DNA from: Candidatus Altimarinota bacterium | Lineage (GTDB): Bacteria > Patescibacteriota > Gracilibacteria > JAHISY01 | Direction of reading: 5' to 3' | NCBI GenBank assembly: GCA_028690585.1 | Contig: JAQVAZ010000006.1 | Span: forward strand, 1 to 41,711 | DNA length: 41,711 nucleotides | Shown: positions 1-41,711 of the stretch, piece by piece | How the letters are laid out: the number at the start of each line of letters is the position of its first letter | Numbering within the stretch: position 1 is the stretch's first letter | Made by a program: the position numbers and the translations under genes | Notes under the pieces: model-generated | The model's database searches: none | Seen by the model: only the letters and a program-made list of their open reading frames with translations | What the model was told of the DNA's origin: nothing

Positions 1-374
1 AAACCGCTGTTTTCCCAGGCTTTCCGACAGATTTACAAGCACCCTTTGGAGTTTTACTGACGCAAGCTGCTGGCAAATCACGGATTTTTGAAACACTGTT
101 TGAGGGAAGGTTGAATTATCTTTTTGAGTTGGAGAAGATGGGGGCCAAAGTGGAAGTTTTCAATCCACATCAAGCGGTAATCTTCGGAGGGAATAGATTG
201 AAAGGCGCGAATGTAACCAGCTGCGATTTGCGCGCTGGCGCTGCGATGGTTTTGGCTGCGCTAAATGCCTGTGGCAAAAGCGAGATTACGAATATCGGCT
301 ACATCGATAGAGGTTATGAAAACTTTGAAGAGAAGTTGCAGAATCTCGGGGCAGATATCACTCGTGTGAAATAA
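1..374 (+). CDS. murA: UDP-N-acetylglucosamine 1-carboxyvinyltransferase, C-terminal part
   Basis: Cut by the left window edge; the reading frame is open from base 3 to the TAA at 372-374. MurA transfers enolpyruvate from PEP to UDP-GlcNAc, the first committed step of peptidoglycan synthesis in the cytoplasm. The visible 123 residues fit the end of the family: PGFPTDLQAPFGVLLTQA, a DLRAGAAMVLAAL segment (the family's DLRA.A..VLA motif) and a closing IDRGYENFEEKLQNLGA. The active-site loop lies upstream of the window. A TTG at 111 is only an internal codon, because homologous sequence continues upstream of it in frame. mnmA follows after 10 bases on the same strand. Confidence 0.93.
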   Translation, partial: TAVFPGFPTDLQAPFGVLLTQAAGKSRIFETLFEGRLNYLFELEKMGAKVEVFNPHQAVIFGGNRLKGANVTSCDLRAGAAMVLAALNACGKSEITNIGYIDRGYENFEEKLQNLGADITRVK

Positions 375-384
375 ATTCAAAGGA

Positions 385-1398
385 ATGAAAATTTTGGTAG
401 CCCTTTCCGGTGGAGTAGATAGCGCAGTTGCTGCGCAGCTTTTGCAAAAAGCGAAACACCAACTGATTGGGATTCATCTACAAATGCAGGGAAAAAGTCT
501 CGAGGAAGATTCTGCGCGAGAAGTAGCAACGAAGCTACGCATCCCCTTCTATGTTTTGAATTTTGAGAAAGTTTTTCAGCGTGAGGTGATTGATCACTTT
601 TTGAAATCTTACGCGAAAGGAATCACTCCCAATCCTTGCGTGATTTGTAATCCGAAGATTAAGTTTGGAGAGTTACTAAAAAAAATGCGTGAATTGAAAT
701 GCAGGAAAATCGCTACCGGCCACTATGCGAGAGTAAAGAATGGAAAACTTTTGCGCGGAGTAGATAAGGAGAAAGATCAAAGCTACTTCCTCTCCCGATT
801 AACTTCCGAGAAACTAAAGCAAATCACTTTTCCGCTGGGAGATTTGCAGAAAAGTGAAGTGAAAAAACTCGCTAAGAAATTTGGCTTCACCCAGCAAGCG
901 AAAAAGAAAGAAAGCGCTAGCGCTTGTTTTCTCGGGGGAAAAGATGTGAGGGAATTCCTCATGGAGAATCTTCCGCAGAAAGCGCTGAAGCCTGGGGAAA
1001 TCAAAACGCTAGAAGGAAAAGTAGTGGGGAAACATCTCGGTTTACCTCTCTACACTATCGGCCAGCGGCGTGGCGTAGATTTGGGTGGAATGAGTAATCC
1101 CAACTATGTAGTGGGATTTAAGAAGAAGAAAAATGTTTTGCTGGTGGGTGAAGATAAGGAATTATTTGGCAAGAAACTCCGCGCCAAAAATCTGAGTTGG
1201 GTAGGTAAACCTCCGCGCGATGGAGAAAAAATCCTCGCGCAAATCCGCTATCGCAGCGCAGCCACTCCAGCCAGAATCAAACTCGGAAAAACTTTTGTCG
1301 CAGTGGAATTCGAAACTCCGCAACGCGCCATCACTCCAGGCCAAACTATCGCCTTTTACCGTGGAGAAATTTGCTTAGGCAGCGGGTTTATCAGCTAG
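385..1398 (+). CDS. mnmA: tRNA-specific 2-thiouridylase MnmA
   Basis: Thiolates U34 of tRNA-Lys, Glu and Gln, taking sulfur from a cysteine desulfurase relay; a desulfurase (nifS) is encoded at 13888. The 337 residues begin with the ATP-PPase P-loop SGGVDS (residues 8-13). NPCVICN at 83-89 carries the first catalytic cysteine position, ATGHYAR and KDQSYFLSRL follow, and the second active cysteine lies in SACFLGG near residue 178. GQRRG marks the start of the C-terminal beta domains. Length is slightly short for the family. The ATG follows AAAGGA, one of few plausible ribosome binding sites here. The last 24 bases overlap the end of the convergent gene at 1375-1764. Confidence 0.96.
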   Translation: MKILVALSGGVDSAVAAQLLQKAKHQLIGIHLQMQGKSLEEDSAREVATKLRIPFYVLNFEKVFQREVIDHFLKSYAKGITPNPCVICNPKIKFGELLKKMRELKCRKIATGHYARVKNGKLLRGVDKEKDQSYFLSRLTSEKLKQITFPLGDLQKSEVKKLAKKFGFTQQAKKKESASACFLGGKDVREFLMENLPQKALKPGEIKTLEGKVVGKHLGLPLYTIGQRRGVDLGGMSNPNYVVGFKKKKNVLLVGEDKELFGKKLRAKNLSWVGKPPRDGEKILAQIRYRSAATPARIKLGKTFVAVEFETPQRAITPGQTIAFYRGEICLGSGFIS

Positions 1399-1764
1399 TG
1401 TTATTTCTATAGTGAGATATTCATCTTCATTTTTATCTTCATCTCCTACCACCACTTGCCGAATTTTTAGAACGCCAGCAAATTTTTCTCTTAGTGATTT
1501 TAAGAATTTAGCAGCAGCATCCTCAAACCAAGCGATATCTCTCAAATCATACTTACCATCCTCGCCTTCATGAGGCTTCAAAGTGATTTTATCTCCCTTT
1601 TCTACATTAAGCTTCAAAAACATCCTAACTACCTCACGCGCAAACAATTTTCTTTCTTCATTTTCATGGGTTTTAAAACCTTCTAAGAATTCGAGGATTT
1701 CCCCATGATATTTTTCGATACCTGAATTCGAATCCAAAATTTCCACTACTTCTGATTCTTCCAT
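1375..1764 (-). CDS. hypothetical protein, 129 aa
   Basis: Not recognised. The frame is open to 1872, but the start chosen is the ATG at 1762-1764 (MEESEVVEILDSN), because the upstream stretch is rich in aromatic and cysteine residues and looks non-coding. The protein is acidic and probably soluble, without membrane segments; predicted helix-rich parts (EFLEGFKTHENEERKLFARE) are followed by a strand-like C-terminus (VLKIRQVVVGDE, YLTIEITLA). Its 3' end overlaps mnmA tail to tail by 24 bp. It is divergent from the VanW gene with a spacer under 70 bp. Codon use resembles the neighbours. Confidence 0.6.
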   Translation of the reverse strand: MEESEVVEILDSNSGIEKYHGEILEFLEGFKTHENEERKLFAREVVRMFLKLNVEKGDKITLKPHEGEDGKYDLRDIAWFEDAAAKFLKSLREKFAGVLKIRQVVVGDEDKNEDEYLTIEITLADKPAA

Positions 1765-1831
1765 TTGAAGAGATGTTAAAAAAATAAAATATCGAGTTGA
1801 AGATATTATCCAAGCGGAAGCTGATTTACAA

Positions 1832-3589
1832 GTGAAAAATCTTTTCTTGCTACTCATCCACCGAAATGGCAAAATCTGTATACAATTTTTACTCTTGCTT
1901 AAGAAACTGATTAAAAACTTTCACCGTAAAAAAGGTTTCCACTTCTTGGGTATTTTGGTTGCGCTACTCATCACTGAATCTGCTTATTTTGAGCTAAAAA
2001 ATGAACTTAGTAATCGCCTGCCTTTTTGGTTGCGTGTCGCGAATGCAGAATACGGTTTGCTTCCTACCACTGAAGCAATCGAGAAAATCAAAGCGGAAGC
2101 GCAAACTTATCTCCAGCAACCACTACATTTTTCTATAGCAGGAAAAGATTTGGAAATTATTCCTAATCAAATCGGTTTACAAATTGAAGTGAAAAATGCG
2201 CTAACTGCAGTGAGTGGAGATATTTTTACCGTAGGTGAATTACAACTCCCTGTGAAGCTAGATAAAAACCAACTCAAAAAATTATTGTTGCTTTCTCACC
2301 CTGAGTTAGAGATTCCCGCCACCGATGCGAAAGTTATTTTTGAAGAAGGTAAGTTGAAGATTTTACCTGAAAAAATAGGTAAATCCGTTGCTTGGGAAAA
2401 ACTCACAAAAGCCATTGAAACGAATGTTGGATTACTTTCCACCACTCCGATAACAATCGAAACGGTGGAAGTTACTCCTCGCTTGGTAGCTGCAGACTTG
2501 GAGCCTTTTCAGAAACAGCTGGAGATTACACTCGCTACCCCAATCACTTTCAAAGAAACCGAATACAACACTTTCCAAATCAATCTCACAGAGAGATTAC
2601 CTTGGTTTGATTTTGCTACGCGTTATCACATCGCAGATAAAGAATTCACGATTCCTGGGAGAAATCTCCTCTACTCCCCTGATAGCGAAACTGTAGTAAT
2701 GCTAAATAAAGCAGCGTTTGCTGATTTCGTGAAAAGCGAATTGGCGCCTCTCGTGGATAAACTTCCAACCGCTGTAAAAATAGCGAAAACCACTGATGGA
2801 AAGATTATTTTTGAAGGTATCGCAATGGATGGCAGAGAAGTAGATATCGATAAACTTTATGAAGCAGCGAATGCAGCACTGAGTGAAGGCAGCCGCGAAA
2901 TCCAAATTCCGTTTAAAAAATTACCCGCGCCAGTAACCGTAGATGCTGCGCTAGAGAAACTCGGTATCACGGAATTGGTTGGTGGAAGCATCACAAATTA
3001 CACTGGCAGCCCAGAAAATCGGAAATATAACATCCAGGTGGCTGCCAATAAACTGAATGGTTATATCATTCCACCTGATGGAGAATTTAGTTTTGTAGAT
3101 ATCCTCGGGCCAGTCACGCAAAACACTGGTTACATCAATGGATTGGTAATCAAGAAAGGTGAAATCGAACCTGAGATAGGTGGTGGTGTTTGCCAAGTCA
3201 GCACCACAGTTTTCCGCACTGCGCTGGATGCAGGTTTGCCGATTACTCAGCAAACTCCGCATTCGATGAAAGTAACTTATTACGATCCACCTGGATTGGA
3301 TGCAACTATCTATCCTGGCCAGCATGATTTGCGATTCAAAAACGATACGGGAAATAACCTTCTTATCCAAACTTACATCCAAGATGCTACTCTCCGCATC
3401 AATCTCTACGGAAAAAATGATGGAAGAGAAGCAGAAATGGTTGGGCCCTTTTACCCTAATGGAAATCCTGTGAGAGATTTAAATAAAGCTGGATTACGCA
3501 TGTATTGGTTACGGAATAACGTAGCAGCAAATGGAGAAAAAACTACAGAGAAATATTCTGCTTCTTATAAGCTGATGCCAAAACACTAG
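1832..3589 (+). CDS. VanW family protein with peptidoglycan-binding-like domains
   Basis: Membrane-anchored envelope protein. A basic N-terminus is followed by one hydrophobic segment (FLGILVALLI, about residues 41-50), then a long extracytoplasmic region. Residues about 85-330 hold repeated VanW-associated putative peptidoglycan-binding modules (PF12229-like), with two TITIETVEVTP/LTERLPWF-type units. The VanW domain (PF04294) spans about 385-530 with the hallmark GEFSFVDILGP, IGGGVCQVSTTVFRTAL and HSMKVTYY..PGLDATIYPG. Exact biochemistry of VanW domains is unknown; a role in cell-wall biology is inferred. The start is uncertain: GTG at 1832 is the longest form, and TTG at 1895, 8 nt after a TACAAT box, would give a more typical membrane-anchor N-terminus. 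A terminator follows at 3603. Confidence 0.88.
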   Translation: MKNLFLLLIHRNGKICIQFLLLLKKLIKNFHRKKGFHFLGILVALLITESAYFELKNELSNRLPFWLRVANAEYGLLPTTEAIEKIKAEAQTYLQQPLHFSIAGKDLEIIPNQIGLQIEVKNALTAVSGDIFTVGELQLPVKLDKNQLKKLLLLSHPELEIPATDAKVIFEEGKLKILPEKIGKSVAWEKLTKAIETNVGLLSTTPITIETVEVTPRLVAADLEPFQKQLEITLATPITFKETEYNTFQINLTERLPWFDFATRYHIADKEFTIPGRNLLYSPDSETVVMLNKAAFADFVKSELAPLVDKLPTAVKIAKTTDGKIIFEGIAMDGREVDIDKLYEAANAALSEGSREIQIPFKKLPAPVTVDAALEKLGITELVGGSITNYTGSPENRKYNIQVAANKLNGYIIPPDGEFSFVDILGPVTQNTGYINGLVIKKGEIEPEIGGGVCQVSTTVFRTALDAGLPITQQTPHSMKVTYYDPPGLDATIYPGQHDLRFKNDTGNNLLIQTYIQDATLRINLYGKNDGREAEMVGPFYPNGNPVRDLNKAGLRMYWLRNNVAANGEKTTEKYSASYKLMPKH

Positions 3590-3602
3590 CAGCTTACTAA
3601 TG

Positions 3603-3640
3603 AAAAACCCCTACCGAATTGGCAGGGGTTTTCAGTTTTT
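3603..3640. terminator. bidirectional rho-independent terminator
   Basis: AAAACCCCTACC (3604-3615), loop GAATT, GGCAGGGGTTTT (3621-3632): a 12-bp stem with one A-C mismatch, followed by CAGTTTTT. A-tract and T-tract flank both sides, so it can serve both the VanW gene and the convergent HU gene that ends at 3659. Confidence 0.82.
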
Positions 3641-3658
3641 AAAACTTTGAGCTAAAGA

Positions 3659-3946
3659 CTAGTTAAGCATATCTTTAGTTGTTTTGTTTGGGCGGAATTT
3701 GAGCTGAGTCTCTTTGGATTTAGCTTTGAACATCATCTCTTCGCCAGTGAAAGGGTTTACACCTTTGCGAGCTGGTCTAGCTGGTTTTACTTTCTTGGAG
3801 AAGATTCCGAGTGGAGTAGCTACTTTATCGTTTTTGACAGCTGCCTTTTGGAGAGCCTCAAAAACTGCCTTAGCTTCCTTCTTGGAGATGCCAGCTGCTT
3901 CTGCAACTGTAGCGATTGTTTGTGCCTGTGTGAGAGCTTTAGCCAT
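3659..3946 (-). CDS. HU/IHF-family DNA-binding protein
   Basis: Histone-like nucleoid protein that bends DNA as a dimer. The 95 residues match the family length. The N-terminal helices (TQAQTIATVAEAAGISKKEA) form the dimer core and the C-terminal half carries the DNA-binding arm, with the recognisable ARPARKGVNPFTGEEM variant of the GRNPxTGE arm motif. The frame extends to 4009, but MAKALTQ at 3946 is the family start; the 21 upstream residues do not fit. There is no Shine-Dalgarno sequence before the ATG. It is transcribed convergently to the VanW gene and away from the atp operon. Confidence 0.9.
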   Translation of the reverse strand: MAKALTQAQTIATVAEAAGISKKEAKAVFEALQKAAVKNDKVATPLGIFSKKVKPARPARKGVNPFTGEEMMFKAKSKETQLKFRPNKTTKDMLN

Positions 3947-4203
3947 ATGATATGGGGTTAAGTGAATAAGCTTGGCTTTGATGCTAAGCATCTTTCGGTT
4001 TGGAAGCAATAGAAAAACCCCCTATTTTACAAGCTTCAGGAAAAATAGAGAAGCCTCAGCCTACAAAAATAGGCTTTTTAAAGGGCTTTTCTGAAACACC
4101 GTAAAAATAGTATTTTCGCTTGACGCGAAAACTTTGTGATTTCGTAGCGCGCTTTATTTGCAGTGTTTCAACTGTTTTGCATAAAAACTTTATCCCGCAA
4201 ATT
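3947..4203. other. intergenic region between hu and atpZ with three small hairpins
   Basis: No ORF supported. Three inverted repeats are visible: CTATTTT 4022-4028 with AAAATAG 4042-4048; AGCCTA 4058-4063 with TAGGCT 4070-4075, followed by a T-run, terminator-like on the + strand although no + gene lies directly upstream; and TTTTCGC 4113-4119 with GCGAAAA 4125-4131. They may belong to the leader or promoter of the HU gene on the minus strand. Function is unassigned. Confidence 0.45.
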
Positions 4204-4232
4204 TTGACCGCTTCCCCACTCCCCGCTAAACT
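4204..4232 (+). promoter_or_regulatory. promoter of the atpZ-atpH genes
   Basis: TTGACC (4204-4209), exactly 17 bp, TAAACT (4227-4232). The spacer is C-rich (CCCCACTCCCC) and resembles the spacer of the atpA promoter at 7470-7498. The predicted start of transcription lies about 17 nt before the atpZ ATG. Confidence 0.72.
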
Positions 4233-4255
4233 CCTGCCGACCCTTTACAAAACCA

Positions 4256-4510
4256 ATGGCCAAAAAAAAAGATCTCGGTGATATGCTGCCGATGAAAGTA
4301 ATCGTCGGCCTCAGCCTCCAACTTGGATTCGCTGTAGCTACCACCGCAATTCTCTTCGTCTATGGCGGCCACTGGCTAGATGAAAAATACGAAACTAAAT
4401 ATTTCTTCTGGATTGGTTTGATACTTGGTTTGGTGGCTTCCTTCTACCTCGTGTGGAAAATCGTGAAACCACTCCAAGCCCGAGCCAACATGGGTAACCT
4501 CCAAGATTAA
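4256..4510 (+). CDS. atpZ: AtpZ/AtpI-like F-ATPase accessory membrane protein
   Basis: Small 84-residue protein at the head of the ATP synthase genes. Two hydrophobic segments (about residues 15-38, VIVGLSLQLGFAVATTAILF, and 48-68, FFWIGLILGLVASFYLVWKI) are joined by a short polar turn containing GGHWLDEKYETK, the pattern of the PF09527 (ATPase_gene1) family, whose members are thought to help c-ring assembly or ion supply. Position first in the operon agrees. The start ATG is preceded by no ribosome binding site. atpB follows after 13 bases. Confidence 0.85.
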   Translation: MAKKKDLGDMLPMKVIVGLSLQLGFAVATTAILFVYGGHWLDEKYETKYFFWIGLILGLVASFYLVWKIVKPLQARANMGNLQD

Positions 4511-4523
4511 TTTCGCTTAAGTA

Positions 4524-5781
<1,258 letters not shown>

Positions 5782-5817
5782 TCCAACTCGGATTAAATTT
5801 CTTTAAAACCCCTCGTA

Positions 5818-6321
5818 ATGGAGATTTTGGCGCAGCTCGGAATCGATCCAGCAGTGATGCTGGCGCAGGCAGTGAATTTCTTTTTCCTGCTAGCGATTCT
5901 CACCTTCTTGGTTTACAAGCCAGTTTTGAAATTACTCGATGAAAGAAAAAATCGCATCGCCGATGCTGAGAAAAATGCGAAACTGATTGATGAGAAACTC
6001 GCCAAGACTGAAGCGCTGACGGCTGCGGAAATGCAAAAAGCGCAAGCGGCTGCCAGTAAAATCATGTTAGCGGCGCAGGAGAATGCGAAAGCGCAAGAAG
6101 AGAAAATGGTGAATGCTGCGAAAGAAAAAGTTGGAAAAATCGTAGAAGAAGGCCGAAGTGTGATTGCAAAAGAGAGAGATGAAGCTGCGAAGAAAATCCA
6201 AGGTGAAGTAAGCAAGATTGTGATTCTCGCGACGGAGAAACTCCTCAGCCGCGAAGTAAAAGAAAAAGATCAAGATAAATTCGTAGCTGAAGCACTCAAA
6301 GAAATCGCTTCTCTCAAATAA
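5818..6321 (+). CDS. atpF: F0F1 ATP synthase subunit b
   Basis: Peripheral stalk subunit, 167 residues, close to the usual length. One N-terminal membrane helix (FFFLLAILTFLVYKPVLKLL) is followed by a long charged coiled coil with alanine-rich heptads (DEKLAKTEALTAAEMQKAQ onwards) that reaches to subunit delta. The stop codon TAA shares its last A with the ATG of atpH (TAATG at 6319-6323), which suggests translational coupling. The ATG at 5818 follows AAAACCCCTCGTA, again C-rich and without a Shine-Dalgarno sequence. Confidence 0.95.
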   Translation: MEILAQLGIDPAVMLAQAVNFFFLLAILTFLVYKPVLKLLDERKNRIADAEKNAKLIDEKLAKTEALTAAEMQKAQAAASKIMLAAQENAKAQEEKMVNAAKEKVGKIVEEGRSVIAKERDEAAKKIQGEVSKIVILATEKLLSREVKEKDQDKFVAEALKEIASLK

Positions 6322-6842
6322 TGAGTAAAATCTCCCTCCGCTATTCTCGCGCTTTATTTACCGCCTTAGGAAGTAATGCGAAAACTTTGCAATCCGCTGC
6401 GGAAGAATTAGATTTGGCAGCTGAAGTTATCGGCAGCAGCGAAGCGCAAGATTTCTTTGCGAATCCTCGCGTGGAAGAAGCGAAGAAAATCAAAGCCCTC
6501 GAAAAAACTTTTGGTGATGCAAAGAAAGAAATCCTAAATACTTTAAAACTCCTCGCGCAAAACGGAAAGATGAGTGAAGTAAAAGCAGTGGCAGAGAGTT
6601 TCCAGAGGGTAATCGCTGAAGCAGGTGTAGTAAGCGCTAAGATAGAAAGCGCAGTGAAGCTAGATAAAACTCAGCTAGAAAAAATCACCGCTGCACTAAA
6701 GAAAATGACTGGCAAAGAAATCACCGTGGAAACCAGCGAGAATCCTGCTTTGATTGGAGGTATCCGCATCTCTCTCGGTGATGAAGTGATTGATTTATCC
6801 ACTGCTGGGAAACTCAGCAAACTCGCGCAAACTCTGAGCTAA
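6321..6842 (+). CDS. atpH: F0F1 ATP synthase subunit delta
   Basis: Connects the b-stalk to the top of the alpha3beta3 head (OSCP). 173 residues, family-typical: an N-terminal helical domain beginning ISLRYSRALFTAL and a C-terminal portion with KMTGKEITVETSENPALIGGIRISLGDEVIDLS, which carries the signature P-L/A-GG-R...G....D.S pattern. It overlaps the atpF stop by one base. No convincing terminator follows; about 40 bases later a separate strong promoter begins the inserted unit, so the operon is interrupted before atpA. Confidence 0.94.
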   Translation: MSKISLRYSRALFTALGSNAKTLQSAAEELDLAAEVIGSSEAQDFFANPRVEEAKKIKALEKTFGDAKKEILNTLKLLAQNGKMSEVKAVAESFQRVIAEAGVVSAKIESAVKLDKTQLEKITAALKKMTGKEITVETSENPALIGGIRISLGDEVIDLSTAGKLSKLAQTLS

Positions 6843-6884
6843 GCAGCTAGTTAGTAGATTTCTTGATTGAGGATTTCTCTTTTA

Positions 6885-6913
6885 TTGACGAAAGAGATGT
6901 TTATAAGTAATAT
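6885..6913 (+). promoter_or_regulatory. strong sigma70-type promoter of the atpH-atpA insert
   Basis: TTGACG (6885-6890), 17 bp, TAATAT (6908-6913). This is among the best matches to the vegetative consensus in the window. Transcription would begin near 6920, about 20 nt before the structured leader and about 160 nt before the small ORF at 7081. Confidence 0.7.
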
Positions 6914-6941
6914 TGCAAACCATTCTTTGAAATCTCGGAAC

Positions 6942-7060
6942 TGTTGAGGTCCTTCGGGAATCGTGCTTCGCTTCACGGTCAAAAAAGTTACCAATTAGGT
7001 AACCAACTTTCGACCAAAACCGTTGTGGCTAGCCGATTGATTCCCGTGGCCGCCTCAACA
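6942..7060 (+). promoter_or_regulatory. multi-branched structured RNA leader (candidate cis-regulatory RNA)
   Basis: Nested and branched complementarity is visible by eye. Outer stem TGTTGAGG 6942-6949 with CCTCAACA 7053-7060 (8 bp). After an internal loop, CGGGAATC 6955-6962 pairs with GATTCCCG 7039-7046 (8 bp). The enclosed region holds GTG/CAC (6963-6965/6974-6976), and a long arm GGTC 6977-6980 with GACC 7012-7015 that contains GTTACC 6987-6992 with GGTAAC 6998-7003 around an AATTA loop. An 8-base palindrome GGCTAGCC lies at 7027-7034. The outer stem ends directly at the A9G8 tract before the ORF. I do not recognise it as a known riboswitch or ribozyme. Confidence 0.62.
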
Positions 7061-7080
7061 AAAAAAAAGGGGGGGGAACT

Positions 7081-7308
7081 ATGCAAGTTCCGAGATTCTG
7101 CAGCAAGATGGTTTACCCAATCAGAAAGGTAGAAGAAGGCCATTGTCGCGATGATCGCTTGGCTGAGGCCATTGAGACCTACCTCAATGCGGTTACTGGG
7201 TCGTTTAGAATCATCTCCATCACCCCGATAACCGATAGCACCAACACCAACCCCCCGCAAACCTACACCCAGGGGGTTATCGTCACCATCGAATACCTTT
7301 TGGAATGA
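7081..7308 (+). CDS. small protein of unknown function, 75 aa, in the atpH-atpA insert
   Basis: Not recognised. The ATG is preceded by nine A and eight G (7060-7076) and then AACT; the G-run can pair with the anti-Shine-Dalgarno CCUCC using one G-U, so this is one of very few genes here with a strong ribosome binding site. The protein reads MQVPRFCSKM..., a central helix (DDRLAEAIETYLNAVTG), a strand (FRIISITPI), a polar Asn/Thr/Pro turn, and a closing strand (GVIVTIEYLLE): a compact mixed alpha/beta fold is plausible. Codons are richer in C at the third position (ACC, ATC, TAC) than in the flanking atp genes, hinting at separate origin. It ends with TGA. A hairpin terminator candidate follows at 7324. 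Confidence 0.6.
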   Translation: MQVPRFCSKMVYPIRKVEEGHCRDDRLAEAIETYLNAVTGSFRIISITPITDSTNTNPPQTYTQGVIVTIEYLLE

Positions 7309-7323
7309 AGCGGCCAAATTTCC

Positions 7324-7369
7324 GGCGCGGTTTCTGGATCAACATCATGTTTATCCTACCGCGCCTTTT
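7324..7369 (+). terminator. hairpin with T-run ending the inserted unit
   Basis: GGCGCGG (7324-7330) pairs with CCGCGCC (7359-7365), followed by TTTT. Inside the loop GGAT 7336-7339 pairs with ATCC 7353-7356 and AAC with GTT, giving one extended hairpin. The T-run is short (four), so termination efficiency is uncertain, and it might also be a 3' stabilising structure. Confidence 0.6.
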
Positions 7370-7469
7370 CTCTTTGCAGTTTTTTTGAGATAAAAACTCA
7401 CTCCAAAATTATCAATATCGTTATTCTCTCTTCCCTATTTCTGCAACACTTTTTTTATTCATAACCAGA

Positions 7470-7498
7470 TTGATTTCTCCCCTACCCACCGCTAAAAT
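7470..7498 (+). promoter_or_regulatory. promoter of atpA-atpG
   Basis: TTGATT (7470-7475), exactly 17 bp, TAAAAT (7493-7498). The C-rich spacer (CTCCCCTACCCACCGC) resembles that of the atpZ promoter, so the two halves of the ATP synthase cluster may be co-regulated. The predicted start is about 25 nt before the atpA ATG. Bases 7370-7469 otherwise show nothing recognisable. Confidence 0.72.
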
Positions 7499-7529
7499 CT
7501 CTCGGAACATTTTTTAAGCCCAAAAAGCT

Positions 7530-9035
7530 ATGAAACTCAACGCCAGCGAAATCAGCTCACTTCTCAGTAAGCAAATCAAAGATTTCAAACCAACTGCAGA
7601 GAAATCTAATACCGGTGTCGTTACCGAGGTAGGTGATGGTATCGTGAAGATTCACGGTTTATCTGATGCAGCGATGGGAGAAATGGTGGAATTCCCAGGT
7701 GGCAAGCTTGGAAGTGTCTTGAATCTTGAGGAAGATAGCGTAGGTGTGATGCTTCTCGATGAATGCCCAGAGCTGCGCGAAGGTGATGAAGTAAAAACTA
7801 CTGGCAGAATCATGGAAGTGCCAGTCGGAGATGCGATGATTGGCAGAGTGGTAAATACTCTTGGCCAACCAATCGATGGTAAAGGCAAGATTGCTACGAA
7901 GAAGTCTAGAAGAATTGAAGTGGTGGCGCCTGGTATCATCCAACGCCAAGGAGTAGCTACTCCACTCCAGACTGGTATCAAAGCGATTGACTCCATGATT
8001 CCAGTCGGTAGAGGCCAGCGTGAGTTGATTATCGGAGATAGGCAGACTGGCAAGACTGCGATTGCTATCGATACCATTATCAACCAAAAAGGCCAAAACT
8101 GTCTTTGTGTTTATGTAGCTATCGGTCAGAAAGCTTCTACAGTTGTGAAAACTGTGGCGAAACTGGAGGAATACGGCGCAATGGAATACACCACTATCGT
8201 CTCTGCGACTGCTGCTGACCCAGCCGCGTTGCAATTCCTCGCGCCTTACGCAGGTGTCACTATCGCAGAAGAATGGATGTGGGCTGGCAAAGATGTTTTG
8301 ATTGTTTACGATGATTTGAGTAAACAAGCTGCGGCTTACAGACAAATCTCTCTCCTTCTCCGCAGACCACCAGGAAGAGAAGCTTATCCTGGAGATATTT
8401 TCTACCTCCATTCCCGCTTGCTAGAAAGAGCTGCGAGACTTAGTGAAGAGTTGGGAGGAGGTAGCATCACTGCTTTGCCAGTCATTGAGACTCAGGCGAA
8501 TGATGTATCTGCTTATATCCCTACTAATGTAATCTCCATCACTGATGGCCAGATTTATCTCGAAAGTGATTTGTTTTACAAAGGTATTCGCCCAGCAGTA
8601 AACGCCGGCTTATCCGTTTCTCGTGTGGGAGGCGCTGCGCAGACTAAAGCGATGAAGAGTATCTCAGGCAATATCCGCCTTTCTCTCGCGCAATTCCGCG
8701 AGTTGGAAGCTTTCGCGCAGATTGGAAGTGATTTGGATGAAGCAACCAAACGCCAGATTGAAAGAGGGAAACGCATCGTGGAAATGCTGAAGCAACCACA
8801 ATATTCTCCACTCCCAGTAGTGAATCAAGTGGAAATTATTTACGCAATGAATAAGGGTTATCTCGATGATGTAAAAGTAGAAGATATCCAACGCTTCGAA
8901 AAAGATTTGCATGATTTCATGCATGCGAATTACGCGAAGCTAGAGAAAGAATTAACTGCTTCTGGAAAACTCGAAGAGAAAACCGAGAAGGAATTGGCGA
9001 AAGCGATTGAGGATTTCAAGAAAGGCTGGAAGTAG
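7530..9035 (+). CDS. atpA: F0F1 ATP synthase subunit alpha
   Basis: Non-catalytic nucleotide-binding subunit of the F1 head, 501 residues, full family length. The N-terminal beta-barrel domain ([14 protein letters not shown]), the Walker A motif GDRQTGKT near residue 170, the Walker B region [13 protein letters not shown], the ATPase alpha/beta signature with [22 protein letters not shown], and the C-terminal helical bundle starting around [20 protein letters not shown] are all present. It has its own promoter at 7470 and lies after an insert that separates it from atpH. atpG follows about 100 bases downstream. Confidence 0.97.
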
Positions 9036-9138
9036 AAAGCTGGTAGATTTTAGTTAGTAGATGGTAGAAAGTGAAAAATAAAAAAGAATTCCAAAAACAA
9101 TTAGAACAATTTGAACATTTACAACAACTACAACAATA

Positions 9139-10041
9139 TTGTCCCTGCTTGATCTCCGCCGCCGTCTGAAATCTATCCGCAATACGCAGAAAATTACCAA
9201 AGCGATGCAGATGGTTTCCGCTAGCAAGATGAAGAAAGCGCAGGATGCAGCGCTTGCTGGCCGGCCTTATGCAGTGGAGCTAGAGAAGCTGATTCGCAAT
9301 CTCGTAAGAAGCAATAAGGTAGGTTTGCAGAATCGTTTTTTCGAAAGAAGAGGTGGCAGCCGTGGCAAGAAAGATACTAAGAAAATTCTTTTCCTTTTTT
9401 TCACGGCAGATAGAGGATTATGCGGAGCTTTCAATTCCAATATCATTCGCTATCTCTACCGTAGAGAGATGCAACCGAATCAAGAGAAAGCAATTGCTTG
9501 CATTGGAAGGAAGGGAATGCAGTTTTTCAAACACATGGGAGGCAGCGTAGTAGCGGAATTCGAAGGCCTCGGAGATAAACCAAGCTATCTCGCGACAGCT
9601 CCGATTACGAAGCTGGCAACCGATGGATTCCTCAAAGGTGAATGGGATGAGGTGAGACTGGTTTACAACCACTTCGTAAATACGATGCAGCAGGAAATCA
9701 CTGAGAAAATCCTACTGCCTTTCACTGCGGAAGTAGTGGAGGCTAAAGTAGATGCAGCGAAGAAGGAAAAAGAGAAAGAAGTAGAATACATTTTCGAGCC
9801 TAGCCCAAAAGCGGTTTTTGATCGGATTCTCCCCCGCTACCTCGAGACGATTGTGTATCAATCACTGCTTGAATCCAACGCAAGTGAGCAATCTGCGCGT
9901 ATGGTGGCAATGAAATCGGCGACAGAAAACGCAGGAGAACTCATGGGTAGCCTCACACTAGAAATGAATAAAGCCCGCCAAGCTGGTATCACTACAGAAA
10001 TCTTGGAAATCGTCGGTGGTGCAGAAGCATTGGCAGACTAA
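9139..10041 (+). CDS. atpG: F0F1 ATP synthase subunit gamma
   Basis: Central rotor shaft, 300 residues. The N-terminus (LRRRLKSIRNTQKITKAMQMVSASKMKKAQ) and the C-terminus (RMVAMKSATENAGELMGSLTLEMNKARQAGITTEILEIVGGAEAL) form the paired coiled coil that enters the alpha-beta head; both match the family closely. The middle has the Rossmann-like part with FFTADRGLCGAFNSNI. The start is the TTG at 9139, as the preceding bases are a degenerate ACAACAACTACAAC stretch and the family N-terminus begins there. The usual next genes, atpD and atpC, are not found downstream. Confidence 0.95.
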   Translation: MSLLDLRRRLKSIRNTQKITKAMQMVSASKMKKAQDAALAGRPYAVELEKLIRNLVRSNKVGLQNRFFERRGGSRGKKDTKKILFLFFTADRGLCGAFNSNIIRYLYRREMQPNQEKAIACIGRKGMQFFKHMGGSVVAEFEGLGDKPSYLATAPITKLATDGFLKGEWDEVRLVYNHFVNTMQQEITEKILLPFTAEVVEAKVDAAKKEKEKEVEYIFEPSPKAVFDRILPRYLETIVYQSLLESNASEQSARMVAMKSATENAGELMGSLTLEMNKARQAGITTEILEIVGGAEALAD

Positions 10042-10058
10042 TCAACAATCAAAAACTA

Positions 10059-10349
10059 ATGAATGAAGCAGATAAAAATCTCGTTGTTATTTTGCATCCC
10101 GCTGAAGCGCGCGAAGTAATCATGGGCGTATTAACTCAAGGTCTTAACCCTATTCATGCAGAAATTGATAAACTGGGCGAAGGAATGAATAGATTTGGCG
10201 TAGCGATTGATAGAACCAGATCAATAATTCATGGTATTGGAAATATAGGTGATACTATGGCACGCAGCGCGAATGAATCACACGACCTAACGACATCAGT
10301 CAGAGGCTCAGTTATCCCTGGAAGATATGGAAAACATAATAGAACTTAG
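10059..10349 (+). CDS. hypothetical protein, 96 aa, downstream of atpG
   Basis: Not recognised. It starts 17 bases after the atpG stop on the same strand, so probably co-transcribed. It is a soluble, possibly helical protein; the middle (AEIDKLGEGMNRFGVAIDRTRSIIHGIGNIGDTMA) is amphipathic and reminiscent of short coiled-coil linkers. There are no membrane segments, cysteines or known motifs. It takes the place where atpD would be expected. No Shine-Dalgarno sequence precedes the ATG. Coding potential is judged from composition and frame length only. Confidence 0.55.
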   Translation: MNEADKNLVVILHPAEAREVIMGVLTQGLNPIHAEIDKLGEGMNRFGVAIDRTRSIIHGIGNIGDTMARSANESHDLTTSVRGSVIPGRYGKHNRT

Positions 10350-10375
10350 TAAAAATCGAGGACTAAGCCTAAAAA

Positions 10376-10462
10376 ACTTCTCGATTCCGCTTCGCTTCAC
10401 TTCACTCGAAGAAAAAGAGGAGTAAAAAGAACCCTATTCCTTATTCTATATTCTTTATTCCC
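10376..10462 (-). repeat. TTCGAG hairpin repeat (single arm) with TTATTCC tandem
   Basis: Bases 10376-10415 are the reverse complement of the TTCTTCGAGTGAAGCG...ATCGAGAAG arm found at 12670, 27368 and 30320. It is followed at 10433-10462 by degenerate CTATTCC/TTATTC repeats that run up to the rplS stop codon. Confidence 0.7.
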
Positions 10463-10464
10463 AA

Positions 10465-10890
10465 TTAAGCAGCGGAAGCTTCTTCTTTTGCCTCTGCTTT
10501 TGCTGCTACTGGTTTCTTTTTAGCAGTTGGTGCTTCCATGTATTCCTCTTGGAAGCGCGCAGCCTTACCGCGCAAAGTGCGAGTGTAATACAGTTTGGAT
10601 TTGCAAATCTTAGCTTTCTTCACAATTTCAATCTTAGCAATCAATGGAGAAGCTACTGGGAAAACTTTCTCTACACCGATACCATCGATTACTCTCCTTA
10701 CAGTGAAAGTATGGTTGATTCCGCGGCCAGCATTCACAGCAATCACGAGGCCTTCGAAATTCTGGAGGCGTTCTTTTTCACCTTCCTTGATTTTCTGCGC
10801 AACTCTTACAGTCATGCCAGTCTGAGGCGCGATATTTTCTGTGGTGAGATTGCGAGCACCAACGGCTTTTAGGATTGCTTGTTGATTCAT
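10465..10890 (-). CDS. rplS: 50S ribosomal protein L19
   Basis: Ribosomal protein at the 30S-50S interface. The family core runs from residue 1 to about 112: PQTGMTVRVAQKIKEGEKERLQNFEGLVIAV, then RGINHTFTVRRVIDGIGVEKVFPVASPLI and KSKLYYTRTLRGKAARF, the last carrying the L19 signature. A lysine- and alanine-rich C-terminal tail of about 25 residues (PTAKKKPVAAKAEAKEEASAA) extends beyond the standard length. No Shine-Dalgarno sequence; the leader contains a hairpin (see 10907-10963). Neighbouring ribosome-maturation genes often seen with rplS (trmD, rimM) are absent. Confidence 0.96.
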   Translation of the reverse strand: MNQQAILKAVGARNLTTENIAPQTGMTVRVAQKIKEGEKERLQNFEGLVIAVNAGRGINHTFTVRRVIDGIGVEKVFPVASPLIAKIEIVKKAKICKSKLYYTRTLRGKAARFQEEYMEAPTAKKKPVAAKAEAKEEASAA

Positions 10891-10906
10891 GATAAAAGAT
10901 TGGAAA

Positions 10907-10963
10907 GGCTCAAAAAAGAGCCGCGTTATTCTAGCAGCGTAACCCTAGGTTAGCAACTGCTAG
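10907..10963 (-). promoter_or_regulatory. hairpins in the leader of rplS
   Basis: On the transcribed strand, CTAGCAG (10957-10963 read in reverse) pairs with CTGCTAG (10931-10937), enclosing TAACC/GGTTA (10940-10944/10948-10952). Closer to the gene, GGCTC and GAGCC (10907-10911/10918-10922) enclose a six-base loop and are followed by TTT. The second is terminator-like and could attenuate rplS or end the upstream regulator transcript; function is inferred only. Confidence 0.45.
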
Positions 10964-10973
10964 AGAGGTAAAT

Positions 10974-11561
10974 CTAGACTCGCGCTTTGGTGCGAGTTTC
11001 GATGTATTTCTGGAGATTATTTACTGAGATTACCTTCTCTTTGCTACTCAGCATATCCAAGACAAATTTATCTTTGCAGTCGAGGCGATAGAGGAAATCC
11101 GCGCGAGTCATCACTGTGAATTTCACTTTTTGGCTTGGCAACTCTGCCTCGAGATAAGCTTTGAGTTTAGTTTTATCGATAGCGCCAACTACAAACATAT
11201 CTGCTGCGGCAGCGGTAGCGCCTACGAATTGCCCAGAAAATAGGAGAAAATCTATTTCACCCAATTCACTCACTGCTTTCGCAATATCATCTTGAGGATT
11301 CGCAACTTTTACAAAGATGTTTTTGAATTCATCGAGTAAAGCGAAATCATGGTTGATATAGTAATACTTCTTACGATTTTTGCTGTGAGTTTTTAGCATT
11401 CCCACCTTCTTGAGATTATTCAATTCCCTTCTTACTGAGTTAATTTGCTCCTTTAGTTTGCGAGTAATCTCACGAATAAAATATTCATTCTGCGGGTGTA
11501 ACAAAAACAAACCCATGAGTTTCACGCGGGTGCGGGAGCCAAAAAACTGTTTGAGTAACAT
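10974..11561 (-). CDS. winged-helix DNA-binding protein (ArsR/MarR-like N-terminus)
   Basis: 195 residues. The N-terminal 75 or so form a winged helix: MLLKQFFGSRTRVKLMGLFLLHP, YFIREITRKLKEQINSVRRELNNLKKVGML with the recognition helix, and the wing THSKNRKKYYYINHDF. The remainder (DFLLFSGQFVGATAAAADMFVVG, KVKFTVMTRADFLYRL) looks like a small alpha/beta nucleotidyltransferase-like fold, an arrangement common in CPR proteins annotated as transcriptional regulators; the fold assignment is tentative. Target genes are unknown. It lies upstream of rplS on the same strand, separated by a hairpin region. Confidence 0.75.
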   Translation of the reverse strand: MLLKQFFGSRTRVKLMGLFLLHPQNEYFIREITRKLKEQINSVRRELNNLKKVGMLKTHSKNRKKYYYINHDFALLDEFKNIFVKVANPQDDIAKAVSELGEIDFLLFSGQFVGATAAAADMFVVGAIDKTKLKAYLEAELPSQKVKFTVMTRADFLYRLDCKDKFVLDMLSSKEKVISVNNLQKYIETRTKARV

Positions 11562-11759
11562 ATGAGGGGAATTAAATTTGAGAGGCTGAGGTTGGGTTAC
11601 CTAGGATAAAGAATTTATACAGAAATGCAAGTTTACTCTCCAGAATCTTTTATCCTTCGGAATGATTGGCTTGAAGAAGAGGTGAATTAAGGTTGACTAA
11701 AAAAGGTGTTCATTCTACAAAAAGATAAAAACGAATGCAAGTATTCGCTATTCCGTCAA

Positions 11760-12560
11760 TCAACTACGCAAATCCCACACTCCCACCGCACAACCGATTC
11801 CACCTGGTGCTTCGTAGCTAAGGATTTGGTGCTTAGCTGGTTTTTCGTGCAATGCACCAATCAGCGTGCAAATTCCGCGATAACCGCACTCTGCGATCTC
11901 ATCTCGCTCGAAAGAATCATAAAGCAAGATACTCGCGTAATCCCCCGCCTTGAGATCAGAAATAATTCGCGCATCCCATTCTTTTGCGAGCGGTGAGTAA
12001 CCGTGTGGAGAAAATTTATTCAGCGTATGCGCAAGTTCGCTACTCGCAATAAACACAATATTCTTCTCGGCTTCATCAGCAACTTCGCGCAGAATTTTTC
12101 CCAGCTCGAAATGCGTGGTGGAAGAAGCCAGCGAAATTCCCAGACTCACTACCTGCGCCTGCGGGAAAGCAGCAGCGAAATAATACAGCGGCACAGAAAC
12201 ACCGAAATCTAACTTCTCTCCAGTGGTAGGTTGAATCTGCAAACCCTTGGAAGTAGCAGCCTCTACGATTTGCGCGGAAAGCAATCTGTCGCGTGTATAA
12301 GTTTTGATAACTTCTGACGCAGAGAATTCTGCGAAATCCGCAGTGAAGTTTTCGCTGTGTGGAATTTGAATCGTAAAACTATTCGCTTGAATTTCTCCAT
12401 GCGGAGAAAGAATAATGAAAGTATCGGGAGGGTTTTCACGCAACCCCATCGCAGTCGAAAGCAAAGCATTCACCGTTTTCTCAAACCGCCGCAAATTTTC
12501 TTTTCCGACAGCAGGAATCAGCGCGGGTGGATGCGGAGAGAGAATTGCATGAGTAAGCAT
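11760..12560 (-). CDS. class III extradiol dioxygenase-like (LigB/MEMO superfamily) protein
   Basis: 266 residues. Features of the COG3885/LigB-MEMO superfamily: the N-terminal SPHPPALIPAVGKENL, which supplies a histidine in the usual metal-binding position, PDTFIILSPHG with a second histidine, a SSELAHTLNKFSPHGY segment, and the C-terminal SYEAPGGIGCAVGVWDL. Members sit with AMMECR1 and radical SAM proteins in the AmmeMemoRadiSam group in other genomes; those partners are not here, so the substrate is unknown. The start ATG lies 7 nt after an extended -10 box (see the promoter entry). Confidence 0.85.
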   Translation of the reverse strand: MLTHAILSPHPPALIPAVGKENLRRFEKTVNALLSTAMGLRENPPDTFIILSPHGEIQANSFTIQIPHSENFTADFAEFSASEVIKTYTRDRLLSAQIVEAATSKGLQIQPTTGEKLDFGVSVPLYYFAAAFPQAQVVSLGISLASSTTHFELGKILREVADEAEKNIVFIASSELAHTLNKFSPHGYSPLAKEWDARIISDLKAGDYASILLYDSFERDEIAECGYRGICTLIGALHEKPAKHQILSYEAPGGIGCAVGVWDLRS

Positions 12561-12567
12561 TGGAAAG

Positions 12568-12576
12568 ATTCTAACA
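12568..12576 (-). promoter_or_regulatory. -10 box for a leaderless LigB-like mRNA
   Basis: On the minus strand, TGTTAGAAT: a TAGAAT box at 12568-12573 with an extended TGn, and a 7-base gap to the ATG at 12560. No clear -35 box at 17 bp. The spacing places the transcription start at or next to the start codon. Confidence 0.5.
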
Positions 12577-12607
12577 AAACTAATTTTTCTATTCCCGCTT
12601 CCCTTTT

Positions 12608-12637
12608 GTCATCCCCGCGAAGGCGGGGATCCAGAAA
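12608..12637 (+). repeat. GTCATTCCCGC-type palindromic repeat, copy 1
   Basis: GTC, then ATCCCCGC (12611-12618), loop GAAG, GCGGGGAT (12623-12630), then CCAG and A-run. The conserved outer GTCAT...AT(C)CAG and covarying stem bases against copies at 15698, 19494, 26144, 37862 and 37970 define a dispersed hairpin family. Confidence 0.85.
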
Positions 12638-12669
12638 AATTATTCTATTGAGCGAATCACAGCTAATTT

Positions 12670-12793
12670 TTTTCTTCGAGTGAAGCGCAGCGAAATCGAG
12701 AAGCTTGAGCAGCAAAAGTTCTCGACAAGCTCGAACAAAAAAGTTTTGTGAAATTTTTCTGCTTTATTCCACTATTCCATATTCCTTATTCCA
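12670..12793 (+). repeat. TTCGAG nested hairpin repeat with TTATTCC tandem
   Basis: Outer stem TTCGAG 12675-12680 with CTCGAA 12730-12735; inner stem TCGAGAA 12696-12702 with TTCTCGA 12719-12725. It is followed by AAAAAAGTTTTGTGAAATT and, at 12763-12793, degenerate TTATTCC/ACTATTCC units. Nearly the same ~125-base sequence occurs at 27368-27498. Confidence 0.8.
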
Positions 12794-12797
12794 ACTC

Positions 12798-12825
12798 TTG
12801 CTTCTACACCAATTTTGTGTAGAAT
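12798..12825 (+). promoter_or_regulatory. promoter and palindromic operator of the rrf2-nifU-nifS genes
   Basis: TTGCTT (12798-12803), 16 bp, TAGAAT (12820-12825). A perfect 7-base inverted repeat, TCTACAC (12803-12809) and GTGTAGA (12817-12823) with a 7-base spacer, covers the spacer and half of the -10 box. That position fits a repressor operator; autorepression by the Rrf2 protein encoded directly downstream is the natural inference. Confidence 0.7.
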
Positions 12826-12847
12826 ACTTTTTGCCTCACAAAAAATT

Positions 12848-13237
12848 ATGCAAATCTCTCGTGCCACCGAATACGCGCTTCTCGGATTGGGTTATCTCGC
12901 GAAAAAAAATGGAGTAGCTGCTAGCGCAGCAGAAATCGGTGAGAATGAAAAACTATCCGTGTATTTTCTCAGGAATGTTTTCCAAAAACTGCGCGATGCA
13001 AAACTCATCACTACGAAAACTGGTGAGGGTTATCTCCTCGCGAAGAAGCCACAGCAAATTTCTCTCAAAGATATTGTGGAAGCAGTGGAAGGCCCGATGA
13101 ATATTCACGCATGTTTACAAAAGAAAAATACGAAATGTGTGCGCAGCGGTGGCTGCAAGATTCTGAAAACTTGGGGAGGAATCCAAGAAAAATTTCTCGC
13201 TGAGCTACAGAAAGTTCGCTTAACTGATTTAATTTAA
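12848..13237 (+). CDS. Rrf2-family (IscR/NsrR-like) iron-sulfur transcription regulator
   Basis: 129 residues. The N-terminus MQISRATEYALLGLGYLAKK is the Rrf2 winged-helix start, followed by AAEIGENEKLSVYFLRNVFQKLRDAKLITTKTGEGYLLAKKP. Three cysteines in a CX7CX5C arrangement (HACLQKKNTKCVRSGGCKIL) can ligate a cluster, as in IscR and NsrR. ATG 12848 is chosen over the longer frame at 12815 because the family N-terminus begins there and the upstream bases are the promoter. First gene of an iron-sulfur assembly cluster; nifU starts 3 bases after the stop. Likely senses cluster status and represses the operon. Confidence 0.92.
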   Translation: MQISRATEYALLGLGYLAKKNGVAASAAEIGENEKLSVYFLRNVFQKLRDAKLITTKTGEGYLLAKKPQQISLKDIVEAVEGPMNIHACLQKKNTKCVRSGGCKILKTWGGIQEKFLAELQKVRLTDLI

Positions 13238-13240
13238 ATT

Positions 13241-13876
13241 ATGCCAAAACCTGTAAAAAATTCCGCTTGGGTTTACTCCGATGTAGTGAAGAAACATTTT
13301 TTCAATCCGCAAAATGTTTTATTTGAAGAAGATGAAAAATGGTTGAAGGATGTGGATGGTGAAGGTGAAGTCGGCAGCCCAGCATGTGGTGATGTGATGC
13401 GCATCTGGATAAAAGTCGATCAAAAAAAAGATAGGATTAAAGATATGCGTTGGCAAACTTTTGGATGCGCGAGTGCGATTGGCTCCACTTCGATGTTGAG
13501 TGAGATGGTTTTGGAAAAAGGTGGAATGTCTATCGAGAAGGCGTTGAAGATTACTCCACAAGATATTTTGAAACGCTTACACGGATTACCGCAAAATAAA
13601 ATCCACTGCTCTGTATTGGGAGATCAGGCTTTGCAAGCCGCGATTTTTGATTACTTTGCGAAATCTGGGCAGCAGGCAAGAATTACGAATTCTAAAAATA
13701 CTGGAAATGAAATCGTATGTGAATGTTTCGGAGTGAGTAAGCGCGAGTTGGAGATGCTGGTGAAAAGCGGATTCGATACTTTTGAAAAAGTAAAAGCGAA
13801 AAGTGGCGCTGGTGGTGGTTGTGGAAACTGCGCAACCAATATCAAGAAACTAATTAAGGAAATGAAAAAAGCTTAA
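13241..13876 (+). CDS. nifU: NifU-like iron-sulfur scaffold: IscU domain plus BFD-like [2Fe-2S] domain
   Basis: Scaffold on which sulfur from NifS and iron are assembled into clusters. Residues 1-135 are IscU-like, with the three conserved cysteines in SPACGDVM, TFGCASAI and KIHCSVLGDQAL. Residues about 160-205 are a bacterioferritin-associated-ferredoxin-like domain with CEC (VCECFGVSKRELEMLV) and GGGCGNC, the CxC...CxxC pattern. The C-terminal Nfu domain of classical NifU is missing, so the protein is a two-domain form of 211 residues. It lies between the regulator gene and nifS. The IscU aspartate next to the first cysteine is retained (CGD). Confidence 0.94.
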   Translation: MPKPVKNSAWVYSDVVKKHFFNPQNVLFEEDEKWLKDVDGEGEVGSPACGDVMRIWIKVDQKKDRIKDMRWQTFGCASAIGSTSMLSEMVLEKGGMSIEKALKITPQDILKRLHGLPQNKIHCSVLGDQALQAAIFDYFAKSGQQARITNSKNTGNEIVCECFGVSKRELEMLVKSGFDTFEKVKAKSGAGGGCGNCATNIKKLIKEMKKA

Positions 13877-13887
13877 CTCTTGCATCT

Positions 13888-15060
13888 GTGGCGACTAAAC
13901 CAATCTATCTCGATCACTCTGCGACTACTCCGCTTGATCCGAAAGTTTTGAAAGCGATGCAGCCGTATCTCACTGAAGTATTTGGTAATCCCAGCTCGAT
14001 TCATGCTTTCGGGCAGGCAGCGCGAAGCGCAGTAGATACAGTAAGAAAAACCGTTGCGGAAATTCTGGAATGCGAAGCGAATGAAATTATTTTTACGAGT
14101 GGTGGCACAGAGTCTGACAATCTTGCGCTGCGTGGTGTGATGCATAATTTCAAAGATGGGCATCTTATCACTACTGCCGTGGAGCACCACGCGATTCTCT
14201 ACACTGCGGAAGCGCTACGGAAAGAAGGTTATGAAATTACGATTCTCCCAGTAGATGAATACGGCAGAGTAAGTGTCGCGCAAGTGGAAGCAGCTATCAA
14301 ACCAAATACGAAACTGATTTCCATCATGCTGGCGAATAATGAAATCGGTAGCCTGTTACCAGTGAGAGAAATCGGAAAAATGCTGGAGAAAAAAAGAGAG
14401 AGAGGTGAAGTAACTCCCCTGCTACATACCGATGCAGTGCAAGGTGGCGGGATTTTGAATCTGGATGTGGGACACTTGAAAGTTGATTTACTCAGCTTAT
14501 CTGCGCATAAATTTTACGGGCCAAAAGGTGTGGGGATTCTCTATGTGAAAAATGGTGTGAAACTACTACCAACGCAAACTGGTGGCGGCCAAGAAAAAGG
14601 TAAACGCGCTGGCACAGAAAATGTAGCAGGAATCGTAGGCGCTGCAGCAGCCTTGAAGCTTGCGAATAGTAAACGTGAGAAAGAAGCTGCGCGGTTAACG
14701 AAGTTACGCGAAGAATTGGTGAATAAAATTCTGAAAGAAATTCCGCGCAGTAAACTCACTGGCCACGCAACGGAAAGATTACCAGGCAGCGCGAGTTTTA
14801 TTTTCTACGGAGTAGAAGGAGAAAGTATTTTACTGAGATTAGATTTCGAAGGCATCGCTGCTTCCACTGGTAGCGCTTGCAACAGCGCGAGTCTGCAACC
14901 CAGCCATGTTTTGACTGCGATGCAGATTCCACACGAATGGAAACACGGAAGCCTGCGTTTAACTTTGGGTAGAAGCACCACCTCCGCGCAAATTCAGCGT
15001 GTAGTAAAAGTTTTGAAAAAAATCGTGAGTGATTTACGCGCTATCTCTTCCGTGAAATGA
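13888..15060 (+). CDS. nifS: cysteine desulfurase (NifS/IscS type)
   Basis: PLP enzyme that takes sulfur from cysteine for cluster assembly and tRNA thiolation. 390 residues. Visible: YLDHSATTPLDPKVL at the N-terminus, FTSGGTESDNLALRG (PLP phosphate binding), the histidine stack in VEHHAI, SAHKFYGPKGVG with the PLP lysine near residue 208, and the active cysteine loop STGSACNSASLQPSHVL near 330, where the more common form is SSGSACSSG. The start is GTG at 13888, eleven bases after nifU. The TGA stop overlaps an ATG (ATGA at 15057-15060) that opens the frame of maf. Confidence 0.96.
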   Translation: MATKPIYLDHSATTPLDPKVLKAMQPYLTEVFGNPSSIHAFGQAARSAVDTVRKTVAEILECEANEIIFTSGGTESDNLALRGVMHNFKDGHLITTAVEHHAILYTAEALRKEGYEITILPVDEYGRVSVAQVEAAIKPNTKLISIMLANNEIGSLLPVREIGKMLEKKRERGEVTPLLHTDAVQGGGILNLDVGHLKVDLLSLSAHKFYGPKGVGILYVKNGVKLLPTQTGGGQEKGKRAGTENVAGIVGAAAALKLANSKREKEAARLTKLREELVNKILKEIPRSKLTGHATERLPGSASFIFYGVEGESILLRLDFEGIAASTGSACNSASLQPSHVLTAMQIPHEWKHGSLRLTLGRSTTSAQIQRVVKVLKKIVSDLRAISSVK

Positions 15061-15089
15061 AGCTCCACGCATCTAAGCGAAAAGCGGAA

Positions 15090-15123
15090 TCCGCCGAAGC
15101 CCACCGTGGTAGGCGAAGGCGGA
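15090..15123 (+). repeat. CCGCC...GGCGG hairpin repeat at the maf start
   Basis: TCCGCC (15090-15095) pairs with GGCGGA (15118-15123), with inner GCC/GGC and ACC/GGT pairs and GAA-GAA internal loops. Unlike the surrounding sequence it is very GC-rich. Its last base is the A of the proposed maf start codon. Confidence 0.6.
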
Positions 15124-15680
15124 TGAAAGTTATTCTCGCTTCCGCTTCTCCACGCCGCAAAGAGTTACTCGTAAAAATTATTCCTGATTTTGAAATTCGC
15201 GTGGTTCATCGCGAAGAAATTTTGGAGAAAGGAAAATCCGCTGCGGAAAACGCGCAGCGCCTCGCAGCCGAAAAAGCGAATGCAGCTTGGCTAGAAAATT
15301 CTGAAGAAATCGTAATCGGTTGCGACACTCTCGGAGAAGTAGCAGGAGAATTACTCGGGAAACCTGCGGATAAAACTGAAGCCGTGAAGATGCTACGGAA
15401 ACTCAGTGGCACAACTCACACTATTGCTACAGGTTATTGTGTAAAAAGAGAAAAAGAAGAAATCTGTGGAGCAGCAATCGCTGAGGTAACTTTTCGGAAA
15501 CTCAGTGATGCGGAAATTGAAAAATATGTGAGAGAAAATCCAGTGGAAGGTTTTGCTGGTAGCTACGCGATTCAAGAAATCGGGGATGCGTTTGTCGAAA
15601 AAATCTCTGGAGAGTTTGATGTGATTGTAGGTTTCCCTACGAAAAAGATTAGTGAAATCTTGAAGCAACTGCTGAGTTAA
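15123..15680 (+). CDS. maf: Maf-like nucleoside triphosphate pyrophosphatase
   Basis: Hydrolyses non-canonical or modified nucleoside triphosphates to monophosphates; linked to septum arrest in Bacillus. 185 residues from MKVILASASPRRKELL, the family N-terminus. Also visible: IVIGCDTLGEVAGELLGKPAD (catalytic Asp in the position of the D-T motif), TTHTIATGYCV and GFAGSYAIQEIGDAFVEKISGEFDVIVGFP. An in-frame ATG at 15057 overlapping the nifS stop would add 22 basic residues (MKLHASKRKAESAEAHRGRR...) encoded largely by a GC-rich hairpin repeat, so the shorter start is preferred; coupling from 15057 remains possible. Confidence 0.93.
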   Translation: MKVILASASPRRKELLVKIIPDFEIRVVHREEILEKGKSAAENAQRLAAEKANAAWLENSEEIVIGCDTLGEVAGELLGKPADKTEAVKMLRKLSGTTHTIATGYCVKREKEEICGAAIAEVTFRKLSDAEIEKYVRENPVEGFAGSYAIQEIGDAFVEKISGEFDVIVGFPTKKISEILKQLLS

Positions 15681-15697
15681 TTTCAAAAATCTCCGTT

Positions 15698-15726
15698 GTC
15701 ATTCCCGCGAAAGCGGGAATCCAAAA
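15698..15726 (+). repeat. GTCATTCCCGC-type palindromic repeat, copy 2
   Basis: GTC, ATTCCCGC (15701-15708), GAAA, GCGGGAAT (15713-15720), CC and A-run. Sits between maf and the terminator. Confidence 0.88.
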
Positions 15727-15742
15727 ATCATTAGAATATGCA

Positions 15743-15763
15743 AAACGCCCCGCTGGGGCGTTT
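15743..15763. terminator. bidirectional terminator between maf and the TraC-like gene
   Basis: AAACGCCCC (15743-15751), loop GCT, GGGGCGTTT (15755-15763): a perfect 9-bp stem with A/T-rich edges, between convergent genes. Confidence 0.82.
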
Positions 15764-15798
15764 CTACACTATTTCTAAAAACTTAATCCTGAATTCCT

Positions 15799-16524
15799 TT
15801 ACGCGGTTGCGCTACGCGCTGCCGCTTCGGCATCCATCAAATCAAACTTTTCGATATCATTCACTTTTTCATTTCGCGCAGTCAGTGGATTGTAGATATT
15901 GTAATAAAGCTTAATTAATTCGGGAGTTTTGAGTTTGCGTGTTTGTAATCCACAGTTTTCTAAACCGCCGATAACAGCATCGATTCTCTCAGTAAGCTTC
16001 TTAGAAACTTCATTGAATTCTCTTTGGCGTTTTTCGAAAGCACTAATAGAATCACCTGGGTGAATATAATTCCAGAAGCTTTGGAAAAGATTTGGATTGG
16101 CTGCGCGGTAAGTATCATAAGGAATCACAATGTAAAACTGCTTATCCATGATATCTGCAAATTCCACCAACCTTCTCACATATTCTCCGTATTCCACCAC
16201 CTGATTCTTGAGTAACTCGTTGGTTTGTTTCTTGCCAACCTCTTTGAGTTTATCGAGATAACCAGAGATATCGAGCTTCTTACTTCTGACTACGATTTGA
16301 ATTGGAAACTCGAGAGAGTTGAGGAAGTTCTGATAACCACGCGCTAGCGCGATTTGCTCTTCTTCGGATTTAAGATTTACATTGATACTACCAACTTCTA
16401 GCACTGCGCGAATCCCACCGTTTTTTAGCACTACGGTATCACTATGGATTTCCGCGATACGCATATACATCTGCGTAGAAGCAGCTGGATCTTTTTGCGC
16501 GGTAGCTTTTACAGAATCACTCAT
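15799..16524 (-). CDS. TraC-like N-terminal domain protein (conjugation/type IV secretion related)
   Basis: 241 residues. The N-terminus (QMYMRIAEIHSDTVVLKNGGIRAVLEVGSINVNLKSEEEQIALARGYQNFLNSLEF split over the first 80 residues) matches the TraC/VirB4 N-terminal domain found widely in Patescibacteria next to PrgI proteins. It contains strands followed by long helices and ends soon after LIKLYYNIYNPLTAR. The Walker-containing ATPase half of a VirB4 protein is absent, and the next gene downstream is on the opposite strand, so no ATPase is in this operon. It is preceded by the PrgI gene, 11 bases upstream on the same strand. Function in CPR is not established. Confidence 0.82.
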   Translation of the reverse strand: MSDSVKATAQKDPAASTQMYMRIAEIHSDTVVLKNGGIRAVLEVGSINVNLKSEEEQIALARGYQNFLNSLEFPIQIVVRSKKLDISGYLDKLKEVGKKQTNELLKNQVVEYGEYVRRLVEFADIMDKQFYIVIPYDTYRAANPNLFQSFWNYIHPGDSISAFEKRQREFNEVSKKLTERIDAVIGGLENCGLQTRKLKTPELIKLYYNIYNPLTARNEKVNDIEKFDLMDAEAAARSATA

Positions 16525-16535
16525 AGGAAAAGAAA

Positions 16536-16955
16536 TTAGATTTTACCTTCATCAAGTATGTGAGAAAGTTTCTCTACATCTTTGACAGTAAGTTTTTGTT
16601 TAAGTTGTTGTTTAGATTTTGGTTTTTGTTTCGTTGGAGTATCTCCAGAAGGAAACTGTAAATCGCCTGCTGACTTCATCCAAATGCGTTTCTTCGCATT
16701 GAGATAACTTTCCAACCACAGCAACACATACTGCACAAAAGGAATTCCGTGAATCTGGAGGAAAGCGACAGCGAGAGTAATGCTACCAAGAATCGCTACT
16801 GGTGGAATCCACACTTCAGGAGTTTGGAATTGGAGAGAGATATAAACCATGTAAGTAATCCCACCACCGATACCACAAGTGATCAGCTGCCTCAGTGTCA
16901 TAAAAGGCAGGATTTTATCCTCGATTTGCACGTTCTGTGGAACTTTGTATTGCAA
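16536..16955 (-). CDS. PrgI family membrane protein
   Basis: 139 residues. Begins YKVPQNVQIEDKILPFMTLRQLITCGIGGG, the PrgI (PF12666) start. Two adjacent hydrophobic helices follow (about 26-45 and 52-72), then FVQYVLLWLESYLNAKKRIW and a charged tail rich in Lys and Gln (KQKPKSKQQLKQKL). In Firmicutes conjugation loci and many CPR genomes, PrgI is paired with a VirB4/TraC protein, as here with the TraC-like domain gene directly downstream. Likely part of a secretion or pilus-like machine at the membrane; the rest of the apparatus is not in the window. Confidence 0.88.
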   Translation of the reverse strand: MQYKVPQNVQIEDKILPFMTLRQLITCGIGGGITYMVYISLQFQTPEVWIPPVAILGSITLAVAFLQIHGIPFVQYVLLWLESYLNAKKRIWMKSAGDLQFPSGDTPTKQKPKSKQQLKQKLTVKDVEKLSHILDEGKI

Positions 16956-17004
16956 TTTAGTTTTAGTTTTTAGATTTAAATCGGGTTATTTTAGCATTTT
17001 TAAG

Positions 17005-19413
17005 CTATTCCAACAAGCTAAGAAGTGAAGCGAATAAACTCGCTGGTTGGAATTTCTTGCCTGCAGCAACGCGCAAACTCTTAGCATATTTCTCACGCAA
17101 CGCAGCTGCCCACTCTACCACTTCTCCATAAGTAACCGTTTTACTTGGGCGGAAATAGCTATCACTATCATCAAGCAGACTATCAACATAAGCCACGCTG
17201 ACAAAACGCGCATACCATGCATCTTTCGCTACATCAGCGAAAGGCTCCGTGGTGTAAACCGCAATCCTTGGATAAAGCGCAGAGATAATAATCTTCACAG
17301 CCTCTGCGCGATTCACTACATCATCAGGATGAAAAGCAAAATTGCTGCGAGGAGAAATCCAGTGGTATTTCACCGCGGTAGAGATATAAGCAGCATTTTT
17401 ATCTTTGAGTTCTACATCGGTAAATTCCTGATAGCGAGGAGAAAGCACTTTTGCTTGTGTCACTTTCACTACCAACTCTGTCAACTCCCCACGCGTAATT
17501 AATTCCGTAGGATTCACCACATCAGTAAAAAGATTATTTTTTTTGAGGTAGGCAAAAGCTGCACTGCTTTTATCTACGGTAACATTTTGATAAAAATCCG
17601 AAGTTTCACCTGAAGCATTTTTGACAGTCAATCTCACACGATAGCTACCCACTGCCGTATAACGATGCGTAGTTTTCACACTGCTGATAAAGCTAGTATC
17701 GAAATTAATATCATTGTCACCATGCGCATCAAAATCCCAACGGTAAGAAAGTTGCCCACCACTTACAGAATAAGTTGTGCTGGCATCAAATTGGAAAGTA
17801 GTATCAAAAGTGCCGACACTTGGAGTCACTGTGAAACCAGCGAGTGGCGCAGAAGTTTGCGCTACGTTTAATTCAACATAAGCGCGGGAAAGCGCATTCG
17901 CGTGATCTCGCACTTCTACGATTGCAACTTTTTTACCAGCAGTGGAATAAGTGTGTGTTTCACTACGAGAAGATTTGAAAGTAGTTTCGAAATTTCCATC
18001 TCCATCGAAATCCCAACGATACTCGAGATTAGTTGTGCCAGTTTGATCATCTTTGGTTCCACTCGCATCGAAGCGAAAAGAAGTAAGGATGCTACCAGTA
18101 GCAGGAGTAACTATCAGCTTCGCGACTGGAGGAGTATTACCGACGATTTCGAGAGAAGCAGTGGCTTCGGCTAAACCACCTTTCTCATCGAGAATCTGTA
18201 ATCCTGGTTTGTATTTTCCTGTTTCAGTGTAAGCGTGTTTCGCAGTTTTGGTTGTGGAGAAAGTGGTATCCCACTCACCATCACCTTCGAAATCCCAGCG
18301 CGCTTGGAGTTTGCCTACGCTTCCATCGGAATCTTTGCTACCACCTGCGCTGAAAGAAAATTCATCGAGTAAAACTCCGAGACTATTTCCCGCAGTGGAA
18401 TTAGTTTGATTCCTCATTGTGAAAATTGCTTCTGGTAAAACATTACCAGCAGCGCCTACAGAAACCGTGCGAAAAGTGCGATCGGTTTTACCAGCAGCAT
18501 TACGCGCTTCGAGAATCGTAGAGAAAACTCCGATGTTTTGGTAAACATGTTGGATGGTATTTGTTGGCGACCAAGCAGTATCAAAAGTCCCATCACCCGC
18601 GAAATCCCAACGATACTCGGTAGCATTGAGAGTTGCACTCGCATCAAGATGCACATTTGTGCCAGCAATGATACTCACTGGCCAAGTTTTAAAACTAGCG
18701 CGTGGTGCATCGGAAGCATTCACGAGAATTCTGCCAATCTTTTTTGTGCGAAGAGAATCATCCTCCTCTCCAATCATGTAATAGCCTTTTTCTGTGCCAA
18801 TCAAACTATTGGTATCACGCGTTTGCACCCAAACCTCTTTGTATCCTGTGGTATCAAAAGTATGGTAAGCAGTGAGAGATTTACTCCAAGCAGTGTCGCA
18901 TTTCGTATCTTTATCCCAATCCCAGCAAACCTCGAGGGAAGCAGTGGGAGTATTGATTTGAGAAAAAGCTTCTACGGTAAAAACGAAACTTGTAGAAGTA
19001 TCACCCTCGTGTGGAGTAACGCTAATTTTGGAAACTGGCGCTTGGTTAATCGATTTAATACTAATTTTTATAGTAGTTTCATCTACAAAACCTTCACTAT
19101 CTTTCACTTGCAAACGCACAGATTCTTCTTTGGAATCAGTGAATTTGTGGGTAGTGGTTGCGCTGCTACTCCAGATACTCCAGCTACCACCGCCGAAATC
19201 CCAACGATAACTAACGCTTTTGCTTCCTTTCGCATCGTGGCTACCAGTAGCATCAAAAGTAATCGATTCGTTTACCGGAGAACTCGTAGAGCTAGCAGTG
19301 AAACTCGCTGTCGGCCCGACATGGCTATCGGAAGCCAATTCCGCTGCATGCGCAGAAGCGAAAATCAGCGCAAACGCGAGGCTCAAAATCCCGACCTTTT
19401 TTAGTATTGACAT
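17005..19413 (-). CDS. exported PKD-repeat protein with C-terminal S-layer homology domains
   Basis: 802 residues. A signal peptide (VGILSLAFALIFASAHAAE) is followed by about six PKD-like Ig domains, recognised by repeated WDF, HxY/F and G.Y cores: YRWDFGGG, CWDWDKDT, YRWDFAGDG, ARWDFEGDG, YRWDFDGDG and YRWDFDAHG. The last ~190 residues are three SLH-type units (LFTDVVNPTELITRGELTELV, FTDVELKDKNAAYISTAV, FADVAKDAWYARFVSVAY), which anchor proteins to cell-wall polymers. A surface or S-layer-associated role is inferred. The ATG at 19413 lies 6 nt after a -10 box, suggesting a leaderless mRNA. Confidence 0.9.
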   Translation of the reverse strand: MSILKKVGILSLAFALIFASAHAAELASDSHVGPTASFTASSTSSPVNESITFDATGSHDAKGSKSVSYRWDFGGGSWSIWSSSATTTHKFTDSKEESVRLQVKDSEGFVDETTIKISIKSINQAPVSKISVTPHEGDTSTSFVFTVEAFSQINTPTASLEVCWDWDKDTKCDTAWSKSLTAYHTFDTTGYKEVWVQTRDTNSLIGTEKGYYMIGEEDDSLRTKKIGRILVNASDAPRASFKTWPVSIIAGTNVHLDASATLNATEYRWDFAGDGTFDTAWSPTNTIQHVYQNIGVFSTILEARNAAGKTDRTFRTVSVGAAGNVLPEAIFTMRNQTNSTAGNSLGVLLDEFSFSAGGSKDSDGSVGKLQARWDFEGDGEWDTTFSTTKTAKHAYTETGKYKPGLQILDEKGGLAEATASLEIVGNTPPVAKLIVTPATGSILTSFRFDASGTKDDQTGTTNLEYRWDFDGDGNFETTFKSSRSETHTYSTAGKKVAIVEVRDHANALSRAYVELNVAQTSAPLAGFTVTPSVGTFDTTFQFDASTTYSVSGGQLSYRWDFDAHGDNDINFDTSFISSVKTTHRYTAVGSYRVRLTVKNASGETSDFYQNVTVDKSSAAFAYLKKNNLFTDVVNPTELITRGELTELVVKVTQAKVLSPRYQEFTDVELKDKNAAYISTAVKYHWISPRSNFAFHPDDVVNRAEAVKIIISALYPRIAVYTTEPFADVAKDAWYARFVSVAYVDSLLDDSDSYFRPSKTVTYGEVVEWAAALREKYAKSLRVAAGKKFQPASLFASLLSLLE

Positions 19414-19419
19414 CAGACC

Positions 19420-19448
19420 ATTTTAGCAGAAAAACGCTGTTTTTTCAA
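19420..19448 (-). promoter_or_regulatory. promoter of the PKD/SLH gene (leaderless spacing)
   Basis: Minus strand: TTGAAA (19443-19448), 17 bp, TAAAAT (19420-19425), preceded by TGC as an extended -10. Only 6 bases separate the -10 box from the ATG. Confidence 0.75.
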
Positions 19449-19493
19449 GCTCTCAGAGAGAGAAAACAGCTTACTTTGGAGGAAAAACCTGCT

Positions 19494-19546
19494 GTCATTC
19501 CCGCCACTAAGTGGCCACCTTGTGGCGAATGTGGGAATCCAGAAAT
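19494..19546 (+). repeat. GTCATTCCCGC-type palindromic repeat, copy 3 with enlarged loop
   Basis: Outer GTCATTCCC and GGGAATCCAG are kept, but the loop is expanded to hold CGCCAC...GTGGCG around AAGTGGCCACCTT. The variable interior with constant ends is a pattern shared with the second repeat family. Confidence 0.75.
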
Positions 19547-19553
19547 TAAAAAC

Positions 19554-19687
19554 TTTTTTCTTCGAGTAAGCAAAGCGCATCGAGAAGTTTTATTTCTCTA
19601 AATTCTCGATTCGGCACTTAATGCCTCACTCGAATAAAAAGATTAGAAACTTAATCCTTAATCCTTATTTCTTAATTCTTAATCCTG
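19554..19687 (+). repeat. TTCGAG nested hairpin repeat with TTAATCC tandem
   Basis: Outer TTCGAGT (19561-19567) pairs with ACTCGAA (19627-19633); inner ATCGAGAA pairs with TTCTCGAT. Tandem CTTAATCC/TTAATTC units (19650-19687) continue to the stop codon of the HIT gene. Confidence 0.78.
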
Positions 19688-19688
19688 A

Positions 19689-20027
19689 CTAAATCTCCCC
19701 TGCTGGTTTTTCCCAACCACCGAGAAGATGGAGATGCAGATGAAAAATGATTTGCCCACCTTCTTTTCCTACATTGAAAATCAATTTGTAACCGGCTAAA
19801 TGCCTTTGCTCAGCCAGTTTCTTCGCAACAAAAACCATATGCGAAACCAAATCTGCATCAGCTTCTTCTAAATCTGCTACTGAGGAAATATGCTTCTTGG
19901 GAATCACGAGAATATGCAGCGGCGCTTTGGGGTAAATATCTTGAAAAGCCACCACTCTCTCATCTTCGTATTCCACACTAGCGGGAGATCTGCCGGCTGC
20001 GATTTCGCAAAAGATGCATTCACTCAT
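19689..20027 (-). CDS. HIT family nucleotide-binding protein
   Basis: 112 residues. Starts at MSECIFCEIAAGR, where the CxxC pair is the zinc half-site typical of HINT-type proteins; the longer frame up to 20162 overlaps GAPDH on the other strand and is not family-like. Other features: VVAFQDIYPKAPLHILVIPKKHI and the histidine triad HLHLHLLGGW near residue 97. The family hydrolyses nucleotide phosphoramidates or related adenylates. It is divergently transcribed from the GAPDH gene with about 90 bases between starts. Confidence 0.95.
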   Translation of the reverse strand: MSECIFCEIAAGRSPASVEYEDERVVAFQDIYPKAPLHILVIPKKHISSVADLEEADADLVSHMVFVAKKLAEQRHLAGYKLIFNVGKEGGQIIFHLHLHLLGGWEKPAGEI

Positions 20028-20120
20028 AGGGGTAGCGTTAGTTGAGCAAATTTTAGTGGCTTTTCGAGGAAAAGGAAAAAAGCTACACTCTTGAGGCTTT
20101 CTATTTAACTTTCCCCCAAA

Positions 20121-21131
20121 ATGAAAATCGCTATCAACGGATTCGGAAGAATCGGCCGACAAACTCTCCGCGCAATTTTTGCCAAAGATTCCGCGCTGCT
20201 GGAAGTAGTTGCGATAAATGATTTAGTGCCAGCCGAAACTCTCGCGCATCTTTTTGAGTTTGATTCCGTATACGGCAGATTCGATGGAGTGGTAGGAGTA
20301 AAAGGAGATATGCTGATGGTAAATGGAAAAGCAATCAAAGTTTTGGCTGCAAAGAATCCAGCAGAGTTGCCTTGGAAAGATCTCGGAGTAGAAGTAGTAA
20401 TCGAATCAACTGGATTTTTTACCGATAAAACAAGTGCTAGCGCGCATCTCACCGCTGGCGCAAAAGTGGTAATCATCTCCGCGCCAGGCAAAGAAATGGA
20501 TGGCACTTTTGTGAGAGGTGTGAATTGCGATAGCTTCGATCCAAAAACCCAACACGTCATCAGCAACGCAAGTTGCACCACCAACTGCCTCGCGCCAGTC
20601 GCCAAAGTTTTGGAAGAAAATTTTGGAATTGTGAAGGGATTGATGACAACCACGCATGCTTACACTTCCGACCAGCGCTTGATTGATTCTCCACACAAAG
20701 ATCCACGCCGAAGCCGCGCTGCTGCGCTGAATATCATCCCCACTTCCACTGGCGCTGCGAAAGCGGTGGGAGAAGTATTGCCAATGCTGAAAGGAAAACT
20801 CACTGGGATTTCTCTCCGAGTGCCAACTCCGACAGTTTCCGTGGTGGATTTCGTAGCGGAGCTTAAGAAAAATGTAACCGTGGAGGAAGTGAATGCTGCG
20901 CTGAAACTTGCTTCAGAAAGTCAGCTAAAAAATATTCTAGGATTTGAAACTCGCCCACTAGTTTCTTCTGATTATATTTCAGATGCGAGAAGTAGCATCG
21001 TCGATGCGCCAAATACAATGGTGGTGGGAGACAACATGGTGAAAGTCATCGCTTGGTATGACAACGAATGGGGCTACAGCAACCGCTTGATGGAAATGGC
21101 TGAATTGGCTGCTGCGCGATTGAATAAATAA
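20121..21131 (+). CDS. gap: glyceraldehyde-3-phosphate dehydrogenase, type I
   Basis: Oxidises G3P to 1,3-bisphosphoglycerate with NAD(P) and phosphate. 336 residues. The N-terminal NAD fold MKIAINGFGRIGRQTLRAI, the catalytic SNASCTTNCLAPVAKV with the active cysteine near 153, the HAYTSDQRLIDSPHKDPRRSRAAA loop, TGAAKAVGEVLP, and the C-terminal WYDNEWGYSNRLMEM are complete. No pgk or tpi nearby; pgi is at 27519, so glycolysis genes are scattered. TACACT at 20084-20089 is a candidate -10 box without a clear -35. The ATG follows TTCCCCCAAA, no Shine-Dalgarno motif. Confidence 0.97.
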   Translation: MKIAINGFGRIGRQTLRAIFAKDSALLEVVAINDLVPAETLAHLFEFDSVYGRFDGVVGVKGDMLMVNGKAIKVLAAKNPAELPWKDLGVEVVIESTGFFTDKTSASAHLTAGAKVVIISAPGKEMDGTFVRGVNCDSFDPKTQHVISNASCTTNCLAPVAKVLEENFGIVKGLMTTTHAYTSDQRLIDSPHKDPRRSRAAALNIIPTSTGAAKAVGEVLPMLKGKLTGISLRVPTPTVSVVDFVAELKKNVTVEEVNAALKLASESQLKNILGFETRPLVSSDYISDARSSIVDAPNTMVVGDNMVKVIAWYDNEWGYSNRLMEMAELAAARLNK

Positions 21132-21156
21132 TCATCAGCCTTCTTCTCATCTAAAA

Positions 21157-21291
21157 CTTTTTTCTTCAAGTAAGTGAATCTGATTCGAGAAGTTTGTGTT
21201 ATTTAATTTTTGGATTCCCACCTTCACTCCAAAAACAGGCAGTCGCGGGAAAAACAACTAGAGAAATTCCTGCTTTATCCTTTATTCTTCT
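21157..21291 (+). repeat. degenerate TTCTTCAAGT/GATTCGAGAAG arm and TTATTC tandem
   Basis: 21157-21196 resembles one arm of the TTCGAG repeat family with substitutions. 21273-21291 has CTTTATCC/TTTATTC units reaching the stop codon of the penicillin-binding protein gene. No coding potential is seen in between. Confidence 0.5.
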
Positions 21292-23691
21292 TTACTTCAC
21301 TTCCTCTGGTGGAATCGCAAAGTAATTCTTCAGCAACTCTTCTGTCACCGCGCGGAAAATCACACCCGCTGTGGCTTCTCCCCACTCTGTGCCACGCGGT
21401 TTATCCACCTTACAAATCATGATGAATTTCGCATCAGTGGCTGGCGCATAACCTCCGAAAGTAGCAATCGTAGTTCCGATATCATTCAACGCGAAACCTG
21501 CTTTGGAATAAGTTTGGCTAGTGCCAGTTTTGCCACCAACGAAGTAGCCTGGAATATTCGCGCGAATCGCATAACCATTCCTTACTGAGGAAATCAGGAT
21601 TTGAGAAATCTCCGCGGAAGTTTCCTCATCAATAACTCTGCGAATAGTTTTTGGCTCAGTTTTGATGATTTGCCCACTTGGAAGAATTTCTTTATCCACG
21701 ATGTAAGGTTTCATAAGCAATCCTCCATTCGCCAGCGCGGAGTAAGCGGAAGCCATCTGGAAAAGATTCACTGTGATGCCTTGCCCGAAGCCTTTGGTGA
21801 CAAGCTCGGATTCAGTCCACTTGGTGTAATTCGCGAAGTAACCCGGATCTTCTCCTTCGAATTCCACATCGGTTCTTTCGCCGAAACCAAACTTCTTGAG
21901 ATAATCGTAGAAAGTTGCGCGGCCCAGCTTTTGCGCTACGAAAGTCATTCCGATATTCGAGCTATGCTCGATAATCTCAGTCATCGTTTCAAATCCCCAA
22001 TATTTACCCAGCGCATTTTTGATTGTGATTGGCTTACCCCGCAGCATCTCATCCAGTTGCACCGGCCCGTTATATTTACCGCGCGAAGTAGGAGTTACTT
22101 CTCCCGCATCCAGTGCCATCGACATTACGATTGGCTTGAAAACGGAGCCAGGCTCATAAGGTGAAGTGCCAGCGCGCAGCGCGAAGACTCCTTCTCCAGT
22201 GCGATTCTTGAAAATCATCTTCTTGGTCGGCTGCTCAGCTTTATCGTATTCTGTATAAACTGGGAAATAGTAACCGTTTCGAATGATGTATTCGTAATCG
22301 TATTGGGTTACTGGTTTTTCACCCTCAGGAGTTTCCCAAGTAACCTCTTTTTCCTCTTGCACATTTCCCGCTGCATCTACCCATTTTTTGATATTTTCTT
22401 TTTTGATTAAATCTTCTCTCTCATAAACCGCGCTGTAATTATTTGGATCGAAGGTTGGATAATGCGCTAGCGCGAGAATCGCACCCGTGTGTGGATCCAT
22501 CACAATCACCTGCCCGCTATCTGCGCGTTGATTATCTACCACTTGTTTCAAGCTGGTTTCCACCATCGTTTGAATCGCGCGATCGATAGTAAGCACCAAA
22601 CTTTCTCCATCTTGCGCATTTTGAATAGTGATATCTCCTACAGTAATTTGGCGATTAAATGGATCGACTTGAGTGCGGCGCAAACCGTTTTTGCCAGCCA
22701 AAGCATCGTTGAATTTTCCTTCGATACCATACACACCTTTTTCATCGTGATCTAGAAATCCCACTACTTGCGCAGCCAAACTTCCCTCTGGATAAACTCT
22801 CCGATACTCAGGAATCGAACCCACTCCACGAATCGCCAGCTTCTCAATCTTATCGCGGATATCAGGTGAAACCTTATTGGCTAGCATCGCATAGCGCACT
22901 TTCTTCCTCACCATCAGCGGATAGATATCTTTGTAATCTTTTCCGAGAATTGTTGCGAGTTTTATAGCAGTATCATCAGGATTATCAATTAGCGTAGGAT
23001 TGATAACTAGCATTCCACTCTCCACACTCACCCCAGGTAAAAAAGCTTCAGTAACTACCTTCAGCGCATCATCAGGAATATCGTGTAACTCTCTTCGCAC
23101 CACATCTTTAGTTGTGAATTTTTGGATGAGGTAATTGCGATATGTTGCTTCATCACTAAGTATCGGAGTAGCAGCTGTGCTTTGGTTTTCTTCTCCTGTG
23201 TTGGTAGGCTGAGCTTCTGGAGTTGAGACTGCAGCATCAGCAGTTGCTACTTTCTCACCTTCTGCAGATACTACTTGTGTTGGTTTTGTAGGTGCTATTT
23301 TTTTTGCGGCTGTTTTATCATCTTCATCACTTTTATTCGCTTGCTGCTTCGCTTGCCATAGCATAGGGAAAAGCGTATCTAGCACTTTCGTTTCGCTACC
23401 ATCAGCTAGCAGCATCGGATCAATAAAAATCGTGTAAGTAGTGGAATTTTGCGCAAGCGGAAAAAGCTCATCGGTGCGATAATCCCGCGCATAGATGTTT
23501 CCGCGCTTCGCTGGCAAAACCACACCACGCGAATTTTGCTCATCAGAGAGTTTGCGGTAATCATCCGCATGCATGATTTGGAGATAACCTAATCTCGCGC
23601 AAATCACAGCGAAAAACACAATCGCTGCATAAAACAAAACCTGAAACCGATCCATCGTGAAGCGTGACCGATTGCGAAAACTCTCCTGCAT
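21292..23691 (-). CDS. penicillin-binding protein 2 / FtsI-type peptidoglycan transpeptidase
   Basis: 799 residues, class B PBP. An N-terminal membrane anchor (FQVLFYAAIVFFAVICARLGYL) is followed by NSRGVVLPAKRGNIYARD, the dimerisation domain typical of PBP2/FtsI. The transpeptidase domain has GSVFKP (Ser near 514, Lys near 517), SSN (near 576) and KTGTSQ (near 720). Between about residues 118 and 185 lies a Lys, Glu, Ala and Thr-rich low-complexity insert (NKSDEDDKTAAKKIAPTK and further) within the pedestal region, similar in style to the loop of AtpB. Crosslinks wall peptides at division or elongation; which of the two cannot be told here. Confidence 0.93.
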   Translation of the reverse strand: MQESFRNRSRFTMDRFQVLFYAAIVFFAVICARLGYLQIMHADDYRKLSDEQNSRGVVLPAKRGNIYARDYRTDELFPLAQNSTTYTIFIDPMLLADGSETKVLDTLFPMLWQAKQQANKSDEDDKTAAKKIAPTKPTQVVSAEGEKVATADAAVSTPEAQPTNTGEENQSTAATPILSDEATYRNYLIQKFTTKDVVRRELHDIPDDALKVVTEAFLPGVSVESGMLVINPTLIDNPDDTAIKLATILGKDYKDIYPLMVRKKVRYAMLANKVSPDIRDKIEKLAIRGVGSIPEYRRVYPEGSLAAQVVGFLDHDEKGVYGIEGKFNDALAGKNGLRRTQVDPFNRQITVGDITIQNAQDGESLVLTIDRAIQTMVETSLKQVVDNQRADSGQVIVMDPHTGAILALAHYPTFDPNNYSAVYEREDLIKKENIKKWVDAAGNVQEEKEVTWETPEGEKPVTQYDYEYIIRNGYYFPVYTEYDKAEQPTKKMIFKNRTGEGVFALRAGTSPYEPGSVFKPIVMSMALDAGEVTPTSRGKYNGPVQLDEMLRGKPITIKNALGKYWGFETMTEIIEHSSNIGMTFVAQKLGRATFYDYLKKFGFGERTDVEFEGEDPGYFANYTKWTESELVTKGFGQGITVNLFQMASAYSALANGGLLMKPYIVDKEILPSGQIIKTEPKTIRRVIDEETSAEISQILISSVRNGYAIRANIPGYFVGGKTGTSQTYSKAGFALNDIGTTIATFGGYAPATDAKFIMICKVDKPRGTEWGEATAGVIFRAVTEELLKNYFAIPPEEVK

Positions 23692-23701
23692 AGCGGAGGG
23701 A

Positions 23702-23730
23702 AGTGTAGCGAATTATTCCTCCCGCTTCAA
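23702..23730 (-). promoter_or_regulatory. promoter of the penicillin-binding protein gene
   Basis: Minus strand: TTGAAG (23725-23730), exactly 17 bp, TACACT (23702-23707); 10 bases to the ATG. It lies across the end of the upstream hypothetical gene, so the PBP gene need not depend on read-through. Confidence 0.65.
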
Positions 23731-24156
23731 AGTAGCTGCTGTTTCTCTCCTTTCTTTATCAAAGAGATTCCAAACATCAAGCTCTCTTGCTGCAAAACTA
23801 GCCTCAAATTCCTCACGAGCAGCTGCACTTATCCGCATTGATTCTTCAACTAAAGAATGAAATGAAGCTGACTCCAGAGGCGGTAAATCCAACTGCTGCC
23901 CAAGCTCATAGTTTAAGCATTTTTCTCTCAATCGAGAGAAAGTGTAATAGTGTATTGGATTGATACCGTTATGAGGTTTACGCTTCACGCAAAGCACAAT
24001 CTCTCCATTAGTAACCCAAGCAAAAGTCACATCAATTATGCTAGGAAAAACTTGCATTGCAACTTTGCGAAGCGCAGCAATCATCTCAAACTCTTCTGGG
24101 AAAAGAGTAGTTTCTTTTATAATTCTCGGTGGTTGGAATTCGTTAACTTCTGGCAT
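23713..24156 (-). CDS. hypothetical protein, 147 aa
   Basis: Not recognised. The start MPEVNEFQPPRIIKE at 24156 is preferred over the ATG at 24180, because the latter overlaps a -10 box belonging to a good TTGACA promoter. A beta-rich middle (PSIIDVTFAWVTNGEIVLCVKRKP) is followed by a helical half with many Glu, Ala and Arg (SLVEESMRISAAAREEFEASFAARELDVW). There is no signal peptide or membrane segment. The gene lies just upstream of the PBP gene on the same strand, with about 20 bases between them. A functional link is unproven. Confidence 0.6.
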   Translation of the reverse strand: MPEVNEFQPPRIIKETTLFPEEFEMIAALRKVAMQVFPSIIDVTFAWVTNGEIVLCVKRKPHNGINPIHYYTFSRLREKCLNYELGQQLDLPPLESASFHSLVEESMRISAAAREEFEASFAARELDVWNLFDKERRETAATLKREE

Positions 24157-24171
24157 AATTAATAGTGCAAG

Positions 24172-24200
24172 ATTCTGCATCTTTATTTTACATTTGTCAA
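24172..24200 (-). promoter_or_regulatory. promoter of the 147-aa hypothetical gene
   Basis: Minus strand: consensus TTGACA (24195-24200), 17 bp, CAGAAT (24172-24177). It decides the start codon of the gene at 24156. Confidence 0.65.
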
Positions 24201-24236
24201 TTCTAAGAATTCCGTAACTTTTTATTTCTCTCTAAT

Positions 24237-24267
24237 TTGAAGCTTTTTCAAGAAGTTTTGCTAAACT
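24237..24267 (+). promoter_or_regulatory. lepA promoter (leaderless spacing)
   Basis: Extended -10 TGC-TAAACT (24262-24267) with 7 bases to the GTG start at 24275. A TTGAAG at 24237-24242 is the best -35 candidate but gives a long 19-bp spacer. Confidence 0.55.
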
Positions 24268-24274
24268 CCTCCGC

Positions 24275-26077
24275 GTGAAAAGCATCCGCAATTTCTGCAT
24301 CATCGCGCATATTGACCACGGGAAATCCACGCTTGCGGATAGACTTTTGGAAATCACGCATACTATCGATAAGCGCGATATGAAGGCGCAACTACTGGAT
24401 ACGATGGATATCGAGCAAGAGAGAGGAATCACAATTAAGCTGCAGCCAGTCAGAATGGATTGGAAAAATCATCAACTAAATCTGATCGATACTCCTGGCC
24501 ACGCGGATTTCACTTATGAAGTAAGCAGAAGTCTGAAGGCGGTGGAAGGTGCGATTCTAGTAGTGGATGCTACGCAAGGAATCGAAGCGCAAACTCTCGC
24601 GAATGTTTATCTCGCGCTGGAATCCAATCTCACGATTATCCCAGTGTTGAATAAAATCGATTTACCCGCTGCCGATGTGGAGAGGATAAAAAACGAGTTG
24701 GAAAATGTTTTGAGTATCCCACGAGAAGAAGTGATTGAAATTAGCGCGAAAGAAGGCACCAACTGTGAAGCAGTTTTGGATGCGGTGATAGAGAGGATTC
24801 CCCCACCACAACCACTTCCCGATATCGAAGAGCATGAGATGAAGGCGCTGATTTTTGATTCCGTTTTTGATACTTATCGTGGAGTGGTGATTTATGTGAG
24901 AAATTTCAATGGAGAGATTCGCAAAGGTGATAGGTTGAAGTTACTCCGCGCTGGTTGTGATTTCGAAGCGCTGGAAGTTGGCTGCTTTAAACCGAAGTAT
25001 TCTCCGACGGCAGCAATTCATAATGGTGAGATTGGTTACATCGTAACTGGTTTGAAAAGTGTGAGAGATGCGCGTGTGGGTGAAACTGTTTGGAAAAAAA
25101 TAAAACACGGAAACAATATCGAAGCTGCGCCAACTCCGCTGCCAGGTTATAAGAAAGTTACGCCTTTTGTTTTCGCGGGAGTATTTTGCACAGAAGCAGA
25201 TGATTACCCTACGCTGCGCGATGCGCTAGGCAAACTCAGTTTGAATGATGCAAGCCTCACTTTTGAACCCGAGCAAAGTGGCGCGCTAGGTTTTGGTTTC
25301 CGCGTAGGCTTCCTCGGCTTACTCCACATGGAAATCGTGCAAGAAAGATTGGAGAGAGAATACAATCTGGATTTAATTGTCACTGCCCCGAGTGTAAAGT
25401 ATGAGATTGTAAAAATGACTGGCGAGATGATTCCAATCAGCAACCCAAGTGAGTTACCCGATTCTGGTAGTTATGTGGAGATAAAAGAACCTTGGGTGAA
25501 AGTAGAAATCGTCACTCCGAAAGAGTATCTCGGTGGCGTTTTGGAGCTGGTTACGAAGAGAAGAGGTTTGCAAAAAAATCTCAGCTTCCTCGATACCAAT
25601 CGCGCTTTGGTGGATTATGAGATTCCACTCGCTTCCATCGTTACCGATTTTTACGATAAGTTGAAAAATATTACTTCGGGTTACGCGAGTTTGAATTATG
25701 AGCATCTTGATTTCCGCCCTGGTGATTTGGTGCGATTAGATGTTTTGGTTGCAGGAGAAAAAGTCGATGCGCTGAGTTTCATCACACATCGCAGCGAAGC
25801 GCGTGGAGTCGGCATGCAACTCTGCGCGAAGCTGAAGGAAATTATTCCTCGCGCCAACTTCGTGATTCCGATTCAAGCCGCCATCGGCGCGCAAGTCATC
25901 GCGCGCGAAACCATCTCTGCCTATCGTAAAGATGTGACTGGCTATCTCTACGGCGGTGATGTTACGAGGAAAAATAAACTGCTGGATAAACAGAAGAAAG
26001 GCAAGAAGCGCATGAAAAAATTCGGAAAAGTAAATCTCCCACAAGAAGCTTTCCTTGCCGTGTTGAAAAAAGATTAG
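24275..26077 (+). CDS. lepA: elongation factor 4 (LepA)
   Basis: Ribosome-associated translational GTPase, 600 residues, the usual length. G1 is AHIDHGKST, G2 region ERGITIKLQ, G3 DTPGH, G4 NKIDLP, then domains II and III and the LepA-specific C-terminal domain (LYGGDVTRKNKLLDKQKKGKKRMKKFGKV). LGFGFRVGFLGLLHMEIVQERLEREY and ITHRSEARGVG are characteristic. GTG start; no Shine-Dalgarno sequence, and a -10 box 7 bases before the start. Confidence 0.97.
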   Translation: MKSIRNFCIIAHIDHGKSTLADRLLEITHTIDKRDMKAQLLDTMDIEQERGITIKLQPVRMDWKNHQLNLIDTPGHADFTYEVSRSLKAVEGAILVVDATQGIEAQTLANVYLALESNLTIIPVLNKIDLPAADVERIKNELENVLSIPREEVIEISAKEGTNCEAVLDAVIERIPPPQPLPDIEEHEMKALIFDSVFDTYRGVVIYVRNFNGEIRKGDRLKLLRAGCDFEALEVGCFKPKYSPTAAIHNGEIGYIVTGLKSVRDARVGETVWKKIKHGNNIEAAPTPLPGYKKVTPFVFAGVFCTEADDYPTLRDALGKLSLNDASLTFEPEQSGALGFGFRVGFLGLLHMEIVQERLEREYNLDLIVTAPSVKYEIVKMTGEMIPISNPSELPDSGSYVEIKEPWVKVEIVTPKEYLGGVLELVTKRRGLQKNLSFLDTNRALVDYEIPLASIVTDFYDKLKNITSGYASLNYEHLDFRPGDLVRLDVLVAGEKVDALSFITHRSEARGVGMQLCAKLKEIIPRANFVIPIQAAIGAQVIARETISAYRKDVTGYLYGGDVTRKNKLLDKQKKGKKRMKKFGKVNLPQEAFLAVLKKD

Positions 26078-26143
26078 GGGAAAGTTTTCAGTCAGCAGAT
26101 ACAAATTTACAGTTTCTTTTTTTGTAATTCCCGCTTTCTTTTT

Positions 26144-26173
26144 GTCATTCCAGCGAAAGCTGGAATCCAGAAA
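26144..26173 (+). repeat. GTCATTCCCGC-type palindromic repeat, copy 4
   Basis: GTC, ATTCCAGC (26147-26154), GAAA, GCTGGAAT (26159-26166), CCAG and A-run. The C-to-A change in the left stem is matched by G-to-T in the right, a compensating pair that supports selection on or generation as a hairpin. Confidence 0.85.
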
Positions 26174-26186
26174 ATTTCTGTAACAA

Positions 26187-26310
26187 GCGCAGGTTCAAGT
26201 TTGTAACTTGAACCACATGTTTTTAAATCGAGCTGAATATGAAAATTTTGTGATGTTTAAAAATAAATGGTTCGGATTACAAATCCGAACCTGCGCGCTT
26301 AGCGCGCAAA
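26187..26310 (+). repeat. nested inverted repeat with two terminal hairpins
   Basis: AGCGCAGGTTC at the left (from 26187) is inverted as GAACCTGCGCGCT at the right (to 26300). Each end is itself a hairpin: GGTTCAAGTT/AACTTGAACC at 26192-26214, and GGTTCGGATT/AATCCGAACC at 26269-26291. GCGCGC TTA GCGCGC follows. The 54 bases between are AT-rich without an ORF. The 26078-26478 gap holds this, the repeat at 26144 and the hairpin at 26332, plus a TTATTC tandem at 26459-26474; no gene. Confidence 0.65.
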
Positions 26311-26331
26311 AAATAGATTTGAATTACTCGC

Positions 26332-26360
26332 GTAGAGACACCCCGCCGGGGTGTCTCTAC
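26332..26360 (+). repeat. 13-bp perfect hairpin repeat
   Basis: GTAGAGACACCCC (26332-26344), loop GCC, GGGGTGTCTCTAC (26348-26360). Too GC-rich for its surroundings and not followed by a T-run, so more like a dispersed palindromic repeat than a terminator. Confidence 0.7.
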
Positions 26361-26478
26361 CACCAATTTAAAATTTCTCTCCAATTGCTAATCATAACAA
26401 CCCCAAAAAAAATCTCAATTCAAAAAAGTTTCACTCACTCGAAGAGAGAAATATGGAAACCTTATTCTTAATTCTTTC

Positions 26479-27333
26479 TCAAGCTAAATCAATATGCACC
26501 ATCACCTGCGAAACTCCCTTGGTGTTTTTCAGTCTGGCTTGAATATCTTTTTCCAAGCGATGTAAATCATGCGGAGAAACTGATTCATCTGTATCTACAT
26601 GCACCGAGAGATGGATTTCACTGCCGACATAATGCGCGCGTAAATCATGGAAGTTGCGAATGCGTTTTTGTTTTTTCAAAGCATTGAGTTTCATACGAAT
26701 CACTTTCATGATTTTCTCATCTGGCACTTGCCCGAGTAATTTATCGAAATTACTCTTTCCGATTTGCCAACCCACGAAACCAATCCACACTGCGATGAAA
26801 AGCGCTGCATAAGCATCGAGTTGCGGATAACCGAAATTCACGCCGAAGACACTGGCAATCGCGAGAGAAGAAATTACCACATCCATCTTCGCATCAGTGG
26901 CAATCGCTTGCATCGCTTCGCTTCTAGTTTTACGAAAAGAAAAACTCGCAGCCAAATACATTCCACTCTTGGTGACAATCACTCCAAGCAAAACCAACAT
27001 CGGGATGAAACCCATCTCAGGAGTCGAGCCATCGATTAATCTTCCCACTGCATCGCGAATCACTTCTGTCGCTAAAACAAAAGTCAGAATCGAAACAGTG
27101 AAAGCAGCGAGAGGCTCAGCGCGGCTGTGGCCAAATGGGTGATCTGCATCGGCAGGTTTCGCAGAAATCTTCACAGCAAAGTAAATCGCGAGACAAGTTG
27201 CGATATCTACGAAAGAGTTACCAGCATCGGATAAAACTGCGAGAGAGTTAAATTTCCATCCCACCAAAAGTTTTGCCAGAAAAAGCGTTGCATTGAGGAT
27301 TATAAAAACGATAGTAAGTTTGGCAGGCTTCAT
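26479..27333 (-). CDS. cation diffusion facilitator family metal exporter
   Basis: 284 residues. Six membrane segments in the usual order, the first about residues 7-25 (IVFIILNATLFLAKLLVGW). Site A residues are in TM2, SDAGNSFVDIAT, and in TM5, ATDAKMDVVISS; the aligned quartet reads N-D and D-D rather than the His-Asp of zinc transporters, and an Asp-rich, His-free site is associated with manganese or iron in this family. The cytoplasmic C-terminal domain (RIRNFHDLRAHYVGSEIHLSVHVDTDES) is complete with conserved histidines. HPFGHSRAEPLAAF is the family loop. Metal identity is an inference. Confidence 0.92.
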   Translation of the reverse strand: MKPAKLTIVFIILNATLFLAKLLVGWKFNSLAVLSDAGNSFVDIATCLAIYFAVKISAKPADADHPFGHSRAEPLAAFTVSILTFVLATEVIRDAVGRLIDGSTPEMGFIPMLVLLGVIVTKSGMYLAASFSFRKTRSEAMQAIATDAKMDVVISSLAIASVFGVNFGYPQLDAYAALFIAVWIGFVGWQIGKSNFDKLLGQVPDEKIMKVIRMKLNALKKQKRIRNFHDLRAHYVGSEIHLSVHVDTDESVSPHDLHRLEKDIQARLKNTKGVSQVMVHIDLA

Positions 27334-27367
27334 ACAGTTTCAAGTTTACAGTTAGCAGTTTACAGTT

Positions 27368-27498
27368 TTTCTCTTCGAGTAAGCGAAGCGCATCGAGAAG
27401 TTGAGTAGCACAAGTTCTCGACAAGCTCGAACAAAAAAGTTTTGTGAAATTAGAAATCCAAACTGCTTTATTCCATATTCCATTATTCCTTATTCCTT
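27368..27498 (+). repeat. TTCGAG nested hairpin repeat with TTATTCC tandem
   Basis: Close copy of 12670-12793: arm CTTCGAGTAAGCGAAGCG, then CGAGAAG, AGTTCTCGACAAGCTCGAAC, AAAAAAGTTTTGTGAAAT, and TTATTCC/ATATTCC/TTATTCC units at 27466-27498. A TTATTC unit lies 17 bp before the -10 box of pgi. Confidence 0.8.
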
Positions 27499-27511
27499 GC
27501 AATGCTAAACT
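27483..27511 (+). promoter_or_regulatory. pgi promoter (leaderless spacing, -35 from repeat)
   Basis: TTATTC (27483-27488) inside the tandem repeat, 17 bp, TGC-TAAACT (27506-27511), then 7 bases to the ATG at 27519. Confidence 0.5.
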
Positions 27512-27518
27512 AGGAAAA

Positions 27519-28688
27519 ATGCAATCACCTACTCTCCGCTTCCGCAACTCTCCAAAAAAAATCCCTGCTGCCGCTAAGGTGTGGGAAAAGTTTGAAAAAA
27601 ATCCTCCTGCGTTTACAGCTTTGCCAAAACAACAGCTGAATGCAATCAGAGATTGGAGTAAAGGAGAAAGAAAAAAATGGAAACATATTTTGGTTTTAGG
27701 AATCGGCGGCAGCACTCTCGGTGGCCAAGCCTTGATTCAATCACTCGGCCACAGCAGTAAACCAAAAGTTTATTTCCTCGATAACCTCGATCCACTCCAC
27801 ACGAATCTATTATTCAAAAAACTCCACTGGAAAAAAACTCTCGTGTTGGTGATTACGAAATCAGGAGACACACTCGAAACCATCGCGCAGTTTTTTGTGG
27901 TGAAGCAGAAACTCGGAAAAGGCTGGCGCAAACACATCGTGGCAATCACTGATAGTAAGAAAGGATTCTTACGCGAATTAGCTGAGAAAGAAAAACTCAC
28001 CAGCTTCTCAGTGCCAAGTGATGTTGGCGGAAGATTTTCTGTTTTGAGTGAAGTCGGTTTGATTCCCGCAGCCCTAGCTGGAGTGAAAGTGAAAGATTTG
28101 TTGCAAGGCGCAGCGGCAGTAAATCCACGCGAAGCTTTTGATTTTGCAAAACTCCACGCAGCAGCTTATCGCAAAGGAAAAAACATCACGGTATTTTGCC
28201 CCTACTCTTACAGGCTAAGAAGCCTCGGCGAATGGTATGCACAACTCCTCGCCGAGAGTGTTGGCAAAAGTGCGAAGGTGGGAATAACTCCCGAGGTAAG
28301 TATCGGCGCTGCGGATCAACACAGCAAACTCCAACTCTGGAGTGATGGCCCGAATGATAAATTTTTTATTTTTCTGAAGGTGGAAGATTTTGGCGTGAAT
28401 CACAATCTCCCAGATGTCAGTAAAGAATTCTCCCATCTCGTTGGCAAGGCTTTCTTAGAAATTCTCCATGCGGAGTTTGAAGCCACGACTCAGGCTTTGG
28501 CAGAGAAGCAACGCAGCCTCGCCGTTTGGAATCTACCAAATCTCAAAGCAGAGACTCTCGGCTATCTCCTGCAATTCTTTATGTTGGAAGTAGCTTTCTT
28601 GGGTGAGATTCTCGGTGTAAATCCCTACAATCAACCCGGTGTAGAAAGAGGTAAGGTTTTGGCACGAAAACGTCTCTCGGGAAATTGA
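27519..28688 (+). CDS. pgi: glucose-6-phosphate isomerase
   Basis: Interconverts glucose-6-phosphate and fructose-6-phosphate. 389 residues from MQSPTLRFRNSPK; the longer frame from 27444 would include promoter and repeat sequence, so ATG 27519 is chosen. Family motifs: VLGIGGSTLGGQALIQSL (phosphate site), ITKSGDTLETIAQF (a variant of the SKSGxTxET motif), DVGGRFSVLSEVGLIPAAL, and a C-terminal GVNPYNQPGVERGK with the catalytic lysine region. Shorter than classical PGI of about 450-550 residues, as in several CPR and archaeal-like bacterial forms. Preceded by a leaderless-type promoter. Confidence 0.94.
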   Translation: MQSPTLRFRNSPKKIPAAAKVWEKFEKNPPAFTALPKQQLNAIRDWSKGERKKWKHILVLGIGGSTLGGQALIQSLGHSSKPKVYFLDNLDPLHTNLLFKKLHWKKTLVLVITKSGDTLETIAQFFVVKQKLGKGWRKHIVAITDSKKGFLRELAEKEKLTSFSVPSDVGGRFSVLSEVGLIPAALAGVKVKDLLQGAAAVNPREAFDFAKLHAAAYRKGKNITVFCPYSYRLRSLGEWYAQLLAESVGKSAKVGITPEVSIGAADQHSKLQLWSDGPNDKFFIFLKVEDFGVNHNLPDVSKEFSHLVGKAFLEILHAEFEATTQALAEKQRSLAVWNLPNLKAETLGYLLQFFMLEVAFLGEILGVNPYNQPGVERGKVLARKRLSGN

Positions 28689-28738
28689 AAAATTGGAGGA
28701 AATAATGCAAGCTTCCCTCCACTATTAGAGCTTTTTCA

Positions 28739-30286
28739 ATGAAACACAAAATCAACTCTCGCTTCCTCGCTGGTGGAGTTTTAATCACCGCTTCGGTGAT
28801 TCTGATTCTCGCGCTGAGTTGGTTTCTTTGGTGGAAATATACTGCCCCCGCAGCGCTAGCGAAAATCCTCCCAGCCGATGAAACACTTTTGTTTTTAGAA
28901 TTACACCCCAGCAGCCTAAATAACGAATGGGATTTGTTGCGCAAAAACTGGTTGGGGGCTGATATCACGAAGCTACTAGAGTTGGATTCACTTGGAATCA
29001 CTGGCAGTGAGAAGCTGTGGAATCTCGCGAAGAATCGGATTGGAGTTGCTTTCCTTGGCGAGAAACTTGATGCGCAACGTTTTGTTTTATTGATGGATAG
29101 TGAAAATCCTGAAGCCGTTTTACTTTATCTCCGCGGCCAAGGTTTCCTCAATGAAAAACTCAAAACGGAAAACTATCTTGGTAGAGAAATTTTTACCTAT
29201 CCGAATTCTCACAGCTTCGCTTTCACTTTCCGTGGCAGTGAATTAATTCTCGCAGCCAATCTGCCAGATTTGAAAAATGTAATCGGAAGCATGGAAGGAG
29301 AAATCACGAGAGTCTCTGAAACTGCTGGCTACCGCGCAGCAATCGCAAAACTCAATCCACGCGATTTGGGTTTCGGTTATTTCTCCCCAGCTTTTGTAAA
29401 TCAACTCATCACAGCAAAACTAAATGGAATAGAAAATGCTATCACTACTCCGCTACTAAATCTCTGGCAAAGTGGTGGTATCAATCTCATCGCTAGTGAA
29501 GGTGGTATCAAACTCACCACACATTTTATTTTGAAAGATGAGTATGCGCGCAATCCTCTCTTCCTCGATAGCAGTAAATTCAATCCTGCTGCGCTGCAAC
29601 TGCTAAATGCCGAAGTAGCAAAATTCTGGTTGGTAGAAAGTGGTGAAAAACAATTCACACATTTCCTCGAAGCTACCGCGAAACTCAATCCAAATTTTGG
29701 AATATTGGCGCAAGGCAGCAGCCTCGGAGCGATTCAGAAATGGCTGGGAAACGGAATCACCCTGCAAGATATCTCACCACTTCTCACTGATACTAGTGTG
29801 GTAGGAGTAACCGAGAATGGAAACTTTATTGGGATTTTACCAAAAACTAACACGAGTAATCTCCAGCAAAAAATCCTCAGCGGCAAAGGTTTGATTAGCG
29901 CAGAAGAAACCACCGTTGCGTTACCTGATACCACTCCGGGTTATGTATTGACTCCTACTACTCCCACCGCAAGCATCGAAACGAATAATGGTTACTCTGT
30001 AACGCAGTTGAAATTTCCTCAGCATGAGTTGGATTTTGTAGACACCGATGATTTCACCATCATCACTTCTGATAACGCGCTACTAACCAAAATCCTCACA
30101 AGCTACAAAGCGAATGAAACTGGTTTAACTTCACTGCTAAGTGAAAGTGATTTCTCCAAAGGCAATCTCTACTACACGCAATTACCTGCAACACAGATTC
30201 CTCTGCTGCAACCTTTTCATTTCACGCTGATGAATCTGCAAACTACAGCAGATGATTTAATTCTCGATATTTTCCTCGGTAGATAG
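28739..30286 (+). CDS. DUF3352 domain-containing membrane protein
   Basis: 515 residues. One N-terminal membrane anchor (AGGVLITASVILILALSWFL), then a large extracytoplasmic domain of DUF3352 type, recognised by LAKILPADETLLFLELHPSSLNNEWDLL, RIGVAFLGEKLDAQRFVLLMD and the repeated LGREIFTYPNSHSFAFTFRGSELILAANLPDL-type modules in two halves. Function unknown; these proteins are common in CPR and Chloroflexi. The start is preceded by a weak TATTAG box and by a short SD-led mini-ORF (see findings). The downstream DUF4012 gene is on the same strand but separated by a repeat with its own promoter. Confidence 0.88.
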   Translation: MKHKINSRFLAGGVLITASVILILALSWFLWWKYTAPAALAKILPADETLLFLELHPSSLNNEWDLLRKNWLGADITKLLELDSLGITGSEKLWNLAKNRIGVAFLGEKLDAQRFVLLMDSENPEAVLLYLRGQGFLNEKLKTENYLGREIFTYPNSHSFAFTFRGSELILAANLPDLKNVIGSMEGEITRVSETAGYRAAIAKLNPRDLGFGYFSPAFVNQLITAKLNGIENAITTPLLNLWQSGGINLIASEGGIKLTTHFILKDEYARNPLFLDSSKFNPAALQLLNAEVAKFWLVESGEKQFTHFLEATAKLNPNFGILAQGSSLGAIQKWLGNGITLQDISPLLTDTSVVGVTENGNFIGILPKTNTSNLQQKILSGKGLISAEETTVALPDTTPGYVLTPTTPTASIETNNGYSVTQLKFPQHELDFVDTDDFTIITSDNALLTKILTSYKANETGLTSLLSESDFSKGNLYYTQLPATQIPLLQPFHFTLMNLQTTADDLILDIFLGR

Positions 30287-30319
30287 TGTTGGTAATTGGT
30301 GTTGGTGTTAGTAAAATAT

Positions 30320-30430
30320 TTTTCTTCGAGTGAAGCGAAGCGGAATCGAGAAGTTTATACAGCAAAAGTTCTCGACAAACTCGAACAAAAAATAATAGAA
30401 ACTTAATCCTTACTTCTTAATCCTTAATCC
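30320..30430 (+). repeat. TTCGAG nested hairpin repeat with TTAATCC tandem
   Basis: TTCTTCGAGTGAAGCGAAGC, GAATCGAGAAG, then AGTTCTCGACAAACTCGAAC close the hairpin; CTTAATCC/TTAATCC units (30402-30430) follow. The last TTAATC is in -35 register for the DUF4012 gene. Confidence 0.78.
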
Positions 30431-30452
30431 TGAAAGAATCCCCTCGCAGAAT
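30424..30452 (+). promoter_or_regulatory. DUF4012 gene promoter (leaderless spacing, -35 from repeat)
   Basis: TTAATC (30424-30429) in the tandem, 17 bp, CAGAAT (30447-30452), 7 bases to the TTG at 30460. Confidence 0.45.
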
Positions 30453-30459
30453 CGTTGAT

Positions 30460-32490
30460 TTGCGAAAACGCAAAAGTGAACCACTCGTGATTCAGCGGGA
30501 GAAACAAATGCGTAGAAATATGCTGCAGCTGGGAAAAATCCCCGCGCAACAAGCGCTAGCGAATCCCCTGCGGAAACATTTTGATTTGCAGAGGAAACCA
30601 CAAGTCGAGAGTAACAATCTTTTCCTCGCAGGAGAAAAACCCCGCAAGCGTAATAAATTTAAATTTCTCGCAGGAGTTTTGGTGGCGATTTTATTTTTGA
30701 ATCTCTTCAGTATTTTTGGCAGAGGCAAAGCTTCCGTAGTGAAAGTGGTAGAAACTGCTTTCACAGGATTGAATCAACTCACTCAAGCAGGCGAAAGTTT
30801 TGCGGCGGGAAATTTTGCGGAATCCAGTAACCAATTCGCTATCGCTACGGAAGCGCTGCGCGGTGCAGAAAAAGATTTACTCACGCTGAGTGGCGCGGGG
30901 GTGGTATTGAATCAGCAACCAGAATCTATCCAAGCTGGCAGTCGCCTAGTCAGCGCGGGGAAAATGCTAGGCAGCGCGGGAGAAAATTTCGCGCAAGCTG
31001 CGGATGAATTGAAACTCGCTAGTAGTAGTTGGCTGATTCGGCAGCAGGCAGTGAATGCGAATCAACCTGTGGAATCTTTTTCTGCGCAACTCACCTCTCC
31101 AATCAAAAAAATTGTAGATGGAATCGGTGAGATGGAAAACGCCGTGGCGCTGCTGGATTTGGTAAATCCTGATTCACTTCCAAGTGATTTGAGTAGCAAA
31201 GTGAAAGACGCAAAAGAGCAGCTGAATCTTTTCCTCGCAATGGTGAAACCTCTCAGCGCTGCGCTTCCGCAAATCCCTGAGTTGCTAGGAAATAAAACTC
31301 CCCGCCGATATCTGATTCTCTTCCAGAATCCTGATGAGATTCGCCCGACTGGTGGCTTCATCGGCAGTGTTGGGATTCTCACACTGAATGATGGATTCGT
31401 GAGTAAGTTTGAAATCAAAGATGTTTACTCTATCGATGGGCAACTCACGCGCAATATTGAGCCGCCTGAAGGTTTTGGTTTGATTACTGCGAATTGGGGT
31501 TTACGCGATGCGAATTATCATCCTGATTTCCCTACCTCTGCGGAAGCCGCGAGTTGGTTATTTGAGGAAGCAGGTTTTGGCAGTGTCGATGGAGTATCAG
31601 CGATTACAAGTAATCTGCTGCGCGATATCGTGAAAGAAGTCGGTGGTGTGAAGCTGGCGCGCTTCAAAGAAAAAATCACTGCGGAAGATCTCAACCTCAT
31701 TCTTTCCCTCGTGATTGAAACGAAAGTAGATGGAGTCGCGAATCCAAAACAGATTCTGCAGGAAGTATGGGAAGCGCTGCGTGAGAAGCTAATCACGATT
31801 CCACCACAAGATGCCGTGAATCTCATACTCAATGCGATTCAACAAAAAGATATTCAGTTTTGGAGTGGTGTAAAAGAGTTAGCGAAAATTCCTGCTGGCT
31901 TCGGGATTGCGAATACAATGCAAAAATCTGAGGGTGATTATCTCTACATCGTGAATACTTCTCTGAGTGGAAATAAATCAGATAGATACACCAGCAATAA
32001 AATTTCACACACAACAGAAATCGCTGAGAATGGTGAAGCTACTGATACTCTCACTCTCACTCGCAGCAATACTTGGAGTAGCGATGAGAGAATCAGAATC
32101 ACGCAGCTGGCGAAAAACTTCGGCGTGAATCTCAGTGATGAGATGGTAGGAATCCTCGGAGGAGATAGGAATATTGATTTGGTAAAAGTTTTCCTGCCAC
32201 TCGGAAGTGAATTGGTGGAAGTAGAAGGAATGGGAAACGATAGCGTGGAAACCAAAACTTCGCTGGGAAAAACTTATCTGATGTTTTCTCTCACTACTCA
32301 ACCTAGCTTCAGTCGCGAAGTAAAAATCACTTACAAACTTCCACAAAAGTTTGAGGAAAATTATTCACTCACGAGTGAATATCAAGCTGGAGATAAAACT
32401 GCTGAGATAGAAAAAATTGTAAAGCGCGAAGGCAAGGAAATCGAAAACTCCACGCTGAGACTCGGAGAAACACTAGAGGTGAAACTCTAG
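30460..32490 (+). CDS. DUF4012 domain-containing membrane protein
   Basis: 676 residues. A basic N-terminus precedes one membrane helix (FLAGVLVAILFLNLFSIFG, near 70-88). The exterior part begins with helical ETAFTGLNQLTQAGESFAAG segments; the DUF4012 core shows PRRYLILFQNPDEIRPTGGF, IGSVGILTL, FEIKDVYSIDGQL, ANWGLRDANYHPDFPTSAEA and the strand-rich end. This domain is common in CPR and Actinobacteria and is related to cell-envelope LytR-like proteins, but its job is unknown. Start choice: TTG 30460 lies 7 nt after CAGAAT; the ATG at 30508, preceded by GGGAG at 6 nt, is an alternative that shortens the protein by 16 residues. Confidence 0.88.
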   Translation: MRKRKSEPLVIQREKQMRRNMLQLGKIPAQQALANPLRKHFDLQRKPQVESNNLFLAGEKPRKRNKFKFLAGVLVAILFLNLFSIFGRGKASVVKVVETAFTGLNQLTQAGESFAAGNFAESSNQFAIATEALRGAEKDLLTLSGAGVVLNQQPESIQAGSRLVSAGKMLGSAGENFAQAADELKLASSSWLIRQQAVNANQPVESFSAQLTSPIKKIVDGIGEMENAVALLDLVNPDSLPSDLSSKVKDAKEQLNLFLAMVKPLSAALPQIPELLGNKTPRRYLILFQNPDEIRPTGGFIGSVGILTLNDGFVSKFEIKDVYSIDGQLTRNIEPPEGFGLITANWGLRDANYHPDFPTSAEAASWLFEEAGFGSVDGVSAITSNLLRDIVKEVGGVKLARFKEKITAEDLNLILSLVIETKVDGVANPKQILQEVWEALREKLITIPPQDAVNLILNAIQQKDIQFWSGVKELAKIPAGFGIANTMQKSEGDYLYIVNTSLSGNKSDRYTSNKISHTTEIAENGEATDTLTLTRSNTWSSDERIRITQLAKNFGVNLSDEMVGILGGDRNIDLVKVFLPLGSELVEVEGMGNDSVETKTSLGKTYLMFSLTTQPSFSREVKITYKLPQKFEENYSLTSEYQAGDKTAEIEKIVKREGKEIENSTLRLGETLEVKL

Positions 32491-32523
32491 GCAATCACTT
32501 TGCTGTAAGCTACTTAGTAATAC

Positions 32524-32552
32524 TTGCGCTTTTTTGTAAAGGCAGCTAGAAT
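32524..32552 (+). promoter_or_regulatory. promoter of the 211-aa repeat protein gene
   Basis: TTGCGC (32524-32529), 17 bp, TAGAAT (32547-32552); about 20-nt leader before ATG 32579. Confidence 0.6.
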
Positions 32553-32578
32553 CTCAACCTTTTTAAAATTCTAAAAAC

Positions 32579-33214
32579 ATGAAAATGCAAGAAAACCCAG
32601 TAGATTCCCCAGAAGAAATTGCAGTGAGAGAAGAAATCTCAGTTGGGAATCTCGATAACGCTTTACTATTGGTGGGAAAAATAGAAGAAACTGATCTTTG
32701 TGATGAGATGTTTTATCTTATCGCAATCGCATTCATGCAAAATCCATACAGAGATGAAACTTCAGCGCGTAAAGCTGAGAGAAGAATCCAAAATCCAAAG
32801 ATAAAAGCTGAATGCGCTGCGGCAGTTACGGGAATCAAAGATGGCTTCCTGCTTCAACGAATGATAATTCTCGTGAATGGAGGAGAAATTAGATCAGCAA
32901 AAATTGCTAAAGCAGCAATCAAAACTCCTGAGTTAAAAGCGCAAGCAGAAGAATTGCTGCCAGAAGAAGCGAATAAAGTCGTGAGAACAAAAGCAATAAA
33001 AACCAGTAAAGCAACCACTCCAAAAGATAAGATTCTCCTTAGAAGAATTAAAGAGTTAGATGAATTAAGAAAAAACTCAGGAAAGGAAGATGGAACAATA
33101 CTAAGAACGATGAAAGCAATTATCGGAGAGATGGAATCACCCGAAGCAAAAACGGAAGCGGAAGCAATCAGAGATGGGGTTCGCGAGGAAACTGAAACTA
33201 CATTTAAGTGTTAG
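32579..33214 (+). CDS. hypothetical helical-repeat protein, 211 aa
   Basis: Not recognised. Wholly helical in appearance, acidic at first and then Lys/Glu-rich, with TPR- or HEAT-like units: EEISVGNLDNALLLVGKIEE and LCDEMFYLIAIAFMQNP. A low-complexity Lys/Thr segment (TKAIKTSKATTPKDK) separates a C-terminal helical part. The first 60 residues align by eye to the next gene (33302), so the two are probably tandem paralogs. There are no membrane segments or signal peptide. It is more AT-rich in codon use than the DUF4012 gene before it. Confidence 0.7.
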   Translation: MKMQENPVDSPEEIAVREEISVGNLDNALLLVGKIEETDLCDEMFYLIAIAFMQNPYRDETSARKAERRIQNPKIKAECAAAVTGIKDGFLLQRMIILVNGGEIRSAKIAKAAIKTPELKAQAEELLPEEANKVVRTKAIKTSKATTPKDKILLRRIKELDELRKNSGKEDGTILRTMKAIIGEMESPEAKTEAEAIRDGVREETETTFKC

Positions 33215-33241
33215 CTATCTCTTCTTCATTAGAAACTAGAT

Positions 33242-33269
33242 TTGCTTCTAGAGGTTAATTAGGTAAAAT
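33242..33269 (+). promoter_or_regulatory. promoter of the 222-aa repeat protein gene
   Basis: TTGCTT (33242-33247), 16 bp, TAAAAT (33264-33269); about 25-nt leader before ATG 33302. Confidence 0.55.
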
Positions 33270-33301
33270 AATCTCCTTTCTTAATTTCTAACTCTACGAA
33301 A

Positions 33302-33970
33302 ATGGATGAAAGACCTAAAGGCAACCAAGGAGAAACTGATGATCTTCAGTTATCTCGTGAATTCACTGAATGTATCGAGGGCGATGATATTGCTGGAGCA
33401 CTTGATGTGGTATCTCGCATGGAAAACACTGAAGCGAAAGACTTGCTTTATTATGTGATTGCACAACACCAGATCAACACTGGAAAAATTACTGAAGGGA
33501 TTGAGACTATGATGATGATGATTAGCAATATTGAAGTTAGAGATTCCAGCCTCTATAAGATATTAATAAAATTACTTGAAGCTGGAAATATTGATGAGGC
33601 AGAATTAGTCGCCGACAAAATTAGCTATGATAATGAAAAATACCGAGCCTTGCATTTTATCGCGCTAAAAAGAGTTGAAGCTGGCGATGCTGATGGGACA
33701 AAAAGAACTCTGCAAAAAATCCAAGACTGGTATTGGAGAAGTCCAGCTTTGGCTGAAGCGATAAGCAAGCTAGCTATTGGAGATGTAACCAAATACATTG
33801 AAGAGATAATTCCAGAAACAGGTGAAAGAAGAGCATTTCTTCAATCACTCAGACAATCAGATGATGTGAGCCCTAGAGTATCTGAGACAGTAGGAAAATC
33901 AGTAGCCGAGATACGCCAGCAAGCGAGAAAATCTGTGAGTGGAAAGCTTAAGAAAAAAGCTGATAGATAA
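33302..33970 (+). CDS. hypothetical TPR-like helical-repeat protein, 222 aa
   Basis: Family not recognised. Repeating helix pairs of about 33-36 residues: GDDIAGALDVVSRMENTEAK, TGKITEGIETMMMMISNIEV, AGNIDEAELVADKISYDNEK and AGDADGTKRTLQKIQDWYW, each with an A/G-x-x-x-A pattern typical of TPR-type or related solenoids, which bind other proteins or peptides. A basic tail (ARKSVSGKLKKKADR) ends it. It is related to the preceding 211-residue protein in its first repeats. Converges on clpC, whose stop lies 11 bases away. No Shine-Dalgarno sequence. Confidence 0.72.
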   Translation: MDERPKGNQGETDDLQLSREFTECIEGDDIAGALDVVSRMENTEAKDLLYYVIAQHQINTGKITEGIETMMMMISNIEVRDSSLYKILIKLLEAGNIDEAELVADKISYDNEKYRALHFIALKRVEAGDADGTKRTLQKIQDWYWRSPALAEAISKLAIGDVTKYIEEIIPETGERRAFLQSLRQSDDVSPRVSETVGKSVAEIRQQARKSVSGKLKKKADR

Positions 33971-33981
33971 AGCTAAATTAT

Positions 33982-36600
33982 TTATTTCCTCAACCCTGCC
34001 TTCTTCTTAAAAGTCAGCGCATCATCTTTTTTGCTGTAGCCGATGAGAATCGTATCGCCATTTTTAAATTTCCCATCGAGTAACATACCAGCCAACTCAT
34101 CCTCTACTTTTTCGGTGATTACTCTCCTCACTGGCCTTGCGCCATATTTCGGATTGTAACCTTTCACCGCGAGATAATCGAGGGCTGCCGGCGCTAATTC
34201 AACTTTCAGCTTCCTATCACTGAGGCGAGTTTGTAAATCACCGATGTGTAATTCCACGATTTGTTTTATCTCATCAGAAGTCAGCGGATCGAAGACCACC
34301 ACTTTATCCACACGATTGAGAAACTCTGGGCGGAAAGATTCTTCGAGTTTGTTTAAAACATCACTTCTCACCTCTTCGAATTCTGCTTTGGCATCATGCA
34401 ACTCTTCCCCTGCTGCGAAACCAATCTTCCCAGCTTTGGTTGTCATTCTCTCTGCGCCGAGATTGGAAGTCATCACGATGATGGTATTGCGGAAATCTGT
34501 GCGACGGCCTCTAGCATCGGTGAGGTAACCATCTTCTAAAACTTGGAGTAAAAGATTCTGGAATTCTGGATGCGCCTTCTCGATCTCATCGAAAAGCACC
34601 ACAGAATAAGGGCGACGTCTCACCGCTTCTGTCAGTTGCCCACCTTCTTCGTAACCGATGTAGCCAGCGCTTGCACCAACGAGACGAGAAGCAGAGTGGC
34701 GCTCCATGAATTCACTCATATCGATTTTCACCAGCGCATTCTCGCTGCCGTAAACTTCTTTCGCGAGAGTTTTTACTAATTCAGTTTTTCCGACACCTGT
34801 TGGGCCGAGGAAAATGAAACTGCCGATTGGGCGGTTGATAGTGGAGATACCAACTCTACTTCTACGAATTGCTTGCGAGACTGCTTTGATAGCGGCGCTT
34901 TGCCCGATGATGCGAGTGCGAAGAGTTTTTTCCAAATCCTTCAGTCTCACTACATCCTCTGCAAGTAAATCTCCTACTGGCACTCCAGTCGCAGAAGCCA
35001 CCACCTTCGCGATATCTTCTGCGGTAACTTGCGGAGTATCTTTACCGTTTTTTGGAATTTGATTTTTACTCGAATCAATTTCTTGCTTGAGACGCAACTC
35101 TTGAGTGCGAAGATTCGCAGCCTCTTCGTAATTTTGGCTACTCACTGCCACCTCTTTCTGCGCGGTGATTTTGGTTAATTCCTCCTTCAGTTTTTTCAGT
35201 TGCGCGGAATCGCCTTTGCGATTCACCGATTTGAGAGAAGCAGCTTCATCAACTAAATCGATTGCTTTATCAGGCAGGAATCTATCTGGGATGTAGCGCT
35301 TACTCATCTTCACCGCAGTAACTAAAGCTGCATCTTCGATAATGAGGCCATGATGTTTCTCGAAACTCGCGCGGATACCTTGGAGAATCTTCACAGTATC
35401 TTCTTCGCTTGGCTCGGAAACTGTCACTGGCTGGAATCTGCGCGCCAGCGCTTTATCGTTTTCCACATGCTTGCGATATTCGTCGAGAGTCGTCGCGCCA
35501 ATGACTTGGATTTTCCCTCTGGCTAAAGCTGGCTTCAGGATATTGGAAGCATCGAGACTACCCTCGGCTGCGCCAGTGCCAATCACAGTATGTAACTCAT
35601 CGAGGAAGAGAATTACTTCTCCACTATATTGAGTAGCTTCATCGATAACTTTTTTGAATCTCTCTTCGAATTCTCCACGATACTTCGTGCCAGCAACCAA
35701 AGCTGTCATAGAAATCATCAACACGCGTTTACCCAACATCTGACTTGGAACTTTCTCACTTACAATTGCTAAAGCTAATCCCTCTACCACAGCGGTTTTA
35801 CCGACTCCTGGCTCTCCCGTGAGAATCGGATTGTTTTTCGTTTTGCGATTGAGAATCGCAGTCATCCTATCGATTTCCATCTGGCGGCCAATCACTGGGT
35901 CGAGTTTTCCACTCCGCGCTTCAGCAGTTAAATCCGTGGTGAAATAATCCAGCGCCGGAGTTTTGGATTTCGGGCGCTTAGTTTGATTCGCTTGCGCTGC
36001 GGCTGGCTGCATCCCACCTTCTTCCTCTTTGTGATTGAAGGCATCACCCATATCTTGATTTGGATTCTGGCGAGAAATCACTTGTTGAAGACTGCCGAAA
36101 AGAATTTCGAGTGGGTGAATATTTTTGGGAATGCTTTGCGCTTCCGCCGCATCACGGAAAATTTCTTCGATTTGGCGCTTCACATCCGCCGGCCGAATTT
36201 TCATATTTTCGAGAATCACCGTCGCGGCAGTATTTTCTTGCGAAACTAAAGCATGCAAGAGATGCTCGGTGCCAACCGCTGCGTGATTGTAGTGGTAAGC
36301 AGTGCGAATCGAATCCTCAATCACCTTCTTCGCGAAACCAGAGAGGCTACCTGCCTCCGCAGTATCAGTAGTTTTTTTCGCTTTCGCGCGGCCAACAGTT
36401 TTCAAAACAAGTTTCACATTTTCTACTGTCACACCGAAGCCGAGTAATACTGAAGCACCGAGACTCTCGGGCTGTGTGAGAATCCCGAGGAGAATATGCT
36501 CCGTGCCGACATAACTCAAACCCGCTTCACGCGCTTGATCTTGCGCAACAATTAAAGCGCGTTTCGCTTCTTTCGTGAATTTTTCAAACTGGTTATACAT
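33982..36600 (-). CDS. clpC: ATP-dependent Clp protease ATPase subunit ClpC
   Basis: 872 residues, HSP100 unfoldase that feeds ClpP. Two Clp N-terminal repeats ([30 protein letters not shown] and [10 protein letters not shown]) lead to AAA module 1 with Walker A GEPGVGKT (near 262) and Walker [14 protein letters not shown]-type coiled-coil middle ([21 protein letters not shown]) marks ClpC rather than ClpB. AAA module 2 has GPTGVGKT (near 600) and [11 protein letters not shown], and the C-terminal D2-small domain ([22 protein letters not shown]). A TTTATT-17-TAGAAT promoter lies at 36653-36681 with a 46-nt leader. No ClpP or McsB-like partner is in the window, and no CIRCE or CtsR box was seen. 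Confidence 0.97.
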
Positions 36601-36652
36601 CTAGATAGAAATTTAATTTTTGTGGGGAAGATTTCTCCTCCACCATCGCGTA

Positions 36653-36681
36653 ATTCTAGCATGAGTCGTCAAATTAATAAA
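36653..36681 (-). promoter_or_regulatory. clpC promoter
   Basis: Minus strand: TTTATT (36676-36681), 17 bp, extended TGC-TAGAAT (36653-36658). Leader of about 46 nt. Confidence 0.55.
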
Positions 36682-36767
36682 GTTTGCTGGGTTGCCAAAA
36701 GCGGTATTTTATAGGGAAAAATCCGTTGAGAATGAGAGAATTTTTTCACCCAATAATCACAGCCCAA

Positions 36768-36921
36768 ACTTTTTTCTTCGAGTAGAATCGGCGCAAAAAG
36801 TTAACCACCGACTTAAGTCGGTGGTTAACACCCCAGATATCTGGGGTGTTAACTTTTTGCGTATCACTCACCCGAATAAAGATATGAGAAACTTAATCCT
36901 TTATCCTTAATCCTTAATCCT
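36768..36921 (+). repeat. TTCGAG repeat carrying twin 30-bp palindromes, with TTAATCC tandem
   Basis: TTTTTCTTCGAGT (from 36771) and ACTCACCCGAA (near 36867-36877) form the outer ends. Between them CGCAAAAA (36792-36799) and TTTTTGCG (36854-36861) flank two perfect 30-bp palindromes, 36800-36829 (centre CTTAAG) and 36824-36853 (centre GATATC), which share GTTAAC. CTTAATCC/TTATCC/TTAATCC units at 36892-36921 lead into the pyrD promoter. Outside this element the 36601-36935 gap has only the clpC promoter. Confidence 0.75.
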
Positions 36922-36928
36922 TTAAAAT
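36900..36928 (+). promoter_or_regulatory. pyrD promoter (leaderless spacing, -35 from repeat)
   Basis: TTTATC (36900-36905) in the tandem repeat, 17 bp, TAAAAT (36923-36928), 7 bases to the ATG at 36936. Confidence 0.5.
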
Positions 36929-36935
36929 AACCCCA

Positions 36936-37859
36936 ATGAATCTCTCTACCAAATTCCTCGGCATCAAAATGGTAAATTCGCTGGTTTTGGCTTCTGGGAT
37001 TCTCGGAGTGACTGGTAGCAATCTCGCTGCGGTTTGCCGCGATGGTTGTGGCGCAGCTACTACGAAATCAATTTGGTTGAAATTCCACGCTGGCCACGCG
37101 AATCCTACTGTGTTGCATCTGGGGAATGGAAACCTCATCAACGCTGTCGGTTTACCACACGGCGGTATTGAGGAAGCGCGAGTGGAGATTGAGAGTTTTC
37201 GGAAACTAAGTAAATCCCCTCTCTTCGCTAGTATCGCTGGCAGTCGGCTGGAAGAATACGCAGCTACGGTAGAAGCGGTAGCGAAGCTGAAACCTGATTT
37301 GATTGAGTTAAATATCAGCTGCCCAAATGTGGAGGATGAATTTGGAAAACCTTTTGCGTGTGATGTGAATCTAGCAGCGGAGGCAACGAAACTCGCGAAA
37401 GCGCGCTGCGGCAAAATTCCTCTCGCGGTGAAGCTTTCTCCTAATGTGGCAAATATCGCGCAGATTGCCAAAGCAGTGGAAGCGGCTGGCGCGGATGCAA
37501 TCGTAGCGATAAATACTGTCGGCCCAGGCATGGTGATAGATATCGAAACCGCGCAACCGATTCTCGCGAATCGCGTGGGAGGGTTATCTGGCCCAGCGGT
37601 GAAACCCGTTGCTGTGAAAGCTGTATATGATATTTACAAAGCAGTGAAGATTCCGATTATCGGAGTCGGCGGAATCAGTAGTGGTAGAGATGCGATTGAA
37701 ATCATGCAAGCTGGCGCAACTCTCGTAGGAGTTGGCAGCGCAGTGGTAGATGGTGGCAGCGAAGTTTTCGCGAAGATAGCGAAGGAAATGGAAGCGTGGT
37801 GTAAGCAACACAAGATTAAAAATATTTCTGAAGTCATTGGCCTCGCGCATCGCTCCTAA
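36936..37859 (+). CDS. pyrD: dihydroorotate dehydrogenase catalytic subunit (class 1B)
   Basis: Oxidises dihydroorotate to orotate in pyrimidine synthesis. 307 residues. Visible: NSLVLASGILGVTGSNLAAV, TKSIWLKFHAGHANPTVLHL, GNGNLINAVGLPHGG, the catalytic cysteine in IELNISCPNVEDEFGKPFACD (class 1 uses Cys), and the flavin-phosphate region VGGISSGRDAIEIMQAGATLVGVGSAV. The electron-transfer subunit pyrK follows, which supports the NAD-linked class 1B heterotetramer. The other pyr genes are not here. Preceded by a -10 box 7 nt from ATG and AACCCC. Confidence 0.95.
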   Translation: MNLSTKFLGIKMVNSLVLASGILGVTGSNLAAVCRDGCGAATTKSIWLKFHAGHANPTVLHLGNGNLINAVGLPHGGIEEARVEIESFRKLSKSPLFASIAGSRLEEYAATVEAVAKLKPDLIELNISCPNVEDEFGKPFACDVNLAAEATKLAKARCGKIPLAVKLSPNVANIAQIAKAVEAAGADAIVAINTVGPGMVIDIETAQPILANRVGGLSGPAVKPVAVKAVYDIYKAVKIPIIGVGGISSGRDAIEIMQAGATLVGVGSAVVDGGSEVFAKIAKEMEAWCKQHKIKNISEVIGLAHRS

Positions 37860-37861
37860 TT

Positions 37862-37891
37862 GTCATTCCCAACTTGATTGGGAATCCAGAA
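37862..37891 (+). repeat. GTCATTCCCGC-type palindromic repeat, copy 5
   Basis: GTC, ATTCCCAA (37865-37872), CTTGA, TTGGGAAT (37878-37885), CCAG. It starts 2 bases after the pyrD stop codon. The inner pair has changed from GC/GC to AA/TT in a compensating way. Confidence 0.82.
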
Positions 37892-37969
37892 ATAAAAAAC
37901 TTCTCAAATCAAATAATTGAAACTTCCTCTTCAAAAAATTCCAGCTAATAAAAAAATTATCTTTTCTAC

Positions 37970-37996
37970 CTGGATCCCCGCTTTCGCGGGGATGAC
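37970..37996 (-). repeat. GTCATTCCCGC-type palindromic repeat, copy 6, overlapping the pyrK start
   Basis: Inverted orientation: CTGG, ATCCCCGC (37974-37981), TTTC, GCGGGGAT (37986-37993), GAC. The GGGGATGAC end contains the ATG at 37992 proposed as the pyrK start. Translated upstream it would give the peptide WIPAFAGMT. Confidence 0.85.
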
Positions 37997-38825
37997 AGTG
38001 AGAGAGCTACCTTCTACCAACTACAAACTATTGTCTACCACTCTCCCTACCACTCTCGCGATTCAGAAAATTATTCCAGAAGCAGCTGGAATCAAAACTT
38101 TCGTCTTCAAAAGTGATTTGGAATTCGCAGCTGGGCAATTTGTGATGGTGTGGCTTCCGAGAGTAGATGAGAAACCTATCGGGATTTGGCGGAAGAAAGC
38201 TGGTGAATTTTGTTTGAGTATTTCCGCAGTGGGAAAATTTTCTTGCGCGATGCATCAACTCAAAGTCGGAGACAAAGTCGGCATCCGTGGCGCATTTGGC
38301 AGAGGCTTCACTCTCCCAGTCGGTAAGAAAAAAATTGCTTTGATTGGTGGCGGCTTCGGAGTTGCGCCGCTACTTTCAATTCTCTCTCAGGCGAAAGGTT
38401 GCGCAGCGGATGTAATTATCGGCGCTAGAAGTAAAAATTTAGTTTTTGGGAAAAAACACGCAGAAGCTTTGGGAGGAAAAGTTTTAATCGCCACCAATGA
38501 TGGCAGCTGTGGCGAAAAATGTTTCAACACAGAATTATTTGAAAGAATGCTGCTGAAGAAAAAATATGATTTTGTTTACAGTTGCGGCCCCGAGTTGATG
38601 ATGCAGCGCGTGGCGGAAATCTGTAAGCAGAAAAAGATTCCATGTGAAATCAGCATGGAGAGATATATGAAATGCGGCATCGGAGTGTGTGGTAGCTGCG
38701 CAGTCGATGATTCGGGTTTCTGCGTTTGTAGCCACGGGCCAACTATCGAAGGAAATCTCGCGCTGAAGATGGTAGAGTTTGGGAAATACCACCGCGATAG
38801 CGTAGGCGAAAGAAAAAACTTTTAA
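37992..38825 (+). CDS. pyrK: dihydroorotate dehydrogenase electron transfer subunit
   Basis: Carries FAD and a [2Fe-2S] cluster and passes electrons from PyrD to NAD. Family content: LAIQKIIPEAAGIKTFVFKS (ferredoxin-reductase-like barrel start), AGQFVMVWLPRVDEKPIGI, IRGAFGRGF, ALIGGGFGVAPLLSI (NAD site), YSCGPELMMQRVAEIC, and the cluster ligands CGIGVCGSCAVDDSGFCVC (CX4CX2C and a later Cys). The open frame extends to 37917 but begins in spacer and repeat sequence. ATG 37992 lies inside repeat copy 6; TTG 38032 just before TTLPTTLAIQK is another possible start. pyrD lies upstream. Confidence 0.9.
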   Translation: MTVRELPSTNYKLLSTTLPTTLAIQKIIPEAAGIKTFVFKSDLEFAAGQFVMVWLPRVDEKPIGIWRKKAGEFCLSISAVGKFSCAMHQLKVGDKVGIRGAFGRGFTLPVGKKKIALIGGGFGVAPLLSILSQAKGCAADVIIGARSKNLVFGKKHAEALGGKVLIATNDGSCGEKCFNTELFERMLLKKKYDFVYSCGPELMMQRVAEICKQKKIPCEISMERYMKCGIGVCGSCAVDDSGFCVCSHGPTIEGNLALKMVEFGKYHRDSVGERKNF

Positions 38826-38845
38826 TAAAACTAAATCAAATCTCA

Positions 38846-40336
38846 ATGCAAAAACTAATCACTTTTTTCTTCGCTTTCTGCGTAAGCATTTCTTTAGCGT
38901 TTGCTACTACCACTCCTCATGATGTGGTGATTGATAGCAACGGAAAAATTCAAATCGATGCGCAGAATCCCCGCGTGATTACTGGTTGCTGGGCTAGCGA
39001 TGAAAACGCAGTGATGTTTTACCGCGATGCGAGTAGAAATATTTACGCTTCGGAAATCTGTAATGAGCCTGATGAATCGCATCACGGATTGGGATTGACT
39101 GATAAAGCGCGCGCTTTGAATTACTACGATTTCCTCGTGAAAACTCGGGAAGAAATTTCTCAGGTGAAAGCGCCAATAGTTTTGGGTAGTCTCTCGGGTT
39201 ACAACTACGCTTGGTTGAAAGAGTTTCTCGCGCTAGATAAAGCTTGTGAGAAATTCGACATTCTCGCTTTTCATCCTTATCACCTCGGAGTCGCGCCAGA
39301 TGAAATCGATACCAGTAAAGATGCTTATCACACTGTGGAGCAATGGGTGAATTTTTATAAAGCGATTCTCCAAAATGCAGGCTGCGAGAAACCGATTTGG
39401 GTAACGGAATTCGGTTACACGCAAAGTGATTACAATGCCGAGAAAACTGTCACCGCTGCGCAGCAAAGTGATTTCGCGCAGAAACAACTCGTGATGCTAC
39501 TCGCCAATGATGTGAAACGCGTAAGTTATTTCGACAAACTCACTTTCACACTGAGTGATGCAGCAGCAACTAGTTGGAATTCTCTCGTCAGTAAACTCGT
39601 TGGCACGAAATTCGTCAGCCTCACTATGAGTGGTGATGCCTACTGCCCAAAAACCAGCGGCTGCTTCTATGATGCGAGTGATTATCGCCAAGTGACTGGC
39701 AAATCTGTCTATGGTTTACCGGCTGAGCCGACTGCGATAAAACTCAATCGCCTCTACACTTTTGCCAAAGATAACGGCGCGAAAATTTTTGTCTCGTGGA
39801 AAACAGGAGAGACTGGCATCAGTGTAGTGGAATCTTATTTTTCCGATGTAACCTCCACTACTCCCTACTCTGAGGCTATCAATGCGATTGCGCGAGAGGG
39901 AATCGTAAATGGTTATAGCGATGGCACTTTTCATCCGACTGCGACTATCAACCGCGCAGAATTTCTGAAGCTGCTAGTGAATGCTACCGACACACCCACC
40001 GCAGATCTCACTGGTAGTAATTGTTTTTCCGATGTGAAAACTGAATGGTTTGCGCCATATGTTTGCTATGCGAAAACGCATGGTTGGGTAAGTGGCTATG
40101 CCGATGGGAAATTTCTCCCTGGTAATCCTGTGAATCGCGCCGAAGCGCTGAAGATGCTAGCGAATGCTTTCGGTTATGGCATCAGCGCCGCTACCACTGG
40201 TGAAGCGTGGTATACCCCTTATGTAAATATCGCGCTAAATAAAGAAATCCTCCTCTCCTCCGAAGCGCTGGATTATGGCAACGCGCAAACGCGTGGCTTC
40301 ATCGCTGAGATGATTTCTCGCGCGATGGGATTATAG
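38846..40336 (+). CDS. exported glycosidase-like protein with SLH domains
   Basis: 496 residues. A signal peptide (LITFFFAFCVSISLAFA) is followed by a region like a clan-A glycoside hydrolase barrel: ASEICNEPDES (an NEP acid/base-type motif near residue 73), FDILAFHPYHLG, and EKPIWVTEFGYTQSD with the nucleophile-type Glu. In such barrels the NEP motif normally lies after about 140-160 residues, so the first strands appear missing or highly reduced. Three SLH-type units close the protein (YFSDVTSTTPYSEAINAIAREG, CFSDVKTEWFAPYVCYAKTHG and AWYTPYVNIALNKEI). Probably wall-attached; substrate and activity are uncertain. Confidence 0.78.
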   Translation: MQKLITFFFAFCVSISLAFATTTPHDVVIDSNGKIQIDAQNPRVITGCWASDENAVMFYRDASRNIYASEICNEPDESHHGLGLTDKARALNYYDFLVKTREEISQVKAPIVLGSLSGYNYAWLKEFLALDKACEKFDILAFHPYHLGVAPDEIDTSKDAYHTVEQWVNFYKAILQNAGCEKPIWVTEFGYTQSDYNAEKTVTAAQQSDFAQKQLVMLLANDVKRVSYFDKLTFTLSDAAATSWNSLVSKLVGTKFVSLTMSGDAYCPKTSGCFYDASDYRQVTGKSVYGLPAEPTAIKLNRLYTFAKDNGAKIFVSWKTGETGISVVESYFSDVTSTTPYSEAINAIAREGIVNGYSDGTFHPTATINRAEFLKLLVNATDTPTADLTGSNCFSDVKTEWFAPYVCYAKTHGWVSGYADGKFLPGNPVNRAEALKMLANAFGYGISAATTGEAWYTPYVNIALNKEILLSSEALDYGNAQTRGFIAEMISRAMGL

Positions 40337-40351
40337 GGAAATTATTTAAAA

Positions 40352-41314
40352 ATGGATGCAGGAACTAACAACCACCAATCGATAAGAAAAAATACTTCTG
40401 TTACTGCCTCAGAGGAATATTTAAAAGCCTTATGTGAAAAAACATTTTTATCTCTATGGAGCTACCCTAATATCTATCGTGATCAAGGAAAACCCAAGGA
40501 TGTTGGAAGTGGTAAAGAGATATGTGATTTATTAGTTGTTTTTGAAAATCATATAATTATTTTTTCTGATAAGCATTGCGATTTTCAAAACAATGAAGAT
40601 GAAGATCTTAATTGGAAACGCTGGTTTAATCGCGCAATAAAAGAATCAGCAAAGCAAGCCTGGGGCGCAGAGAAATGGATTCGAAATTTCCAGAATCGCA
40701 TCTTCTTAGATAAAAACTGCACGATCCCACTACCAATAGATCTTCCTAAGAAAAATGAAATGAAGCTCCATCTCGTTGTTGTAGCGCATGGAGTGTCAGA
40801 AAAAATTTCAGAAAAACTTGGAGGAAGTGGCAGCTTGATGATTAATTCAGATATTAAAGGAATTAAAGATCATACTCATCCTTTTATGATTGGTGACTTA
40901 GACCCCAACAAAACTTTTATACATGTATTAGATGATTTCTTCCTAGAAACCCTTATGAGCACACGTGATACCATTTCAGAGTTTGTTAAATATCTAGAAA
41001 AAAAAGAAAAGCTAATGAGGTCAAGAATCGTATTCGCAGCTGGTGAAGAAGAATTATTGGCAATCTATCTGAAGAGAGTAAAGGATGGAGAGCATGATTT
41101 TGATTTACCTTCAGACATGGATGGCATAGCCTTAATGGAGGGATATTGGGAAAATTTCAAAAGTCATCCCCAACGTTTAGCACAAATAAAAAGCGATAGT
41201 ATAAGCTATGTATGGGATCGATTAATTGAAAAATTTAGTAAGCATGCGCTTGCTAAAAATCAGTATTTTGTTTCTGCAGGGGGCATTAAGGATTCTGAGG
41301 TTTATGGCACGTGA
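40352..41314 (+). CDS. putative nuclease-like protein of a two-gene accessory module
   Basis: 320 residues, name unknown. The N-terminal part (SVTASEEYLKALCEKTFLSLWSYPNIYRD) and GSGKEICDLLVVFENHIIIFSDKHC resemble a PD-(D/E)xK restriction-endonuclease-like core (acidic residue, hydrophobic strand, xDK), followed by a WKRWFNRAIKESAKQAWGAEKWIR helix. The motif is atypical (S-D-K), so nuclease function is an inference. The second half is helical. AT-rich codons (ATA, TTA, AAA) differ from the pyr and SLH genes upstream, suggesting transfer. Its TGA overlaps the ATG of the next gene by 11 bases, so the two form an operon. Confidence 0.72.
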   Translation: MDAGTNNHQSIRKNTSVTASEEYLKALCEKTFLSLWSYPNIYRDQGKPKDVGSGKEICDLLVVFENHIIIFSDKHCDFQNNEDEDLNWKRWFNRAIKESAKQAWGAEKWIRNFQNRIFLDKNCTIPLPIDLPKKNEMKLHLVVVAHGVSEKISEKLGGSGSLMINSDIKGIKDHTHPFMIGDLDPNKTFIHVLDDFFLETLMSTRDTISEFVKYLEKKEKLMRSRIVFAAGEEELLAIYLKRVKDGEHDFDLPSDMDGIALMEGYWENFKSHPQRLAQIKSDSISYVWDRLIEKFSKHALAKNQYFVSAGGIKDSEVYGT

Positions 41315-41711
41315 ACCAAGATTTAAAAGAAGATTTTTATCAGAGAGGTTAATGGAAATATTAAAAACTGCCCCCTTAGATAAACGTATGTTAAGAGTAT
41401 TGCCCCCAGCTGAAGAAAACGATCCTTATTATGTTTTTCTATTATTTCCAATTCCTAAATTTAAAAAACCAATTTCGCATGATCAATATCGGCATGTAAG
41501 AAGAAATTTCTTAGAAGCTTGCTGCATGGTTACTAAACTTAAGAATCCAAGCGCAAAAGATATTGTAGGTATAGCTACAGAGCCAGGAATTTATAATATT
41601 GGCAGGTCAGAAGATGCAATATATCTAGACGCTAGAAATTGGAATAAACAGCTTGAAGATGAAGCAATCGAGCTACAAGAAAAGCTAGAAATATTAAAAA
41701 GCCCTACTATG
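41304..41711 (+). CDS. second gene of the accessory module, truncated by window end
   Basis: Open from ATG 41304 to the last base (136 codons, no stop), hence easily missed. The protein starts with basic MAREPRFKRRFLSERLMEIL and continues with YYVFLLFPIPKF, ISHDQYRHVRRNFLEACCMV, AKDIVGIATEPG, then SEDAIYLDARNWNKQLEDEA. It is not recognised by name. Overlap of 11 bases with the 40352 stop and the same AT-rich composition indicate translational coupling, so the two products probably act together. Confidence 0.78.
   Translation, partial: MAREPRFKRRFLSERLMEILKTAPLDKRMLRVLPPAEENDPYYVFLLFPIPKFKKPISHDQYRHVRRNFLEACCMVTKLKNPSAKDIVGIATEPGIYNIGRSEDAIYLDARNWNKQLEDEAIELQEKLEILKSPTM

Follow-up and report, generated by a model that had tools for sequence, protein, structure and literature searches.

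In rRNA operons, a boxA element is accompanied by a leader–trailer helix, which in Escherichia coli is essential for 30S biogenesis (PMC10250234). A boxA also lies 6 nt from the Shine–Dalgarno (SD) sequence of E. coli suhB, where binding of NusB–NusE represses translation (PMC5725501). We compared these systems with a block found at positions 6885–7386 of a window from Candidatus Altimarinota bacterium, the window being the whole stretch of 41,711 nt that was analyzed (contig C23 of genome G000; 1.05 Mb, 98.7% complete). The block is situated between the end of atpH (6842) and the start of atpA (7530). Comparison with related genomes showed it to be, at the level of sequence, one copy of a lineage-specific transcription unit with a conserved structured leader and a cargo that differs between copies.

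These boxA–hairpin units share with the leader of rRNA operons, the site of NusB–NusE antitermination, the same extended boxA at the transcript start and a structured leader behind it; most units also have a complementary trailer. They differ in carrying as cargo an mRNA that has an SD of its own and in a leader arm that pairs mainly within a local hairpin; in addition, their trailer arms are short (7–11 bp), and no boxB-like stem was noted before the boxA of the window. With the 5′ UTR of suhB and other boxA-controlled mRNAs (PMC5725501), the units have in common that boxA precedes a protein gene within its 5′ UTR and is near the SD; in suhB the distance is the 6 nt mentioned above, whereas in the boxA–hairpin units a hairpin brings boxA near the SD. 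This covarying hairpin of 78–136 nt between boxA and SD, the changing cargoes, the trailer pairing and the different phylum distinguish them from suhB.

All features of the window unit are on the forward strand. The promoter-like sequence TTGACG-17-TAATAT reported by a first-pass annotation of this DNA was present at 6885–6913; with 9/12 matches it is weak alone, and such matches are common (9 found vs 5.9 expected by chance in 5 kb). TTGAC-type promoters were also found directly 5′ of boxA in other units, and transcription of the window unit is expected to begin near 6920. The 5′ end of this expected transcript carries a boxA-like sequence, TTCTTTGAAATCTCGG (6923–6938), matching the boxA of the genome's own rrn leader, TTCCTTGAAATCCCGG (G000:C48). 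It is followed by the conserved leader hairpin (6942–7060), captured by the RNA models R1–R3 described below, with the basal stem GTTGAGGT (6943–6950)/GCCTCAAC (7052–7059), an asymmetric internal loop and an apical part longer than in most copies. Folding of the leader (6926–7102) was better than that of 200/200 shuffles (z −3.3), bearing out the structured leader of the first-pass annotation; the whole block also had a z of −3.3 against shuffles. The leader arm TGGCCGC (7047–7053) has two alternative partners, the hairpin and the trailer.

In the A9G8 tract at 7060–7076, the 8-nt G-run is the SD; main-group copies have AAAGGAGG or similar in its place. The length of this homopolymer pair at the ribosome-binding site could differ between cells (phase variation). 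The SD-led ORF of 75 codons, the cargo of the window unit, starts with ATG at 7081 and ends at 7308, and the trailer arm GCGGCCA (7310–7316), complementary to 7047–7053, stands directly 3′ of the stop codon. The hairpin plus T-run described in the first pass corresponds to a terminator at 7324–7386, formed by an 8-bp G+C stem (7324–7331/7358–7365) and a T-rich tail (z −2.25). A perfect 12-bp inverted repeat, present in the window copy only, connects AATCTCGGAACT (6931–6942) with AGTTCCGAGATT (7086–7097) in codons 2–6 of the ORF; its pairing would loop out the SD and the start codon. A retron, with this repeat as a1/a2, or an intron was rejected: no reverse transcriptase gene is located beside the block, and there was no Rfam match. 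The window copy is an atypical member among the sequences compared, with a probably soluble 75-aa product, the A9G8 tract, the longer hairpin and the private 12-bp repeat. The boxA, the covarying hairpin and the leader–trailer complementarity were absent from the first-pass annotation.

The leader recurs in related genomes. The covariance model R1, whose only input sequence was the window leader, hit seven loci in five further genomes, all of them outside atp operons. Three of these five genomes also yielded leader pieces of 85% identity by BLASTN, independently of R1; with the whole block as a query, the credible BLASTN matches were leader pieces only. The R1-matched loci follow a common plan: a TTGACA-type promoter, CTTTGAAATCNCGG or one of its variants, a hairpin GTTGAGGTCTTTC...CTGAAGCCGCCTCAACAA, AAGGAGG, ATG and a differing ORF. 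R2, a model based on eight copies (alignment A4, MAFFT), recovered further, sequence-diverged copies, including one in the window's own genome (G000:C12:15470–15585). Finally, a search of 353 genomes of the class with a model of 14 copies (R3; E <= 0.01) gave 15 copies in 8 genomes, namely all six genomes of family f1 and two genomes of other families (G015 and G448). Thus, recurrence outside atp operons was confirmed for the leader, and the homologous loci are not merely drifted sequence, with leader and trailer conserved and the ORFs not. The first-pass reading of the block as a portable RNA-plus-small-protein module is largely right: its RNA part stands, as the leader recurs before different ORFs, while the 75-aa protein was not found elsewhere.

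Covariation was analyzed in the 14-copy alignment (A6), whose fitting to the model favors the pairing counts and in which several copies are close relatives: 95.6% of the cells were paired, and two-sided changes occurred in 16/21 pairs. Doubly changed cells numbered 55 vs 15 in shuffles, none of 500 shuffles reached any of the observed measures, and sliding the partner columns by 1–3 destroyed the signal. The independent MAFFT-only alignment of eight copies reproduced this helix, with two-sided changes in five pairs. One U.G pair adjoining the internal loop was invariant in 14/14 copies.

No Rfam 15 family matched the leader above its gathering score, the only match being tRNA in the flank; the boxA–hairpin leader is a structured-RNA family absent from Rfam 15. 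Like the cis-regulatory leaders and riboswitches of Rfam, it is a folded 5′ UTR upstream of the SD in which nucleotides of the internal loop are conserved. It differs from them in having no Rfam 15 match and in its cargo genes, whose lack of an evident common pathway argues against a metabolite riboswitch. Two kinds of apparent matches were discarded. Those of an A/G-tract + ATG pattern in G028 and G001 proved unrelated (a coding stretch and a bidirectional terminator), and four non-Patescibacteria matches of a GTDB pattern scan were devoid of the boxA and hairpin context, about four being expected by chance from the specified bases.

Each leader copy precedes a different gene, and most of the products look like unrecognized membrane or secreted proteins. 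Judged by eye, several cargo ORFs resemble genes for short membrane proteins, for proteins with signal peptides or, in one case, for a lipoprotein. In a Pfam search of the scanned cargoes, none reached the cut-off except one CDP-alcohol phosphatidyltransferase, encoded in G004 (E 6.8e-12). Two units next to dnaJ (recognized by eye from the flanking sequence), G003:C93 and G005:C115, have kept leader and trailer while their ORFs cannot be aligned, which points to constraint on the RNA instead of the ORF. The second leader copy in the window's genome (G000:C12:15470) stands before membrane-protein-like ORFs of 109 and 93 aa. G003:C6 and G004:C41 have a common diverged leader before CDP-alcohol phosphatidyltransferase-like genes, the only recognizable enzyme cargo; the G004 product is the one with the Pfam match given above.

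The 75-aa product of the window unit matched no known family, in agreement with the first-pass annotation. Searches of Pfam, PHROGs, NCBIfam, PADLOC, PDB, IMG/VR, GTDB genomes, phages, plasmids and 380 genomes of the phylum yielded no relative, the outcome being either no match or chance matches only (E about 0.02–0.04). AlphaFold2 without an alignment predicted, with low confidence, a strand–helix–strand–strand (beta–alpha–beta–beta) arrangement with a mean pLDDT of 63.7, for which Foldseek found no significant match. Considering the low-confidence model and the Foldseek result, DUF4177-, Cse60- and dodecin-like folds, which had been considered, were dropped, and no fold is claimed. Having neither relatives nor a significant fold match, the protein by itself is uninformative on function.

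We also weighed the reading that this ORF is fortuitous and untranslated and that the block is a structured non-coding RNA, which we consider unlikely. An ATG ORF of 75 codons is unremarkable in the block, as this length was reached by 129/1000 shuffles; it lacks protein relatives, and its codon usage, as first noted, is unlike that of the atp neighbors (log-odds −0.07 vs 0.29 to 0.68; GC3 0.64 vs 0.36–0.53). The ORF of G003:C93 is moreover broken in an A-tract. However, the own frame of the window ORF scored far above shuffles (0/1000 as good), though the antisense frame scores too; a strong SD is present at the right distance, and the same leader precedes the phosphatidyltransferase gene of G004.

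In most units, the 3′ arm of the leader was complementary to a stretch around the last stop codon of its own unit, despite diverging sequences. The arms are AAGCCGCC and GGCGGCTT in the main group, GGGTTGCTGT and ACAGCAACC(T) in the pair of units carrying phosphatidyltransferase-like cargo, AGGCCGTTCCT and AGGAACGGTCT in G003:C94, CTCCCCTTTCT and AGAAAGGGGAG in G001:C38, CAGCTGCCC and GGGCAGCTG in G000:C12, TGGTCGCC and GGCGACCA in G448, and TGGCCGC and GCGGCCA in the window, where 7047–7057 and 7306–7316 form 10/11 pairs. With one representative of each of seven sequence groups, and with the last stop codon chosen by eye in two multi-gene units (G000:C12 and G448), the true assignment of leaders to trailers scored best of 5,040 permutations. 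The match of the window copy is weak and not distinctive (6/13 other trailers score as high). G003:C60, a boxA unit outside the model family that was not used to define the pairing, had no leader–trailer match when tested.

In naked RNA, the local hairpin was favored over leader–trailer pairing in most of the ten copies tested, the exceptions being the window and G003:C94. In the window, the two states are close in energy, the probability of leader–trailer pairing being 0.38 or 0.96 according to which ends are included in the fold; in G003:C94, the leader–trailer state beats the local hairpin, and neither is the predicted optimum. An attenuator-like switch between arms of the leader, the ORF end and the terminator is possible by sequence; it was rejected, the energies being mostly against it.

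The same arms might be read as inverted repeats (GCCGCC ... GGCGGC) of DNA cassettes, by which recombination or transposition swaps the ORFs. The conserved flanks around unrelated ORFs, a tandem arm–SD–ORF–arm repeat in G002:C4 and the odd composition of the window ORF would agree with such swapping. Nevertheless, the arms are wholly different between groups and complementary within each unit, as expected for pairing within the unit and not for a common site of one recombinase. We noticed no recombinase gene next to any of the units read; the leader patterns were not found in viral contigs, and the 75-aa protein was not found in phages and plasmids. The two units beside dnaJ share their position, with an ORF that diverged in place. 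Cassettes of this kind are therefore quite improbable in our view. As for a phage, plasmid or transposon module, the window unit did not recur in the mobile-element collections searched. An integron cassette was also rejected: the GTTGAGG/CCTCAAC arms resemble attC core sites and would not fit their consensus in order and end bases.

The boxA elements were assigned by sequence. The boxA in the rrn leader of G000, GCTTCCTTGAAATCCCGG, lies 3′ of a boxB-like stem, and the rrn leaders of G002 and G003 contain GCTCCTTGATTTCTCGG. The pattern YCYTTGAWWTCNCGG had 21 matches in the six family genomes vs 1 match of the reversed-pattern control; some of the 21 fall in coding sequence, and the rest include rrn leaders, boxA–hairpin units and leaders of a signal-peptide protein and a surface protein. 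The rrn-type boxA without the hairpin of these units was seen in the leader of a gene for a large protein, either surface-located or secreted (G000:C33:2203), and, outside the family, in the leader of an S-layer-homology gene (G020:C5:34587). It may be that boxA marks highly expressed envelope genes in the class.

The order of parts in a unit is promoter, boxA, 1–6 nt, hairpin, SD, ORF(s) and terminator. In the 15 copies, boxA and stem are 1–6 nt apart, the hairpin spans 78–136 nt, and the stem is 0–22 nt from the SD. The hairpin thus varies in length while the flanking distances stay short, as a role in placing boxA beside the SD would predict. Pairing of boxA with the SD region was predicted in 12/15 copies, with maximum pair probabilities of about 0.4 or higher; in G015:C13 the predicted partner of boxA is not a clear SD, and in the window copy the predicted pairing is near zero.

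By analogy with the rRNA-operon leader and the suhB 5′ UTR, we consider it fairly probable that the boxA–hairpin leader couples Nus-factor antitermination with translation control, the role of the trailer being included in this estimate. The NusB–NusE(S10) complex would bind the emerging boxA and stay with RNA polymerase, and a hairpin of any length would put boxA within a few nucleotides of the SD. Nus-factor occupancy would then control antitermination as well as the small gene's translation. On completion of the unit, the trailer could pair with the leader, either as feedback or, like its counterpart in rRNA operons, to aid processing and stability.

A leader acting only as a 5′ mRNA stabilizer or insulator, whose hairpin blocks decay and whose boxA keeps the polymerase going with translation unregulated, is rather less likely. 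It would make the units high-output cassettes for abundant small envelope proteins, and many cargoes are indeed membrane- or secreted-like; boxA without the hairpin also precedes S-layer-domain and large surface-protein genes, and the hairpin adjoins the SD and leaves it uncovered. What such a stabilizer leaves unexplained is the conserved internal loop with its invariant U.G pair, the short boxA–stem and stem–SD spacing and the trailer complementarity.

A class of Patescibacteria might express fast-changing small orphan proteins by an rRNA-operon-like design that combines boxA antitermination, a leader hairpin and leader–trailer pairing. Such a Nus-factor regulon of small proteins would be built on a new RNA family whose hairpin connects boxA with the ribosome-binding site and whose trailer signals that the transcript is complete; we propose this only tentatively and consider it possible rather than probable. 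Regulation in Patescibacteria is little studied, and an undescribed, strongly covarying RNA family linked to the rRNA-operon boxA and to unrecognized envelope-like small proteins offers a concrete regulon to test. If true, Nus-factor control of mRNA, demonstrated at suhB and at a toxin–antitoxin gene in Enterobacteria, would extend to a distant phylum, with a hairpin placing boxA beside the ribosome-binding site. BoxA and hairpin together also provide a DNA handle on small genes that protein searches miss.

Regarding the position of the window unit, atpH and atpA had been described as normally contiguous. Across the class they are usually close, and within the family this held for G004 and G002, with spacings of about 22 nt and about 55 nt, respectively. 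It did not hold for G001, where the two genes are ~410 nt apart with no evident gene in the gap, or for G003 and G005, where they are on separate contigs with unrelated sequence upstream of atpA. The atpH–atpA junction is loose in the family, and the window block is one among several unrelated fillings. The location of the unit between the two genes probably reflects this loosened junction and is incidental.

The separate promoter of atpA recognized in the first pass (TTGATT-17-TAAAAT, 7470–7498) lies outside the unit and marks its downstream border. It is conserved, together with a T-rich stretch upstream of it, in 4/6 family genomes (G000, G001, G003 and G005). The suggestion that the block regulates ATP synthase expression, in cis on atpA or in trans via the 75-aa protein, is unsupported. 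It has in its favor only the position between atpH and atpA, whereas no other copy is found near atp genes, family members without the block at the junction have the same kind of atp genes, and the conserved atpA promoter stands downstream of the block's terminator. We regard such regulation as extremely improbable.

Several minor observations concern individual copies and the surrounding genes. In the tandem unit of G002:C4 (13681 onward), TCGCCGCCTCAACAATCAACGAAAGGAGG, which comprises a leader arm and an SD and lacks both boxA and the 5′ strand of the stem, precedes the second ORF and stands directly 3′ of the GGCGGC end of the first. In another frame, the small ORF of G003:C93, broken in its A-tract, would encode a longer peptide of membrane type; the break may stem from a sequencing error, from phase variation or from decay. 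An ORF of 96 aa without a Pfam match is located directly 3′ of atpG in the window (10059–10349). The atp genes are split in the family, atpA being also apart from atpH in G003 and G005. Beyond the window genes atpA–atpG (7530–10041), the AtpA query had a second match on another contig (G000:C11:41044), which is probably atpD.
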